Source of the DNA: Okeania sp. KiyG1
GTDB taxonomy: Bacteria; Cyanobacteriota; Cyanobacteriia; Cyanobacteriales; Microcoleaceae
Direction of reading: 5' to 3'
Assembly (NCBI RefSeq): GCF_014132355.1
Contig: NZ_BLZO01000094.1
Span: 1-64,000 of the forward strand
Length of the DNA: 64,000 bases
Position numbers and translations under genes: made by a program. The notes beneath the pieces are model-generated. The model worked only from the letters and a program-made list of their open reading frames with translations, was not told the origin of the DNA and did no database searches. How positions within the stretch are numbered: position 1 is the first letter of the stretch; each line of letters opens with the position of its first letter. Below are positions 1-64,000 of the stretch, in pieces.

Positions 1-475
1 GGCGTTGCTGAATTGAAGTATGAATGCGCGATTGTTTGGTTCTGCTCAAGCTCCCTAAATCCCCCGTTCAACAAAAAGCGCAGCAACATCTAGCTTCCCC
101 TTTCCAAGGGGGACGGGAGGGGGATCAAGGGGGACTTTTAGAGTTTTATTCCCCCAAAATTGGGGGGTTAGGGGGGCAAAATCATACCCAGAATCAGCAA
201 CGCCGAAGGAAGAAGGAAGAAGGAAGAGGAGGAAAAGGAGAAAGTTTTGTTGTTTGCTGGCGCAAAACTGCGTTAACGCGTCAGTGGAACTGAGTTCCAT
301 CGCTAATTATCCAGAAATGATCGGGACTTATATCATGTCCGGTAGCATCGTTTGTGTATAAAATTAAGGTGACAATAGGAGAAAACCTTCTGCTTAGGGA
401 GAGGTAATTATCAATTATCAATTATCCATTATCCATTATCCATTATTGAATCCTCTTTTTACTTCAACTCCCTAA
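1..475. other. Repeat-rich intergenic region
   Basis: I see no credible gene here; the open frames are low-complexity. It contains a copy of the C-rich/G-rich dispersed repeat (about 55-175), purine-rich GGAAGAAGGAAGA runs (205-245), a single end of the element whose terminus reads ATATCATGTCCG (about 330-352, compare 7842-8022), and a heptameric tandem repeat with units ATTATCA and ATTATCC (about 406-448). Such heptamers match the STRR class known from filamentous cyanobacteria. Confidence 0.7.
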
Positions 476-1609
476 CTAAACTAATGGTTCTTGCTGAGTC
501 GTGCAATGTATTCCTCCGCCTCCTGCCGCAATTTCATCAATATTAATTTGCACAATATCTCGACTGGGGAAAAGTTCTGCTAGAGTTTCTTTGGCACGAC
601 GGTCACTCTGGCGATCGCCAAATTCTGGTGCAATAACAGCACCGTTAATCACATAAAAATTAATATATCCTGCTGCAAAGTCATCGCTTTCGTATCCCGG
701 TCTGATTCTTTTCGGTGCTTCCAGCACAACAACTTCTAGTTTTTTCCCATCCGCATCCGTTGACGACCGCAAAATTTCTAAATGTTTTTTGGTAACAGCA
801 TGGTCAAAAGATTCAGGGTCTGGATCGTATGCAGCAACAACAACACCGGGACGAACAAAACGGGCATAAAAATCTGTATGTCCATCGGTAATATCATAAC
901 CTCTAATACCTGGTAACCAGATGATTTTACGCAACCCCAATAAATACTTCAATTCTGTTTCGCAATCAATTTTACTCCAACCAGGATTGCGATTATTATT
1001 GATAATACAACTTTCAGTTACGATCGCTGTACCCTGACCATCAACTTCAATACCACCTCCTTCAAATACAAGTTCTGTATTGATTAGCGGTACTCCTGAT
1101 TTTTTGGCCACAAACCGAGCTACTTCAGCATCGCGGTCATGATATTGTTTGTTTCCCCAACCATTAAAATTAAAATCAATAGCTGCTTTCTGACCTGCTT
1201 CATTCACCACAAAAACTGGCCCTGTATCCCTAATCCAAAGGTCATCTATTGGGCAAACAATCAACTCCACACTAGAGCCACATTTGTCTGCGGCCACATC
1301 ATAGTCTGCTTCACGAACTAACATTTTTACGGGTTCATATTTGGCGATCGCTCTGGCGATGTTTGCTAGATTATCTTGTACGCCAGAATAGTATTTGTGT
1401 CCCCAAATATCTTTACTTGCACTAAATGCCATCCAAGTACACAAATGAGGTTCGCCTTCATCTGGCATATAAAACGAGGTATTTGATGACATAGAAATTG
1501 ATGTTTGATTTAATAATTGAGGATTAGTTGTGGCAAAACTGACTAAATTCTTGAGAAGAATATAGCTTGATGTGGTCGATATTAACTGGAGAAAAAATCG
1601 TCTATTCAT
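476..1609 (-). CDS. Exported agmatine deiminase / peptidyl-arginine deiminase family enzyme
   Basis: Family reaction: hydrolysis of agmatine to N-carbamoylputrescine plus ammonia (PF04371, guanidino-modifying fold). Family motifs are present in order: DLWIRDTGPVFV, EGGGIEVDG, DGHTDFYARF (catalytic His) and the C-terminal GGGGIHC with the nucleophilic Cys about nine residues from the end. Length near 377 aa is typical of the family plus a leader. The N-terminus reads MNRRFFLQ followed by a hydrophobic stretch, close to a twin-arginine signal (RRxFL), so the enzyme may be exported; cytosolic agmatine deiminases lack this. Upstream ATGs in frame at 1612 and 1624 are possible, but the start at 1609 puts the RR pair at the usual place. 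No clear Shine-Dalgarno is seen. A GGGGAGTA array lies 30 bp upstream. It stands alone. Family call is firm; substrate and Tat export are inferred. Confidence 0.88.
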   Translation of the reverse strand: MNRRFFLQLISTTSSYILLKNLVSFATTNPQLLNQTSISMSSNTSFYMPDEGEPHLCTWMAFSASKDIWGHKYYSGVQDNLANIARAIAKYEPVKMLVREADYDVAADKCGSSVELIVCPIDDLWIRDTGPVFVVNEAGQKAAIDFNFNGWGNKQYHDRDAEVARFVAKKSGVPLINTELVFEGGGIEVDGQGTAIVTESCIINNNRNPGWSKIDCETELKYLLGLRKIIWLPGIRGYDITDGHTDFYARFVRPGVVVAAYDPDPESFDHAVTKKHLEILRSSTDADGKKLEVVVLEAPKRIRPGYESDDFAAGYINFYVINGAVIAPEFGDRQSDRRAKETLAELFPSRDIVQINIDEIAAGGGGIHCTTQQEPLV

Positions 1610-1640
1610 CATAAGTAATATCATACATATATTTGGGGGT

Positions 1641-1737
1641 GGGGAGTAGGGGAGTAGGGGAGTAGGGGAGTAGGGAAGTAGGGGAGTAGGGGAGTAGGGG
1701 AGTAGGGGAGTAGGGGAGTAGGGGAGTAGGGGAGTAG
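1641..1737. repeat. Octamer microsatellite GGGGAGTA
   Basis: About a dozen head-to-tail copies of GGGGAGTA with one G-to-A variant, beginning 30 bp upstream of the agmatine deiminase start. The same unit family recurs at 35330-35362, 43195-43300 and 59623-59765. Confidence 0.9.
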
Positions 1738-2144
1738 TTATAGAATTATAAACATATCAGGACTTACCCACCCATAAGAAATTATACACCATTTGTAGGG
1801 GCGGGCGGCCGTAGTAATTCCCAAGAAGCGTGAGGTACAAAATTCTTGTATTGCGCGGGAGTAGGGAGTAGAAAATCAGAAAAACAACTGTACCTCAGTA
1901 ACTTGAGAAAGGCTATATTCATTTTAAGGAGGGGTCATTTCAGTTATCAGTTATCAGTTATCAGTTATCAGTTATCAGTACCTCTGTCTATTTGCGCAGC
2001 ATGACCTAGGAAAGCAAAGTGAATTGAAAATACTGAATCGAATATTTTTTTCATCCCCTTCAAAGGGGAGGCGCATACCCCTATTTTTTGGTAATTATGA
2101 ATTGTTAATTGTTAATTATTAATTGTGATTGTTTTTCTATTTAT
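1738..2144. other. Intergenic mosaic of repeat fragments
   Basis: No gene is supported. Visible are a half copy of the GTAGGGGCG palindrome family (1795-1811), the TTATCAG heptamer repeat with its attached 24-bp repeat (1935-2013), and a partial TTACC/GGTAA element with an inner CCCCTTCAAAGGGG palindrome (about 2050-2095). Confidence 0.6.
1935..2013 (+). repeat. TTATCAG heptamer array plus 24-bp interspersed repeat
   Basis: TCATTTCAG is followed by five or six TTATCAG heptamers, a short link, and the reverse complement of the 24-bp repeat (core ATGCTGCGCAAAC). The same composite occurs at 32437-32503 and, inverted, at 35252-35310, so the composite is itself a dispersed unit. Confidence 0.8.
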
Positions 2145-2777
2145 CTACTCTTCATTCTCTTCTTTAACTCCGGTGATAATTGCTACTAAAATTTTCATTA
2201 ATTCTTCTAAATCATTAGGTACTCGATATAAGTTTAGGTCTTGCTTAACTTGATTTTATTGTCGTTTCAACAGAGCAAATTGCCAAATTTTACCGATAGA
2301 AACAGCTCCATATAATAAATTTTGTTCTGCTTCTATTCCTTGATCGAGAGCAATTAATTAAACTGCCAATTGCTTAAACCCTCTTTCTAAGTTTTCATCC
2401 TTTGCTTCAATAACTAATAAATTATTTCCTGCTTGTAAAAAATAATCTAGAGAACCTTTAAGCTGAGGTGAAACTTCCAAAGGATAGGAAACTTTGAGTT
2501 TTGCCTGACAATAATCGACTAATTCTATTAACACTGGAGCAATTAAAAATTATCGCCTTGCCATCTCACTATCTAAAGTAATATAGGGAAGACTTTTGCG
2601 AAATCTTTGCTTGAGATTTTCTACCCCATCAACTTGCTGTTGAGACTTTGGCAAAACCAACTCTTCTGTGATTAATTGATAACCAAAATAATTTAATATA
2701 TCTTCCGGGTAATAATTGAACTTGAAATAATCTGAAAAGTTACAACTATCAGGTAATGTAATTGATATATTTTTCAT
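2145..2777 (-). pseudogene. Decayed cyanobacterial hypothetical protein with three in-frame TAA codons
   Basis: A continuous 211-codon reading frame runs from an ATG at 2777 (protein begins MKNISITLPDSC) to TAG at 2145-2147, interrupted only by TAA at 2550-2552, 2358-2360 and 2256-2258. All four stops are in one frame with no indel. The read-through product resembles a common cyanobacterial hypothetical family whose middle (LKGSLDYFLQAGNNLLVIEAK) looks like a PD-(D/E)xK-type nuclease or type I restriction R-subunit N-terminal fold. From memory of homologues, each stop replaces a Glu (MARR-E-FLIAP, QLAV-E-LIAL, KRQ-E-NQV), consistent with GAA-to-TAA changes. A small element sits 30 bp upstream of the start. 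Most likely a nonsense pseudogene. Confidence 0.75.
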
Positions 2778-2807
2778 AAATTTTGCCAGAATATTTTTAT
2801 GGTTTAA

Positions 2808-3052
2808 GAGGTTGCCTGAGAAGTCCAATTTGCTACATTCAAGCCCCCTAAATTCCCTAATGCGTGGGGGACTAGAGCAAGCAAATTGACTCTTGTTCCC
2901 CCCAAAGTTGGGGGGCTAGGGGGGCAAAATTAAGTGCCCCCTAAATCCCCCAAAATTGGGGGACTAGAGCAAGCAAATTGACTCTTGTTCCCCCCAAAGT
3001 TGGCTTGCTCGGGGGGCAAAATTCAGTATCAAAAAACTTTTCAGATATCCTC
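2808..3052. mobile_element. MITE-like element with GAGG ends and TAA duplication (copy 1)
   Basis: The terminal inverted repeats are GAGGTTGCCTGAGAAGT on the left and its diverged complement on the right (ACTTTTCAGATATCCTC). TAA flanks both ends (2805-2807 and 3053-3055). The interior is only C-rich/G-rich dispersed repeats with no coding capacity. The second copy at 34850-35156 has the same ends and TAA duplication. GAG ends with a TNA target fit IS5-family (IS1031-type) derivatives; that assignment is inference. Confidence 0.75.
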
Positions 3053-3108
3053 TAAATACCCCATCATCTATCTTACTTCTTCCTTCTTACTTCTTTATTC
3101 TTCCTTAT

Positions 3109-3918
3109 TCAACCTTGAAATATTTGGTCAACGGTTAAATTTAATCCAGGAAAAGTAGTGGATTTAATTGATTCATTACCTCTAAAATATTGAACTTGAT
3201 ATTCATCATCAATAAGCTGATAAATAGAAATAGTTGGTTGTTTTGGATTACCAATATAACGATAACCGCCTATCCCTAAATAATCGACAATCCAGTATTC
3301 ATTAATGCCAATTCCCTCGTAATTTATTAATTTAGTTAAATAATCATCTCGCCAATTACTACTCACAATTTCTACTACTAAGGGAATTGATTCTCCTTTT
3401 GTTAGGGTTGAAGATTTTTCCCACAAAGGTTTATCTTTAAGAGCATTTATATCTACAACTAATACATCAGTTCAACAATTAATAATGAATAATGAATAAT
3501 GAATAATTACCTCTCCTTGAAAGAAGAGGATTGACAAAGAGATGAAAATTTTTCTTCTCTTGGTCGATTGGATATGGCGAGGAGACCTCGCCATCCCATC
3601 CTAACGGACTGCTCCGCAAACGACCGCTTATTATCCCCTTAAAAGGGGAGGCTTTAAACCACAATTTTTCGGTAAATAACCACTATTTTCATTGGGTACT
3701 TTTACTAATGCTTGTTTCGGTAAAAAATACGATAGTTTACTCTGTCTAAAAAAAACAGCCAATTCAACTGCTAAAAAGCCTGAAATTTCTTCATGTTTTC
3801 CTGTTAGTTGTATTTCTACAATCATTCCTTTATATAATTCATAATGCCCATTTTCTGGCTTCCAATCAAGAAATTCATTAAAGCTCATTAATTTAGGTAA
3901 AGCTTGATTTTGTATCAT
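3109..3918 (-). pseudogene. Uma2-family (DUF820) nuclease gene interrupted by an insertion
   Basis: The N-terminal part (3918 to about 3670) encodes FNEFLDWKPENGHYELYKG through LVKVPNENSGYLP. The C-terminal part (about 3470 to 3109) continues DVLVVDINALKDKP, then PLVVEIVSSNWRDDYLTK and the family-typical NEYWIVDYLG. Together they make one near full-length Uma2 protein, a PD-(D/E)xK-like fold very abundant in cyanobacteria with unclear physiological function. About 200 bp of repeat DNA (heptamers plus a TTACC/GGTAA element) lies exactly between YLP and DVLVVD and brings stop codons. Either half alone would lack part of the nuclease core, so I call it broken. Confidence 0.85.
3507..3675. mobile_element. 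TTACC...GGTAA small element inside the Uma2 gene
   Basis: The element starts TTACCTCTCCTTGAAAG and ends with a CCCCTTAAAAGGGG palindrome, GGCTTTAAACC and TTTTTCGGTAA. It is preceded by AATAATG heptamers (3478-3506). It encodes nothing. Related copies with the same ends and inner palindrome are at 37078-37201, 37448-37546, 43414-43687, 45948-46298 and 61145-61268, and a diverged one near 36345-36463. The minimal inverted terminus is TTACC. Family assignment is unknown. Confidence 0.7.
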
Positions 3919-4101
3919 CTTAAATTAGCCTCAAATTATTGATAGGGAATAGGGAATAGTTAGGGTCTGTTGAAAAAATTGATTGCTGGGAGTAGGACAC
4001 GGGGACGCGGAGACGCGGAGACGCGGAGGTGGGAAGAACAGGCAACGGTTACTGCCATTTTATGTTAAGGAATTTTCTGGAATTTCAGTCGTTATTTTAT
4101 T

Positions 4102-5000
4102 GCTTCTTCCCTCTTCCTTCTTCCTTCTTCTTTTAACTTTTAACTTTTAACTTTTGACTTTTGATTTTTGACTTATAACTTCTCTTCCTTCTTCCTTCTT
4201 CTTTTAACTTTTAACTTTTAACTTTTGACTTTTGACTTTTGACTTATAACTTCTCTTCCTTCTTCTTTTAACTTTTAACTTTTAACTTTTGACTTTTGAT
4301 TTATAACTTCTCTTCCTTCTTCCTTCTTCTTTTAACTTTTAACTTTTAACTTTTGACTTTTGACTTTTGACTTATAACTTCTCTTCCTTCTGCCTTCTTC
4401 CTTCTTCTTTTAACTTTTAACTTTTGACTTTTGACTTTTGACTTATAACTTCTCTTCCTTCTGCCTTCTTCCTTCTTCTTTTAACTTTTAACTTTTAACT
4501 TTTGACTTTTGACTTTTGACTTATAACTTCTCTTCCTTCTTCCTTCTTCTTTTAACTTTTAACTTTTAACTTTTAACTTTTAACTTTTAACTTTTGACTT
4601 TTGACTTATAACTTCTCTTCCTTCTGCCTTCTTCCTTCTTCTTTTAACTTTTAACTTTTGACTTTTGACTTTTGACTTATAACTTCTCTTCCTTCTTCCT
4701 TCTTCTTTTAACTTTTAACTTTTAACTTTTGACTTTTGACTTTTGACTTATAACTTCTCTTCCTTCTGCCTTCTTCCTTCTTCTTTTAACTTTTAACTTT
4801 TAACTTTTAACTTTTGACTTTTGACTTATAACTTCTCTTCCTTCTTCTTTTAACTTTTAACTTTTAACTTTTAACTTTTAACTTTTGACTTTTGACTTAT
4901 AACTTCTCTTCCTTCTTCCTTCTTCTTTTAACTTTTAACTTTTGACTTTTGACTTATAACTTCTCTTCCTTCTTCCTTCTTCCTTCTTCCTTCTTCCTTC
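4102..5000. repeat. Long tandem repeat built of CTTCCTTCTT and ACTTTTGACTT modules
   Basis: About a dozen units of 60-85 bp. Each unit is a pyrimidine block (CTTCCTTCTTCC), then TTTTAACTT steps, then TTTTGACTT steps, then ATAACTTCT. Unit length varies by the number of heptamers. The array ends exactly at the stop codon of the VWA gene (5001-5003). Related but shorter arrays occur at 37575-37840 and 46322-46455. The preceding 3919-4101 holds AGACGCGG-type short repeats and no gene. Confidence 0.9.
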
Positions 5001-6377
5001 TTACTGATACTCTCGCTTAATTGATTTTGCCCATAACAAAAATGGTATTACACCACCCCCTAATAATACTGCTAAAGTAAATAAGAAAATGATTAGTCTA
5101 GTCAAAAAAGGTAGGGAGCGCGACACCCAAGGAAATACATAAGGTTGTTGTTCTGAATCTACTGAACTATCTGGTAAATTGAGACTAACTTGCACATTAT
5201 GTAACGAACCACGGTCGGCATTTATTGGCTGAATATAGTTAATTTGATACTCATCAAATAAAGCCTCTAAAAATTCGGTCAAACTACTAGAAATATCCTC
5301 AGCATTACCAGAAAATTCAGCAATACCATTAGTTACTCCCGCAATTTGTTGTAGTCGTTGTTGGTCAACAAATTCTTCGGCAGCAAGTTCGGTTAATTCT
5401 TCAGAATTATTACTTTTTTTTCCTCCTCTCACACTAATATCTCTAATAGTAGGAAGTTCCTCTAAATCATATTTTTCCTGCAATTGTTGGGGAGTCAAAC
5501 CATAACCCAAAGTATGCACAGTAATATTAGGATAACTTTTCAACATAAACACAAGTTTTTCAAAGTCTTGTGCTTCTAACTCTGGTTCATTTTCTCTATT
5601 TCCATAAATACTATGATAGCCATCAGAAAGTAAAATTATCGAACGTCTTGGTTGAGATAAATTAGAATTTGGGCGTGGGTTAAAACGAGTATCTTCGGAA
5701 TTACCAAAAAATTGTACTGCCTGACGTAAAGGTTCATAAATATTTGTAGCTGCACAAAGATTATCCAATTGATTTTCTAGTTTTTTGAGAGATTGTTCAA
5801 CCTTTCTATTACCTGCTAAAACAAAATTATCTAGTTCCTTTTTCGTTACTTGATTTCCCGGACAATTTTCACCTCCTTTACCAAAAGGTACAATAGAAAT
5901 TTTGGTATTTTCCCCCTTGTCCGCTAAATCTTGATTGAATTTTCTAATCGCAGCGATCGCTCCTTCTAATTTGGTTTTTTCCCCACTACTATCTAATTGT
6001 TTCATACTGCCACTAAAATCTAATAAAACAATTACCCAAGCAGTGGGTAATTCTTCGGGTAGGGGAATTTTCCAATTAATATCAATAGGATTTAAGGTTT
6101 GACATTTTCGAGCTTTAGGGTCTGTTTTAGGCGGACAAACTGTTAAATTAAAATTATCTTTTTGCAGACCTCTTACTGGTTTATTATTTTGGTCATAAGC
6201 TTTGACTCGCAAAGTAACTTTACTGTCATTACGTTCAGGAATAGCTTCGATAATTTCTACATTTTTTACTTGAGCAAAGCTAGGATTAATGTAGGAGGTT
6301 ACTATTAATAAAGATAAACTAACCTTGCGGGTCCAAGAAACGATTGTAGTAGACAAATCTGAATAATTTTTTACCAT
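5001..6377 (-). CDS. Membrane-anchored von Willebrand factor A domain protein
   Basis: The start at 6377 (MVKNYSD) is chosen because GAGGG lies 5 nt upstream and a signal sequence follows (SLSLLIVTSYINPSFAQ). Order: signal peptide; an N-terminal beta-rich domain of about 80 residues (VTLRVKAYDQNNKPVRGL); a VWA domain starting WVIVLLDFSGSM, with the MIDAS metal motif DFSGS, a later SIILLSDGYHS strand, and SYPNITVHTLGYG; a C-terminal segment; one helix (LIIFLFTLAVLLGGGVIPFLL) and a short basic tail. This predicts an extracytoplasmic VWA domain held by the C-terminal helix. The gene overlaps the end of the upstream membrane gene by 59 bp, so the two are probably co-translated. The ligand is unknown. 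The stop codon touches a long tandem repeat. Confidence 0.85.
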   Translation of the reverse strand: MVKNYSDLSTTIVSWTRKVSLSLLIVTSYINPSFAQVKNVEIIEAIPERNDSKVTLRVKAYDQNNKPVRGLQKDNFNLTVCPPKTDPKARKCQTLNPIDINWKIPLPEELPTAWVIVLLDFSGSMKQLDSSGEKTKLEGAIAAIRKFNQDLADKGENTKISIVPFGKGGENCPGNQVTKKELDNFVLAGNRKVEQSLKKLENQLDNLCAATNIYEPLRQAVQFFGNSEDTRFNPRPNSNLSQPRRSIILLSDGYHSIYGNRENEPELEAQDFEKLVFMLKSYPNITVHTLGYGLTPQQLQEKYDLEELPTIRDISVRGGKKSNNSEELTELAAEEFVDQQRLQQIAGVTNGIAEFSGNAEDISSSLTEFLEALFDEYQINYIQPINADRGSLHNVQVSLNLPDSSVDSEQQPYVFPWVSRSLPFLTRLIIFLFTLAVLLGGGVIPFLLWAKSIKREYQ

Positions 6378-7437
6378 TATAGCCCTCATTTTCGGCATGA
6401 AATGCAATTAAATCGTTATGTTTTAGTTTGATTGGCGTACTTTCCTTCAAGCGATCGCCTTGATATTCTATTTTATTAAAAAACTTGAGATTAGGTACTA
6501 AAATTGTTTGGCTAGATGCTAAGTCTAAGTCAGCAATATGTAGTGGCAAACCAGGGATACAAATATCTACACCAAATTGTTGATTGCCCATAATTTTTAA
6601 CTGAGCTGAACCAATTTTAATTTTACCTCTTGCGGGTAATTGAATTGATAATCCTTCCTCAATTTTATCGGCAAAATCATTACTCACAAATTTAATTCTG
6701 GGTGATAATTCTTTCTGTATATGGGGATAATTACTCGATGTTTCAGACTGATTAAAATTGATATTTTCAATATATTCAAAACCAGCTCCAGCTCTCAGGG
6801 CAACTAAATGACTAGGAGAGGTAGAAAAACTCAAGACTAAACCTAATAAACCGCCCAATAAAGAAAAGCCTATTGTGTCTTCCCAAACTTGTAATGCAGT
6901 GGGTATTCCATCCATTTGTTGTCGTATCCATTCAAAGATAATTGCTGCAATTAAAGCAGTCAAAATACTGGTAGTCAAACTAATGGTAAGTCGCTGCAAA
7001 AAACGCCGTTTATCTCCTGCTTCTATACTACGCCATCGCCAAGTCAAACCTTCAGCTAAACCCACTGCTCCACCAATTAAAATCCATCCGACTATTCTGA
7101 CAAATTCATCAGGTACAGTTATAACTTTATCTCTTAATTGTGGATTGAGTAATATTTGTACTAATCCTCCAGAAGCAATACCGATTAATAATCCTAATCC
7201 CGCAGCAATACTCAGTGGTATTATACCTCTGCTGAAGTTGCGTTTAAATCGAGTGGGATTACTTAAAAATATATCTGTTGCAACTATACCAACTGCTAGA
7301 GAAATTGCCACACAAGGAAATAATGCTAATTCAGGAAACTTTTGTAACCAGCCTAAATCGCTGAGGATAAATTGCCCTATACTCCAGCCGATTAATGCCG
7401 ATGTAATTCCTGATAGAATATATAGATATATTCTCAT
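6319..7437 (-). CDS. Polytopic membrane protein with C-terminal FHA-like domain
   Basis: 372 aa. The first 220 residues contain about five or six hydrophobic helices, including glycine-rich pairs (LSIAAGLGLLIGIASGGLV, GWILIGGAVGLAEG, IGFSLLGGLLGLVLSF). The last 110 residues look like a forkhead-associated-type beta sandwich: KIKIGSAQ at strand 1, VDICIPGLPLHIADL where FHA proteins carry the G-x-x-x-S-R-x-H region, then GDRLKE and LKHNDLIAFH. The Ser-Arg of canonical phosphothreonine binding is not evident (GLPLHIA), so phosphopeptide binding is uncertain. It is the first gene of a two-gene unit with the VWA protein. FHA/VWA pairs often accompany Ser/Thr kinases, which are plentiful in this window, but no direct link is visible. 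Confidence 0.75.
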   Translation of the reverse strand: MRIYLYILSGITSALIGWSIGQFILSDLGWLQKFPELALFPCVAISLAVGIVATDIFLSNPTRFKRNFSRGIIPLSIAAGLGLLIGIASGGLVQILLNPQLRDKVITVPDEFVRIVGWILIGGAVGLAEGLTWRWRSIEAGDKRRFLQRLTISLTTSILTALIAAIIFEWIRQQMDGIPTALQVWEDTIGFSLLGGLLGLVLSFSTSPSHLVALRAGAGFEYIENINFNQSETSSNYPHIQKELSPRIKFVSNDFADKIEEGLSIQLPARGKIKIGSAQLKIMGNQQFGVDICIPGLPLHIADLDLASSQTILVPNLKFFNKIEYQGDRLKESTPIKLKHNDLIAFHAENEGYNGKKLFRFVYYNRFLDPQG

Positions 7438-7841
7438 AATTTATAATTAATTTTAATTTTAGATAGAGTCAGAATTAGTAGATAATTATACAAGTTTTGA
7501 ATCTTTTGCATTTTAAATATTATCTTCCAGAATGTCAATAGTATGTTGACAAAAAGAAGCCACGGCAGGGATTTTTAATACAGATTAGACGAAATGAAGA
7601 AAAAAAGATTAATACTATTTTTTTATCCTCTGGTTATTTAGAAATAATATACATCTCCAAAAATTAAAAATAAAATCAATTCTTATCCAGAAATTATCAA
7701 TTATTCCCTCCTGGGAGGGTTCAGGGTGGGTTCCCTGTTCCCTGTTCCCTGTTCCCTGTTCCCTCTTTTCTGGAGATGTTTAATGAACAAATCTTCTCAA
7801 ACAAAAATCAGGGGAGGATTTAGCCTGATTTTAGATGATTC
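7438..7841. other. Intergenic region with minor repeats
   Basis: AT-rich. It holds CCCTGTT heptamers (about 7725-7760) and a GGGAGGGTTCAGGGTGGG segment of the dispersed repeat class. I see no gene and no confident promoter. Confidence 0.5.
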
Positions 7842-8022
7842 ATATCATGTCCGGTAGCATCGATCTTGTATAGCAAAGGTAAGGAAGAGGGAAGAAGGAA
7901 GAAGGAAGAAGGAAGAGGGAAGAGGGAAGAGGAAGAAAGGCTACCCTCGCAAGAAAAAAACCATTATTTCCTGTAGATATTCACCCTTGGGTTTACACAA
8001 ACGATATAAACGGACATGATAT
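7842..8022. mobile_element. Small element with 12-bp perfect inverted ends ATATCATGTCCG
   Basis: The left end is ATATCATGTCCGGTAGCATCG and the right end is the complement of ATATCATGTCCGTTTATATCG, giving 12 identical bases and then partial pairing. The inside is AAGGAAGAGGG-type low complexity plus TTTCCTGTAGATATTCACCC. Single ends of the same family are at about 330-352 and 59948-60005. No coding capacity and no convincing target duplication were seen. Confidence 0.65.
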
Positions 8023-8399
8023 CAGGCCATAGTTAAAGAGTGGTAATTTGACAGCGGGAGCATTGACTTAATCAGAGAATAACGATATAATACGCTCTTA
8101 AGCATACTTTTAGACAGGCTGCACTTACTCAGGAATGAAATCCATTAGAACAAAGCTGAAACTTAATAATAAACAGAAAACTCTGATGGCTCAACACGCA
8201 GGCTATTCACGCTGGTGTTATAACTGGGGTTTAAGTCTGTGGAATGCTGTAGTTCGAGATGGTTATAAGCCAAATGCCCGTAAGCTTAGAGAGGTTTTTA
8301 CTAATCACACCAAACCCCTCTACCCCTGGATGAAAAACCTCTCATCTAAAGTTTATCAATATGCTTTTATTAACTTGGGTGAAGCATTTAAAAGGTTTT

Positions 8400-8423
8400 T
8401 TTCCTACGGAATGCTGCGCAAAC
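8400..8423 (+). repeat. 24-bp interspersed repeat inside tnpB (in frame)
   Basis: The sequence TTTCCTACGGAATGCTGCGCAAAC adds residues SYGMLRKQ without breaking the frame. A second copy lies 50 bp downstream. Other family members are at 1991-2013 (-), 32478-32501 (-), 35253-35276 (+) and 39595-39617 (+). Confidence 0.8.
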
Positions 8424-8473
8424 AAGGGTTAGGTAAATACCCAAGATTTAAGAAGAAAGGTAAGTCTGATTCA

Positions 8474-8497
8474 TTTCCTACGGAATGCTACGCAAAC
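8474..8497 (+). repeat. 24-bp interspersed repeat inside tnpB (frameshifting)
   Basis: Nearly identical to the copy at 8400-8423, with one G-to-A change. The reading frame of tnpB changes across this insertion, giving a premature stop at 8546-8548, so the repeat probably helped inactivate the gene. Confidence 0.8.
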
Positions 8498-8646
8498 ACA
8501 ATAGAAAACCAGTGGAAAACCAATAGAATTAAACGGATGGAATCATAAATTACCTTTTATTGGTATGGTCAAAACTTATGAACCAATTGAAGCAACAACT
8601 CAAAAAATAACTATCAGTAAACAAGCAGGTGAATGGTATTTAAGTT

Positions 8647-8674
8647 GTAGGGGCGAACGGCCGTTCGCCCCTAC
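8647..8674. repeat. Perfect 28-bp palindrome within tnpB
   Basis: GTAGGGGCGAACGG is followed directly by its exact reverse complement. It reads in frame as part of CRGERPFAPTNE and is absent from TnpB proteins I know. The same GTAGGGGCG motif starts repeats at 1795 and in each unit of the 54022-54814 array. Confidence 0.9.
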
Positions 8675-9390
8675 GAATGAATTTACTCCAACTTCAACAC
8701 CAAAAACTACAGAAGTTGTAGGTGTAGATTTAGGAATTAAGACACTAGCAACACTAAGTAATGGTGAAGTATTCAAGAGTGTTTTTCCTTACAAAAAAGC
8801 GCAAAACAAACTAGCTAAATTACAACGACTACTGAGTAGGAAAGTTAAGCATTCAAGCAATTGGTACAAAGCAGTAGTCAAGCTAGCCAAACAACATAGA
8901 CGAGTAGCTAACATCCGTAAAGACGCACTTCATAAATTGACAACTTACTTAGCCAAAAACCACGGCACTGTTGTCATAGAAGATTTGAATGTGTCTGGTA
9001 TGTTAGCCAACCATAAACTAGCTAAATCAGATAGCAGATAGTGATTGTATGAATTTAGAAGACAGCTTGAATACAAGTGTCAATGGTACGGCTGTGAATT
9101 AGTAGTAGTAGACAGATTTTTTCCATCTTCGTTCGACTTGCTCTAGTTGTGGTCATGTACAGGATATGCCTTTAAACATCAGAACTTATGACTGCCCAGA
9201 ATGCGGTTTATTAATTGACCGAGACTTAAATGCCTCAATTAATTTAAGGAATGCGGTCGGCTTGACCGTTGATGCCTGTGGACGGAGTGCTGCTGACAGT
9301 TCCGGTAGAAGCAGGAAGTAAACAGTAAAATATCGCGCTTGTGACGTTTTATATCGGTTTTATGAAGCAGTAGACAGGCAATACATAGGT

Positions 9391-9603
9391 AATACCATTT
9401 CTCAAAAACTTTTCTACATTTTGTTAAGCAGGGGACCCACCCTAACCCTCCCAGGAGGGGAAATAGGGGAGTGAGGGAGAAATAAAAAGTAATAATAATT
9501 CACATTAACTGGGCTATTATTATCAAAAAGTAATTCTGCCTATTTTAATTAGTTAATAACTGAAGTCTTACCCAAGTATAGCTTTACTTTTAGGAATTGG
9601 TAT
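9391..9603 (-). mobile_element. Small element with AATACCATTT / AATTGGTAT ends (copy 1)
   Basis: The ends read AATACCATTTCTCAAAAAC and TAGGAATTGGTAT. An inverted, clearly homologous copy of nearly equal length is at 57520-57737. Both contain the GGGACCCACCC / CCTCCCAGGAGGGG segment and AACTGGGCTATT. No coding capacity. Confidence 0.7.
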
Positions 9604-9627
9604 AAGAGTGTTACCGTAACTACTCAT

Positions 9628-9732
9628 TGATTTTTGGGAGAAGTCTAAGAGTTGGACTTTCGGGAAAAAACGAATTAAAATAGGTATAGATATGATAAAA
9701 ACTAGACTCAAAAGACAAACAAATTGAGCCAA
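9628..9732 (+). promoter_or_regulatory. Conserved leader of kinase locus 1
   Basis: The roughly 100 bp before the ATG is closely repeated at 21201-21304 and in part at 26706-26782: TGATTTTTGGGAG, TCTAAGAGTT, GACTTTCGG-AAAAAA, GAATTAAAATAGGTATAGA, then CTCAAAAGA. It probably holds the promoter and any shared regulator site. It may also simply be part of the duplicated unit. Confidence 0.5.
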
Positions 9733-12700
9733 ATGATGAATACAAAAACAATTAAAGTTGCTAATTATCAAACCCTTGAACTTATCCACAAAAGCGAGCG
9801 TACCCTAGTCTATCGTGGTAGAAATATCAAAAGCGGGCAACCCGTAATTGTCAAATTAATGGGTCAGGAATATCCTTCCTTTAGCGAATTAGTTCAGTTT
9901 AGAAATCAATACGCCATTGCCAAAAATCTAGACATCCCCGGTATTGTCAAACCATACTCACTCTTGCGTTACAACAATGGCTATGCTCTAATCATGGAAG
10001 ATATAGGAGCCATCTCCCTCGCCGAATATCAGCGCCAATTTTCTATATCTATTGAAAAAGCATTGCAAATAGCTCTTAAAATAGCAGAAATTCTCCATTA
10101 TCTCCATCAAAATCAAATTATTCATAAAGATATCAAACCAGCAAATATATTAATTCATCCAGAAACAAAACAAGTAAAACTAATAGATTTTAGTATCTCA
10201 TCGTTACTGCCGAAAGAAACCCAAAGTTTGCAAACCCCCAATGTTTTAGAAGGAACTCTAGCTTATATTTCTCCAGAACAAACAGGAAGGATGAATAGAG
10301 GGATAGACTATCGCAGCGATTTTTATTCTCTAGGTGTTACGTTTTATGAACTATTGACAGGAAAACGCCCCTTTGAAAGTGAAGACCCTCTAGAACTTGT
10401 CCACGCACATATCGCCAAAACACCTCCGACAATTCCTGAGTACCAAGTACCGACACCCTTAGCCAATATAGTATTCAAATTAATGGCGAAAAATGCGGAA
10501 CAGCGGTATCAAAGTGCTTTGGGGCTAAAATATGACCTGGAAAAATGTAGGATTGAATATGAAGAAACGGGGAAAATTGAGGCATTTGCCTTGGGAGAGC
10601 GGGATTTATGCGATCGCTTTTTAATCCCAGAAAAACTATACGGACGGGAAAAAGAAGTACAAAGTTTGCTTGATGTCTTTGAAAGAGTAGTATCCCCCCC
10701 AACCCCCCTTGGTAAGGGGGGAGGAGCAGAAATGATGCTAGTAGCGGGATATTCTGGTATAGGTAAAACCGCTGTAGTTAACGAAGTACACAAACCCATC
10801 ACCAGGCAAAAAGGGTACTTTATCAAAGGAAAATTCGACCAATTCAATCGCAATATTCCTTTCTCTGCCTTTGTTCAAGCCTTCCGAGACTTAATGGGGC
10901 AATTACTGGGAGAATCTGATGCCGAATTGCAACAGTGGAAAGCCAAAATCCTGGAAGCAGTGGGAGAAAATGGGCAAGTTCTCATTGATGTCATTCCCGA
11001 ACTCGAAAGGATTATTGGACAACAGTCTCCTGTACCCGAACTCTCTGGCAGTGCTGCTCAGAACCGCTTTAACCTCCTGTTTGAGAAATTTATCGCCGTC
11101 TTCACAACAATTGAGCATCCCTTAACCCTATTTCTTGATGACTTGCAATGGGCAGATTCAGCATCATTAAATTTATTGAAAGTGCTGATGGGAGACAGTC
11201 GGACGGGGTATTTGCTGCTGTTGGGAGCATATAGAGATAACGAAGTTTTCCCAGCTCATCCTTTGATGTTATGTTTGTCAGAGTTGGAGAAGCAGGAAGC
11301 AGTAGTTTCGACGGTTACTCTGGCCCCCTTATCTGTGAATCATATCAATCAATTGGTGGCAGAAACTCTCAGTTGTGCGGTAGAGTTAGCCACTCCCTTA
11401 ACAGATTTAATCTATCAAAAGACGAAAGGAAATCCCTTCTTTACCAACCAATTCTTAAAAGCACTCTATGAAGATGATTTGATTACTTTTAATCAAAATT
11501 TGGGATATTGGGAATGTGATTTAGTGAAGGTGCGAGATGCTGCTATCACTGATGATGTGGTGGAATTTATGGCGGGACGGTTATATAAGTTACCGGAAAC
11601 TACCCAAAACGCCCTGAAATTAGCGGCTTGTATCGGCAATCAATTCGACCTAGAGACCTTAGCAATTACCAGCAAAACCTCTTCCGAAGAAGTGGCCACC
11701 AATCTGTGGAGCGCCCTGCGAGAAGGGTTGATTTTACCTCAGAGCGAAGCCTATAAATTTTTTCAAGAATGGGAAAAAGACGAAGAAAAAGCAGATGGTA
11801 TTGCCGTTGGTTATCGCTTCCTGCATGACCGCGTGCAACAAGCTGCTTATTCTTTGATTCCGGAAGAGCAAAGAAAAATAACTCATTTTAATATTGGCAC
11901 GTTATTACTGGAGAAAACCCCAGAAGCTCAACTAGAAGAAGGAATTTTTGAGATTATTTCTCATCTGAATCGGGGGATAGAACTGATTACCACTAACGAG
12001 AAACAAATGCAACTGTGTAAGTTGAATTTATTAGGAACTCGAAAAGCCAAATCTTCCACAGCTTATATCGTGGCTTGGGAATATTTAGAAACAGGAATTC
12101 AACTCCTGGAGGAAAATAGTTGGGAAGCTGATTATGAACTTACACTGAATCTATACACAGAAGCTGTAGAGATAAGTTATCTCAAGAGTAATTTTGAAAC
12201 GATGGAAAAAATGGCAGAAATTGTTCTCAGCCAAGCTCGCAATATTCTGGATCGGGTCAAGGTGTATGAGATGCAGGTTCAGCGTCTCTCTGTTCAGAAT
12301 CAATTTGTTGAGGCCATTGAGGTAGGATTAGACTGCCTAAAACTCTTGGGGGTTGATTTACCATTAGAACCAACAACGGAAGAAGCTGGCAGTTGGCTCG
12401 AGAAAACAAATATTGCTCTGGATAATTTTTCAGATGAAGCGATAATTGAACTTCCCGACATGACAGACCGGAAAATTAAAGCAGTTATGGGAATGCTATC
12501 ACGCTTGATTCCACCTTGTTACTTCGGTCGTCCCAGCTTATTATCTATCATTGTGTGTCAGTCGGTCTTGTTATCCTTGGAATATGGGAACACTTTCGAT
12601 ACACCCCCCGCTTTTAGCTCCTATGCTATGGTTTTGTGTAGTTCCAATGATATATCCAGAGGGTATAGAACTGGAAACGCTGGAATACAAATTCTCAAGA

Positions 12701-15135
12701 AACAAAACAGTAACCCGCGTAAAGCAATAGTATACAATATGTTTTATGCTCATGTCTCTCATTGGAGTCAACATTCTCGTCATAGCATTGCAGCTTTGCA
12801 CGAAGGCTACCAAAGTAGCATTAATGTTGGCGATCTAGAATATGCAGCTTATACTTTAAACAATCACAGGGTTTTTAAATATTGCGTAGGAGAAGAACTG
12901 AGTGGGTTGATACCCGAATTAAAGCAGTCTGTCGAATTCTGTTATTCGATTCAATTTGAAGGAACAGCCTTGCATATCGCTACTATATTGCAGACTGTTC
13001 ATAACTTAATTCATTTGTCCGAGTGTCCTTGGTCTCTGCAAGGGAAGTTTTATGATGAAACTACAACAGTCGAGATATTCCAGAAAAATAGTAATATCGC
13101 AGCACTCACGATTCACAACTGGAGCAAGATATATCTAAACTATCTGTTTGAAGGAGATTTAGATGTTGTCTATTTCCTTTCTGAAGTAGAAGAAGCTCTC
13201 AATTCACTTGTGGGGCATGTATTTTTTCCTATTTTTACGTTCATTGCTGGTTTGACTTATCTTTCTCTGGCAGGGGAAGAGATAGGCGAACAGAGGAATC
13301 AATATCTCGAACAAGGGAAAAAATTTAGCGACCGCGTTGAATTATGGGCAACTTATGCGCCAATGAATTATCAGCATAAATCAGATTTGATGCAAGCGGA
13401 AAAATGTCGGGTATTGGGACAGAAATTAGAAGCAATAGAACTCTACGACAAAGCCATAGCTGGAGCTCAAGAAAACGAATACATTCAAGAAGAAGCTCTT
13501 GCCAACGAACTCGCAGCCAAGTTCTACCTCGACTGGGGCAAAGAAACGGTTGCTGAAGCCTATATGCAAAAAGCTTATTATTGTTACGCTCACTGGGGAG
13601 CCAAAGCTAAAACCGACCACCTCAAAAAACGCTATCCCCAACTGCTCTGCTCCATTCTCCAACGACAACAATTGGGTTTGACTGCCAACAGTAAGATAAC
13701 TACTCTCACCAAAGGAACAGTTTCCAGCACAAGTACAGGAACTGGAGAACTGTTAGATTTAGCTAGTTTAATGAAAGCCTCCCGCAACCTTTCCGAGGAA
13801 ATAGACCTTGATCGCGCCATTACCAACTTTATGGAAGTTATCCAAGAAAACGCTGGAGCTGAAACTGTGGCTATCATGCTCTTTGAAGCAGATACTCTCA
13901 TGCTGAAAGCTCACGCGACAAAAGAGGAAATGTCTGTAATCAGCATTCCGGTTGAAACAAGTAACGATGTTCCCCTAACCCTCATTAATCAAGTCAAAAA
14001 CACGCGATCGCACCTAGTCCTCGATAATGCCAAAGAAGACAACAACTATAGCCGAGATGACTACATCCAAAAGCATCAACCAAAGTCTATCTTATGTATA
14101 CCTTTAATTGATAGAGGCCAACTCATAGGCATTCTCTACTTGGAAAACAATCAAACCAGTGGTGCATTCACCAGCGACCGCATCGAAATTTTGAATTTGC
14201 TATGTTCCCAAGCCGCCATAGCGCTCCAAAATGCCAAATTATATGATAAAGAACAACAAGCACGGAACGACTTACAACAAGCCTTAACAGATTTACAACA
14301 GGCACAATTGCAACTTGTTCAAAGTGAAAAAATGGCAACCTTGGGCAATCTTGTCGCGGGAGTCGCCCACGAGATTAATAATCCTGTTGGCTTTATTGGT
14401 GGCAATGTGGATGCAGCTCAAGAACATTTGCAAGATTTGCTATCTATTCTTTCTCTCTATCAAGAAAACACATCTCCTCCTAAAGAAATTGCCGAAGAGA
14501 TCGAAGAGCTGGAACCAGATTTTATTGCTGAAGATTTTCCCAAACTAATTGGGTCAATGGAAGAGGGATGCAATATCATTCGCAATATCAGCAAGTCTCT
14601 ACGAACGTTTTCCCGCACCGATACCGCCAGCAAAACCGAGTTTAATCTGCACGATGGGATAGATAGCACCTTATTAATCTTAAAATACCGTCTGAAAGGA
14701 AACGAGCAAAGACCAACCATTGAAATTGTCAAAAAATATGGGGATATTCCCCTATTGAAATGCTATCCTGGGCAAATCAATCAAGTGTTTATGAACTTAT
14801 TGGCAAATGCCATAGATGCTTTAGATGAAAGCAATGAAGGAAAAACATTTGCCGATATCGAAAAAGAACCAAATCAGATTACCATTGTCACAGAATTAAG
14901 CGGAGACAATAAGCAGGTCATCGTGCGAATTGCTGACAATGGAATGGGAATGCCAGAAGAGGTGAAGTCTAGGCTATTCGAGCAAGGATTTACCACCAAA
15001 GGAGTGGGCAAAGGAACGGGTTTGGGGATGGCGATCGCCAAGTCTATCATCGTCGAAAAACATCAAGGTAGCATCAGCGTTAATTCAGAAATTGGTGTCG
15101 GAACAGAATTTATAATCTTTCTACCCATGATATAG
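9733..15135 (+). CDS. Hybrid Ser/Thr kinase - ATPase - GAF - histidine kinase, HstK-like (paralogue 1)
   Basis: About 1800 aa, unsplit. The start ATG at 9733 matches the start of paralogue 3; an in-frame TTG at 9724 is less likely. Order: Ser/Thr kinase (about 10-270) with IVKLMG, catalytic loop HKDIKPAN (about 130), DFS instead of DFG (about 151) and [21 protein letters not shown]-like ATPase with Walker A GYSGIGKT (about 340) and Walker B LFLDDLQWAD (about 466); a long alpha-helical repeat region (about 650-1320); GAF (about 1350-1500); coiled coil; histidine kinase with H-box VAGVAHEINNP (His about 1545), N-box NLLANAIDAL, G1 DNGMGMP and G2 GTGLGMAIA. No receiver domain is attached, so an unlinked response regulator is expected. 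The family is represented by HstK of Anabaena/Nostoc. The histidine-kinase module differs more from the other three paralogues than the kinase module does. Ligand and partner are unknown. Confidence 0.9.
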   Translation: MMNTKTIKVANYQTLELIHKSERTLVYRGRNIKSGQPVIVKLMGQEYPSFSELVQFRNQYAIAKNLDIPGIVKPYSLLRYNNGYALIMEDIGAISLAEYQRQFSISIEKALQIALKIAEILHYLHQNQIIHKDIKPANILIHPETKQVKLIDFSISSLLPKETQSLQTPNVLEGTLAYISPEQTGRMNRGIDYRSDFYSLGVTFYELLTGKRPFESEDPLELVHAHIAKTPPTIPEYQVPTPLANIVFKLMAKNAEQRYQSALGLKYDLEKCRIEYEETGKIEAFALGERDLCDRFLIPEKLYGREKEVQSLLDVFERVVSPPTPLGKGGGAEMMLVAGYSGIGKTAVVNEVHKPITRQKGYFIKGKFDQFNRNIPFSAFVQAFRDLMGQLLGESDAELQQWKAKILEAVGENGQVLIDVIPELERIIGQQSPVPELSGSAAQNRFNLLFEKFIAVFTTIEHPLTLFLDDLQWADSASLNLLKVLMGDSRTGYLLLLGAYRDNEVFPAHPLMLCLSELEKQEAVVSTVTLAPLSVNHINQLVAETLSCAVELATPLTDLIYQKTKGNPFFTNQFLKALYEDDLITFNQNLGYWECDLVKVRDAAITDDVVEFMAGRLYKLPETTQNALKLAACIGNQFDLETLAITSKTSSEEVATNLWSALREGLILPQSEAYKFFQEWEKDEEKADGIAVGYRFLHDRVQQAAYSLIPEEQRKITHFNIGTLLLEKTPEAQLEEGIFEIISHLNRGIELITTNEKQMQLCKLNLLGTRKAKSSTAYIVAWEYLETGIQLLEENSWEADYELTLNLYTEAVEISYLKSNFETMEKMAEIVLSQARNILDRVKVYEMQVQRLSVQNQFVEAIEVGLDCLKLLGVDLPLEPTTEEAGSWLEKTNIALDNFSDEAIIELPDMTDRKIKAVMGMLSRLIPPCYFGRPSLLSIIVCQSVLLSLEYGNTFDTPPAFSSYAMVLCSSNDISRGYRTGNAGIQILKKQNSNPRKAIVYNMFYAHVSHWSQHSRHSIAALHEGYQSSINVGDLEYAAYTLNNHRVFKYCVGEELSGLIPELKQSVEFCYSIQFEGTALHIATILQTVHNLIHLSECPWSLQGKFYDETTTVEIFQKNSNIAALTIHNWSKIYLNYLFEGDLDVVYFLSEVEEALNSLVGHVFFPIFTFIAGLTYLSLAGEEIGEQRNQYLEQGKKFSDRVELWATYAPMNYQHKSDLMQAEKCRVLGQKLEAIELYDKAIAGAQENEYIQEEALANELAAKFYLDWGKETVAEAYMQKAYYCYAHWGAKAKTDHLKKRYPQLLCSILQRQQLGLTANSKITTLTKGTVSSTSTGTGELLDLASLMKASRNLSEEIDLDRAITNFMEVIQENAGAETVAIMLFEADTLMLKAHATKEEMSVISIPVETSNDVPLTLINQVKNTRSHLVLDNAKEDNNYSRDDYIQKHQPKSILCIPLIDRGQLIGILYLENNQTSGAFTSDRIEILNLLCSQAAIALQNAKLYDKEQQARNDLQQALTDLQQAQLQLVQSEKMATLGNLVAGVAHEINNPVGFIGGNVDAAQEHLQDLLSILSLYQENTSPPKEIAEEIEELEPDFIAEDFPKLIGSMEEGCNIIRNISKSLRTFSRTDTASKTEFNLHDGIDSTLLILKYRLKGNEQRPTIEIVKKYGDIPLLKCYPGQINQVFMNLLANAIDALDESNEGKTFADIEKEPNQITIVTELSGDNKQVIVRIADNGMGMPEEVKSRLFEQGFTTKGVGKGTGLGMAIAKSIIVEKHQGSISVNSEIGVGTEFIIFLPMI

Positions 15136-15681
15136 AATCAGGTTGAATAGTTATTGTATAGTTGGGAGTAGGGGACCCACCCCTAGCCCCTCCCAGGAGG
15201 GGAATTTGGGGAGTGGGGAGTGGGGAGATTAAAGGCTTGAAGTAATTATAGAATTATCAACATATACTATATAATCGGATTCTATCTAGAAATTGTTGGC
15301 ATTGGGCTGACTTTAGTGTATAGTATTAATCTACATTACTCAGGAGTCAGGAGTCATATCAAATCCGGTTAAATACTTATTATATGAGATGGGGGGATGG
15401 GGAGATGGGGAGATGGGGGGATGGGGAGATGGGGGATGGGGGGATGGGGAGATTTAAGGCGAGAAAGTGTGGATAGAATTATAAACATATACTGTATAAC
15501 CGGATTCTATATCAGGAGGGAAGAAAGAAGAAACCGAAACAGGAGTAGAAGGAGAAAGTTTTTTGTTTGCTGGCGCACAACGTATTAACGCGGAGCGCGG
15601 AAGGGACTCCGATCGGGAATGATATCATACCTCAAATCACTAACGCCAAATTGTTTAACAAACCAGAAACAAATTATCAAC
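15136..15681. other. Repeat-rich spacer between kinase loci 1 and 2
   Basis: Contains a GGGACCCACCCC / CCTCCCAGGAGGGG repeat, GGGGAGTG runs, two copies of an ATATACTATATAACCGGATTC-like motif (about 15255-15290 and 15485-15512) and GGGGAGATG microsatellite (15387-15460). Open frames here are low-complexity. Nothing here resembles the leader shared by loci 1, 3 and 4. Confidence 0.6.
15356..15512. mobile_element. Putative small element with AATCCGGTTA inverted ends
   Basis: The left end is ATATCAAATCCGGTTAAATAC and the right end is the complement of ATATAGAATCCGGTTATACAG. The interior is microsatellite. Solo ends of the family are near 1735-1760, 15245-15290, 35165-35205 and 62285-62325. I cannot define a target duplication. 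Confidence 0.5.
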
Positions 15682-18600
15682 ATGATACCCAACTTACCTA
15701 ATTATCAAATCACAGAGCAACTGTACGCAGGTACCCGCACTCTAGTCTATCGAGGTATCCGTAACAGTGACGAGCAACCTATCGTTATCAAACTACTACG
15801 AAACAAATACCCAAACTTTAACGAAATAGTTCAATTTCGCAACCAATATACTATTGCTCAAAATCTCGACTTTCCTAATATTATTAAAGCTTTAAGCCTA
15901 GAAGTTTATGATAATAGCTATGCCTTAATTATGGAAGACATGGGTGGAATTTCCCTATCTAATTATCTCCAAATAGTCACAGATAAAAATCCTCAATGTA
16001 AATATTTATCTTTAACAGAATTTCTGGAAATAGCCATCCCCCTTACAGAAACCCTGCACTATCTTTACCAAAATCTAGTCATTCACAAAGACATAAAACC
16101 TGCCAACATTCTAATTAATCCCCAGACTAAACAAATTAAATTAATTGACTTTAGTATTGCCTCTCTTCTCCCAAGGGAGACCCAAGAAATTCAGAACCCT
16201 AATATCTTAGAAGGCACATTAGCCTATATTTCTCCCGAACAAACAGGTAGAATGAATCGAGGTATAGATTATCGCAGCGACTTTTATTCCTTGGGAGTAA
16301 CATTCTATGAATTATTGACAGGAAAACTACCATTTGTCTCAGAAGATGCAATGGAATTATTACATTTTCATTTAGCAAAAGAACCCATAAAAATACACGA
16401 AATCAATTCAAAAATACCACTGGAATTATCAAAGATTGTCAGCAAATTAATGGCAAAAAATGCCGAAATACGTTATCAGAGTGCATTGGGAATTAAGCAT
16501 GATTTAGAGCTGTGTTTAACTCAACTTCAAGAAACCGGAAAAATATCAGATTTTGAACTGGGAAAACGAGATATTAGCGATAGATTTATGATTCCCGAAA
16601 AACTCTATGGTCGGGAAATAGAAGTTAATCAACTCTTAGATGCTTTTGAACGAGTTAGTAATCCCCCCCAGACCTCCCTTAGTAAGGAGGGGGAAGGAAG
16701 AGCGGAATTGATGTTAGTTGCAGGTTTTTCAGGCATAGGAAAAACCGCAGTTATCAATGAAGTTCATAAACCTATTGTTCGACAACAAGGTTATTTTATT
16801 CAAGGCAAATATGACCAATTTAATCGCAACATTCCTTTTTCTGCTTTTGTGCAAGCTTTCCGGGATTTAATGGAGCAATTATTATCAGAATCAGAAGCCA
16901 AAGTAGAAAATTGGAAAACTAATATTCTCGCAGCAGTAGGAGAAAACGGACAAGTATTAATAGATGTAATTCCTGAGTTAGAAAACATCATTGGGAAACA
17001 ACCAGCAGTCATTGAATTATCGGGAACAGCAGCCCAAAATCGGTTTAATTTATTATTTCAAAAATTTGTCAAAGTCTTCACAAGTAAAGAACATCCCTTA
17101 GTAATATTTTTAGATGACTGGCAATGGGCAGATTCTGCCTCATTAAATCTGCTGAAATTATTGGTGCAAGATACAGAATATTTATTATTATTAGGAGCTT
17201 ATCGGGATAATGAAGTTTCCCCAGTTCATCCCTTTATTTTAACCATAGATGAAATTGTGAAAACTGAAGCAACGGTAAACACAATTACTTTAACCCCGTT
17301 AAGTGAATCCGATCTAAATTTGTTAGTAGCAGATACACTGAATTGTGAATCATCTGTTGCCCAACCTTTAACAAAATTGGTATATCAAAAAACAAAGGGA
17401 AATCCTTTTTTTACCACTCAGTTTATCAAAGCATTATATGACGAAAAATTAATTCGCTTTAATTGGAATATCCAACATTGGGAATGTGATATTACTCAAG
17501 TTAAAGCATTAGCAATTACAGATGATGTTGTAGAATTTATGGCATTACAATTGCAGAAATTACCAACAGAAAATCAGGAAATTATTAAACTAGCAGCTTG
17601 TATTGGGGCAGGTTTTGATTTGAATACGTTAGGAATTGTGACTGAGAAATTACCTCAAAAAATAGCTACAGATTTATGGAAAGCATTACAGGAAGGCTTG
17701 GTAATTCCCACTACAAAAATCTATAAATTCTTTACCCAATCTGATAGTGAGGAAGTCAGATATGCTTCAGCAAATCCCAGTTATCGATTTTTACACGACC
17801 GCGTTCAACAAGCAGCCTATTCCTTAATTCTTGAGGAGCAAAAACAGTCAATTCATCTGAAAATTGGTCAACTGCTCCAAGAAAATTTATCAGACATAGA
17901 AAAGCAAGAAAAACTCTTTGATATTGTCGGACATTTGAATTTAGCAATTGAGTTAATTACTCTACCAAGAGAGCGGGAAAACCTAGCAAGACTTAACTTA
18001 GCAGCTGCACAAAAAGCCAGAAATTCAACTGCTTACGTTGCTGCTAGAAATTTTGTGCAAACCGGAATTAATTTGCTTCCCACAGACTGTTGGCAAAGTC
18101 AGTATGAATTAACCCTAAATCTGTATGTGACTGCCACAGAAACTGCTTACTTAAATGCTGATTTTGAGGGTATGGAAGAAATGGCTACCTTAGTTTTGGA
18201 ATCGGCTAAAACAATACTAGACAAAGTAAAAATTTATGAGATTAAAATCAACGCACTCACAGGTAGAACTCAGATATTAGAAGCACTCGCTGTCGGCCAA
18301 AAAGCCCTCGAACAATTGGATATTACATGGCCTTTAGAACCAGACGAAGCCTTTATTGAGCAAGCATTACACACCCTGGATCAGCAACTTAAAGACAAAC
18401 AAATAGAGGAATTAATTAACCTACCTGTAATGAGTGAACCTCGAATAATTGCCGCGATGCAATTGTTAGCAATTTTGTTTCCGCCTATTTTCCAAGCAAA
18501 ATCTGCCTTGTTGCCTCTACTGGGTGCGACAATGGTTAGTTTATCCCTAAAATTTGGGAATACTTCCGCATCAAGCATCGGGTATGCAACCTATGGCTTC

Positions 18601-21138
18601 GTGTTGTCTAGTTTTTTGCAACAAGTCAAAAGGGGATATTACTTTGGGCGAGTTGCACTAAATTTAGTTCATAAATTAAATGTTAGGAAATTCAAGTGCA
18701 TAGCTTTACTTATATTTTGTGCTTTTGTTCAGCATCGTCGAGAATCACTGAGAGAGACAATAATTACAGCGAAAGAGGCTTATCTAGCGAGTATAGAAGT
18801 TGGTGATTTGCTCTATGCTGGCTATAGCATACTTAATTATTTTTATAATAACTTTTTGGCTGGAGTCGAGCTACAGGATTGGGAAACTGAAATTGAAAAT
18901 CACTGTATTATCATAGCAAATTTCAAGCAAAGTTCGGCTCTAGATTACCTGAATATGCAACAACAAATAGGGTATAACTTGAGGGAAATCATCCATCAAC
19001 CGGATTTATTAATTGGCACTGCTTACGATGAAAGTGTGATGATTCCTAAGCACTATCAGGATAATGAGCTTATTATTCTAGGTTTTGTCTATGTTTATAA
19101 ATTGATGCTTGCTTATCTGTTTGGTTACTATACAAATGCTTTAGATTACATGGCCCAAGCTGAAGGCTATTCAATTACAAAAGGAGGAAACGTTCAAACT
19201 CCAGTTTTTCATTTTTATGCAGCATTAACCTACTTACAATTATACTCAAATCAGTCAGAAATTGAGAAAAATAATACTCTTGAAACAGTAAAAAATCATC
19301 AAATATCTTTGGCAAAATGGGCGGTTCATGCTCCGATGAATCATCAACATAAACTTGAATTAGTAGAAGCAGAAAAATACCGAATCTTAGGACAGAAAAC
19401 CGAAGCAATTGAGTTCTACGATCGCGCAATTACAGGTGCAAAAGAAAATCAATATCTTCAAGAAGAAGCCTTAGCAAATGAACTTGCAGCTAAATTTTAT
19501 CTGAATTGGGGAAAAGAAAAAGTTGCTGCCGGATATATGCAAGAAGCTTACTATTGTTATACCCGATGGGGAGCAAAAGCCAAAGTTGCCCATTTAGAAC
19601 AAAAATATCCCCAACTACTAGAAGTAATTCTGCAACCTCCTCAGCCTGCGAGCAGATTGAGCGGCACAATCTCTCCCAGTATAACGAAAACTGTAAGTAG
19701 TAGCACTAATGGCCAAAGCTCAAATTTATTGTTAGATTTTCCAGCGGTGATGAAAGCAGCACAAGCTATTTCTGAGGAAATCGAGTTAGAGAAACTCTTA
19801 GCCACTTTAATGCAAGTTGCCCTCGCTAATGGGGGTGCGGAAACTGGATTTTTAGTGATTCATCGAGAAACTGAATGGTTAATCGTAGCCAAAGCCAATC
19901 AAAATCAGACAGAAAACCTAGAAATTCCTCTCCTTCAATGTCAAGAACTACCCCAAAGTTTGATTTATTATGTCGCCAGAAGTAAAAAAATCGCAGTTTT
20001 TGATGACTTGAGTGCCACATCTCAATTGGCAGGCGATCGCTACATCATTACCCACCAACCCAAATCAGTTTTATGTACTCCCATTAGCAAGCAAGGAAAA
20101 TTAATCGCAATTTTATATTTAGAAAATAATCTCACAGTGGGAGCATTTACCAGCGATCGGATTGAAACATTACAATTTTTAACTTCTCAAGCTGCGATAT
20201 CAATTGAAAATGCCCGTTTGTATCAACAAGTGGAAAACTATTCTCAAACCTTGGAAGTTGAAGTAGAGAAAAAAACTCAAGCTTTAAGTCAAAAAGCCAG
20301 GGATTTAGAGCAAGCATTGACAAATTTACAACAAACTCAATCCCAACTAATTCACAGCGAAAAAATGTCAGCCCTCGGTCAATTGGTGGCGGGAATTGCT
20401 CACGAAATTAACAATCCTGTTAGTTTTATTCATGGCAATATTACCCATGCCAACACATATATGGAAGAAGTACTGAAATTACTTGCTCTTTATCAAAGCC
20501 ACTATCCTCAGCCACACCCGGACATTGAAATCGCCATAGAGGAGATGGATTTAGAGTTCCTGCGTTCTGACTTTGAAAAACTTTTAAAATCCATGGGAAA
20601 TGGGAGCGACCGCATCAAAAATATCGTGACATCTCTACGAACCTTTGCACGTCTCGATGAGTCAAAATTCAAACCTGTAGATTTAAATACAGGGATTGAA
20701 AGTACCTTAACGGTTTTACAACATCGGTTGCAAAAACAGGAAAAACGAGCAGAAATTCAAGTAGTTAAAGACTATGGAGAATTACCTTTAGTGGAATGTT
20801 ATGCTGGACAATTAAACCAAGTGTTTCTGAATATACTTAATAATGCCATTGATGCTTTGGAAGAATGCGAGGATCAAGATTCTCTAGCCCTGAGCATTCG
20901 CACGGAAACGGATGGAAAACAAGTAAGAATTACCATCTATGACAATGGAGCGGGAATGAGCGAAGAAACGCAAAAGCGAATCTTCGATCCGTTTTTTACC
21001 ACCAAAGAAGTGGGTAAAGGAACAGGATTGGGGATGGCGATCGCCCATCAAATCGTGACAGAAAAACATGGTGGTAAGATTATCTGTAATTCCACGGTTG
21101 GGCAAGGTACAATTTTTACAATCGTGATTCCTAGATAA
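15682..21138 (+). CDS. Hybrid Ser/Thr kinase - ATPase - GAF - histidine kinase, HstK-like (paralogue 2)
   Basis: About 1818 aa with the start at MIPNLPNYQ, which aligns with the kinase beginning of the other copies; an in-frame ATG 63 bp upstream adds an unrelated leader. Same architecture as paralogue 1: [11 protein letters not shown], Walker A GFSGIGKT (about 348), Walker [11 protein letters not shown] (about 474), helical repeats, GAF (about 1365-1510), a clear coiled coil ([19 protein letters not shown]), H-box [11 protein letters not shown] (about 1572), and ATPase boxes ending [12 protein letters not shown]. The kinase domain is the most diverged of the four, while the histidine-kinase module is almost identical at DNA level to paralogues 3 and 4. 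The kinase-ATPase linker carries a C-rich/G-rich segment but stays in frame. It lacks the leader sequence of loci 1, 3 and 4. Confidence 0.9.
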
Positions 21139-21200
21139 AATATGGTTTTCCTGGAAACTGACTATAATTCTCTTTCTTTTGGGGAGTAATCACAATTTAT

Positions 21201-21304
21201 TGATTTTTGGGAGATGTCTAAGAGTTAGACTGTCCGAAAAAAACGAATTAAAATAGGTATAGACATGATAAAAATCAAACTCAAAAGACGAACAAACCAA
21301 GCCA
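21201..21304 (+). promoter_or_regulatory. Conserved leader of kinase locus 3
   Basis: Very similar to 9628-9732: TGATTTTTGGGAGATGTCTAA, GAATTAAAATAGGTATAGACA, CTCAAAAGACGAAC. It ends immediately before the ATG of the kinase gene. Confidence 0.5.
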
Positions 21305-22336
21305 ATGATAGAGACAAAAACAATTAAAGTTGATAATTATCAAACCCTTGAACTCATCCATAAAAGCGAACGTACCCTAGTCTATCGGGGTATAAATCTG
21401 GAGAACGGGCAATCGGTAGTGGTCAAATTGATGGGTAACGAATATCCTTCCTTTAACGAATTAGTTCAGTTTAGAAATCAATACGCCATTGCCAAAAATC
21501 TAAACATCAAAGGAATTGTCAAACCATACTCGTTCTTGCGTTACAACAATGGCTATGCTCTAATCATGGAAGACATAGGAGCCATCTCCCTCGTCGAATA
21601 TCAGCGCCAATTGTCTATATCCGTTGAACAATTAATAGAAATTGCTCTTCAACTAGCAGAAATTCTGCACCATCTCCATCAAAATCAAATTATTCATAAA
21701 GATATAAAACCCGCCAATATATTAATTCATCCAGAAACCCAAGAAGTAAAATTAATAGATTTTAGTATTTCATCATTACTGCCGAAAGAAACCCAAAGTT
21801 TGCAAACCCCCAATGTTTTAGAAGGAACCCTGGCTTATATTTCTCCAGAACAAACAGGAAGGATGAATAGAGGGATAGACTATCGCAGCGATTTTTATTC
21901 TCTAGGTGTTACCTTTTACGAACTGTTGACAGGAAAACGCCCCTTTGAAAGTGAAGACCCGCTAGAACTCGTCCACGCACACATCGCCAAAACACCCCCG
22001 ACAATTCCTAAAACCCAAGTACCGACACCCTTAGCTAATATAGTTATGAAATTGATGGCGAAAAATGCGGAACAGCGGTATCAAAGTGCATTGGGATTAA
22101 AATATGACCTAGAAAAATGTAGAGTTGAATATGAAGAAACCGGGAAAATTGAGCCATTTGCCTTGGGAGAAAGAGACCTGTGCGATCGCTTCTTGCTCCC
22201 AGAAAAACTCTATGGCAGGGAAAAAGAAGTACAAACCCTTCTCAATGCCTTTGAAAGAATAGCATCCCCCAAACTCCCAATCCCCCCAACCCCCTTTGAA
22301 AAGGGGGAAGGGGAGAAGGGGGAAGAGCAGAAATGA
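21305..22336 (+). CDS. Ser/Thr kinase, detached N-terminal module of HstK-like locus 3
   Basis: 343 aa, equal to the N-terminal kinase domain of paralogue 1: [31 protein letters not shown] (DFS rather than DFG) and [22 protein letters not shown], then a linker ending in a charged low-complexity tail (KGEGEKGEEQK). The TGA stop overlaps the ATG of the downstream gene as ATGA. Everything after the kinase in paralogues 1 and 2 is here in a second gene, reached by a -1 frame change within a C-rich/G-rich repeat. The same split occurs in locus 4. It could be a free-standing kinase, a translationally coupled partner, or an artefact of a homopolymer indel. Confidence 0.85.
   Translation: MIETKTIKVDNYQTLELIHKSERTLVYRGINLENGQSVVVKLMGNEYPSFNELVQFRNQYAIAKNLNIKGIVKPYSFLRYNNGYALIMEDIGAISLVEYQRQLSISVEQLIEIALQLAEILHHLHQNQIIHKDIKPANILIHPETQEVKLIDFSISSLLPKETQSLQTPNVLEGTLAYISPEQTGRMNRGIDYRSDFYSLGVTFYELLTGKRPFESEDPLELVHAHIAKTPPTIPKTQVPTPLANIVMKLMAKNAEQRYQSALGLKYDLEKCRVEYEETGKIEPFALGERDLCDRFLLPEKLYGREKEVQTLLNAFERIASPKLPIPPTPFEKGEGEKGEEQK
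22262..22330 (+). repeat. C-rich/G-rich hairpin repeat at the kinase-ATPase junction
   Basis: A pyrimidine stretch (CCCAATCCCCCCAACCCCC) is followed by TTTGAAAAGGGGGAAGGGG, able to fold into a long G:C hairpin. The same dispersed repeat class sits at the same place in all four kinase loci, in frame in loci 1 and 2 and frame-changing in 3 and 4. Its purine half supplies a strong Shine-Dalgarno-like sequence just before the ATG at 22333. Confidence 0.7.
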
Positions 22337-25300
22337 TGCTGGTGGCGGGATATTCGGGTATAGGGAAAACAGCAGTTGTTAACGAGGTTCACAAACCCAT
22401 CACCAGACAGAAAGGATACTTTATCAAAGGAAAATTCGACCAATTCAATCGCAACATTCCCTTCTCTGCTTTCGTCATCGCCTTTCGAGATTTGATGGGT
22501 CAATTATTAGGAGAATCCGATGCCCAATTGCAAAAGTGGAAAGAGAAAATCCTAGAAGCAGTGGGAGAAAATGGACAAGTTATCATTGATGTCATTCCCG
22601 AACTGGAAAGAATTATTGGAGAACAGCCAAGAGTCCCCGAACTATCAGGCAATGCGGCCCAAAACCGCTTTAACCTTTTGTTTGAAAAATTTATCGGCGT
22701 TTTCACAAGCATTGAGCATCCCTTAACCCTGTTTCTGGATGACTTGCAATGGGTGGATTCAGCATCGTTAAACTTGCTGAAAGTGCTGATGGGAGATAAT
22801 CAGACGGGATATTTGCTGCTGTTGGGAGCATATCGAGATAATGAAGTCTTCCCCGCTCATCCGTTGATGTTAACTTTGGGGGAGTTGGAGAAGCAAAACA
22901 CGACGATTTCAACCATTACTCTGGCCCCATTATCTGTGGCTCATATCAATCAATTGGTGGCCGAAACCCTCAGTTGTTCAGTAGAGTTAGCCACTCCTTT
23001 AACAGATTTAGTCTATCAAAAAACTCAAGGCAATCCCTTCTTCACCACTCAATTCTTAAAAGGATTGCATGAGGATGGGTTGATTGCATTTAATCCCTAT
23101 TTTGGATATTGGGAATGCGATTTGGCTCAGGTACGAGATGCTGCTCTCACGGATGATGTGGTGGAATTTATGGCCTCCCGATTGCACAAGTTACCTGATG
23201 CCACCCAAGCAGTGTTGAAATTAGCTGCTTGTATTGGTAATCAATTTGATTTAGAGACTTTAGCCATTATCTGTGAAGCTCCTAGCGAAGAAGTAGCTGT
23301 TAATCTTTGGAGTGCCCTGCAAAGTCGTCTAATTTTACCCCAGAGTGAAGCCTACAAGTTTTTCCAAGGATGGGAAAAAGATGAAGTTCAAAGTCAGAAT
23401 ATCCCAGTGAGTTATCATTTCCTGCACGATCGCGTGCAACAAGCTGCCTATGCTTTAATTGGGTACGATAGCAAGCAAATGACCCACCTGAACATTGGGC
23501 GTTTGTTATTGCAGACAATTTCTCCAGGGGAACGGGAAAAAAATCTCTTCAAAATTGTCAATCAGTTGAATATGGGGATTTCCTTAATTGAGCAATCGAG
23601 GGAACAAGAAGAGCTAGCACAATTGAATTTAGTGGCTGCACGGAAAGCCAAATCTTCTGCTGCTTACAATGCGGCTGCAAGCTACTTAAATATAGCAATA
23701 GAGCTACTGCATACTGAGATGATTTCTGCTGAACCATGGCACACTCACTATGCATTGATGCTGCCATTACACAATTTACTGGCTGAAGTAAGCTATCTCA
23801 ACGGCGAGTATGAAGCATCACAGCAACAGACACAAACAGTTATTGATAATACCCAAGATATCCTATACCGGGTTAAAGTCTACGAAATCAAAATATCACT
23901 GTCAGTAGCACAAGGTCAGTGTCAGATGGCTTTGGATGTAGGGTTAGAAATCTTGAATTTGCTCAATGTTTCCCTCGACGATGCTCCCTTACCAGATATC
24001 GATATCGATCGCCTTTACACTCTACCTGCAATTACAAATCCTCAAATTATTGCCGCTTTAAGTATTCTCAGTAAATTATGGGCACCTGCCTTTATTGGCA
24101 ATCCCCAGTTGCTACCGTCAATCGTTTTAACGATGCTTAACCTGTCTGTAAGCTATGGTAACTCAGCAACAGCAGCATTTGCCTATGCACTTTACGGGAT
24201 GCTGCTCTGTGGCAAGATGACGGATATTGAATTGGGCTACAGCTTTGGACAACTAGCACTGCATACCCTTGAGCGATATGAAGATGCGGAACTAACCTGC
24301 AAAGTCAATCAACTATTCCATGCCTTTATTCGCAACTGGAAAGAGCCAGCACGCGATCGCGTTAGATGTCTGGCGGATAACGTATTAACAGGCTTAGAAA
24401 ATGGTGACATTGAGTTTGCTTGTTATTCTGCGATTAACTATTGCGATAACCTTTGCTTAATCGGCGAATCCCTAACCGTTATTCATCAAAAACAAACCTA
24501 CTACATTGAGGTGATCGAGAGTCTCAAGCAAGAATTTCAATACTTTGCTGCCGCAATCTGGGGACAGTTCGTTGAAAATTTAATGGGTATGGCTGTCGAG
24601 CCAACACAGCTTGTGGGACAAAGGTTTGACGAATATGCACAAATTCCCAAACTTCAAGAGAGCGGAGCAATTACTTCTTTGTTCTTTGTCTATACCACTA
24701 AAACTATTCTCAATTATTTGTTTAACGATTACGAACAAGCCCTGATTGATTCCCAGTGGGCGATTAATTACGAAAAAGGTGGAGAGGGAATGTTACCGAT
24801 TACTCAGATTTCACTGTATCGGGCATTAGTATTATTAGCTCTTTACCCCACTGCTGACCCTCAAAAGCAGACTCAAATCCTAGACGAGGTCAAAACTCAT
24901 CAACAACGCCTAGAATTATGGGCAACCCACGCCCCGGAAAATTTTCAGCATAAACTAGATTTGCTTGCTGCGGAAAAGGCAAAAATTCTAAGTCATCGAG
25001 AGGAAGCAATAGAGTTATACGATCGCGCCATTGCTGGAGCAAAAGAAAACCAATACATCCAAGAAGAAGCCCTCGCTAACGAACTGTTTGCTAAATTTTA
25101 CCTCGACTGGGGCAAAAAAAAATATGCTGCACTGCATATGCAAGAAGCCTACTACTGCTATGCTCGTTGGGGGGCTAAAGCCAAAACCGATGACTTAGAA
25201 CAACGCTATTCTCAGCTACTCCAACCTATTCTCCAGCAACCTAAAATGGGATTAACCCCGCACAGTAGCTCGAACCATTTCAGCACCAAAACTATCGCCA

Positions 25301-26676
25301 GTACCACTGATGCAGTGGAATTATTGGATTTCGCAACTTTAATCAAAGCCTCCCGCACCCTATCGCGAGACATTGAAACTGAGCGCGTCATTGCTAATTT
25401 AATGCAGATTATTTTAGAAAATGCCGGAGCTGAAACCGCGACCTTGATGATATTTAACGATGATCTATTAATCTTAGAAGCACAAATTATCAACGGAGAA
25501 ATTGACCAAAAAGACTCCATCCCAGTAGAGAAAACCAACAAAGTTCCCTTGGAAATAGTCAATACAGTCAAACGCACCCAAATTCCTCTAATTTTAGACG
25601 ATGCTCGTAAAGAAATACAATATCTCGGAGACCCTTATATTCAATACCATCAACCCCGTTCTCTACTCTGTTTACCGTTGCAGGATCGAGGTGAACTCCG
25701 AGGCATTCTTTACTTAGAAAACAATCAATCGACAGGAGCTTTTACCGAAAAGCGGGTGGAAGTTATCTCGTTACTTTGCGCCCAAGCAGCAATTACTCTA
25801 GAAAATGCTCGCCTCTACGAACAAGCGCGTCAAGCTCTAAAACTGGAACGGGAACTCCACGAACTGCAACGCACTCAACTGACTCTCATTCAAAGCGAGA
25901 AAATGTTTAGTTTGGGTCAAATGGTAGCAGGAATTGCCCATGAAATCAACAATCCTGTTAGTTTTATTCATGGCAATATTACTCATGCCAACACATATAT
26001 GGAAGAAGTACTGGAATTACTCGCCCTTTATCAAAGCCACTATCCTCAGCCCCACCAGGAAATTGAAGAGGCAATGGAGGAGATGGATTTAGACTTTCTG
26101 CAAGAGGACTTTGAAAAACTGTTAAAATCTATGAAAAATGGGAGCGACCGCATCAAAAATATCGTGACATCTCTACGAACCTTTGCACGTCTCGATGAGT
26201 CAAAATTCAAATGTGTAGATTTAAATAAAGGGATTGAAAGTACCTTAACGGTTTTACAACATCGGTTGCAAAAACAGGAAAAACGAGCAGAAATTCAAGT
26301 AGTTAAAGACTATGGAGAATTACCTTTAGTGGAATGTTATGCTGGACAATTAAACCAAGTGTTTCTGAATATACTTAATAATGCCATTGATGCTTTGGAA
26401 GAATACGAGGATCAAGATTCTCTAGCCCTGAGCATTCGCACGGAAACGGATGGAAAACAAGTAAAGATTGCGATAGCTGATAATGGAGTTGGTATGAATG
26501 AAGAAACGCAAAAGCGACTTTTCGATCCTTTTTTTACTACAAAAGAAGTAGGAAAAGGTACGGGACTGGGGTTAGCGATCGCTCATCAAATAGTCACAGA
26601 AAAACACGGTGGTAAGATTAGCTGTGATTCAACAGTTGGGCAAGGTACAATTTTTACAATCGTGATTCCGAGATAA
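22333..26676 (+). CDS. ATPase - helical repeats - GAF - histidine kinase, C-terminal part of HstK-like locus 3
   Basis: 1447 aa. It begins MMLVAG directly before Walker A (GYSGIGKT, residues 6-13), so the whole ATPase core is kept; Walker B is LFLDDLQWVD (about 133). A helical repeat region follows, with its own sequence around 500-900 unlike the other paralogues. GAF is at about 1000-1150, with a short coiled coil, H-box [11 protein letters not shown] (about 1201), N-box [11 protein letters not shown]1 DNGVGMN and G2 GTGLGLAIAHQI. The ATG overlaps the kinase stop and is preceded by a G-rich Shine-Dalgarno, so reinitiation is plausible. Separate kinase and histidine-kinase chains would probably re-associate, but that is inference. 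Confidence 0.87.
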   Translation: MMLVAGYSGIGKTAVVNEVHKPITRQKGYFIKGKFDQFNRNIPFSAFVIAFRDLMGQLLGESDAQLQKWKEKILEAVGENGQVIIDVIPELERIIGEQPRVPELSGNAAQNRFNLLFEKFIGVFTSIEHPLTLFLDDLQWVDSASLNLLKVLMGDNQTGYLLLLGAYRDNEVFPAHPLMLTLGELEKQNTTISTITLAPLSVAHINQLVAETLSCSVELATPLTDLVYQKTQGNPFFTTQFLKGLHEDGLIAFNPYFGYWECDLAQVRDAALTDDVVEFMASRLHKLPDATQAVLKLAACIGNQFDLETLAIICEAPSEEVAVNLWSALQSRLILPQSEAYKFFQGWEKDEVQSQNIPVSYHFLHDRVQQAAYALIGYDSKQMTHLNIGRLLLQTISPGEREKNLFKIVNQLNMGISLIEQSREQEELAQLNLVAARKAKSSAAYNAAASYLNIAIELLHTEMISAEPWHTHYALMLPLHNLLAEVSYLNGEYEASQQQTQTVIDNTQDILYRVKVYEIKISLSVAQGQCQMALDVGLEILNLLNVSLDDAPLPDIDIDRLYTLPAITNPQIIAALSILSKLWAPAFIGNPQLLPSIVLTMLNLSVSYGNSATAAFAYALYGMLLCGKMTDIELGYSFGQLALHTLERYEDAELTCKVNQLFHAFIRNWKEPARDRVRCLADNVLTGLENGDIEFACYSAINYCDNLCLIGESLTVIHQKQTYYIEVIESLKQEFQYFAAAIWGQFVENLMGMAVEPTQLVGQRFDEYAQIPKLQESGAITSLFFVYTTKTILNYLFNDYEQALIDSQWAINYEKGGEGMLPITQISLYRALVLLALYPTADPQKQTQILDEVKTHQQRLELWATHAPENFQHKLDLLAAEKAKILSHREEAIELYDRAIAGAKENQYIQEEALANELFAKFYLDWGKKKYAALHMQEAYYCYARWGAKAKTDDLEQRYSQLLQPILQQPKMGLTPHSSSNHFSTKTIASTTDAVELLDFATLIKASRTLSRDIETERVIANLMQIILENAGAETATLMIFNDDLLILEAQIINGEIDQKDSIPVEKTNKVPLEIVNTVKRTQIPLILDDARKEIQYLGDPYIQYHQPRSLLCLPLQDRGELRGILYLENNQSTGAFTEKRVEVISLLCAQAAITLENARLYEQARQALKLERELHELQRTQLTLIQSEKMFSLGQMVAGIAHEINNPVSFIHGNITHANTYMEEVLELLALYQSHYPQPHQEIEEAMEEMDLDFLQEDFEKLLKSMKNGSDRIKNIVTSLRTFARLDESKFKCVDLNKGIESTLTVLQHRLQKQEKRAEIQVVKDYGELPLVECYAGQLNQVFLNILNNAIDALEEYEDQDSLALSIRTETDGKQVKIAIADNGVGMNEETQKRLFDPFFTTKEVGKGTGLGLAIAHQIVTEKHGGKISCDSTVGQGTIFTIVIPR

Positions 26677-26705
26677 AATATGAATTTCAATTCCCTCCTC
26701 TTGCT

Positions 26706-26782
26706 GGACTTTCGGAAAAAAATGAAATAAACTAGGCATAGATATTATCAAAATTAGACTCAAGAATGAACAAGGCAAGCCC
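26706..26782 (+). promoter_or_regulatory. Partial conserved leader of kinase locus 4
   Basis: A shortened version of the leaders at 9628 and 21201: GGACTTTCGGAAAAAA, ATAAACTAGGCATAGATAT, then GACTCAAGA. The upstream TGATTTTTGGGAG part is missing. Confidence 0.4.
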
Positions 26783-27808
26783 ATGAGAGAGATAAAAACA
26801 ATTAAAGTCGCTAATTATCAAACCCTTGAACTCATCTATGAAAGCGAACGTACCCTAGTCTATCGTGGCATAAATTTGGAGAGCAAGCAATCCGTAGTGG
26901 TCAAATTAATGGGTCACGAATATCCGTCCTTTAACGAATTAGTTCAGTTTAGAAATCAATACGCCATTGCCAAAAATCTAAACATCAAAGGAATTGTCAA
27001 ACCATACTCACTCTTGCGTTACAACAATGGCTATGCTCTAATCATGGAAGATATAGGAGCCATCTCCCTCGCCGAATATCAGCGCCAATTGTCTATATCC
27101 CTCAAACAATTTTGGGAAATTTCTCTGCAAATAACAGAGATTTTGCATCATCTCCATCAAAATTGCATTATTCATAAAGATATCAAACCCGCCAATATAT
27201 TAATTCATCCAGAAACCCAAGAAGTAAAATTAATAGATTTTAGTATCTCATCGTTACTGCCGAAAGAACGAACAAGTTTGCAAACCCCCAATGTTTTAGA
27301 AGGAACTCTAGCTTATATTTCTCCAGAACAAACAGGAAGGATGAATAGAGGGATAGACTATCGCAGCGATTTTTATTCTCTAGGTGTTACCTTTTACGAA
27401 CTATTGACAGGAAAACGCCCCTTTGAAAGTGAAGACCCTTTAGAACTCGTCCACGCACACATCGCCAAAATACCCCCGGCAATTCCTAAAACCCAAGTAC
27501 CGACACCCTTAGCTAATATAGTTATGAAATTGATGGCGAAAAATGCGGAACAGCGGTATCAAAGTGCTTTGGGATTAAAATATGACCTAGAAAAATGTAG
27601 AGTTGAATATGAAGAAACGGGGAAAATTGAGCCGTTTGTCTTGGGAAAAAAAGACCTGTGCGATCGCTTCCTCGTCCCAGAAAAACTATACGGACGTGAA
27701 ATTGAAGTACAAACCCTTCTCAATGCCTTTGAAAGAGTAACATCCCCCAAACTCCCAATCCCCCAACCCCCTTTGAAAGGAGGGAGAAGGGGGGAAGAGC
27801 AGAAATGA
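26783..27808 (+). CDS. Ser/Thr kinase, detached N-terminal module of HstK-like locus 4
   Basis: 341 aa, very close to the kinase of locus 3. HKDIKPAN and LIDFSISSLL are kept, with a small change in the activation segment (KERTSLQTP in place of KETQSLQTP). The linker is two codons shorter than in locus 3 and has a different internal reading of the C/G-rich repeat (PQPPLKGGRRG), yet returns to the same last residues (GEEQK) and the same ATGA overlap. It is separated from locus 3 by only 106 bp, so it may be partly co-transcribed. Confidence 0.85.
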   Translation: MREIKTIKVANYQTLELIYESERTLVYRGINLESKQSVVVKLMGHEYPSFNELVQFRNQYAIAKNLNIKGIVKPYSLLRYNNGYALIMEDIGAISLAEYQRQLSISLKQFWEISLQITEILHHLHQNCIIHKDIKPANILIHPETQEVKLIDFSISSLLPKERTSLQTPNVLEGTLAYISPEQTGRMNRGIDYRSDFYSLGVTFYELLTGKRPFESEDPLELVHAHIAKIPPAIPKTQVPTPLANIVMKLMAKNAEQRYQSALGLKYDLEKCRVEYEETGKIEPFVLGKKDLCDRFLVPEKLYGREIEVQTLLNAFERVTSPKLPIPQPPLKGGRRGEEQK

Positions 27809-30800
27809 TGCTGGTGGCGGGATATTCGGGTATAGGGAAGACAGCAGTTGTTAACGAGGTTCACAAACCCATCACCAGACAGAAAGGATATTTCATCAAA
27901 GGAAAATTCGACCAATTCAATCGCAACATTCCCTTCTCTGCTTTCGTCATCGCCTTTCGAGATTTGATGGGGCAATTATTGGGAGAATCCGATGCCCAAT
28001 TGCAAAAGTGGAAAGAGAAAATCCTAGAAGCAGTGGGAGAAAATGGACAAGTTCTCATTGATGTCATTCCCGAACTTGAAAGGATTATTGGAGAACAGCC
28101 TCCTGTCTCCGAACTCTCTGGCAGTGCTGCTCAGAACCGCTTTCACCTGCTGTTTGAGAAATTTATCGCCATTTTCACCACCCAAGAGCATCCCTTAACA
28201 ATCTTTCTCGATGATTTGCAATGGGTGGATTCAGCATCGTTAAACTTGCTGAAAGTGCTGATGGGAGATAATCAGACGGGATATTTGCTCCTATTGGGAG
28301 CATACCGAGATAACGAAGTGTTTCCTGCCCATCCGTTGATGTTATCTTTGGCAGAGTTGGAGAAACAAAACACGACGATTTCAACCATTACTCTGGCCCC
28401 ATTATCTGTTGCTCATATCAATCAATTGGTGGCAGAAACTCTCAGTTGTTCGGTGGAGTTAGCCGAACCTTTAACAGATTTAGTCTATCAAAAAACTCAA
28501 GGCAATCCCTTCTTTACAACTCAGTTCTTAAAAGGATTATATGAGGATGGGCTGATTGCATTTAATCAAAATTTAGGATATTGGGAATGTGATTTGGTTC
28601 AGGTACGAGATGCTGCTCTCACGGATAATGTAGTGGATTTTATGGCCGGACGATTGCACAAGTTGCCTGAAGCAACCCAAGCAGTGTTGAAATTGGCTGC
28701 TTGTATCGGCAATCAATTTGACTTAGAGACCTTAGCCATTATCTGTGAAACCCCTGTGGAGGAAGTCGCTACCGATCTGTGGAATGCTCTGCGAGAAGGG
28801 TTAATTTTACCCCAGAGCGAAGCATATAAGTTTTTTCAAGAATGGGAAAAAGAGGAGGATAATGCTGAGGGAATTAGAGTTGGTTATCGCTTTTTGCATG
28901 ATCGCGTTCAACAAGCTGCTTATTCTTTAATTCCCGAAAGTCGAAAACAGCAGACCCATCTAATCATTGGTCGATTACTGCTCGGATATACATCAGAGGA
29001 GAACTTAGAAGATAAAATTTTTGATATTATCAATCATCTCAATATGGGAGCGGGTTTAATCGCCACAGATGATGAGAAAAAACAACTCTGTAAGTTAAAT
29101 TTGCAAGCAGGACGCAAAGCCAAAAATGCAACTGCTTACGAAGCAGCCATTGAATATTTATTATTGGGAATCGAATTATTGACCGAAAATAGTTGGGAGT
29201 GCGATTATGAACTGACCTTGGCACTCTACGAGTCGGCCACTGAGTCCGCTTATCTCAATGGTGACTTTGAAAAAATGGAGCAGTTGGCCGAAGTGGGACT
29301 GAACAATGCTCGTGCTTTGCTCGATACTATCAAATTTTATGAGGTCAAAATGCAGGCATTAGAAAATAGCACTCGCTTTCAGGAAGCAGTTGATACTGGC
29401 ATGATGGTTTTGGAAAAATTAGGGATTCGGCAGTTTCCTAAAAAAACAAATTCCTCGGATATTGAGCTTTGGTGGAATGATTTAAAAACAACTTTGGGCG
29501 ATCGCCATCCAACTACCTTAGCAGAACTTCCTGTGATGACCAACCCTAAGATGCTAGCAGCGATGAGACTTCTATTCTATGTAAGTCCTATTACTTACAA
29601 ATGCGACCCAATGTTGATGGTATTACTTACTTTTGAGCAAGTTAATTTATCGCTGCGGTACGGCAACTCACCTGTTTCTGCTAGTGGGTATTGCTTTCAA
29701 GGTTTTTTGTCATGTAACAATTTTGGTGACATCGAACAAGGATATCAATTCGGCAAACTAGCACTCCAACTCGAACACCAAAGTAATGCAGTTGCCTATG
29801 GTCGGGCTTTTTACATGATGACTAATCATATCCAGCATTACAAAGAACACTTGAGAAATAGTATCAAAAATCTTAAAGAAGCCTATACAATCTGTTTAGA
29901 AGTTGGAGACCTTCAATTTGCAGCCTATGCTCTTGCCTTTTACTCATTCTATAGCTATCTTAGCGGCAAAGAATTATCCGAACTAGCAAAAGAAATGTTA
30001 GTTAATAGTAAAGCTGTAGAACGCATGAACAAGGAAACTTCTAAGAATTGGATTGATATATATCGTCAGATAGTTGATAACTTGTTGGGTAACTCTCAAA
30101 ATCCTTGTGCGATTGTCGGTGAAGCTTATGATGAAGAAAAAATGCTGCCTCTTTGCAAGCAAGCCAATGATTTGACAACACAAAGTTATTTTTACATTCC
30201 TCGGGTATTTCTTTGCTATTTATTTCAAGATTGGAATGGTGCATTTGAGAGTCTGGAAAATGCAGAGAACTGTTTGGGAGGTGCTACCGCAACGCCGTTG
30301 GTGACTCTCTTTTATTTTTATCAATCTCTGGTGATGTTAGCTGAGTTCATATCGCAACCAGAAAGCGAATGCCAAAAGAGGCTGGAAAAAATTGCAGCTA
30401 ATCAGAAGATATTGCAGAATGCAGCAATTCATGCCCCAACTAATTTTTTGCACAAATGGCATTTGGTTGAAGCAGAAACATATCAGGTGTTGGGCAATAA
30501 AACCGAAGCAATGGAGCTATACGACCGCGCTATTGCTGGAGCTAAAGAAAACGAATACATTCAAGAAGAAGCTCTCGCTAACGAACTCGCAGCTAAATTC
30601 TATCTTGATTGGGGTAAAGAAAAAATAGCGTGTACCTATATGCAGGAAGCTTATTATTGTTATGCTCAGTGGGGAGCAAAAGCTAAAACCGACGACCTCG
30701 AAAAACGTTATCCTCAACTGCTATATCCCATTCTACAACGGCAGCAATTTAGGGGAAATGCCAACGATACCATAGCAAATCTTACTAAAGGAAAGGTTCC

Positions 30801-32187
30801 CAACACCAGTACCTCCACTGGAGAACTATTAGATTTAGCCAGCATTATGAAAGCTGCCCGCAGCCTTTCTCAAGAAATCGACCTTAAGGGTGCCATCGCT
30901 AACTTCATGCAAGTTATCCAAGAAAATGCTGGTGCAGAAACTGTCGCATTAATGTTATTCCGCGAGGAAACCTTAATCCTAGAAGCCAAGTTAACTGACG
31001 GACAAATCCAACCAATAGAGAGCCTTCCCGTCGAAGAAAGTATAGAAGTTCCCTTCGCGATCGTCAATACCGTCAAACGCACCCGAAAGTCTCTGCTCTT
31101 AGATAATGGTGCAGGTGAAAATGACTATGTACGAGATAGGTATATAAAAGAAAATCAGCCTGTTTCTATTTTCTGTCTGCCTCTATCAGACCCCGGAAAA
31201 CTCATAGGTATTGTTTATCTGGAAAACAATCTAACAATGGGAGCTTTTACCACAGACCGGGTAGAATTGATAGAATTGCTCTGCGCTCAAGCTGCTATTA
31301 CCCTGGAAAATGCCCGCCTCTACCAACAAGCACAACAAGCACTCCAACTCGAACGAGAACTTCAAGAACTGCAACGCACTCAACTAACTCTCATTCAAAG
31401 TGAAAAAATGTTTAGTTTGGGTCAAATGGTAGCAGGAATTGCCCATGAAATCAACAATCCCATCAGTTTTATTCATGGCAATGTTACCCATGCTAACACA
31501 TATATGGAAGAAGTGCTGGAATTACTTGCTCTTTATCAAAGCCACTATCCTCAGCCGCACCAGGACATTAAAATCGCAATGGAGAAGATGGATTTAGAGT
31601 TCCTGCGTTCTGACTTTGAAGAATTGTTAAAATCCATGAAAAATGGGAGCGAGCGCATCAAAAATATCGTGACATCCCTACGAACCTTTGCACGTCTGGA
31701 TGAGTCAAAATTAAAACCTGTAGATTTAAATAAAGGGATTGAAAGTACCTTAACGATTTTACAGCATCGGTTGCAAAAACAGGAAAAACGAGCAGAAATT
31801 CAAGTAGTTAAAGACTATGGAGAATTACCTTTAGTGGAATGTTATGCTGGACAATTAAACCAAGTGTTTCTGAATATACTTAATAATGCCATTGATGCTT
31901 TGGAAGAATGCGAGGGTCAAGATTCTCTAGCCCTGAGCATTCGCACGGAAACGGATGGAAAACAAGTGAAAATTGCGATAGCTGACAATGGAGTGGGCAT
32001 GAGTGAAGAAACGCAAAAGCGACTTTTCGATCCTTTTTTTACTACAAAAGAAGCAGGAAAAGGGACGGGACTGGGGTTAGCGATCGCCTATCAAATAGTG
32101 ACAGAAAACCACGGTGGTATGATTAGCTGTGATTCAACAGTTGGGCAAGGTACAATTTTTATGATCATGATTCCTATCGCAATATGA
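27805..32187 (+). CDS. ATPase - helical repeats - GAF - histidine kinase, C-terminal part of HstK-like locus 4
   Basis: 1460 aa. It starts at the same MMLVAG as locus 3, with Walker A at residues 6-13 and Walker B FLDDLQWVD (about 133). The helical region around 480-900 is again unlike the other three. GAF is at about 1010-1168, H-box [14 protein letters not shown] (about 1212), N-box [11 protein letters not shown]1 DNGVGMS and G2 GTGLGLAIAYQI. The histidine-kinase DNA is nearly identical to loci 2 and 3. The C-terminus has IMIPIAI instead of IVIPR. A G-rich Shine-Dalgarno (GGAGGGAGAAGG) precedes the ATG. Confidence 0.87.
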   Translation: MMLVAGYSGIGKTAVVNEVHKPITRQKGYFIKGKFDQFNRNIPFSAFVIAFRDLMGQLLGESDAQLQKWKEKILEAVGENGQVLIDVIPELERIIGEQPPVSELSGSAAQNRFHLLFEKFIAIFTTQEHPLTIFLDDLQWVDSASLNLLKVLMGDNQTGYLLLLGAYRDNEVFPAHPLMLSLAELEKQNTTISTITLAPLSVAHINQLVAETLSCSVELAEPLTDLVYQKTQGNPFFTTQFLKGLYEDGLIAFNQNLGYWECDLVQVRDAALTDNVVDFMAGRLHKLPEATQAVLKLAACIGNQFDLETLAIICETPVEEVATDLWNALREGLILPQSEAYKFFQEWEKEEDNAEGIRVGYRFLHDRVQQAAYSLIPESRKQQTHLIIGRLLLGYTSEENLEDKIFDIINHLNMGAGLIATDDEKKQLCKLNLQAGRKAKNATAYEAAIEYLLLGIELLTENSWECDYELTLALYESATESAYLNGDFEKMEQLAEVGLNNARALLDTIKFYEVKMQALENSTRFQEAVDTGMMVLEKLGIRQFPKKTNSSDIELWWNDLKTTLGDRHPTTLAELPVMTNPKMLAAMRLLFYVSPITYKCDPMLMVLLTFEQVNLSLRYGNSPVSASGYCFQGFLSCNNFGDIEQGYQFGKLALQLEHQSNAVAYGRAFYMMTNHIQHYKEHLRNSIKNLKEAYTICLEVGDLQFAAYALAFYSFYSYLSGKELSELAKEMLVNSKAVERMNKETSKNWIDIYRQIVDNLLGNSQNPCAIVGEAYDEEKMLPLCKQANDLTTQSYFYIPRVFLCYLFQDWNGAFESLENAENCLGGATATPLVTLFYFYQSLVMLAEFISQPESECQKRLEKIAANQKILQNAAIHAPTNFLHKWHLVEAETYQVLGNKTEAMELYDRAIAGAKENEYIQEEALANELAAKFYLDWGKEKIACTYMQEAYYCYAQWGAKAKTDDLEKRYPQLLYPILQRQQFRGNANDTIANLTKGKVPNTSTSTGELLDLASIMKAARSLSQEIDLKGAIANFMQVIQENAGAETVALMLFREETLILEAKLTDGQIQPIESLPVEESIEVPFAIVNTVKRTRKSLLLDNGAGENDYVRDRYIKENQPVSIFCLPLSDPGKLIGIVYLENNLTMGAFTTDRVELIELLCAQAAITLENARLYQQAQQALQLERELQELQRTQLTLIQSEKMFSLGQMVAGIAHEINNPISFIHGNVTHANTYMEEVLELLALYQSHYPQPHQDIKIAMEKMDLEFLRSDFEELLKSMKNGSERIKNIVTSLRTFARLDESKLKPVDLNKGIESTLTILQHRLQKQEKRAEIQVVKDYGELPLVECYAGQLNQVFLNILNNAIDALEECEGQDSLALSIRTETDGKQVKIAIADNGVGMSEETQKRLFDPFFTTKEAGKGTGLGLAIAYQIVTENHGGMISCDSTVGQGTIFMIMIPIAI

Positions 32188-32436
32188 TTTGAGTTGTGAG
32201 ATATTGGAAACTTTTAGGGAATAGGGAACAGGGAACAGGGAACAGAGAAGAAGAAAAAAACGTATCATATGAATATAATAATTGCTATATTCTATACTTT
32301 TAAGGAACACCTCAATTCTCACAACTGATTCCTGATTGCTATAAATAAAATATAGTTTTCCTTGACATAGAATACTTGACAAGATATAATAAGCATAATG
32401 GAAAAGGTGCGCTCATATATAGTAATAATTGAAGGG
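32188..32436. other. Intergenic region after the kinase array
   Basis: Contains GGGAACA heptamers (about 32216-32246) and AT-rich DNA. No terminator hairpin with a T-run was recognised and no gene is supported. Confidence 0.5.
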
Positions 32437-32503
32437 TCATTTCAGTTATCAGTTATCAGTTATCAGTACCTCTGTCTGTTTGCGCAGTATGACCTAGGAA
32501 AGC
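32437..32503 (+). repeat. TTATCAG heptamers plus 24-bp repeat (second composite)
   Basis: Same composite as 1935-2013. It overlaps the 3' end of the truncated gene on the minus strand, whose final residues FSSLWLS come from this repeat. Confidence 0.8.
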
Positions 32504-32844
32504 CAGAGGCTTGAAAATACGGTTTTACCTAATTCTGATTTTGTTGAGAACAAGTAATCAGGCGTTCCATTTAATTTAGCATCATAAGTTATGGACTTGT
32601 GGCTCCAAAGAGTATATTTATCAATAAAGTCTTTATAAACTTCTCTTAAAATTGGATAAATAATATTTTCGCATCTTGATGATTCAGATGTGTATATATC
32701 CATGTTTTTTTCGCTGAATTCAAATTCCTTGACAAACAAATCAGAAGGTTTTAAATCAGCGACCTCAATAAAGTCTTCTTCCAAATACTTGATATTATAC
32801 TCTTCTTGAACTTGAGCAATAGTTTTATAATCACTAAAAGCCAT
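32494..32844 (-). pseudogene. 3'-truncated cyanobacterial hypothetical protein
   Basis: The first roughly 108 residues (MAFSDYKTIAQVQEEYNI, then ENIIYPILREVYKDF, LNGTPDYLFS, SELGKTV) match a cyanobacterial hypothetical family that, as I remember it, runs to about 200 residues with a C-terminal EAKK nuclease-like motif. Here the reading runs into the dispersed composite repeat and stops after VFSSLWLS. The start is plausible, with GGAG close to the ATG at 32844. Function is unknown. I call it a truncated remnant, although a short protein could still be made. Confidence 0.65.
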
Positions 32845-32888
32845 TAATAACTCCTATTTAAATGACTGAATACGCTGCTTCTTCAACC

Positions 32889-34790
32889 TTACTGAAGATA
32901 ATTATCAAACCTTTCCCGTAATTGTTCAACTGTCAAATTCTGCATCCAATATTCTACCAAAGCGTGACCAAATGCCCAAGCATTCCGGTCTGGTGAAGAG
33001 GGATTTTCTAATAACAAAGGCCAAAGTGCCAGTAAGTCAAAACTACCTAAATTTGCATCTCCACTTAAAAGGGAAAATAAGTCGTAAGCCATTTGTAACT
33101 TACCAATAACCACAGGCAACTCTTCAACCGGAATTTTTTCCGCCAGCAAATAAGCTAAAGTTGGCGAACCAGTTGTCAGAGTAGAAACGAACTGCAACAC
33201 TGGACTCTTTAATAAAGCAGTTAACCCCTGAGTAGTCGCCATTTGGAAAGTGTAATGGTCAATAATTTTAGCTGCTGCAACAGTACGAACTTCGCGATCG
33301 CGCAAAAACCGAGCCAGACGTAGTTGTTTAGCAGGAGCAATAGCTTCGAGCAAAGACATAGATATCGCATCAACATTCCAAGCACCTCTATTACTTTTAA
33401 TATCCCCCGTAACTACAGGCAAAACTTGATTACAAAGCTCCCCAAATATTTCCGCGCGATATTGAGTCGCCTCCCGAATAGACTTTTCCTTCGCACCTTT
33501 ACCCCAAACAAAATCATAAGGAGGTTGCCATTCTCGGATAGGTCGCAAACGGTCAACTTGCGTCACAATAACAATAGTAGGCAAACCTGCAATTTCCTGT
33601 TTCATATCTTGGAGAAAGTCTACATCCATTTGTAGCGCTGGATCGAGAGCAGGAGTAACAAGCAACAATAGATCGGCAGTTTCAGCATAGTCGAGTACAA
33701 GTTCCCGCAAGTCTGGGCGGTTTGCTTGTTCGTAACCTGGTGTATCCCACAAATTGAGAATTTCTCCAGTTTGCTGCCATTGATAATTTTGAATTTTATC
33801 CGTACTAGGTAATACATCCACTTCAGCACGGTCAGCTTGAAACAGAGTATTAATCAAACTACTCTTTCCCGCTCCCGTGCGTCCCACCAACAAAATATTA
33901 ACAGGTTTTTGCTCTACAATTTCAGCAGGTTGAGCTTGTTCAAGAATTTGTTCGAGGGTTTGAGTTTCTGCCTTCGGGAGAGTAGGAGCAGGAATAACAG
34001 ACTCAGAAAATTCTAAGTTGTTGCCTCCGTAGAGAGCGATCGCTTGCTGACATAGATTTCGCAATGCCACTTCCCGTAATATCTGACTGAAATTAATCAA
34101 TAACTGTTGGTTTGCCTGGTTACTGTAACGCCGACTTGCTAGTTTAGCTGCTGCTGTTACTGGGTTAAGAAACCATTGTGCCAAACCCCAAACTCGGAAA
34201 AGTTTCCGTGCAGAGGGTTCTAATTTACGATAAATTTCATATCCCTGATACGCCTGACCGACAGTTATTTGGTTCAAAGTTGGAGATAATTTTTGCATCC
34301 ATCGGTCCATATCATCAACGGTACCTCGAATGAGACCGTAAGCTTGGGGAATGTAGATATTGAGCAGAGGATATTTGCCCTCCGGATGGTAAGTATTAGC
34401 AACAGCAACTATTACTGCTTGACAACGTTGCCAAAATGTTTGCCAGTCTTCCCACAGAGGGAGGTCGTTGCGGGATGATTTGAGAATTTCTTGCAGAGCA
34501 GTTTCTATCTGGAGAGTTGTATTGCTTTTTGTGGGTAGGGTTATGGTGTCATCAGTAAATTCGATTTGTTTGTTAACTTCTGCTATTACCTCTTTCATTT
34601 GTTCAACTGCTGGTCGCGTCCATTTGACCAGTAACCAACGCCATCCCACAAATAGGAGGATAAATACGCCCCATATCCAGTTTATTCCCCACTGGTTGAT
34701 TTGCATTCCAGCAGATATCATCAGGAAAGCTACAACACTAACAAGGGGAATAGCTAAAATTACTAATTGCCACAGTTTTAATCGTATCAT
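32889..34790 (-). CDS. Membrane-anchored Era-like / dynamin-like GTPase
   Basis: 633 aa. Two N-terminal transmembrane helices (LVILAIPLVSVVAFLMISAG and WIWGVFILLFVGWRWLL) are followed by a helical region of about 230 residues. The G domain carries G1 GRTGAGKSS (about 300), G3 DTPG (about 348, WDTPGYEQANR) and G4 TQVD (about 411). A C-terminal helical region (about 480-630) includes a hydrophobic stretch (LVSTLTTG region reads LQFVSTLTTGSPTLAYLLA). Layout matches cyanobacterial membrane GTPases of the YcjF/DUF697 neighbourhood and resembles bacterial dynamin-like proteins. A role in membrane remodelling or ion homeostasis is only a guess. It is not clearly in an operon; the truncated gene lies 45 bp downstream. 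Confidence 0.82.
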   Translation of the reverse strand: MIRLKLWQLVILAIPLVSVVAFLMISAGMQINQWGINWIWGVFILLFVGWRWLLVKWTRPAVEQMKEVIAEVNKQIEFTDDTITLPTKSNTTLQIETALQEILKSSRNDLPLWEDWQTFWQRCQAVIVAVANTYHPEGKYPLLNIYIPQAYGLIRGTVDDMDRWMQKLSPTLNQITVGQAYQGYEIYRKLEPSARKLFRVWGLAQWFLNPVTAAAKLASRRYSNQANQQLLINFSQILREVALRNLCQQAIALYGGNNLEFSESVIPAPTLPKAETQTLEQILEQAQPAEIVEQKPVNILLVGRTGAGKSSLINTLFQADRAEVDVLPSTDKIQNYQWQQTGEILNLWDTPGYEQANRPDLRELVLDYAETADLLLLVTPALDPALQMDVDFLQDMKQEIAGLPTIVIVTQVDRLRPIREWQPPYDFVWGKGAKEKSIREATQYRAEIFGELCNQVLPVVTGDIKSNRGAWNVDAISMSLLEAIAPAKQLRLARFLRDREVRTVAAAKIIDHYTFQMATTQGLTALLKSPVLQFVSTLTTGSPTLAYLLAEKIPVEELPVVIGKLQMAYDLFSLLSGDANLGSFDLLALWPLLLENPSSPDRNAWAFGHALVEYWMQNLTVEQLRERFDNYLQ

Positions 34791-34849
34791 TGTTTATATT
34801 TATTAATAGGGGAGCGGGGAGTGGGGGAGTGGGAGTGAGGGAGATTTAA

Positions 34850-35156
34850 GAGGTTGTCTGAGAAGTCCCATTTGCTACATCGCTCGCCCCCTAAATCCCC
34901 CAAAATTGGGGGACTTAAAGATAGCAAATCGACTCTTTCCCCTTTGCTACATCGCTCGCCCCCTAAATCCCCCAAAATTGGGGGACTTAAAGATAGCAAA
35001 TTGACTCTTGTTCCCCCCAAAATTGGGGGCTAGGGGGCAAAATCCAAAATTGGGGGCTAGGGGGCAAAATCCAAAATTGGGGGGCTAGGGGGCAAAATCC
35101 AAAATTGGGGGGCTAGGGGGCAAAATTCCGTATCAAAAAACTTTTCAGATATCCTC
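34850..35156. mobile_element. MITE-like element with GAGG ends and TAA duplication (copy 2)
   Basis: The ends are GAGGTTGTCTGAGAAGT and ACTTTTCAGATATCCTC, with TAA on both sides (34847-34849 and 35157-35159). The interior is several tandem copies of the CCCCCTAAATCCCCC / AAAATTGGGGG repeat, more than in copy 1, which explains the greater length. Confidence 0.78.
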
Positions 35157-35251
35157 TAAGGCTTGAAGTATAGTTATAAACATATACTATATAACCGGAT
35201 TCTACATAAGGGGATAAAAAAAAGAGAATATTCCTGATGTCAATCCCAATA

Positions 35252-35310
35252 CTTTCCTAGGTCATGCTGCGCAAACAGCTAGAGGTACTGATAACTGATA
35301 ACTGAAATGA
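35252..35310 (-). repeat. TTATCAG heptamers plus 24-bp repeat (third composite, inverted)
   Basis: Inverted relative to the copies at 1935 and 32437. The 24-bp part reads TTTCCTAGGTCATGCTGCGC on the plus strand and is followed by ATAACTG heptamers. Confidence 0.8.
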
Positions 35311-35338
35311 CAACCCCCTCTTCTCCCCTCCCTACTCC

Positions 35339-36226
35339 CTACTCCCTACTCCCTACTCCCTCAAGAAAAAAATCAAGCAATACCTGAGTTGTTTCCTCTG
35401 GAGCTTCCTCTGGCAAAAAGTGACCACAGGGGAAAGCTTGACCCCGCACATCTGTTGCTCTTTCTCGCCAAGTTTCCAGCACATCATAACATTTTTCCAT
35501 CACTCCGCGCTCTCCCCACAACACAAGTAACGGACATTGTATTCTACTGTTAATATCTTCTGCATCATGTTCCAAGTCAATAGTAGCTGCGGCACGATAG
35601 TCTTCACAAGTTCCATGAATACTGGCAGGGTCAAAACAACGAATGTATTCTGCTACAGCATTCTCGGTAAAAGCAGCTTGGTTATAACTCCACTGTTTTA
35701 GTTTACTGACAAGATAAAATGCCGGGTCAGAACCGATCAGGCGTTCGGGAATATTGTTGGGTTCGAGCAGAAAAAACCAATGAGAGTAAGCAGTAGCTAG
35801 TTGTTGGTTGACAGTTTGAAAAATTTTCCTGGTTGGTACGATGTCGAGAACTGCTGCTTTTTCCACACATTGGGGATGGTCGAGTAAAAGGCGATGGAGA
35901 ACTCTACCTCCGCGATCGTGACCTGCTGCCAAGAATTTGGAGTAACCTAGAGCTGCCATGACTTCTACTTGGTCTTGAGCAGTAACTCGTTTAGAATAGG
36001 TGAGATGTTGAGGATCGGAGGGTGGTTTGTCACTATCGCCATAACCGCGTAGGTCTGTGCAGATGACGGTGAAGTGTTGGGCAAGTGCGGGAGCGACTTT
36101 GTGCCACATAATGTGGGTTTGAGGATAGCCATGTAATAGTAGTAGTGGATAACCTTTTCCACCTTTTACTAAATTAATGGTGGCATTGGAAGTGGGTATT
36201 TTGTGGTAGGTAAATTGTTCAAACAT
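35339..36226 (-). CDS. Alpha/beta hydrolase of the fluoroacetate (haloacetate) dehalogenase type
   Basis: 295 aa. The residues that define fluoroacetate dehalogenase (RPA1163 numbering in brackets) are all present: nucleophile Asp104 in GHDRGGR [110], carboxylate-binding Arg105 and Arg108 [111, 114], acid Asp128 [134], halide pocket His149, Trp150 and Tyr210 [155, 156, 219], and base His269 [280]. The oxyanion motif HGYPQ and DLRGYGDSDKP also fit. Predicted reaction: hydrolytic removal of halide from a 2-haloacetate to give glycolate; the natural substrate is not known. The last residues (EGVGSRE) and the stop codon are encoded by a GGGAGTAG microsatellite, so the C-terminal tail is probably acquired. 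The gene stands alone. Confidence 0.85.
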   Translation of the reverse strand: MFEQFTYHKIPTSNATINLVKGGKGYPLLLLHGYPQTHIMWHKVAPALAQHFTVICTDLRGYGDSDKPPSDPQHLTYSKRVTAQDQVEVMAALGYSKFLAAGHDRGGRVLHRLLLDHPQCVEKAAVLDIVPTRKIFQTVNQQLATAYSHWFFLLEPNNIPERLIGSDPAFYLVSKLKQWSYNQAAFTENAVAEYIRCFDPASIHGTCEDYRAAATIDLEHDAEDINSRIQCPLLVLWGERGVMEKCYDVLETWRERATDVRGQAFPCGHFLPEEAPEETTQVLLDFFLEGVGSRE

Positions 36227-36508
36227 GAAAATGTATTTGAGTTATAGCGTTTCACGGAAGTTATAAGTCAAAAGTCAAAAGTCAAAAGTTAGATTTTATC
36301 AGTTCAAAACTGTGATGCTACAGTAATTTCAGGAAATTATTTAACATTTAAAGGAAAAAAGCGGTCGAGGGATGGTGAGGTCTCCTCGCCATATCCATGA
36401 GACCAAGAGAAAAGAAAAAATTTTCATTATTAGTCAATCCTATCCGTTTTCAAGGAAAGGTAACTATTAACTATTAATTATTAATTATTAATTATTAATT
36501 ATTAATTG
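36227..36508. other. Intergenic repeats and a diverged TTACC-type element
   Basis: Holds AAAAGTC heptamers (36265-36290), a TTCAAAACTGTGATGCTACAG motif also found at 37548-37592 and 58200-58262, a diverged inverted element (about 36345-36463) sharing GGTGAGGTCTCCTCGCCATAT with 3570-3595, and ATTAATT heptamers (36464-36507). Confidence 0.6.
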
Positions 36509-36982
36509 TTAAATCCCTTTCTGTGAATTTTCATCTACATCAGAGAATACCCTATGAGTAATTTGTACTTCTGGGTTAATTTCAATCCATAAATTTGTTT
36601 CCTCAGTATGATGAGAATTATGTTGAGAGGGTTGATAGATAATTTTGCAAGGTCCGAGAATATCAGCTTCATGGCATAAATGATGGCGATCGCCCTGCTG
36701 AATATTAATTGCTGGTAAACAAGTGCCGTTTTGATGATTAGCATTGATAACGGTAGGCAATATCTGAATAACTGTTTTGTTTGTACGTTGTCCTTTATTC
36801 CAAGTACCATCAGGACCACGACTACCTGGAATAATTTCTGGTATTCCTTGACTATTAAGAGGAATTAGCCAAGACCGTCCTTTTTTATTAGCTCCCTTAA
36901 TCCGACCTTCTTTCAGCAATACCCGCACCCTAGCAGTTGAGATATTTAGGAGAAAAGCTGCTTCTGTTGTACCTACTACCAT
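36509..36982 (-). CDS. Small helix-turn-helix protein
   Basis: 157 aa. The N-terminus (TTEAAFLLNISTARVRVLLKEG, then KGRSWLIP) is a winged-helix/excisionase-type HTH of the kind used for DNA binding by MerR-like and helix-turn-helix-17-like proteins. The remaining 110 residues are His- and Asn-rich (GDRHHLCHEAD, HNSHHTEETN) and unrecognised. The stop codon lies at the junction with an ATTAATT heptamer array, so the C-terminus may be altered. No partner toxin or recombinase lies next to it. DNA binding is likely; the target is unknown. Confidence 0.65.
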   Translation of the reverse strand: MVVGTTEAAFLLNISTARVRVLLKEGRIKGANKKGRSWLIPLNSQGIPEIIPGSRGPDGTWNKGQRTNKTVIQILPTVINANHQNGTCLPAINIQQGDRHHLCHEADILGPCKIIYQPSQHNSHHTEETNLWIEINPEVQITHRVFSDVDENSQKGI

Positions 36983-37077
36983 CTGAAAAAACCATTACGA
37001 AACACTTATTTTATTAGTATAACGTATAGTAGGGAATAGGGTTCATTAATGGATAATGGATAATGGATAATTGATAA

Positions 37078-37201
37078 TTACCTCGGATTTTAACCGTTAC
37101 GGAATTGAATATAAGGAAATATCCTAGCACTTTTTTTCCCCTTAAAAGGGTCGGCTTCAAGGCACGAATTATTTAATTCTTAATTATTAATTATTCGGTA
37201 A
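37078..37201 (+). mobile_element. TTACC...GGTAA small element (copy)
   Basis: TTACCTCGG start, CCCCTTAAAAGGG core and ATTATTCGGTAA end, preceded by GGATAAT heptamers. Non-coding. Confidence 0.65.
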
Positions 37202-37447
37202 GCATTCCGGAGGAAATGCTTACATTAATAGTTGCATTTATCTATATTTTTAATATTGGGTTTAAGACCCCTTTCATATTTCCCTTTTTTTCAAAATTTA
37301 CAAATTTACAACTGATAACTGAAATGACCCCTTCTTTCTTCTTTCTTATATTTCTTATACCAATTCATTTTCAAGATGTCACAAATAGTTTTGCTCCTTT
37401 AAATGTTAAATAACTTCCTTCAATAATTGATAATGGATAATTGATAA

Positions 37448-37546
37448 TTACCTCTCTCTGTCTAAAAGGAAGAGGATTGAATCAAAGGAAAATTTTTTCT
37501 TGTTTCTGCTTAAAAGGAGAGGCTTTAAACCTTAATTATTCGGTAA
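37448..37546 (+). mobile_element. TTACC...GGTAA small element (copy)
   Basis: TTACCTCTCTCTG start, GGAGAGGCTTTAAACC and AATTATTCGGTAA end. It is about 100 bp and preceded by the same GGATAAT heptamers. Non-coding. Confidence 0.7.
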
Positions 37547-37574
37547 ATTACTGTAGCATCAAAGTTTTGAGCCG

Positions 37575-37840
37575 ATAAAATCTAACTTTTGACTTTTGAG
37601 TTATAACTTACTTCCTTCTTCCCTCTTCCTTTCAAATCTTACTTTTAACTTTTAACTTTTGACTTTTGAGTTATAACTTACTTCCTTCTTCCCTCTTCCC
37701 TCTTCCTTTCAAATCTTACTTTTGACTTTTGAGTTATAACTTACTTTCTTCTTCCTTCTTCCTTCTTCCCTCTTCCTTTCAAATCTTACTTTTAACTTTT
37801 GACTTTTGACTTTTGACTTATTTCCTTCTTCCTTCTTCAA
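37575..37840. repeat. Tandem repeat of ACTTTTGACTT / CTTCCTTCTTCC modules
   Basis: About four units of 60-75 bp (ACTTTTGAGTTATAACTTAC, CTTCCTTCTTCC, TTTCAAATCTTACTTTT). Related to the array at 4102-5000. It ends about 130 bp upstream of the sigma-like gene. Confidence 0.8.
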
Positions 37841-37972
37841 TAATTTGCATAAAAATCCTTTCCAGGGCAGATATATATACATGGGGTAAAGATTGGGTCT
37901 AAGCCAAAATAGTTAGAACTTTGATAAGCTCAACTCATAACATTCAACTGTTGTGATAGGAGAGCGATCGCT

Positions 37973-38647
37973 GTGGAGGACCAATTACAAAATCTAATTA
38001 CCCAAATAAAACAATATCAAAATCCGAGTCCAGAACGCCAGAAAGCTATTAATCGTCTATTGATATTAATTCAACAACTCCCTGGACTATATAGTTCGTC
38101 CCACCAGGATTATCTGGAGGCTTTTAATCGGACATTAGAATGGGTCTGCAAAAACATTCAAAGTTTTGAACCTCGGCCTCCTTCTTGGGAAAGAAGCTTT
38201 GTTGTCTGGATTAATGGTTATCTGAAATGGCGTATCCAAGACCTATATACCCCAGATAATAGATATGAAAGTTTGGATAAACTTATTAGTAATGAAGGAG
38301 AAAAACTAACAACTTTAGGAGAAATTTTACCAGCTAATAGTCTAAGTTTACTGGAACAAAAAATTGCTGAATTACAGAAAGCAAAACGTCAAAGACAAGG
38401 TGAATCTGTGAGGCAATATATTGAGACAGACCCAGAAGAAAAGCTCAGGTCTTCTCATCCGAAAAAACATCCTGAATGTAATTGTCAAGTCTTAGCTATT
38501 CAGTTAAATTTTACAGAACCACCAAATAAAATCTCTGATATTTGTAAAGAAATAAATATTAGTAAACAAACTGTTTATTCCCACTGGAAGCGCAGATGTA
38601 TTCCGTTATTAAGAGAAATCGCTAATCAATTTGGAGAAGAATTATGA
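37973..38647 (+). CDS. Sigma-70-like (ECF-type) regulatory protein
   Basis: 224 aa with a GTG start; AGGAG lies about 10 nt upstream. The N-terminal half is helical with a region-2-like segment (WERSFVVWINGYLKWRIQDLY). The C-terminus has a region-4-like HTH (ISDICKEINISKQTVYSHWKRR). The middle is Lys/Gln-rich and includes HPKKHPECNCQ. Such sigma-like proteins precede DUF1822 and CHAT genes in other filamentous cyanobacteria (from memory). Its stop overlaps the next start as ATGA, so the two are translationally coupled. I infer that it controls the downstream CHAT locus, possibly as a non-canonical sigma factor. Confidence 0.72.
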   Translation: MEDQLQNLITQIKQYQNPSPERQKAINRLLILIQQLPGLYSSSHQDYLEAFNRTLEWVCKNIQSFEPRPPSWERSFVVWINGYLKWRIQDLYTPDNRYESLDKLISNEGEKLTTLGEILPANSLSLLEQKIAELQKAKRQRQGESVRQYIETDPEEKLRSSHPKKHPECNCQVLAIQLNFTEPPNKISDICKEINISKQTVYSHWKRRCIPLLREIANQFGEEL

Positions 38648-39585
38648 ATCTGAATTTTTCACAAGCATTAAAAGTTTTTTTGACTGCAGAAGCTCATAGT
38701 TATGCAGAGCTATTTGCAGCAGAACAAGCTACTCCTGAAAAAGGAAAACAAGTTTATCTAAATACTCTTGCTGTTGTGGCAGTTCAAACTTATTTAAAGT
38801 GTTTAGGTATTCAGACCGCGATTCATCAAGGTGATTGTTGGCATCCTGGTTCAAGAACAATATTTAATGTGGCTGATTTAGTTTTACCAAATATTGGCAA
38901 AGTGGAATGTCGTCCGGTATTTCCTGGTGAAAAAGAATTGTTTTTGCCTCCAGAGGTTATTGATAACCGCATCGGTTATATAGCAGTTCTATTTGAGGAA
39001 AATTTAAACCAAGTACAAATATTAGGATTTGTTTCTGCGAGAAATGTTGATGAGTTTCAAGATTCTATTCCCCTCACACAAATAGAATCTTTGGATGCTT
39101 TAATTGATGAAATTGATTGGTGTCAAAAGTGGGTGAATTTACGTCGGTGGTTTGAAGGTTTTTTTCCGGCAGAATGGCAAAGTTTACAGTCACTATCTAC
39201 ATCTACATCTACAAGAAGTTTAAGAGTTTCAAAGGATAGTATTTCTCAATCTCCAACGGATGATGTAAGTATTAGTTGTGGAAAAATTATTAATTGGGGT
39301 AGTGGAGTAAATGAAAAATCTACAGAATTAGCGGTAAAATTGACGGATAGATTTGAGGAGGAAATAGATATTTGTGTGCGACTTTCTAGTACGAATAAAA
39401 TTCCATATTTACCTCCTGGTTTACGAGTACAAATATTGGATGAATCTGGTAATTCTTGTATGGAAGCTGAAGCTAGGGAAGCGGATGATTGGATACAATT
39501 AGAATTTGGTTGTCAACCTCAAGAACAATTTACTATAGAAATGAGTTTAAATGAGCAAATAATTAGGGAAAATTTTGTAGTTTAA
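38644..39585 (+). CDS. DUF1822 family protein
   Basis: 313 aa. Typical DUF1822 features are FPGEKELFLPPEVIDNRIGY, then AVLFEENLNQVQILGFV, with a preceding conserved CWHPGSRTIFNVADLVLP. The C-terminal 80 residues form a beta-rich segment (EIDICVRLSSTNKIPYLPPG, LQILDES-like strands, WIQLEFGCQ). Soluble, no signal peptide. The function of the family is unknown. The start overlaps the stop of the sigma-like gene by ATGA. Conserved pairing with sigma-like and CHAT genes suggests it serves as an adaptor or anti-sigma-like partner, which is inference. Confidence 0.85.
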   Translation: MNLNFSQALKVFLTAEAHSYAELFAAEQATPEKGKQVYLNTLAVVAVQTYLKCLGIQTAIHQGDCWHPGSRTIFNVADLVLPNIGKVECRPVFPGEKELFLPPEVIDNRIGYIAVLFEENLNQVQILGFVSARNVDEFQDSIPLTQIESLDALIDEIDWCQKWVNLRRWFEGFFPAEWQSLQSLSTSTSTRSLRVSKDSISQSPTDDVSISCGKIINWGSGVNEKSTELAVKLTDRFEEEIDICVRLSSTNKIPYLPPGLRVQILDESGNSCMEAEAREADDWIQLEFGCQPQEQFTIEMSLNEQIIRENFVV

Positions 39586-39594
39586 GGGTAAGTA

Positions 39595-39617
39595 TTTCCT
39601 GCGGAATGCTGTGCAAA
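39595..39617 (+). repeat. 24-bp interspersed repeat, diverged copy
   Basis: TTTCCTGCGGAATGCTGTGCAAAT, 10 bp after the DUF1822 stop; followed by AGCTGTTAGCTGTCAGCTC. Confidence 0.7.
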
Positions 39618-39900
39618 TAGCTGTTAGCTGTCAGCTCTCGATGCATAAAAGAGGGGGTTTAAATGAATATAGACTTTAACTTGAAAGCCAGCTTTTGTAG
39701 TAAATTTAATTCTGACTCAATTAGTAAAGCTTTTATCTAATACCAATTTCATAAAATATTGCAAAGCGTGAGGACACAGGGAACAGGGAACACCTGAACT
39801 GTGACCAGTGAAAGAAAAACATAAATATTAAAGAGGAAAAAAGGTGGCAATTTTATAATTTATGGAATTTATAATTTTTCTTTTAGGAATAAATCACAAA

Positions 39901-40610
39901 TTAAGATGTAACTGCCTTTTTTGAATTTGGTATCAAACTAAAAAAGTAATAGCTGATGGCTGAATGCTGATGGCTGAATGCTTAAAAATTAAGATGTAAC
40001 TGCCTTTTGAATTTGGTATCAAACTAAAAAAAGTAATAGCTGATGGCTGAATGCTGATGGCTGAATGCTTAAAAATTAAGATGTAACTGCCTTTTTGAAT
40101 TTGGTATCAAACTAAAAAAAGTAATAGCTGATGGCTGAATGCTGATGGCTGAATGCTTAAAAATTAAGATGTAACTGCCTTTTTTGAATTTGGTATCAAA
40201 CTAAAAAAAAGTAATAGCTGATGGCTGAATGCTGATGGCTGAATGCTTAAAAATTAAGATGTAACTGCCTTTTTGAATTTGGTATCAAACTAAAAAAAGT
40301 AATAGCTGATGGCTGAATGCTGATGGCTGAATGCTTAAAAATTAAGATGTAACTGCCTTTTTGAATTTGGTATCAAACTAAAAAAGTAATAGCTGATGGC
40401 TGAATGCTGATGGCTGAATGCTTAAAAATTAAGATGTAACTGCCTTTTTGAATTTGGTATCAAACTAAAAAAGTAATAGCTGATGGCTGAATGCTGATGG
40501 CTGAATGCTTAAAAATTAAGATGTAACTGCCTTTTTGAATTTGGTATCAAACTAAAAAAGTAATAGCTGATGGCTGAATGCTGACGGCTGAATGCTTAAA
40601 AATTAAGATT
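39901..40610 (+). repeat. Tandem array of eight 87-90 bp units upstream of the CHAT gene
   Basis: Units begin TTAAGATGTAACTGCC at 39901, 39989, 40076, 40164, 40254, 40342, 40429 and 40516, with a last partial unit at 40603. Each contains TTGAATTTGGTATCAAACT, an A-run of varying length, AGTAATAGC and a doubled TGATGGCTGAATGC. Units differ only in T-run and A-run length and one base (GACGGC in the last). The array ends 14 bp before the CHAT start, so it forms the 5' leader of that gene. Confidence 0.93.
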
Positions 40611-40623
40611 ATCGCAGATAAAT

Positions 40624-41898
40624 ATGGAAGTTATTAAAATTATTAAGATTAAACTTATAGATAGTGGTGAAAATGGGTTTCATGTGATTTTAAATTCAAT
40701 AGGTGCTAATTTTGAGCCTATTGATGGTTTTTTACCATGTCTACCTGCTGAATTAGAAAAATCTTTTAATCAATGGCAGTCAGCTTATTCTCAGTTAGAA
40801 GATGTGAGAAAAGTAGCAACTCGTATTAGTCCACAATCAGTAGTTAATTATTCTAGTTATGAGGAAAAAGAACAACTTAAAATCACTCTTAATCAATGGT
40901 TGGATAGTGGCGATCTTAATTGGCAACCTGTACGAGATGAATTAATTTCTGTGTTAACTTATCTAGGAAATTCTGATTCAGAAATTCGGCTATTTTTGGA
41001 TATTAAAAATCCTAATTTATGTCGCATTCCTTGGCAAGAATGGAATTTATTTCAGTCTCGTTTCCCTCAAACAGAAATTGCTATTCGAGTTCGAGGTAAA
41101 GGAAAGTTTAGACGGCCTCGTAAATCCTCAAAAGTAAGAATTATTGCCATAGTCGGCAAGAGTGATGGTATTAATACACAATTGGATTTAGAAGTAATTC
41201 AAAAGTTAAAAGAAAAGGGTGCAGAAGTAAGATTTTTAAATCAACCAACACAGGAGATTTTATCTGATACTTTGCGGGAGGAACCTGGTTATCATATATT
41301 GATTTTTGCAGGCCATAGTTGTAGTAAAGAAGATGGTTCAATTGGTTGGATATATTTGAACGACCGGGATAAATTAAGTATTAAAGAGTTTAAAAATTCT
41401 TTGAGATATGCAATAGATAATGGGTTGCAGTTGGCAATTTTTAATTCTTGTGATGGTTTGGGTTTAGCAAATCAGTTGGCCCAGCTTGGTTTATCACGAA
41501 TTATTGTCATGCGAGAACCTGTTCCTGACCTGGTGGCAGTGAAATTTTTAGAGTATTTTTTTGCAGAATTTGCGAATAATAAATCTCTGTTTAAATCTAT
41601 GAAAATAGCTCGAGGAAGATTAGAACATTTTGAGTCTGAATATCCAGGGGCGATGTGGTTACCTACTCTTTGTATTCAAGAAACAGCTTTGTCTCATCCT
41701 CTGAGTTGGCAGCAGTTAATTTATCCCAATTTCTGGCAGGCATCAATCAATAAATTTAAGCTTCCTTTGGGACTAACAGCAGGAATTTTGTTGATAATTT
41801 TGGCGATAAATTTAGTTAAAAATAAATTCACTGAAACTAAAACAACCGGGATACAACCAGAAATTCATAAAAATATTAGTCAGGGGAAAAGTTGTTAA
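40624..41898 (+). CDS. CHAT-domain (caspase-like) protease with C-terminal transmembrane helix
   Basis: 424 aa. The N-terminal part (1-130) is a helical domain (LPAELEKSFNQWQSAYSQLEDVRK). The CHAT domain (about 140-365) carries the predicted His-Cys dyad: His in ILIFAGHSC and Cys in LAIFNSCDGLG, with CRIPWQEWNL and YPGAMWLPTLCI as flanking family motifs. One membrane helix follows (LGLTAGILLIILAINLV, about 382-400) and then a short outside tail ending ISQGKSC. CHAT proteases are caspase-fold peptidases. The stop overlaps the TTG start of the solute-binding gene by 7 nt. In the related decayed locus at 46.5 kb the CHAT-TM part is fused to its binding domain, so I infer this pair forms one CHAT-in / sensor-out receptor. 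Confidence 0.87.
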   Translation: MEVIKIIKIKLIDSGENGFHVILNSIGANFEPIDGFLPCLPAELEKSFNQWQSAYSQLEDVRKVATRISPQSVVNYSSYEEKEQLKITLNQWLDSGDLNWQPVRDELISVLTYLGNSDSEIRLFLDIKNPNLCRIPWQEWNLFQSRFPQTEIAIRVRGKGKFRRPRKSSKVRIIAIVGKSDGINTQLDLEVIQKLKEKGAEVRFLNQPTQEILSDTLREEPGYHILIFAGHSCSKEDGSIGWIYLNDRDKLSIKEFKNSLRYAIDNGLQLAIFNSCDGLGLANQLAQLGLSRIIVMREPVPDLVAVKFLEYFFAEFANNKSLFKSMKIARGRLEHFESEYPGAMWLPTLCIQETALSHPLSWQQLIYPNFWQASINKFKLPLGLTAGILLIILAINLVKNKFTETKTTGIQPEIHKNISQGKSC

Positions 41899-43217
41899 TT
41901 TCTTCCGATAAAAATCCGGCAAAAGAAGAAGGAATAGAACAATTTTATAATGGTAACTTTGCTCAGGCGATCGCTAAATTTCGCCAATCTCTCCAAGTCA
42001 ATAAAAATGACCCGGAAATTTTGATTTATTTGAATAATGCAATTGCTCAAAAAAAATCTGATACTAATATTGGGCAAAAGGTAGAAATTGCAGTTAGCGT
42101 TCCTATTAGTCAGGAATCAGATATTTCCCAGGAAATTTTGCGAGGAGTTGCTCAAGCTCAAAGCGAATTTAATTGTGGTTTACCGGAAATTTCTCTGGCG
42201 ATTAAAAATCCTGAAAATAAACTAAATTGCTCTGGTAGTTTCAATGGTAAATTTTTAAAAGTTACTATTGCTGATGATGAATATCTACCAGAAACAGCAG
42301 AAAAAATTGCTCAAGCTTTAATAGCAAAAGAAGAAATTATTGCCGTTATTGGTCATTCTTCTAGTGATATGACTTTACAAGCAGGAGAGATTTATAACAA
42401 AGCAGAATTAGTAGTAATTTCTCCTACTAGCACTTCTATTCTTTTGAAAAATTTAGGTAAATTTGTCCTGAGAGTTGCACCAAATGACAGTCTAGCAGCT
42501 CAAGCTCTATTCAATTATTTGGAGCGACAAAATTGGGCAGATAAAAAAATAGCAGTTGCCTATGTACCTGGTAATAGTTATAGTCAGTCTTTAGCTAAAG
42601 AATTTAATAAATTACTGCCAGAAAAATTCGTATATAAGTGCAATATTTCCTCCGGGAATTTTAGTGCCAGTGACTGTGTGAAAGAAGCACAAAATCGAGG
42701 TGCAAAAATAATGCTTTTAGTCCCTGCTACAGACAGAACTTTGAGTAATGTTATCGGCATAATTAATAATGCTAAAGGGTTGAAATTATTGGGTGGAGAT
42801 TCTGTTTATAATCCTAGGGTATTAAAAGATGCTGGCCAACAAGCAGACCGAGGAAATTTAACCCTTGCTATTCCTTGGCACCGTCATCCTAACTCCCAAT
42901 TTAGTCAAACAGCTCAAAAGTTTTGGAATGCGGAAATTAATTGGCGTACTACTACATCTTATGATGCCACTCAAACTATTATTAAAGCTGTAGATGAAAT
43001 GATAGGTAATTATTCTCGTAAACAGTTACAAAGTATTTTATCTAGTCATGATTTTTATCTGGAAGGAGTAACAGGAAAAATTAGATTTGGGGAGTTAGGC
43101 GATCGGCAGTTTCTCGAGAAAGATAAACCAGTATTAGTTCAGGTAAAACCTAATGCTAAATCTGGAAAATATGAATTTGTAATTCTGGAGGAGGGGAGTG
43201 AGGGAGTGGGGGAGTAG
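41892..43217 (+). CDS. Type 1 periplasmic solute-binding-fold protein coupled to CHAT
   Basis: 441 aa from a TTG at 41892 with AGGGG 5 nt upstream; it overlaps the CHAT stop. The start has a single TPR-like helix pair (EEGIEQFYNGNFAQAIAKF, DPEILIYLNNAI), followed by a Leu/Ile/Val-binding-protein-like fold (QEILRGVAQAQSEFNCG, AVIGHSSSDMTLQAG, VVISPTSTS, KKIAVAYVPGN, LLVPATDRT, LLGGDSVYNPR, TSYDATQTIIKA, EGVTGKIRF). It has no signal peptide, so alone it would be cytoplasmic; reading its frame back through the overlap gives SGEKLLISSDKN, which aligns with the anchored paralogue at 44429. This suggests an original CHAT-TM-binding fusion. The last residues (EGVGE) and the stop come from a GGGGAGTA microsatellite. 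Confidence 0.82.
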   Translation: MLISSDKNPAKEEGIEQFYNGNFAQAIAKFRQSLQVNKNDPEILIYLNNAIAQKKSDTNIGQKVEIAVSVPISQESDISQEILRGVAQAQSEFNCGLPEISLAIKNPENKLNCSGSFNGKFLKVTIADDEYLPETAEKIAQALIAKEEIIAVIGHSSSDMTLQAGEIYNKAELVVISPTSTSILLKNLGKFVLRVAPNDSLAAQALFNYLERQNWADKKIAVAYVPGNSYSQSLAKEFNKLLPEKFVYKCNISSGNFSASDCVKEAQNRGAKIMLLVPATDRTLSNVIGIINNAKGLKLLGGDSVYNPRVLKDAGQQADRGNLTLAIPWHRHPNSQFSQTAQKFWNAEINWRTTTSYDATQTIIKAVDEMIGNYSRKQLQSILSSHDFYLEGVTGKIRFGELGDRQFLEKDKPVLVQVKPNAKSGKYEFVILEEGSEGVGE

Positions 43218-43300
43218 GGGAGTAGGGGAGTAGGGGAGTGTGGGGAGTGTGGGGAGTATGGGGAGTATGGGGAGATGGGGAGATGGGGAGACCTGGAGTG
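43195..43300. repeat. GGGGAGTA / GGGGAGTGT microsatellite overlapping a stop codon
   Basis: Runs from inside the end of the solute-binding gene into the spacer. The TAG stop at 43215-43217 is part of a GGGAGTAG unit. The paralogue at 45919 lacks the array and ends LEEGSSK. Confidence 0.85.
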
Positions 43301-43413
43301 GAAAAAACTGTGATTAGGAAAGAAACCGAAATACATCCTTTTTCTTTTAATTGGAGCTGAGGTAATTAGAACTGACATAATTAGATAATTTGTCCCAAGT
43401 TCAATCAATACTA

Positions 43414-43687
43414 TTACCGAAATATTGTTATTTAAAGCCTCCCCTTTTAAGGGGATAATAAATAGACATCTGGTGAAAAAGATATAGATTTTTTGCAGGA
43501 GTAGGCAACAGGCAACAGCTCCGAAAGGCAACAGGTAAGATATTTTTATGAAAAAGGCATGAAAAAGGATTTTTTAGGGTAAATTTTTCCTATCCTTAGA
43601 CTGCTCTAATTAAAATATTTGTTTTCTGGAGATGTCTAATCAAAATTTTCCTGTTCGTCAATCCTCATTCTTTTCAAGGAGAGGTAA
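43414..43687 (-). mobile_element. TTACC...GGTAA small element with an insertion
   Basis: Inverted copy: TTACCGAAATATTG, AAAGCCTCCCCTTTTAAGGGG, then about 150 bp of foreign sequence, then the other half (CAATCCTCATTCTTTTCAAGG) and GAGGTAA. Non-coding. Confidence 0.6.
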
Positions 43688-44129
43688 TTCGCGCATTCTA
43701 AATTCGCGCATTCTTGAAGGTTGCAAAACTGGCAAATTATCCTGCATCTACAAGGCTGATATTTTAACTAAAACTGATAGCTGAAAGTTGTTAAACTAGA
43801 GCTATTTCAAGTAGTTATTAATATCATGTATCTTTAAACAATCACAATAAAAATTTTAGAGAATAGGGAAAAGGGAAAAGGGAACAGGGAGAATTGATCA
43901 GAGAAAACATTTTTATTATGGCTAATTAATGAGACTTGATATAAGTCACAATTATTTGCCACCTCACTTAACGAAGTCAGAAGTCAGAATGAATAGGTTT
44001 GATACCATTTCCTATGTAGTAATTTATCTTTTTCGTCCAATAGATATTTCCTACAAATTATTTTAATACTGCTTATTATTTGTAGCATTCTTTTTTCAAA
44101 TTGGTATAATACCCAATACCCAATACCTA
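43688..44129. other. Intergenic spacer
   Basis: AT-rich with short repeats (GGGAAAA heptamers near 43865-43885) and a TTTTCAAATTGGTATAATACC motif resembling the end repeated at 58285. No gene supported. Confidence 0.5.
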
Positions 44130-44365
44130 GGGTTTGCTGAAAAAGTCTTATGGGTGAGGGTAGGAGACAGGAGACAGAAGACAGAAGAAATGGGAATGAG
44201 CGAGGAGGTAGGAGCAAGAATTGTAAGAATGATTTTTCTGCCCAACTATGCCCCTAAAATACTAACTTTTTGAGTGTTTTAGACTGAAACAGGTACACTT
44301 TTTAAAGGCCATAAAAAGGCTAAAACCTTTATCTGTAAATGCTTTTATATTTAATCAGCAAGCCC
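44130..44365 (+). mobile_element. MITE-like element with GGGTTTGCTGA ends and 6-bp TACCTA duplication
   Basis: Terminal repeats GGGTTTGCTGA and TCAGCAAGCCC differ at one position. TACCTA flanks both sides (44124-44129 and 44366-44371). 236 bp, non-coding. A second copy is at 46060-46284, with TAATTA on both sides. Shared interior: GGTAGGAGACAGGAGACAG and CCCAACTATGC. The transposase source is not in the window. Confidence 0.85.
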
Positions 44366-44428
44366 TACCTAACACCTAAATTAATTGTTAAACCATTACC
44401 AATAAACCTATTACTTATTATCTATAAA

Positions 44429-45919
44429 ATGACTCAACAAAATATTTGGTATACATTTCTTCAGCGAGCCAAACTACCCTTAGAATTGGCAGGATTATCC
44501 ATTGCAGCTATTCTGCTGCTCAAAGATGTAGGCCAATTAATTAAAACCATAATTCCAGAGATTCCCAAAATTAATAGTACCATTGGCGAAAAAACCATGT
44601 TTCCTTCTGGGAAAATATCCTCAGAAAAAAAATTAGGAATGGAAGAATTCAACAACAAAAGATTTAGTAGTGCTATTTACCAATTCCGCAAATCTCTGAA
44701 TAGGGATAAAAATGACCCAGAGACAGTTATTTTTTTGAACAATGCCATTGCTAAACAAACAAAAATACTCAATCAAACTGGAGAAATATTACAAATAGCA
44801 GTCAGTATTCCTGCTGCTGGAGAACCTAATATTGCCCAGGAAATTTTGCGAGGAGTTGCTCAACTTCAAAGTGAATTTAATTGTGGTTTATCTGAAATTT
44901 CTCTAGCAATTAAAGATACTCAAAGTCAACTAAATTGCCAAGGTAGCTCCAATAATACATTTTTACAAGTCACCATTACTGACGATCGATATAAACCAGA
45001 AACAGCAAAACAAATTGCCGAATATTTAGTAAAAAAACGAGAAATTCTTGCCGTCATAGGTCATTATTCCAGTGAAATGACTCTCCAAGCAGGACAGGTT
45101 TATAACAAACATAAATTAGTAGTAATTTCTCCTACTAGCACCTCAACTAGATTATCTAACTTTGGCAAATTTGTATTTAAAATTCCCCCTAGCGATCAAA
45201 TTGCAGCCCAAACCTTATTTAACTATTTGAATCAGGAAATTTTTCTAGATAAAAATGTAGCAGTAGCTTATGTACCAAATAATGAATATAGTGAATCTCT
45301 TACTAGAGAATTCGAGATGCTATTGAAAATGAAAAAATTTGTCCATAAATGTTATCTTGATGCTGGAAATTTCAGTGCCCAAGACTGTGTTGAACAGGCA
45401 AAAAATCAAGGTGCTGAAGTAATGTTATTAGTTCCAGCAACTGACATAACTTTGACTAAAGCTATTGGAGTAATTGATAATGCTAAAGGATTAGAATTAA
45501 TAGGGGGAGATTCTATCTATAATTATCGAGTAGTAAATGATGCTGGAGAAGAAGCAGCTCAGAATAATTTGACAGTTGCTATTCCTTGGCATCGTCACCC
45601 TAACTCTCAATTTAGTCAAACAGCTCAAAAGTTTTGGAATGCGGAAATTAATTGGCGTACTGCTACATCTTATGATGCTACTCAAACTATTATTAAAGCA
45701 GTGGATGAAATGGCGGGAAATTACTCTCGTCAAAAATTACAAAGAATCTTGTCTAGTCCTGATTTTTTAGTAGAAGGAGTAACTGGAAAAATTAGATTTA
45801 CTGAGTTAGGCGATCGCCAGTTTCTCGATACAGATAAATCAGTATTAGTTAAGGTAAAACCTAATGCTAAATCTGGCAAATATGAATTTATTATCTTGGA
45901 GGAGGGAAGCTCAAAATAA
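44429..45919 (+). CDS. Membrane-anchored type 1 solute-binding-fold protein without CHAT
   Basis: 496 aa from MTQQNIWYTFLQ; an in-frame ATG at 44339 lies inside the neighbouring small element and is unlikely to be native. One N-terminal helix (LELAGLSIAAILLL) anchors an outside domain: TPR-like pair (LGMEEFNNKRFSSAIYQF, DPETVIFLNNAI), then the Leu/Ile/Val-binding fold (QEILRGVAQLQSEFNCG, AVIGHYSSEMTLQAG, VVISPTSTS, AYVPNNEYSES, LIGGDSIYNYR, EGVTGKIRF). It is a close paralogue of the protein at 41892, but its CHAT part is absent or replaced by a short cytoplasmic start. It could be a decoy receptor, a co-receptor for the CHAT protein, or a truncated relic. It ends LEEGSSK. Confidence 0.82.
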   Translation: MTQQNIWYTFLQRAKLPLELAGLSIAAILLLKDVGQLIKTIIPEIPKINSTIGEKTMFPSGKISSEKKLGMEEFNNKRFSSAIYQFRKSLNRDKNDPETVIFLNNAIAKQTKILNQTGEILQIAVSIPAAGEPNIAQEILRGVAQLQSEFNCGLSEISLAIKDTQSQLNCQGSSNNTFLQVTITDDRYKPETAKQIAEYLVKKREILAVIGHYSSEMTLQAGQVYNKHKLVVISPTSTSTRLSNFGKFVFKIPPSDQIAAQTLFNYLNQEIFLDKNVAVAYVPNNEYSESLTREFEMLLKMKKFVHKCYLDAGNFSAQDCVEQAKNQGAEVMLLVPATDITLTKAIGVIDNAKGLELIGGDSIYNYRVVNDAGEEAAQNNLTVAIPWHRHPNSQFSQTAQKFWNAEINWRTATSYDATQTIIKAVDEMAGNYSRQKLQRILSSPDFLVEGVTGKIRFTELGDRQFLDTDKSVLVKVKPNAKSGKYEFIILEEGSSK

Positions 45920-45947
45920 TTAATAATTAATAATTAATAATTAACAA

Positions 45948-46298
45948 TTACCTCTCCTTGAAAAGAAGAGGATTTATTCAAAGAAAAATTTTTCCTTCTT
46001 TATCCCTTTAAAGGAGAAGCTTTAAACCTTATATATGTTAATGAAAACCGCTATAATTAGGGTTTGCTTATGGAAAATCTTTTTGCTGGGGTAGGAGACA
46101 GGAGACAGGAGAAATGGGAATTTAGAAGAGGTAGGAGAAAGAATTGTCTCAAGATTGTTGTGCCCAACTATGCGCCTAAAATACGCTCCTTTTTGAGCAT
46201 GAAGAGCCGAAAACCAAGGTATTACAGACCTAAAAAGGCTAATGTCTTTATATGTCAATGCTTTTAGATTTAATCAGCAAGCCCTAATTATTCGGTAA
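45948..46298 (+). mobile_element. TTACC...GGTAA small element carrying a nested second element
   Basis: Left half TTACCTCTCCTTGAAAAG to GGCTTTAAACC; right end AATTATTCGGTAA at 46286-46298. The halves are separated by the GGGTTTGCT element (46060-46284). Preceded by TTAATAA heptamers. Confidence 0.8.
46060..46284 (+). mobile_element. GGGTTTGCT-ended MITE nested in another element, 6-bp TAATTA duplication
   Basis: 225 bp. Ends GGGTTTGCT and AGCAAGCCC (one mismatch); TAATTA at 46054-46059 and 46285-46290. Homologous to 44130-44365. Its position inside the TTACC element shows it transposed later. Confidence 0.88.
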
Positions 46299-46321
46299 CT
46301 AGCACAATTTTTGTATTTCAT

Positions 46322-46455
46322 ATTACTTCTTCCTTCTTACTTCTTACTTCTTACTTCTTCCTTCTTACTTCTTCCTTCTTACTTCTTACTTCTTCCTTCT
46401 TACTTCTTCCTTCTTACTTTTGACTTTTGACTTTTGACTTTTGAATTTTGACTTC
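46322..46455. repeat. CTTCTTACTTCTTCC / TTTTGACTT microsatellite
   Basis: Many copies of ACTTCTTCCTTCTT followed by TTTTGAC heptamers; it ends 16 bp before the start of the decayed CHAT gene. Confidence 0.85.
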
Positions 46456-46470
46456 CTTTAGGATGCAACT

Positions 46471-48643
46471 ATGAGTATTGTTAAGATTAAACTTCTCGAA
46501 ACTGAAGCCTCTGGATTTTATGTAACTCTCACTGCTAACGATGGTAAATTTGATTCTCTTGATGGTTTTTTACCAGCTTTACCACCAGAATTAGAATCAT
46601 CATTGAGTAATTGGCAGTTAGCTTATAACCAACTAGAAAAAGTTCGTAAAATTTCTACTAGAATTAGTCCCAAAAAAACTATTTCTTTCTCCAGTTCAGA
46701 ACAAAGAAAACTGGTAAAAATCATATTAATAAATGGCTAGATTCTGACGATAGTCGATGGCGACCAATCCGAGAAGAATTAATTTCTGTATTTAGCTCAT
46801 TGCAAAACTCTGAATCAGAAATTCGTGTATTTCTAGATGCGAAAAATCCTAAACTACGACGACTACCTTGGCAAGAATGGGGTTTATTAGCATCTCGGTT
46901 TCCTCAAGCAGAAATTGCTATGAGAGTCAGAGGAAAAGGTGCATTAAAACCTTCTCCTAATCATGGCAAACTCAGAGTGCTTTTAGTCGTAGGAAAAAGT
47001 GCCGGAATTAATACCGATTTAGATGTAGAAATAGTGCGAAAATTACAGACAAAAGGAGCAGAAATTATATGCTTAAAACAGCCCAATAGAGAAAAATTTG
47101 CTAATACTCTCAGAGAAGAATTAGGTTATCATATCTTTATTTTCTCCGGTCATAGTCGCAGTGAAGAAGATGGTACAATTGGCTGGATTTCTCTCAACGA
47201 CCGTGACGAATTAAGCATTGACGAATTCAAGAATTCTCTCAGATATGTAATAGATAAAGGATTACAATTAGCAATATTTAACTCCTGTGATGGTTTAGGA
47301 TTAGCGAGTCAATTAGCTCAGTTAAGTTTGCCTCGTAGTATTGTCATGCGAGAACCCATACCTGATGAAGTAGCAGTCAAATTTTTAGAATATTTTTTGA
47401 GGAGTTTACTAAAAATAAATCCTTATTTAGTTCTGTTCATGCTGCCAGAGAACGTCTGGAATATTTTGAATCTGATTATCCAGGAGCAATGTGGTTACCA
47501 ACAATATGTATTCGAGAGTCAGCATTAGATAAACCTTTAACTTGGCAACAAATTACTGGCAACTTAATCCAGACTCCCCAAACTTCATTACTGAATAAAA
47601 AATTTTATTATTATTAGGAGCTATAGGTTTATTGATTATTGGTGGAGTAATTTTCTCGCTGATTAGTGGAGAAAAAACACCAGAACAAGATGTCGTAAAT
47701 TCTCCCTGTCCGCAACAACCCATCCAAAATAAACCCCCCACAGAAAATCAAATCAAACCTGTCAGATGTCTTGCTTATGTTTCTGATGTTCCTAATGGTA
47801 AATGGCTACATGGAGCTAGTACAACTTGGGCACCAATTCGCGCTAAAATCAATCCTAAAATTCAAGCAATCTTTCCAGAATTTCAGTTAAATTACAGACA
47901 ACATCCTAGCTTACCTCCTGGTTCAGGAACTGGAATTAAAATGCTATTAGAAGGTCAAATTTCTTTTGCTGAATCTTCACGACCTGTGACAGATACTGAA
48001 TTGCAAATCGCCAGAAATAGAGGATTTCAACTAAAGCAAATTCCTGTGGCTATGGATGGCATTGCTATAGTAGTTCATCCAGAACTTGATGTGGCAGGTT
48101 TAACCTTAAAACAACTCCAAGAAATCTATACTGGTAAGATTCAAAATTGGAGTGAAATAGGAGGACCTAATATTGAAATTATTCTCTATACTCGTCCTTT
48201 GAATAGTGGTACAACTCCTTTCTTTCAAGAAAACATTTTAGGTAACAAAGAATTTGGTGAAAATGTAGCTTTGGTTCCCACTACTACTCAAGCTTTACGA
48301 GAGGTAACTGCAAATAAAGGAGGAATTTATTTTGCCACAGCTTCAGAAATAATTCCTCAGTGTGGTGTAAAACCTTTATCAATTGCCTATCGATCGGGAG
48401 GTACTTTTATTCCTCCTTATAAAGGTGAATTTGTGCCGCCAGAAAATTGTCCTGAACAGCGTAACCAACCAAATTTAGAAGCATTTGAAAATGGAACATA
48501 TCCGATTTCGAGACGGTTATTTGTGATTGTGAAAAAAAGATGGTTCTTTTGATGAAAAAGCTGGAGAAGCTTATGGAAATTTACTGTTGACAGATGAAGG
48601 GCAAAAATTAATTGAAGAAGCTGGATATAGTCCCATTCGTTAA
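46471..48643 (+). pseudogene. CHAT - TM - PstS-like binding-domain fusion with four frameshifts
   Basis: Joining frames gives one protein of about 720 residues. It has the N-terminal helical domain (LPPELESSLSNWQLAYNQLEKVRK), CHAT with His (IFIFSGHSR) and Cys (LAIFNSCDGLG), one helix (GAIGLLIIGGVIFSLI), and a type 2 phosphate-binding-protein-like domain: GSGTGIKMLLEGQISFAESSR, then GIAIVVHPELDVAGLTLKQL, IYTGKIQNWSEIGG, RPLNSGTTPFF, ATASEIIPQCG, ending EEAGYSPIR. Single-base indels lie at A-run 46716-46720, T-run 47393-47398, T-run 47603-47606 and A-run 48532-48538. CHAT lies inside and the binding domain outside the membrane. Either a pseudogene, or an intact gene with sequencing errors in homopolymers. 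Confidence 0.82.
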
Positions 48644-48649
48644 TGTTTT

Positions 48650-49045
48650 GAAGAAGGAAGAAGGAAGGAGGAAGAAGGAAGAAGGAAGAAGGAAGAGGGA
48701 AGAAGGAAGAAGGAAGAGGGAAGAAGGAAGAAGGAAAAAGCAGATAGTCCAGTAGGGTGCGTTAATGAAATGTAACGCACCATCTCCCGACAAAAAAGAA
48801 ACTAAATCATTCTTAACCCATAAAGTGCGGTGCGTTACGCTAGCGCGCTTCACAACCTACCAATAGCTAATGTTTTAAAGAAGGAAGAAGGAAAAGTACA
48901 ATAGTAGTCCAGTAGGGTGTGTTAATGAAATGTAACGCACCATCTATCAACAAAAACCAATCCAGTAGGGTGCGTTAATGAAATGTAACGCACCATCTAT
49001 GGACAAAAAGAAACCAAACCATTCTTAACCCATCAGGTGCGGTGC
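48650..49045. repeat. AAGGAAG runs and three GGTGCGTTA hairpin repeats
   Basis: The hairpins GGTGCGTTA-ATGAAATG-TAACGCACC are at 48756-48781, 48916-48941 (one mismatch in the stem) and 48969-48994. Related GGTGCGTTACGCTAGCGC segments follow at about 48831-48850 and 49039-49056. AAGGAAGAAGG runs occupy 48650-48740. The dispersed GTAGGGTGCGTTA repeat is frequent in cyanobacterial genomes. No gene. Confidence 0.8.
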
Positions 49046-49230
49046 GTTACGCTAGCGCTAACACACCCTACCAATAGCTCAACGGATATGGCAATAAATT
49101 TAATTCCTGGAATTTGGCATAAATTTCTCGGTAGTGCCTGATAAATTAGTAAATCTTCATTTGGGAACCCTCTGTATCTATAGATATATAGATATATGGT
49201 TGCCCAATTCAGGTATCAAGGGAGAAATAT

Positions 49231-50147
49231 ATGTATCTGGAAATAGTTAAGCAGACTGAAAAAAACTTGTTTTGAAAAATAAATTATCTTATGGTTATGT
49301 CTTTTTCTTCGCTTTTCCCTTGACAGGAATATCGTTGCTTTCGAGTTTAGCATTTTTACGGGGGATGGGAGTCATTAGCGTTTCATGTCAACGAGTCGAA
49401 CCAACTCAAGTTAATTGTCAGGTTAATCACTCAGAGTATTTAGGTTTAACCCAAGGATCTTCTACTTCCTTGACTCGGGTAACAGAAGCCAAATTTAATT
49501 CACGGAAGAAGAAAAATAGTGATGGTGAAACTTATTTTGATTATTTTGTTACCCTAGTAACTCAAAAAGGAAAAGAAGTTGTCAGTTGGCAGGGTAATTC
49601 ATATATCAATGGTGTTAAGGGTTACCCTCAAGAAATGAATGAAATGGTGGCAAAAATTAACACATTTATCAATAATTCAACTCAACCATCTCTTCTTATT
49701 CAGTACGATCTACGTTGGAAATTGGAAAACCTGCTATTTTTACCTATCTGCATTATCTTTCTTGGAACAGGAGTTTTACTTCTGTATATACTTTTGTATC
49801 TAAAAATCATGACACTTAACAAAAGTGAACGACGATTAACCTACAAAATCTATTCTTTATTGGGTATCAAAACCAAACACTATTCTTTTGCCCAAATTCA
49901 AGCATTAATTCTAGAAAGTTATACAGATAGTGATGGAGATACATCCTATAGCTTAAAGGTAGTATTACCAGCAAACAATCAAAATGATTGGTGGGAAATC
50001 CCTTTAATATTACCAGCAGAAAATCAAAATGACCAGTGGAAAATCCCTTTAATATTACATGATTCTGACATTTACAAAGTTAAAAAATTAGCTAATGTTG
50101 TTAGTGATTTTATCGATAAACCCTATAAAGAACAGTCAAATAAGTAA
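49231..50147 (+). pseudogene. Two-helix membrane protein, array copy 1 (frameshift near start)
   Basis: The ATG at 49231 (GGGAG upstream) starts like the other copies (EIVKQTEK), but an A-run at 49259-49265 changes frame before KNKLSYGYVFFFAFP. The rest is intact: helix 1 (about 20-45), outside domain beginning SCQRVEPTQVNCQV, helix 2 (LLFLPICIIFLGTGVLLLYILLYL), then an inside domain (LNKSERRLTYKIYSLLGIKTKHYSFAQI). It carries an internal duplication of about 15 residues (NQNDWWEIPLILPA and NQNDQWKIPLILHD) not found in the others. An internal TTG at 49272 could start a shorter protein. Function unknown; it could also be intact if the A-run is a sequencing error. Confidence 0.7.
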
Positions 50148-50417
50148 TCATTTTTTTTGAATGCTTTGGGTGAGTTTAGTAGAACGGAAATGTCTATACA
50201 TTTAAAGTGTTAAGTTTTGTAAAGGATACTGGTAATATCTGTAAAATTGCCATGTTTTGTTGATGAATAATACAGTAAGGCGCTTTGATTTCTGACGATT
50301 TATTCCTAGCTAGATCGAATTTTGCATAAATTTTTCGGTAGTGCCTGATAAATGATGGGAACCTTCTCTATCCGTAGATATATGGTTGTCCAATTAAGGT
50401 ATTACAGGAGAAATTAT

Positions 50418-51250
50418 ATGGAAATAGTTAAGTGTACTGGAAAAGAAATTGTCTTAAAAGATGAATTATCTACTCGTTTTGCGGCCTCGTTGGTTTTTGT
50501 TTTTCCCTGGATAGGAATACCATTGTTGATTAGTTTAATAATTTTATCGGAGATGGGAGTAATTAAAGCTTCATGTCAACGGGTCGAACCAACTCAAGTT
50601 AATTGTCAGGTCAATAGCTCAAAGTATTTAGGTTTAATCCAAGGTTCTTCTACTTCCTTAACTCGGGTAAAAGAAGCCAAATTTAATTCCCAAAATGATA
50701 GTGATGGCAGTAATTATTTTGTGACATTGGTAACTCAAACAGGAAAAGAAGTTGTCAGTTGGCAGGGTAATTCATATCAAGAAATGAATCAAATGGTCGC
50801 AAAAATTAACACATTTATCAATAATTCAAACGATCCATCTCTGCTTATTCAATACGATCTACGTTGGAAAGAGAAAAATCTGGTAAATTTAGCTATCTGC
50901 ATTCCCTTTATTGCAATAGGAATCTTACTTCTATACGCAGTTTTTTATCTAAAAACACTAATACTCAATAAAAGTGAACGACAATTAACCTACAAAGTAT
51001 TTTCTTTATTGGGTAGTAAAACCAAACACTATTCCTTTGCCCAAATCCAAAAATTAATTCTAGAAAGTTATACAAATAGTGATGAAGATGAAAATAAATC
51101 CTATCGCTTAGAGTTAGTCTTACCAGGAGAAAATCTAAATCATCAGTTGAAAATAACTTTAAAATATCATGATAATATCAAAGAATTAAAAAATCGGCCA
51201 CAATGTTCTCCGATTTTATCGAGATACCCTATCAAGAAGTGTCAAATTAG
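50418..51250 (+). pseudogene. Two-helix membrane protein, array copy 2 (frameshift near end)
   Basis: ATG at 50418 with AGGAG 7 nt upstream. The protein MEIVKCTGKEIVLKDEL matches copies 3 and 4 until the A-run at 51188-51193. After it the original frame (ATMFSDFIEIPYQEVSN, stop 51248-51250) is lost and the actual reading ends at 51278 with SNHFFLAFG. Domains as in the other copies: helix 1, SCQRVEPTQVNCQV, helix 2 (LAICIPFIAIGILLLYAVFYL) and the KSERQLTYK domain. It is 10 residues shorter in the outside loop (NDSDGSNYF). Probably still makes a stable protein with an altered tail. Confidence 0.72.
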
Positions 51251-51523
51251 TAATCATTTTTTTTTAGCGTTTGGGTGAGTTTAGTAGAATGGAAATGTCT
51301 ATACATTTAAAGTATTAAGTTTTGTAAACGATGCCGATAATATCTGTAAAATTGCCATGTTTTGTTGATGAATAATACAGTAAGGCGCTTTGATTTCTGA
51401 CGATTTATTCCTAGCTAGATCGAATTTTGCATAAATTTTTTGGTAGTGCCTGATAAATGATTGGGAACCTTCTCTATCCGTAGATATATGGTTGTCCAAT
51501 TAAGGTATTACAGGAGAAATTAT

Positions 51524-52384
51524 ATGGAAATAGTTCAGCAGAATGAAAAAGAACTTGTCCTAAAAGATAAATTATGGATCTTGTTGTTTTTTGTTTTTCC
51601 CAGTATAGGAATACCAGTGTTTACTCCTCCAATGATTGTATTACAGAAGGATTTAGTAATTAAGGCTTCGTGTCAACGGGTTGAACCAACTCAAGTTAAT
51701 TGTCAGGTCGATAGCTCAAAATATTTCGGTTTAATCAAAGATTCTTCTACTTCCTTAACTAGGGTAACGGAAGCTAAATTTAATTCACAGAAGAAGAAGG
51801 ATCGTAATGGTGACACTTATTTTGATTATTTTGTTACCCTAGTAAGTCAAACAGGAAAAGAAGTTGTCAGTTTGCAGGGTAATTCATATATCGATGGTTT
51901 TAAGGGTAACCCCCAAAAAATGAATCAAATTGTGGCAGAAATTAACACATTTATCAATAATTCAACTAAGCCATCTCTGTTTATTCACTACGATCTACGT
52001 TTTAAATGGAAAAACCTGCTACCTTTAGCTATCAGCATTACCTTTATTGCAATAGGAATCTTAATTGTAGCAGTTTTGTATCTAAGAACACTAATACTTA
52101 ACAAAAGTGAACGACAATTAACCTACGAAGAATCTTCTTTATTGAATACTTATACCAAACACTATTCTTTTGTCCAAATCAAAGAATTAATTATAGACAT
52201 TTATACAGATAGCGATGGAGATAAATTCTGTAGCTTAAAGATAGTATTAGTATTACCAGCAGAAAATCAAAATCATCAGCGGGAAGTCACTTTAATAAAA
52301 GGTTTTGACATTGAAAAAGTTAAAAATTTAGCTAATACTGTGGCTGATTTGATCGAGATACCCTATCAAGAACTGTCAAATTAG
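51524..52384 (+). CDS. Two-helix membrane protein, array copy 3
   Basis: 286 aa; ATG with AGGAG 7 nt upstream in a spacer almost identical to that of copy 2. Helix 1 (LLFFVFPSIGIPVFTPPMIVL), an outside domain with two conserved Cys ten residues apart (SCQRVEPTQVNCQV), helix 2 (LAISITFIAIGILIVAVLYL) and an inside domain (LNKSERQLTYEESSLLNTYTKH, then SFVQIKELIIDIYTDSDGD). The family is common in cyanobacteria without known function; the inside part resembles a small beta-rich PH-like domain (inference). This copy is the most diverged around LLNTY. Confidence 0.78.
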   Translation: MEIVQQNEKELVLKDKLWILLFFVFPSIGIPVFTPPMIVLQKDLVIKASCQRVEPTQVNCQVDSSKYFGLIKDSSTSLTRVTEAKFNSQKKKDRNGDTYFDYFVTLVSQTGKEVVSLQGNSYIDGFKGNPQKMNQIVAEINTFINNSTKPSLFIHYDLRFKWKNLLPLAISITFIAIGILIVAVLYLRTLILNKSERQLTYEESSLLNTYTKHYSFVQIKELIIDIYTDSDGDKFCSLKIVLVLPAENQNHQREVTLIKGFDIEKVKNLANTVADLIEIPYQELSN

Positions 52385-52657
52385 TAATTATTTTTTTTAA
52401 GAGCTTGGGTGAGTTTAGTAGAACGGAAATGTCTATACATTTAAAATATTAAGTTTTGTAAACGATGCCGATAATATCTGTAAAATAGCCATGTTTTGTT
52501 GATGAATAATACAGTAAGACGCTTTGATTTCTTACTATTTATTCCTAGCTAGATCGAATTTTGCATAAATTTTTCGGTAGTGCCTGATAAATTATTGGGA
52601 ACCTTCTCTATCTGTAGATATATGGTTGCCCAATTCAGGTATCACAGGAGAAATTAT

Positions 52658-53524
52658 ATGGATATAGTTAAGCAGACTGAAAAAGAACTGGTTTTTAAGA
52701 ATAGATTATCTTATGGTTTTGCCTTTATCTTCGCTTTTCCCTGGACAGGAATTTCGTTGCTTTTTACTTTAGTAGGTTTATGGCAGATAGGAGTAATTAA
52801 GGTTTCGTGTCAACGAGTCGAACCAACTCAAGTCAATTGTCAGGTCAATAACTCAGAGTATTTAGGTTTAATCCCATATTCTTCTACTTCCTTGACTCGG
52901 GTAGCAGAAGCTAAATTTAATTCGAGGAAAAGTCAGGATAGTGATGGTGACACTTCTTTTGATTATTTTGTTACCCTAGTAACTCAAACAGGAGAAGAAG
53001 TTGTCAGTTGGCAGGGTAATTCATATTCCAATGGTATTCATGGTTCCCCTCAAGAAATGAATGAAATGGCAACAAAAATTAACACATTTATCAATAATTC
53101 AACTGAGTCATCTCTGCTTATTCAGTACGATCTAGGCTGGAAAAAGGAAAACCTGATACCTTTAGCTATCGGCATTACCTTTCTTGGAATAGGAGTTTTA
53201 CTTCTATACGCATCTTTTTATCTAAAAATCATTACACTTAACAAAAGTGAACGACAATTAACCTACAAAATCTATTCTTTATTGGGTATCAAAACCAAAC
53301 ATTATTCCTTTGCCCAAATCAAAGAGTTAATTCTAGACAGTTATACAGATAGCGATGGAGATAAATCCTGTAGCTTAGAGTTAGTATTACCAGCAGAAAA
53401 TCAAAATCATCAGTTTAAAATTCCTTTAATATTATATGATTCTGACATTGAAAAAGTTAAAAAATTAGCTAATGTTGTTGCTAATTTTATCGATAAGCCC
53501 TACCAATATTTATCAAATAAGTAA
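52658..53524 (+). CDS. Two-helix membrane protein, array copy 4
   Basis: 288 aa; ATG with AGGAG 7 nt upstream. MDIVKQTEKELVFKNRLSYG is close to the repaired copy 1. Helix 1 (FIFAFPWTGISLLFTLVGL), SCQRVEPTQVNCQV, helix 2 (LAIGITFLGIGVLLLYASFYL), LNKSERQLTYKIYSLLGIKTKH, SFAQIKELILDSYTDSDGD, and a tail KLANVVANFIDKP. It gives the cleanest version of the family in the array. Each copy has its own repeated spacer and ribosome-binding site, so each may be expressed separately. Confidence 0.8.
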   Translation: MDIVKQTEKELVFKNRLSYGFAFIFAFPWTGISLLFTLVGLWQIGVIKVSCQRVEPTQVNCQVNNSEYLGLIPYSSTSLTRVAEAKFNSRKSQDSDGDTSFDYFVTLVTQTGEEVVSWQGNSYSNGIHGSPQEMNEMATKINTFINNSTESSLLIQYDLGWKKENLIPLAIGITFLGIGVLLLYASFYLKIITLNKSERQLTYKIYSLLGIKTKHYSFAQIKELILDSYTDSDGDKSCSLELVLPAENQNHQFKIPLILYDSDIEKVKKLANVVANFIDKPYQYLSNK

Positions 53525-53820
53525 TCATTTTTTTTAGAGTTTAGGTGAGTTTAGTAGAACGGAAATGTCTATACATTTAAAATATTAAGTTTTGTAAACG
53601 ATGCCGATAATATCTGTAAAATAGCCATGTTTTGTTGATGAATAAGATAGTTAAGATGCTTTGATTTCTGACGATTTATTCCTCGCTAGATCGAATTTTG
53701 CATAATTTTCCAGAAACTAGCTGATTAATAAGTATAAAGAAAAAATAGACACTTAATATATGGCCTCAATTATTAGAGTGCCTATAGAAAATTATATCAA
53801 TCTCAAATAGGTGAAATATC
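53525..53820. other. Final spacer of the membrane-protein array
   Basis: About 180 bp is nearly identical to the spacers after copies 1-3 (TGAGTTTAGTAGAACGGAAA, GCCATGTTTTGTTGATGAAT, CTAGATCGAATTTTGCATAA), but the ribosome-binding end is lost. It shows the tandem unit is gene plus following spacer. Confidence 0.75.
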
Positions 53821-54021
53821 ATGATGAAAATAGGTGAAATTCTAATCCGTAGACAATTAATTTCTCAAGCTCAATTAAATCAAGTAATAGATATTCAGAC
53901 TTCATGTCATCAAAAAATTGGTGAGCTTTTATTATTTCAAGGTTGGATTGGAGAAGATGATTTAGAAGCCGCTTTAAGAGAACAATATTGGCGAGATAAT
54001 GGTTATTGGGTAATTGATTAA
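53821..54021 (+). CDS. Stand-alone MshEN / GspE-N-like small protein
   Basis: 66 aa. IGEILIRRQLISQAQLNQVI, then KIGELLLFQGWIGEDDLEAAL, is the double helical motif of the N-terminal domain of type II secretion/type IV pilus ATPases (GspE/PilB; MshEN domains bind cyclic-di-GMP in some members). No ATPase domain follows; the frame stops after NGYWVID. In cyanobacteria such isolated domains are found as small proteins. Cyclic-di-GMP binding is possible but unproven. A 0.8 kb tandem array starts immediately after the stop, and a terminator-like hairpin lies beyond it. Confidence 0.75.
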   Translation: MMKIGEILIRRQLISQAQLNQVIDIQTSCHQKIGELLLFQGWIGEDDLEAALREQYWRDNGYWVID

Positions 54022-54814
54022 ATCAAGTCAAAAGTCAAAAGTCAAAAGTCAAAAGTAAGAAGGAACAAAGCATTTAGTTAAGTAGGGGCGGGTTCCGCGT
54101 TAAGTTAATGGTCTCACCCACGACTGGGTAAACCCGCCCCCCGCCCCAATAATCAAAAGTCAAAAGTAAGAAGGAACAAAGCATTTAGTTAAGTAGGGGC
54201 GGGTTCCGCGTTAAGTTAATGGTCTCACCCACAACTGAGTAAACCCGCCCCCCGCCCCAATAATCAAAAGTCAAAAGTAAGAAGGAACAAAGCATTTAGT
54301 TAAGTAGGGGCGGGTTCCGCGTTAAGTTAATGGTCTCACCCACGACTGGGTAAACCCGCCCCCCGCCCCAATAATCAAAAGTCAAAAGTAAGAAGGAACA
54401 AAGCATTTAGTTAAGTAGGGGCGGGTTCCGCGTTAAGTTAATGGTCTCACCCACAACTGAGTAAACCCGCCCCCCGCCCCAATAATCAAAAGTCAAAAGT
54501 AAGAAGGAACAAAGCATTTAGTTAAGTAGGGGCGGGTTCCGCGTTAAGTTAATGGTCTCACCCACAACTGAGTAAACCCGCCCCCCGCCCCAATAATCAA
54601 AAGTCAAAAGTAAGAAGGAACAAAGCATTTAGTTAAGTAGGGGCGGGTTCCGCGTTAAGTTAATGGTCTCACCCACGACTGGGTAAACCCGCCCCCCGCC
54701 CCAATAATCAAAAGTCAAAAGTAAGAAGGAACAAAGCATTTAGTTAAGTAGGGGCGGGTTCCGCGTTAAGTTAATGGTCTCACCCACGACTGGGTAAACC
54801 CGCCCCCCGCCCCT
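54022..54814 (+). repeat. Tandem array of seven 111-bp units with embedded inverted repeat
   Basis: GCATTTAG recurs at 54070, 54181, 54292, 54403, 54514, 54625 and 54736, exactly 111 bp apart. Each unit has AAAAGTC heptamers, GTAGGGGCGGGTT, CGCGTTAAGTTAATGG and a closing AAACCCGCCCC that pairs with the GGGGCGGGTT. Two versions alternate in the loop: A (CCCACGACTGGGT) and B (CCCACAACTGAGT), in order A B A B B A A. Confidence 0.95.
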
Positions 54815-54826
54815 AATTATTCATAA

Positions 54827-54856
54827 AGGCATTCTACAGGATGCCTATTTTTTTTG
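54827..54856 (+). terminator. Rho-independent-type terminator
   Basis: AGGCAT-TCTACAGG-ATGCCT, a perfect 6-bp stem, is followed by A and a run of T. It may be the terminator of the MshEN-like gene, now separated from it by the 111-bp array. Confidence 0.6.
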
Positions 54857-55014
54857 CATAAATAGGGAGAAAAAGGCTGATTAATAAATATATAGCAGTC
54901 GCCACTATAAGTTAGGACATCAGATCGGATGATTCATGTCACGAGCAAGATGCTCGCACTAATTTTCCTAACCAACCTGGCCGTTGCTATAGCTAAATTA
55001 ACTATCACAGAAAA
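54857..55014. other. Upstream region of the solute-binding/VWA gene
   Basis: Contains a CGAGCA-AGA-TGCTCG hairpin (54942-54956), similar to short palindromes common in cyanobacterial spacers. No recognisable promoter boxes. Confidence 0.45.
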
Positions 55015-56712
55015 ATGAAAATCAACTGGCAAAAAATCAGTCTAATTCCCAGCTTAGGACTTCTGTTTTTGGGAGCTTGTACTCCAGCTAATAATTCCTC
55101 AAATACTTCAGGGTTGGAAGTAAAATTTTTAGTTGGCAGTGCCTTAGAAAAATTCTGTAACCAAGCAGCGACCCAACTAAACCAACAACAACCAAAACTC
55201 GATAATGGTAAATCTTTTTACCTAAAATGCGAAGCGAAAGGTAGTGGAGATGTAGTCAAAGATATCGTTTCTTTATCCCAAAAACTCAAAAGTGGAACCA
55301 TCCAACCAGACTCCCCAGAATTTCCCACCCTAATTTCCGTAGATGGAGAAATTTATCATTCCCAACTCTTATACCAAATCAATCAAATCTATCCCGGACA
55401 AAACTATATTCCTCAAATTACTGATGCACCTTTGTTGGCAAACAGTCCCATGGTATTCATGGCATCACAAGAAATAGCAGCAGGACTACGGAAACAACCA
55501 GATATATATAGATCGCTCGTCAGTGCTAAAACTCACCAAGACCTAGACCCTAATAGTCCCCAACTACCAATACATTATGTTCACACTGCTCCCACTCGTT
55601 CCAATTCTGGTCTACAAACTTTGGTAGCTCAGTTTGCCTCTGTTGCCAATAAACGCCCCGAACAACTCACAGTTGCTAACGTAAAACAATATCAATTCCA
55701 AGTCCAAAAAATTCAGAGCAAAGTCACTCGTTACGGGGTTTCCACCAGTTCTCTAGCTGAAGATATGGTGAAAAATGGTCCGTTTTGGGCATCCATCGCT
55801 TCTGTTTATGAGTCTTCCGTAATTGAGGCAAATACTGATAATACTCAAACTCGCTATGAAGCAATTTATCCCAGTTCTACTTTTACTTCTAATATGAGGG
55901 CAATTTTACCAACTGCACCCTGGGTGAGCGAGGAGGAAAAAGAAGCAGCAGAAAAAGTCATTGAATATTTGCGATCGCCAGTCGCCCAAAAAATTCTTAC
56001 AGACTTAGGTCTTAGACCAGGGATACCGGGGGTCCCTTTGGGAGCAAAATTTTCTTCCCAATACGGAGTAGACCCCAATGCTAGATATGATTCTCTGCGG
56101 ACTCCCCAACCAGAAGTAGTGAATGCCATGATTAAGTCTTGGCAGGAATTTGCGAAGAAACCATCTCAGGTAGTTTTGGTAGTTGACTCTTCTGGGTCTA
56201 TGAGCGGTGAAAAGTTACCTGCTGTTCAGAATACCTTGCGCTATTATCTCGAAGGTTTAGGACCAAAAGAAAAAATTGCTCTAATTGACTTTGACTCTAA
56301 AATTAAAGCTCCGGTTTGGGTTGATGGTACTACTGAAGGTCGCGCTCGCGGTATGCAGTTTATTAGTAGTTTGAAAGCGGATGGTGGTACGAAACTTTAT
56401 GATGCTGCTTTGAATGCCAGAAATTTATTACAGGAAAATCTGCGTTCTGATGCTATTAATGCTGTAGTTCTTTTAACTGATGGGGAAGACTCTGGTTCTC
56501 AAACTTCTCTCAAACAACTTAGCGATAATCTGAAAAACAGTGGATTTGATTCTGACAAAAGGATTGCTTTTTTTACTATTGGTTATGGGAAAAAGGGAGA
56601 ATTTGATGCTGGAGTCTTGAAACAAATTGCTAGTTTAAATGGTGGTTATTATCGTCAGGGAGACCCAGAAAGTATTGTTAATTTAATGTCCGATCTACAA
56701 ACAGAATTTTAA
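55015..56712 (+). CDS. Lipoprotein joining a solute-binding fold to a VWA domain
   Basis: 565 aa. Signal peptide with lipobox LGAC (Cys about 22), so it is a predicted lipoprotein. The first 370 residues are a type 2 solute-binding fold (SBP_bac_11-like): VKFLVGSALEKF, KCEAKGSGDVVKDI, THPTRSN-like region APTRSNSGLQTLV, YESSVIEA, YPSSTFTSN and a C-terminal YLRSPVAQKILTDLGLRP. The last 180 residues are a VWA domain: VVLVVDSSGSMSG (MIDAS DSSGS), a Thr in GGTKLYDAAL, VVLLTDGEDSG and IGYGKKGEFD. Both metal-site motifs look intact. Related substrate-binding plus VWA proteins are known, but the ligand is not. It is followed 20 bp downstream by a membrane coiled-coil gene and likely in one operon. 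No permease genes are nearby, so a sensing role is more likely than transport. Confidence 0.85.
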   Translation: MKINWQKISLIPSLGLLFLGACTPANNSSNTSGLEVKFLVGSALEKFCNQAATQLNQQQPKLDNGKSFYLKCEAKGSGDVVKDIVSLSQKLKSGTIQPDSPEFPTLISVDGEIYHSQLLYQINQIYPGQNYIPQITDAPLLANSPMVFMASQEIAAGLRKQPDIYRSLVSAKTHQDLDPNSPQLPIHYVHTAPTRSNSGLQTLVAQFASVANKRPEQLTVANVKQYQFQVQKIQSKVTRYGVSTSSLAEDMVKNGPFWASIASVYESSVIEANTDNTQTRYEAIYPSSTFTSNMRAILPTAPWVSEEEKEAAEKVIEYLRSPVAQKILTDLGLRPGIPGVPLGAKFSSQYGVDPNARYDSLRTPQPEVVNAMIKSWQEFAKKPSQVVLVVDSSGSMSGEKLPAVQNTLRYYLEGLGPKEKIALIDFDSKIKAPVWVDGTTEGRARGMQFISSLKADGGTKLYDAALNARNLLQENLRSDAINAVVLLTDGEDSGSQTSLKQLSDNLKNSGFDSDKRIAFFTIGYGKKGEFDAGVLKQIASLNGGYYRQGDPESIVNLMSDLQTEF

Positions 56713-56731
56713 TTTTTATCTGGAGGTAAAT

Positions 56732-57451
56732 ATGAAATTAGTTAATCCGTTTGATTATCCTATATCTATATTAATAGGTGGATTTTTGTTAATAGCTGGT
56801 GTCCGGTTTGTGAGGTTGCCAAGTTTTGTAATTTTACCTGCTACGGCGGTTGTTTCTGTGGCAAGTGCTACAGTGTTGAAATCTCAAGAACCCGATCCAG
56901 AAAAGTTGGCAAAAAAACAGTTAGAACAAGAATTAGAAGTTATTTCTGGACTGGCAAAAAATTTGGCACAGAAAGCTGAAGTTTTGCGGCAAGAAGCTAA
57001 TCAATTGTTAGGTGGTGAAGCGTTCCAAATGGAATTATTAGTAACAGTTCAATCAGTTTGCGATCGCGCTATTGAATTGCCCCATAAAATTACACAAATG
57101 TCTCAAAATTTACCTAAGAATGAGGCGTTATTATCTGTGGAGGATTTGGAAAGACAACTATTAGAAGTTAAGAGTAAGCAAAGGTCAAATTCTGATATTA
57201 CTCAACAGCACTTAAAACAATTAGCTGCGAGTTTAGAGCGAAATATTCAGTTAGCAAAAGCTGGAAAAGATACTCGGCAAGCTAAAATTGTTAGTCTGCA
57301 TACAATGGTTCAAGATTCGGCAGGATTATTGCAAGAACTAGAGAATAAATTGCGGAATGCTAATTTGAATGATTTGGCAGAAATTCAAGAATTACGCAGT
57401 TTAAGTGACGAGTTAAATAGCTATCAAAATAATATGAAAATATTTCTTTGA
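56732..57451 (+). CDS. Membrane-anchored coiled-coil protein, partner of the VWA lipoprotein
   Basis: 239 aa with a strong ribosome-binding site (GGAGG 5 nt before the ATG). Two N-terminal hydrophobic segments (ISILIGGFLLIAGVRFV and FVILPATAVVSVASATVL) are followed by about 180 residues of helical heptads (KKQLEQELEVISGLAKNLAQ, LEDLERQLLEVKSK-like, LQELENKLRNANLNDL). It resembles PspA-like or spacer coiled coils in composition only. Position 20 bp after the VWA lipoprotein suggests they act together at the cytoplasmic membrane. I do not recognise the family. Confidence 0.7.
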   Translation: MKLVNPFDYPISILIGGFLLIAGVRFVRLPSFVILPATAVVSVASATVLKSQEPDPEKLAKKQLEQELEVISGLAKNLAQKAEVLRQEANQLLGGEAFQMELLVTVQSVCDRAIELPHKITQMSQNLPKNEALLSVEDLERQLLEVKSKQRSNSDITQQHLKQLAASLERNIQLAKAGKDTRQAKIVSLHTMVQDSAGLLQELENKLRNANLNDLAEIQELRSLSDELNSYQNNMKIFL

Positions 57452-57519
57452 TAAGAAGGAAGAAAGAAGAAGGAAGAAGGAAGAAAGAAGAAGTAAAAGT
57501 ATTACGTTATCTGAGTTTT

Positions 57520-57737
57520 ATACCAATTCCTAAAAGGAACGGTATACTTGGGTCAGACTTCAGTTGTTAATTAATTAAAACAGGTATAGTTACTTTTTTG
57601 CTAAAAATAGCCCAGTTAATGTTAATTATTCTTACTTTTTACTTCTCCCCCCACTCCCCCAATTTCCCCTCCAGGGAGGGGTTAGGGGTGGGTCCTCTGC
57701 TCAATAAAATGTAGAAAAGTTTTTGATAAATGGTATT
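57520..57737 (+). mobile_element. Small element with ATACCAATTCC / AAATGGTATT ends (copy 2)
   Basis: Inverted homologue of 9391-9603, with the same order of motifs (ACTTGGGT, AGACTTCAG, AAATAGCCCAGTTAATG, TTTCCCCTCC-AGGGAGGGG, AAAACTTTTTGATAAATGG-like end). Non-coding. It forms much of the 57452-57926 spacer, the rest of which has AGAAGGAAG runs and AT-rich DNA. Confidence 0.7.
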
Positions 57738-57926
57738 AGAGCTTCTCGATCTGTCCGCGCCCTTTGCTTAGACTGCTGTACTTAGTTACTAATATTTCAC
57801 CGTTGAAAAAGTGCTGAGATATGAATACTCTAAGTAGATTGATTTAATTGTATTCCTGAAAATAATTAAGTTGGCGGAAATAATTAAATTCTTTCTGATG
57901 TATTTATAAGTACCAGAAATAAAGTT

Positions 57927-58124
57927 ATGAACAATAAATTTGATTCTCTTTTATTGGTAGCACTTTTCACAACAGCTATGACTTTTTTACAAGAGGATAA
58001 AATACTAATAAGTCAGTTAAATGGTAGTTTTGTTAAAGCTGAAATAGCTATTATTCAACAACAAAAAAATTATCGAGAGGACAAAAAACCACCTGTTCCA
58101 TATAAAGATGGTAGCAGCCGTTAA
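57927..58124 (+). CDS. Small exported or membrane peptide, unknown
   Basis: 65 aa. A hydrophobic start (FDSLLLVALFTTAMTFL) is followed by a polar chain and the tail KKPPVPYKDGSSR. It looks like a signal-bearing small protein, but no family is recognised and there is no strong ribosome-binding site (AAAGTT precedes the ATG). Single gene between repeats. It may be spurious. Confidence 0.4.
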   Translation: MNNKFDSLLLVALFTTAMTFLQEDKILISQLNGSFVKAEIAIIQQQKNYREDKKPPVPYKDGSSR

Positions 58125-58522
58125 AATTAATTAGCAGAAGGAAGAAGGAATTCCGTAAAACGGAATTCAAAAGTCAAAAGTCAAAAGTTAAAAGTCAAAA
58201 GTAAGATTTTATAGGTCAAAACTTTGATGCTTCAGTAATTTCAGCAAATTATTCGACATCTAAAGTTTGGAACTATTTGTAACATTCTTTTTTCAAATTG
58301 GTAGAAGAAGGAAGAAGTAAGAAAAAAGAAGGAAGAAGGAAAAAGGATAAATAAGGCGTTTATTTATCTAGTATAGAAGGTTAATAATGAGTAGTAATGG
58401 CAGTTGCTAGCTGTTGCCTGTTGCCTGTTGCCTATTCCTTATTAAAAATTTACTTAATATGACAACTGATAACTGATAACTGATAACTGATAACTGAATT
58501 GACACTAGGAGAATATTCAACC
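58125..58522. other. Repeat-filled spacer
   Basis: AAAAGTC heptamers (58165-58200), the AGATTTTATAGGTCAAAACT motif shared with 36292 and 37560, AGAAGGAAG runs, TTGCCTG heptamers (58410-58433) and TAACTGA heptamers (58465-58497). No gene. Confidence 0.6.
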
Positions 58523-59626
58523 ATGACAATTACAAATCAAAAATCTATCAAAAATCGTCGCATTTTATCTGGAATACTTACTTGTGCAGCATTAGCTTTA
58601 GCTTATGCACCAATTCCAGGATTAAATCAAAAAATCATAGTAGTTAGTGGCACAGAATTTGCCGAACCACTCCAACAAATAGAAACTCAATTTGAGCAAA
58701 AATATCCCCAGATAGACTTAGAATTAAAATTCCAAGGTTCCCAAGATATAATCAACAATTACATAGACCAAAAAAACGACTTTAACCCTACAGTTTTAAT
58801 CCCGACAAATGCAGCACTATTAGATGAATTAAACCAACGCTGGCAAAGTCAAAATAATACCCAAGCATTCTATCAACAACCAACAGCGATCGCCAAAACT
58901 TTCCTAGTAGGAATTGCTTGGCCTGAACGTGGAAAAATCTTATTTCCCAATGGCAAATTTTCCTGGCAACAATTAGAAAAAGCAATGGCAGCAGGTAGCT
59001 GGCAAAAAATAGGTGGTAAACAACAGTGGGGTAGTTTTGATTTCGTCACCACCGACCCCACTCGTTCCAATAGTGGGCAAATAACCATGAATTTGTGGGC
59101 AAAGTCAAAAGGCAACAACAACTTGAATACACCCACCGTTGAATCATTATTTAGTAAAGTCAAACGGTCAGTATATTTGCCTCCCCGTTCCACCGATATA
59201 TTGTTACAAGAATTTATTGCTCGCGGACCTAATGATGCGGATGTAGCAACAGTTTACGAAAGTATCGCCCTCTATCGTTGGCAACAGTCAGGAGCAGCTC
59301 AAAATAAACCTTATCAAGTTTATTATCTCAACCCCACCGTAGAAACTGTAGCGACAGCAGCGGTCGTGCGTCGGGATGTAAATGGGGCAACTGCTAATGC
59401 TGCTGGTAAATTTGTAGATTTCTTGACTCAACCAGAACAACAAAAAGTATTTGTGCAGTATGGTTTCCGTCCCTCCCACGGCAATATTGATTTGCTCTCA
59501 GTTGCCAATAGTCCTTGGAATCAGAATATTCCAGGCGCTCAAGTTAACCCGCAAATTTCCACTTTACCAGCACCACAACCATCAGTTTTAGGAGAAATTC
59601 AAAGGTTGTGGCAACGGGTGCAGTAG
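58523..59626 (+). CDS. Type 2 solute-binding protein (SBP_bac_11-like)
   Basis: 367 aa from MTITNQKSIKNRR, with AGGAG 11 nt upstream. A signal anchor (ILSGILTCAALALAYAPIPG, no lipobox) is followed by the solute-binding fold: KIIVVSGTEFAEPLQQIE, LELKFQGSQDIINNY, NPTVLIPTNAALLDEL, VTTDPTRSNSGQI, VYESIALYRW and FLTQPEQQKVFVQYGFRP. It is related in fold to the first half of the VWA lipoprotein at 55015, including the DPTRSNSGQ motif, and could be its soluble or anchored partner. No transporter genes accompany it. The TAG stop is part of a GGGGAGTA microsatellite. Confidence 0.83.
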   Translation: MTITNQKSIKNRRILSGILTCAALALAYAPIPGLNQKIIVVSGTEFAEPLQQIETQFEQKYPQIDLELKFQGSQDIINNYIDQKNDFNPTVLIPTNAALLDELNQRWQSQNNTQAFYQQPTAIAKTFLVGIAWPERGKILFPNGKFSWQQLEKAMAAGSWQKIGGKQQWGSFDFVTTDPTRSNSGQITMNLWAKSKGNNNLNTPTVESLFSKVKRSVYLPPRSTDILLQEFIARGPNDADVATVYESIALYRWQQSGAAQNKPYQVYYLNPTVETVATAAVVRRDVNGATANAAGKFVDFLTQPEQQKVFVQYGFRPSHGNIDLLSVANSPWNQNIPGAQVNPQISTLPAPQPSVLGEIQRLWQRVQ

Positions 59627-59765
59627 GGGAGTAGGGGAGTGGGGGAGTGGGGAGTCGGGGAGTCGGGGAGTGTGGGGAGTGTGGGGAGTGTGGGGAGTGT
59701 GGGAAGTGGGGGAGTGGGGGAGTAGGGAAGTGAGGGAGTGGGGAGTCGGGGAGTCGGGGAGTGGG
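59623..59765. repeat. GGGGAGTA / GGGGAGTGT microsatellite after a stop codon
   Basis: Begins within the last codons of the solute-binding gene and continues with GGGGAGTGTG units and GGGGAGTC units. Confidence 0.88.
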
Positions 59766-60236
59766 GCTCAGATGGAACGTTTTTTTAGGCCGAATTATAG
59801 CAATGAGCGCTGGTATATTTACAAATTGCAGGAGGGGCCAAATAGCTAAAAGTCTTATATTATCGTTTTTTTATTCCCCTCCCAGGAGGGGAAGTCAGGA
59901 GTCAGGAGGGAAGAGGGAGGAAGACTATTGAGCAAGAAAAAAACCTAAATTTCCTGTAGATATTCACTCTTGGGTTTACGCAAACAATAGCAACGGACAT
60001 GATATTAACTCTGTCATTAAATACAGATATTAATGGTAGCTCAATGAGGAATTAAATGCGATCGTAATATAGCAAGGAACGAGTTGGTTAGGACGTAGAT
60101 TGATAATGAACCTGAGACATAGAAAAGCTTTTGTCCCTATTCCCTATTCCCTATTCCCTATTCCCTAGCGTGTAGCGCTATATAACCTGCGGAATGTGAG
60201 TTAAAACTATAACCAAAACCAATATCAATTAAAACT
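59766..60236. other. Intergenic region with fragment of an ATATCATGTCCG element
   Basis: Includes TTTCCTGTAGATATTCACTC and CGGACATGATAT (59948-60005), homologous to the right half of 7842-8022, and CCTATTC heptamers (60135-60165). No gene. Confidence 0.55.
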
Positions 60237-61055
60237 ATGACAACTAGCACCAAATATAAATATGTACATCTCGACGAAAAAAACGTCCTTGTTATTACAG
60301 GAAGCACTATAAAAGTAGTCGAGTTAATTACCTCATTCAAAACTTACAGTCAGAAACCAGAAGAATTGCAGAAAAACTATCCTCATTTGAGCATGAGTCA
60401 AATTTATTCTGCCTTAGCTTATTATTGGGATAATCAAGCAGCAATAGATGCAGATATAGAAAAGCGTTCTCAGTATGCAGAAAAATTAGCCCAAGAAGCA
60501 GAAGAGTATTCCTTAGGCAAGGAACCGAAGGCAGAGAAAAATAGAACAAATATCAAGCTTAAAAAGAAGTTTTATGTTTTGCTAACTGTATTAACAATAG
60601 TATTAGTATTAGCAATTAACTACCTGGGAGTTCCTCCTAATAGATCGGATTTTATCAGACCTGTAGGTCATGGGGTAATAACTAGCGAATTCGGTAATAG
60701 ACTCCATCCTATCTATAGAACAATGAAATTACATAAAGGCATAGATATAGGTTACTGTAATGGCAAACCAGTCTTTGCTTCAGCTGATGGAGTTGTGAAT
60801 ATTGCTAGTTGGATAAGTGGGTATGGTAATTTTGTTGAAATCAATCATAGTAAAGGTGTTCAAACTGCCTACGCACACATGGAAAAGTTTTTTGTGAATA
60901 AAAATGATTGGGTCAAACAAGGCCAGATAATCGGTATTGTGGGAGGAACAGGAGGAGTTACTGGTCCGCATCTACACTTTGAAGTGCTAAAACATGAAAA
61001 ATTTATAAATCCACGCAAGAAAGTCAATTTTCCTAGGTTGGGTGTCAGTTTTTGA
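60237..61055 (+). CDS. DUF433 - TM - M23 metallopeptidase fusion
   Basis: 272 aa in one uninterrupted frame. Residues 1-90 are a complete DUF433 (PF04255, VapB45-type antitoxin, HTH-like): YVHLDEKNVLVITGSTIKVV, YPHLSMSQIYSALAYYW and EKRSQYAEKLAQ. A charged linker leads to one helix (FYVLLTVLTIVLVLAINYLG, about 113-132). Residues 140-265 are an M23 (LytM-type) zinc endopeptidase: ITSEFGNRLHPIY, Zn ligands in LHKGIDIG (HxxxD), AYAHM and HLHFEV (HxH). Type II topology puts the peptidase in the periplasm. M23 enzymes cut peptidoglycan cross-bridges. DUF433 normally stands alone with a PIN-type toxin. No toxin gene is adjacent. The joining is very unusual; whether it is functional is unknown. Confidence 0.85.
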   Translation: MTTSTKYKYVHLDEKNVLVITGSTIKVVELITSFKTYSQKPEELQKNYPHLSMSQIYSALAYYWDNQAAIDADIEKRSQYAEKLAQEAEEYSLGKEPKAEKNRTNIKLKKKFYVLLTVLTIVLVLAINYLGVPPNRSDFIRPVGHGVITSEFGNRLHPIYRTMKLHKGIDIGYCNGKPVFASADGVVNIASWISGYGNFVEINHSKGVQTAYAHMEKFFVNKNDWVKQGQIIGIVGGTGGVTGPHLHFEVLKHEKFINPRKKVNFPRLGVSF

Positions 61056-61633
61056 CATATTATTGCTACATATCCTTGAGAGTAGGGAGCAGGGTTCAAA
61101 TACATAAGATATCTTTAGTTTAATGCCGATAATCGTTACAAACATTACCGAATTATTAATTATTAATTATTAATAATTAAATAATTATGGTTTAAAGCCT
61201 CCCCTTTTAAGGGGAAAAAGAAATAATATTTCCTTATATTCAATCCTCTCGGTTAAAACCCGAGGTAATTATCAATTATCCATTATCAATTATCAATTAA
61301 TGAATGAACCATTATTATTACTTAATAGCTAAAGTCGCATCGGAAGTATAGCATTAATGCATGGAAATTGGTATTAAAGAGTCTCAGAGATAGAAAGAAG
61401 GATTTTGCATATCTAAAGATAGCAGAGAAATATACTGTATTTAGACCGTCAAAATGTTGATTTAATATCATTTTAACTGGACATTGTCAGTTTGAGATTA
61501 GGAAAATTTGCTTTGTACTGTAACTTCCAGTATTTTTACATCTAGAATATTGTTTTTCAAAATTCTAAAATATAATTACAGACAAAAAATAAATCTCATA
61601 CAAATATACATTGCGTAAGGATACTTAGGGAAA
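61056..61633. other. Intergenic region with a TTACC-type element and AT-rich leader
   Basis: 61145-61268 is an inverted TTACC/GGTAA element. The rest (61300-61633) is AT-rich and unrepeated and may carry the promoter of the membrane protein gene. The ATG at 61634 is preceded by AGGGAAA. Confidence 0.55.
61145..61268 (-). mobile_element. TTACC...GGTAA small element (copy)
   Basis: TTACCGAATTATTAATT end, GGTTTAAAGCCTCCCC and TTTTAAGGGG core, CCCGAGGTAA end, then TCAATTA heptamers. Non-coding. Confidence 0.75.
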
Positions 61634-62242
61634 ATGTTTTTTCTAGGAATTGGATTCTTGATTATAGGTCTAATATTAGCAATAGTAAGCGGAATATGGG
61701 GCTTAGTTCAAGCTTTTAGTGAAGGCACATTATGGGGTGTTGCTTATTTATTTATTCCTTTTGCTTTTGTCATTTTTTATCTTAAAAATTGGAGTAAGAC
61801 AAAAATCAGAAAAAATTTTATCTTGATGATAATTGGTTTAATTTTATCTCTTGTAGGGAGTGGAGCATTAGGAAATCATATAACTAATAATTTTGTAGTT
61901 AATTCTGCCAATATTCCAGAAAATCCAACTATTACTACTAATTCCGAAAATACTTCAACAAAGATAGAAACAACCGAAGTTATTTCGGAAAAACAGATAG
62001 AAACAACCGAAGTTATTTCGGACCCATTTAGAGATGGAATAAATGCAGCAACAAAAGCAGCCGAACTTGCCCAAACAGCTAATACTCAAACACAGTGGAA
62101 TGAAGTAGCAATGACTTGGCATCAAGCTTTAGTTTTAATGAAAGAAGTTCCTGAATCTCATACTAAATATGAAGTTGCCCAAAACAGAATTGATTTATAT
62201 CGAAATAATCGAGAAATTGCTAAGAAAAAGGCTAGCTATTAA
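61634..62242 (+). CDS. Small membrane protein with C-terminal helical domain
   Basis: 202 aa. Three hydrophobic segments (FLGIGFLIIGLILAIVSGIW, LWGVAYLFIPFAFVIFYL, FILMIIGLILSLVGSGALG) are followed by a low-complexity Thr-rich linker containing a duplicated ETTEVIS motif, and a C-terminal helical domain (FRDGINAATKAAELAQTA, WNEVAMTWHQALVLMKEVPE, KYEVAQNRIDLY). The last domain is frequent in cyanobacterial proteins without a known role, and its helices resemble a TPR-type pair. No operon partner is close. Confidence 0.75.
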   Translation: MFFLGIGFLIIGLILAIVSGIWGLVQAFSEGTLWGVAYLFIPFAFVIFYLKNWSKTKIRKNFILMIIGLILSLVGSGALGNHITNNFVVNSANIPENPTITTNSENTSTKIETTEVISEKQIETTEVISDPFRDGINAATKAAELAQTANTQTQWNEVAMTWHQALVLMKEVPESHTKYEVAQNRIDLYRNNREIAKKKASY

Positions 62243-62416
62243 TGAGGTCAAAAGTCAAAAGTCAAAAGTCAGAAGTTAGAATTTATATAGAATCCGGTTA
62301 TATAATATATGTTGATAATTCTATAATTTCTTCAATATCCCCTTTATAAAAATATTTCACCTTAAAAGGCAAAATTTTAGACTCAATTACTTTGATAAAT
62401 TAGGAAAAATCAGGAA
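62243..62416. other. Short spacer
   Basis: AAAAGTC heptamers (62247-62275) and one ATATAGAATCCGGTTATATA end (about 62287-62310) of the family seen at 15356-15512. Confidence 0.6.
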
Positions 62417-63892
62417 ATGCGTAAATCTAAATTAATCTTAGCCACAATTGTCTCATTATTTTTGGTTAATGAAGTTAGTATTAATCCCCATAGTAATGAC
62501 ATCAGTGAATTAATTAATACAGAGACCTCCATTGCTTACGCAGGAAGAAGAGGAGGAGGAGGAAGAAGTAGAAGTAGTTCTGGAAGTTCGAGTAGAAGTA
62601 GAAGTAGGAGTAGTTCCCCCAGTCGCAGTAAACCAGTCCGTTCGCAGTCTCAACCTCGTAACTCAAAACCCAAACCTAGCAGAAATAATTTAGTTAAACC
62701 GACCAATAACACTCGCCCCACAACAAAACCAGTCCCCTCTTCCGGTAGTAACTCTCAGCGCAGTGGTTCATTTTCCAAACCCAGCAACAATACCAAACCA
62801 AACAATACTACTCGCCCCACTACCAATAACACCAACACTGATGGACGGACTCGCAGTGGTTCCTTTGCTCCAACTACAAAAAAACGTTACTCTGTGGAAC
62901 CTGCTACCGGACGACGTTATTATACCCGTCCAGGAACTCAAGAACGTTATTATCAGGAAACAGGTACAGGGCGATTTTATTATGTAGAACCAGCAACCCA
63001 ACGACGTTACTACATTAATATTGATAATGGGCAACGTTATTTTATTGATAGTAGCGCCGGACGATATTATTATGAGCAACCAGGTACAGATAGATTTTAT
63101 TATGTGCATCCAACTACGAGAGTCCGCTACTACTACGAACCTACTGTCCGCGAACGAGTTGTTTACAGCTACTACGATGGACCAGGAATATTTTTAGAAG
63201 AGTATCTTACTATACTTTTAATTGGAATTTTGCTGGTATGTATTTTTTATCTTTTAATTATGGCGATCGCTTCTGCTTTTGGTGGTCGTCGAGAAGTATT
63301 GGTAGCTGAGGAAGATGAATATATAGAGGTTATTGAGGAGTCACCAGGATATGTGGAAGTGATTGAGGAAACATTGCCAGTAGCAACTGTACCAGAAGAT
63401 TTGGTTAATGATATTGTAACTGTGAGTAAGTTACAGGTAACAATGGTTGCACCAGCAAATAATATTCAATCTAACTTAGCAAAAATGAGTGAGGAGATCG
63501 ATATTGATACCCCAGAAGGTAGAGTACAATTATTGTTAAGCTCGGCGATCGCTCTGCTGCAAACGGAGGAATATTGGACTGATGTTGCTGCTAGTTCAGA
63601 AACTGTGGAGACTAGACAGGAAGCTGAAAAAATTTTTGAGCAGTTATCTTTTGCTGAGAGGTGTAAGTTTGAGGTTAATACTGTTGATGATAATGTGGAA
63701 GTCGATAGTCATATTCTTGTGACTTTGTTGTTGGGAACGGAGGATGATTATCCTTTATTTGGTGAAGTTAATGATGGAGAAAGTTTAAAGCAAACTTTGA
63801 AAGAGTTAGGCAAAGTTACCCCAGATTATTTATTAGTATTTGAGTTACTTTGGACTCCAGTAACAGAAAGCGATCGCCTGATATCCATTTGA
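62417..63892 (+). CDS. DUF1517 protein with RS-rich and Tyr-rich repeats
   Basis: 491 aa; ATG with CAGGAA upstream. N-terminal signal-like helix (LILATIVSLFLVNEVSI), an RS/RG-rich low-complexity region (about 43-80), an Asn/Thr/Pro-rich linker with a repeated RSGSFxP motif, then about eight short repeats of the form RxYYxxPxTxxR (about 155-245: RRYYTRPGTQERYYQETG, RFYYVEPATQRRYY, RYYYEQPGTDRFYY, RVRYYYEPTVRER). One helix follows (LTILLIGILLVCIFYLLIMAIA) and then the C-terminal DUF1517 domain (VSKLQVTMVAP, TPEGRVQLLLSSAIALLQ, YWTDVAASSETVETRQEAEK). The usual DUF1517 protein has a shorter outside part. Function unknown; cell-surface attachment of the Tyr repeats is speculation. Confidence 0.83.
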   Translation: MRKSKLILATIVSLFLVNEVSINPHSNDISELINTETSIAYAGRRGGGGRSRSSSGSSSRSRSRSSSPSRSKPVRSQSQPRNSKPKPSRNNLVKPTNNTRPTTKPVPSSGSNSQRSGSFSKPSNNTKPNNTTRPTTNNTNTDGRTRSGSFAPTTKKRYSVEPATGRRYYTRPGTQERYYQETGTGRFYYVEPATQRRYYINIDNGQRYFIDSSAGRYYYEQPGTDRFYYVHPTTRVRYYYEPTVRERVVYSYYDGPGIFLEEYLTILLIGILLVCIFYLLIMAIASAFGGRREVLVAEEDEYIEVIEESPGYVEVIEETLPVATVPEDLVNDIVTVSKLQVTMVAPANNIQSNLAKMSEEIDIDTPEGRVQLLLSSAIALLQTEEYWTDVAASSETVETRQEAEKIFEQLSFAERCKFEVNTVDDNVEVDSHILVTLLLGTEDDYPLFGEVNDGESLKQTLKELGKVTPDYLLVFELLWTPVTESDRLISI

Positions 63893-63937
63893 ATAAAAAA
63901 TGTTATGGCATTACTCATAAAGATGAGGTACATTTAC

Positions 63938-64000
63938 GATCCCCCTAAATCCCCCTTAAAAAGGGGGACTTTGAAATATCCCCCCTTTTTAAGCGGTTCC
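63938..64000. repeat. C-rich/G-rich dispersed repeat at window end
   Basis: CCCCCTAAATCCCCCTTAAAA is followed by AGGGGGACTTTG and CCCCCCTTTTTAAG; the same hairpin-forming class as at 34880-35130 and in the kinase linkers. Confidence 0.75.

Follow-up and report, generated by a model that had tools for sequence, protein, structure and literature searches.

The window analysed here, a stretch of 64,000 nucleotides on one contig (C94) of the 11-Mb draft genome of the marine filamentous cyanobacterium Okeania sp. KiyG1, carries on its forward strand a conserved cassette that leads into three related receptor loci, designated A, B and C. The first gene of the cassette (37973..38647) encodes a sigma-like (ECF-like) protein that matches the sigma70-ECF model TIGR02937 below its cut-off, and its stop codon overlaps by 4 nt with the ATG of a DUF1822 gene (38644..39585; PF08852, 5.8e-71). 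A tandem repeat of 8.1 copies of an 87-nt unit, found by Tandem Repeats Finder (39898..40609, unstranded), separates DUF1822 from locus A. The first half of locus A (40624..41898) encodes an N-terminal region, a CHAT domain with GHS and NSCDG motifs (PF12770, 4.6e-13) and one transmembrane (TM) helix; the second half (41892..43217), in another frame, encodes TPR-like hairpins and a type 1 solute-binding domain (Peripla_BP_6, 3.1e-19). Locus B (44339..45919; Peripla_BP_6, 1.4e-20) is intact and encodes a TM helix, TPR and a type 1 binding domain but lacks CHAT; orthologues support a start at approximately 44429, from which the hydrophobic helix is counted as residues 16-34. Locus C (46471..48643), delimited by tblastn with the fusions of relatives L043 and L048, is a CHAT-TM-PstS gene in five frame segments, with its CHAT part at 46800..47528 (PF12770, 1.1e-7) and the end of its TM segment plus a PstS-like type 2 binding domain at 47632..48552 (PF12849, PBP_like_2, 2.8e-32; TIGR02136, 2.7e-39). 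The CHAT scores of 49.7 bits (A) and 32.1 bits (C) exceed the curated cut-off of 24, and both binding-domain models, PF13458 (type 1) and PF12849 (type 2), pass theirs; against the PstS family model TIGR02136, locus C scores 135 bits, under the cut-off of 206.6. The cassette is syntenic and conserved in named Okeania/Microcoleaceae loci. L039 and L047, two Okeania sp. MAGs, are the closest named relatives at the receptor locus, both with 94% identity across the CHAT part. Chance or misannotation as the source of the cassette is ruled out by the family scores and the synteny.

A sequence-only reading of this DNA had described three related loci, and their domains and domain order are present as it proposed, including the dyad motifs (GHSC/GHSR and NSCDG), the single helices and a middle locus with the same binding domain on its own anchor, but neither CHAT fusion is encoded in one frame: A is split into two segments and C into five, and a single-frame CHAT fusion within the window is rejected. 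The frame change of locus A falls after the helix and before the binding domain, with the first segment ending at 41889 and the second starting at 41883; the first half is 94% identical to residues 1-422 of the L039 fusion, which is in a single frame, and the second half aligns with residues 421-855 of the same protein. Queried with the fusions of L043 and L048, tblastn delimits the segments of locus C as 46471-46728, 46716-47399, 47393-47614, 47647-48537 and 48539-48640. Compared with intact relatives there is thus one frame change in A and there are four in C, and B is the sole intact one of the three receptor loci. It is fairly probable that A and C are decaying pseudogenes, that only B is expressed and that the receptor has been lost in this strain, a state of affairs compatible with each of the functional interpretations considered below. 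Besides the frame changes themselves, this is favored by four long genes (1447-1839 aa) that are intact within the same window, which opposes general sequencing error, and by the disruption of other Okeania-type copies (CHAT in L046, B in L040 and L045). On the other side, assembly or homopolymer error may instead be the source of the frame changes in A and C, and dN/dS was 0.14-0.35 in seven comparisons of receptor segments of A, B and C between the window and relatives (a set that leaves out the solute-binding segment of A versus L039), so that the breakage of A and C is either recent or due to assembly. Comparison of the sigma-like gene with L043 gave a high dS (0.87), and DUF1822 versus L039 gave a dN/dS of 0.65 with few changes.

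Single-frame fusions are found in other genomes, which is what the sequence-only reading had proposed to look for. CHAT fused to the type 1 solute-binding domain (CHAT-SBP) is encoded in one frame in L039 (872 aa, stop-to-stop), L043 (859 aa) and L047 (877 aa), and CHAT-PstS in L043 (716 aa, reaching the end of the fetched stretch) and in L048, a more distant Xenococcaceae MAG (711 aa). Among 386 cyanobacterial genomes, 155 have some match to an 857-aa CHAT-TM-SBP protein and 194 to a 710-aa CHAT-PstS protein. The survey scored the best two candidates per genome and its fusion counts are lower bounds: at least 18 matches in at least 17 genomes have both halves of CHAT-TM-SBP in one stop-free frame, and at least five genomes have a full-length CHAT-TM-PstS fusion, one of the five being flagged with a stop that lies at the end of a 745-aa open frame. 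Domain order is the same as in the window in all 23 fused rows among the matches listed. Other C-terminal domains follow related CHAT modules as well, the set comprising SBP, PstS, CHASE2, NACHT and nSTAND1; in the genome of this strain, related CHAT modules are joined to NACHT, nSTAND1 and pentapeptide repeats, and CHAT-CHASE2 also occurs.

The dyad His and Cys are invariant in 21 of 21 aligned CHAT modules, an alignment that includes 13 of the 20 fetched loci and leaves out L101, L104, L106 and L110-L113. A motif-pattern scan recovered the dyad from 22 of the 25 fusions, missing L110, L111 and L112; read by eye, L110 has both GHS and NSCDG. Identity as a C14 metacaspase (PF00656) was rejected, Pfam scans of the window and its relatives giving CHAT and not C14. 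A search with predicted structures found that the constant module resembles double caspase folds, including Csx29 (TPR-CHAT region, residues 395-750), and the N-terminal CHAT protease module probably has such a double fold; since gingipains and separases rank equal with Csx29 in the same list, the match is not specific to control of a sigma factor. The model of the fused protein has a mean pLDDT of 52 and is weak in the N-terminal region and the SBP, and residues 1-155, which have no Pfam match above cut-off, are modelled with strands and helices at low pLDDT. A profile of the CHAT module searched against the PDB placed SAVED-CHAT at E 0.2, under three chance-looking matches, and the kinship suggested with SAVED-CHAT is one of predicted fold. 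It is quite improbable that CHAT serves as a non-catalytic scaffold in a receptor whose signal consists of conformational change or oligomerization alone: the invariance of the dyad weighs against this, although no proteolysis is reported for the family in the literature examined and the fold matches include a regulator of sigma that has a CHAT-like region.

The orientation that the sequence-only reading had inferred, with CHAT inside and the sensor outside, agrees with several predicted properties of the 25 fusions, some of which are near-copies, so that the counts are not independent. A hydropathy scan predicts exactly one helix, located between CHAT and sensor, in 24 of them, the exception (L118) having three hydrophobic segments, two of which are adjacent; net positive charge is greater on the CHAT side in 20; and the number of cysteines beyond the helix is even in 23. 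Eight further proteins with the same TM-SBP sensor, picked by open-frame length with a ninth fetched locus left out, were scanned; seven have a Ser/Thr kinase, and the eighth joins the sensor to C14 caspase-nSTAND1-WD40. Kinases use ATP inside the cell, and the occurrence of the same TM-SBP module on kinases thus argues for an outside sensor. The converse arrangement, in which the binding domain lies on the CHAT side of the membrane and senses a cytoplasmic ligand, could draw on the four fusions with the opposite charge bias (L039 among them) and the one tie, but it is hard to reconcile with one helix between the domains, paired cysteines beyond it and the kinase fusions, and is very improbable. 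The ligands may be amino acids for the type 1 sensor, whose closest sequence relatives are binding proteins of amino-acid type (4mlc/4q6b, 3hut, 3ip5 and others), and phosphate for the type 2 sensor, whose closest are Sll0540 and PstS proteins.

The sensors appear to have been exchanged among these proteins. In a tree of 35 CHAT modules, from which L111 and L112 (of the 20 fetched fused loci) were left out, five Okeania-type CHAT-SBP modules and all ten rows labelled CHAT-PstS form a clade (15 rows, 100/100), within which the Okeania-type CHAT-SBP modules pair with four Okeania-type CHAT-PstS modules (9 rows, 100/99), apart from other CHAT-SBP; one of the rows, L041, is labelled PstS by synteny alone, its sensor being beyond the fetched stretch. 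In a tree of 46 SBP domains, from which L104, L111 and L112 (of 15 SBP loci) were left out, the Okeania-type A sensors group with the adjoining CHAT-free B sensors (9 rows, 99/97), the fused sensor of L042 falls within the B group, and the CHAT label requires at least four changes along well-supported branches. A single clade of all sampled CHAT-SBP is rejected by the AU test on the CHAT tree (p 2.4e-39) and on the SBP tree (p 2.4e-46). Long branches in some rows make the deeper placements unsure, and the outgroup of the CHAT tree is not one side of any branch. Pairwise identities show the same pattern: the A sensor has 67% identity to the B sensor versus 33-36% to four other CHAT-SBP sensors, and the A CHAT module has 62% identity to that of the L043 CHAT-PstS protein versus 33-39% to the same four CHAT-SBP proteins. 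Phylogeny thus supports re-pairing of protease and sensor modules, and the modular receptors with interchangeable binding domains that had been proposed do recur among the genomes surveyed; by parsimony, the Okeania CHAT-SBP gene would have taken its sensor in place of PstS.

Genes for the sigma-like and DUF1822 proteins accompany most of the receptors. For 20 of 23 fused genes the surroundings were fetched, and sigma-like plus DUF1822 genes lie upstream of 12, DUF1822 alone upstream of five, and neither upstream of three, including one at the end of its contig; within the fetched stretch, neither sigma nor DUF1822 was detected for the fusions of L048, L104 and L118. Eight of the nine Okeania-type loci have both genes, DUF1822 being split in two in L044; the L041 contig starts inside the receptor gene. 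By comparison of coordinates, seven of the 12 DUF1822 places in the genome of this strain are within 5 kb of a CHAT place, and two of these DUF1822 places, on contigs C138 and C139, have similar scores and could represent a single locus. Contig C138 also carries a CHAT-nSTAND1 gene, and a TRADD-like_N-DUF1822 protein is encoded approximately 3.5 kb away from it; no TRADD-N was seen at the locus in the window. The window sigma-like protein matches TIGR02937 with E 0.0046 and 16.6 bits (cut-off 42.9), as do four of its 16 aligned relatives at E<=0.01, and four of ten relatives scanned singly match no family at E<=0.1. The best PDB match of the sigma-like profile is RpoE (2q1z, E 0.022), and these matches weakly suggest that the first gene of the cassette encodes a sigma factor. 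The relative in L109 scores 20.6 bits against NF041236, the CASP-sigma family of type III-E systems, whose cut-off is 100, and the window protein has no match to NF041236. Homology of DUF1822 to Csx30 or to an anti-sigma factor is unsupported by profile search or by fold search with a poor model, which is absence of evidence only.

With a little better than even confidence, the cassette can be read as a sigma-like factor and a DUF1822 protein encoded with transmembrane nutrient receptors in which a ligand-gated CHAT protease targets DUF1822 or the receptor itself, freeing the sigma-like factor. The CHAT module would stay in the cytoplasm, one helix would span the membrane, and the periplasmic binding domain (Peripla_BP_6 or PstS-type) would sense a solute; ligand binding may alter protease activity through a conformational or dimer change; the likeliest cytoplasmic target would be the co-encoded DUF1822 protein and/or the receptor; and cleavage may free or license the sigma-like factor for transcriptional output. 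With A and C broken in this genome, neither is likely to serve the system any longer, and locus B would survive as an anchored binding protein. Several observations stand against the mechanism: the sigma-like protein is below every family cut-off, DUF1822 has no significant likeness to Csx30 or an anti-sigma factor and its model is poor, the model of the fused protein is weak and its fold match not specific, four fusions have the opposite charge bias, and the fusions of L048, L104 and L118 have neither neighbor gene in the fetched stretch. A rather unlikely alternative is a receptor for conflict or cell death, in which triggered CHAT cuts many proteins or builds a death complex and the sigma-like and DUF1822 proteins are accessory. 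It is favored in print for EACC2/TRADD-N systems, which have been set among apoptosis and immunity networks (PMC8195603), and accords with the presence in this genome of NACHT, nSTAND1 and pentapeptide repeats on related CHAT modules and of the TRADD-like_N-DUF1822 protein, but the fused loci have binding domains of nutrient type as sensors, and a sigma-like gene belongs to the operon. Provided that the topology and output of the ligand-gated receptor hold, it would be a one-protein, caspase-like bacterial receptor whose own operon supplies candidates for substrate and reporter; what bacterial caspase homologs respond to and cut would then become directly testable, and the control of sigma factors by CHAT shown for Craspase would extend to membrane signalling. 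The tree evidence for sensor exchange describes a route by which such receptors could acquire new inputs.

The EACC2-caspase proteins, reportedly described by Kaur et al. in eLife in 2021, are the closest precedent for the operon. They have variable, sometimes extracellular C-termini, and an ECF sigma and a DUF1822 protein are encoded alongside; a stimulus was proposed to induce their autopeptidase action and so lead to a transcriptional output (PMC8195603). In these systems a constant N-terminal alpha+beta plus caspase module, a layout that the proteins described here may share, precedes a variable C-terminus with TM helices that may be extracellular, and ECF sigma and DUF1822 are neighbors in the majority of neighborhoods free of TRADD-N (PMC8195603). 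The C-terminal domains here are likewise highly variable, DUF1822 is a neighbor in the window and in 17 of 20 fetched fused loci, and the putative sigma gene is a neighbor in 12 of the 20. The compared text of that paper, figures and source data being outside the comparison, names CHASE2 and "several small-molecule-binding domains" but not SBP or PstS. Metacaspase-ANF_receptor and metacaspase-CHASE2 proteins are also known from cyanobacteria (PMC2853523, 2010; PMC3501461, 2012), and the reading of protease inside and receptor outside was stated for the CHASE2 case in 2012 (PMC3501461). These too combine a caspase-fold protease with an extracellular binding or receptor domain, but they are single examples with Peptidase C14 rather than CHAT, and the parts examined of both papers describe no sigma/DUF1822 operon. 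Because the operon matches the EACC2-caspase systems of 2021 and caspase fusions to ANF_receptor and CHASE2 were described in 2010 and 2012, the plan of a caspase-like protease with an outside sensor is already known, contrary to the sequence-only reading, which knew of no description of it. Cyanobacterial Ser/Thr kinases followed by Peripla_BP_6 have the same sensor module but a kinase output. In a literature search of partial coverage, with figures and supplements outside it, CHAT combined with periplasmic or ligand-binding terms gave no report, DUF1822 together with CHAT gave PMC8195603 only, and one text matching CHAT domain, cyanobacteria and caspase had CHAT in other settings only.

Craspase offers a likeness for a mechanism. 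The protease Csx29 cleaves the inhibitor of a sigma factor and thereby sets that factor free, and in the Csx29-Csx30-CASP-sigma system (Science 2022, PMC10028731) a CHAT protease, an ECF-like sigma and one further protein are encoded together, an arrangement resembling the one here; unlike the receptors, Craspase is RNA-guided and activated by Cas7-11 and has no membrane sensor. No likeness was detected between Csx30 and DUF1822. DdvA (PDB 8rot, 8rw5) is itself named a transmembrane anti-sigma factor. The fullest form of the analogy, a membrane counterpart of Craspase in which an outside nutrient directly gates CHAT, DUF1822 is a sigma inhibitor that is cut, and sensors are swapped in from adjoining anchored binding proteins, is unlikely. 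Compared with these systems, what is new is the SBP and PstS sensors on CHAT, the sensor swap, the resemblance in fold between the constant module and double caspase proteins, Csx29 among them, and, by likeness to Csx29-Csx30-CASP-sigma, a concrete hypothesis of how the protease, DUF1822 and the sigma-like factor may act together.

CHAT-free sensor genes accompany CHAT fusions of both kinds. Genes encoding a CHAT domain, a transmembrane segment and a type 1 solute-binding domain (SBP) are adjoined at four loci of other genomes (L107, L110, L111 and L112) by SBP-sensor genes that lack CHAT, the same arrangement as for gene B of the window, and CHAT-PstS genes at three others (L114, L115 and L116) have PstS-type genes without CHAT nearby.

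Locus A of the window, the CHAT-SBP locus, is immediately preceded by a near-perfect tandem repeat (39898-40609) in which an 87-nt unit occurs 8.1 times. Between genes A and B in three Okeania-type relatives, the final part of the SBP gene recurs in additional tandem copies, together with a repeat spacer (L039:8611-9746; L040:8424-9880; L043, downstream of gene A); these copies are up to ~75-89 codons long, have 93-100% identity to the end of the parent gene, and are possibly the footprint of local recombination. Downstream in the window are four tandem paralogues of ~300 aa each (49272-53524), which by eye look like membrane proteins; a Pfam scan of the first and fourth found no family above the cut-off.

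The strain's own 11-Mb genome has 65 CHAT matches at E<=0.001, a count that includes fragments. Between two of its CHAT genes, on contig C91, is a 12-copy array of a 182-nt unit (L119:12271-17040), which overlaps several small CHAT-end matches. On contig C138, a TRADD-like_N-DUF1822 fusion and a CHAT-nSTAND1 gene are a few kb apart (L035:2707-3669 and 7473-8357).

A 1902-aa protein at another locus (L126:1919-7624) combines a C14 caspase domain with nSTAND1, WD40 and Peripla_BP_6, and recalls the metacaspase-ANF_receptor protein reported from Nostoc punctiforme (PMC2853523, 2010).
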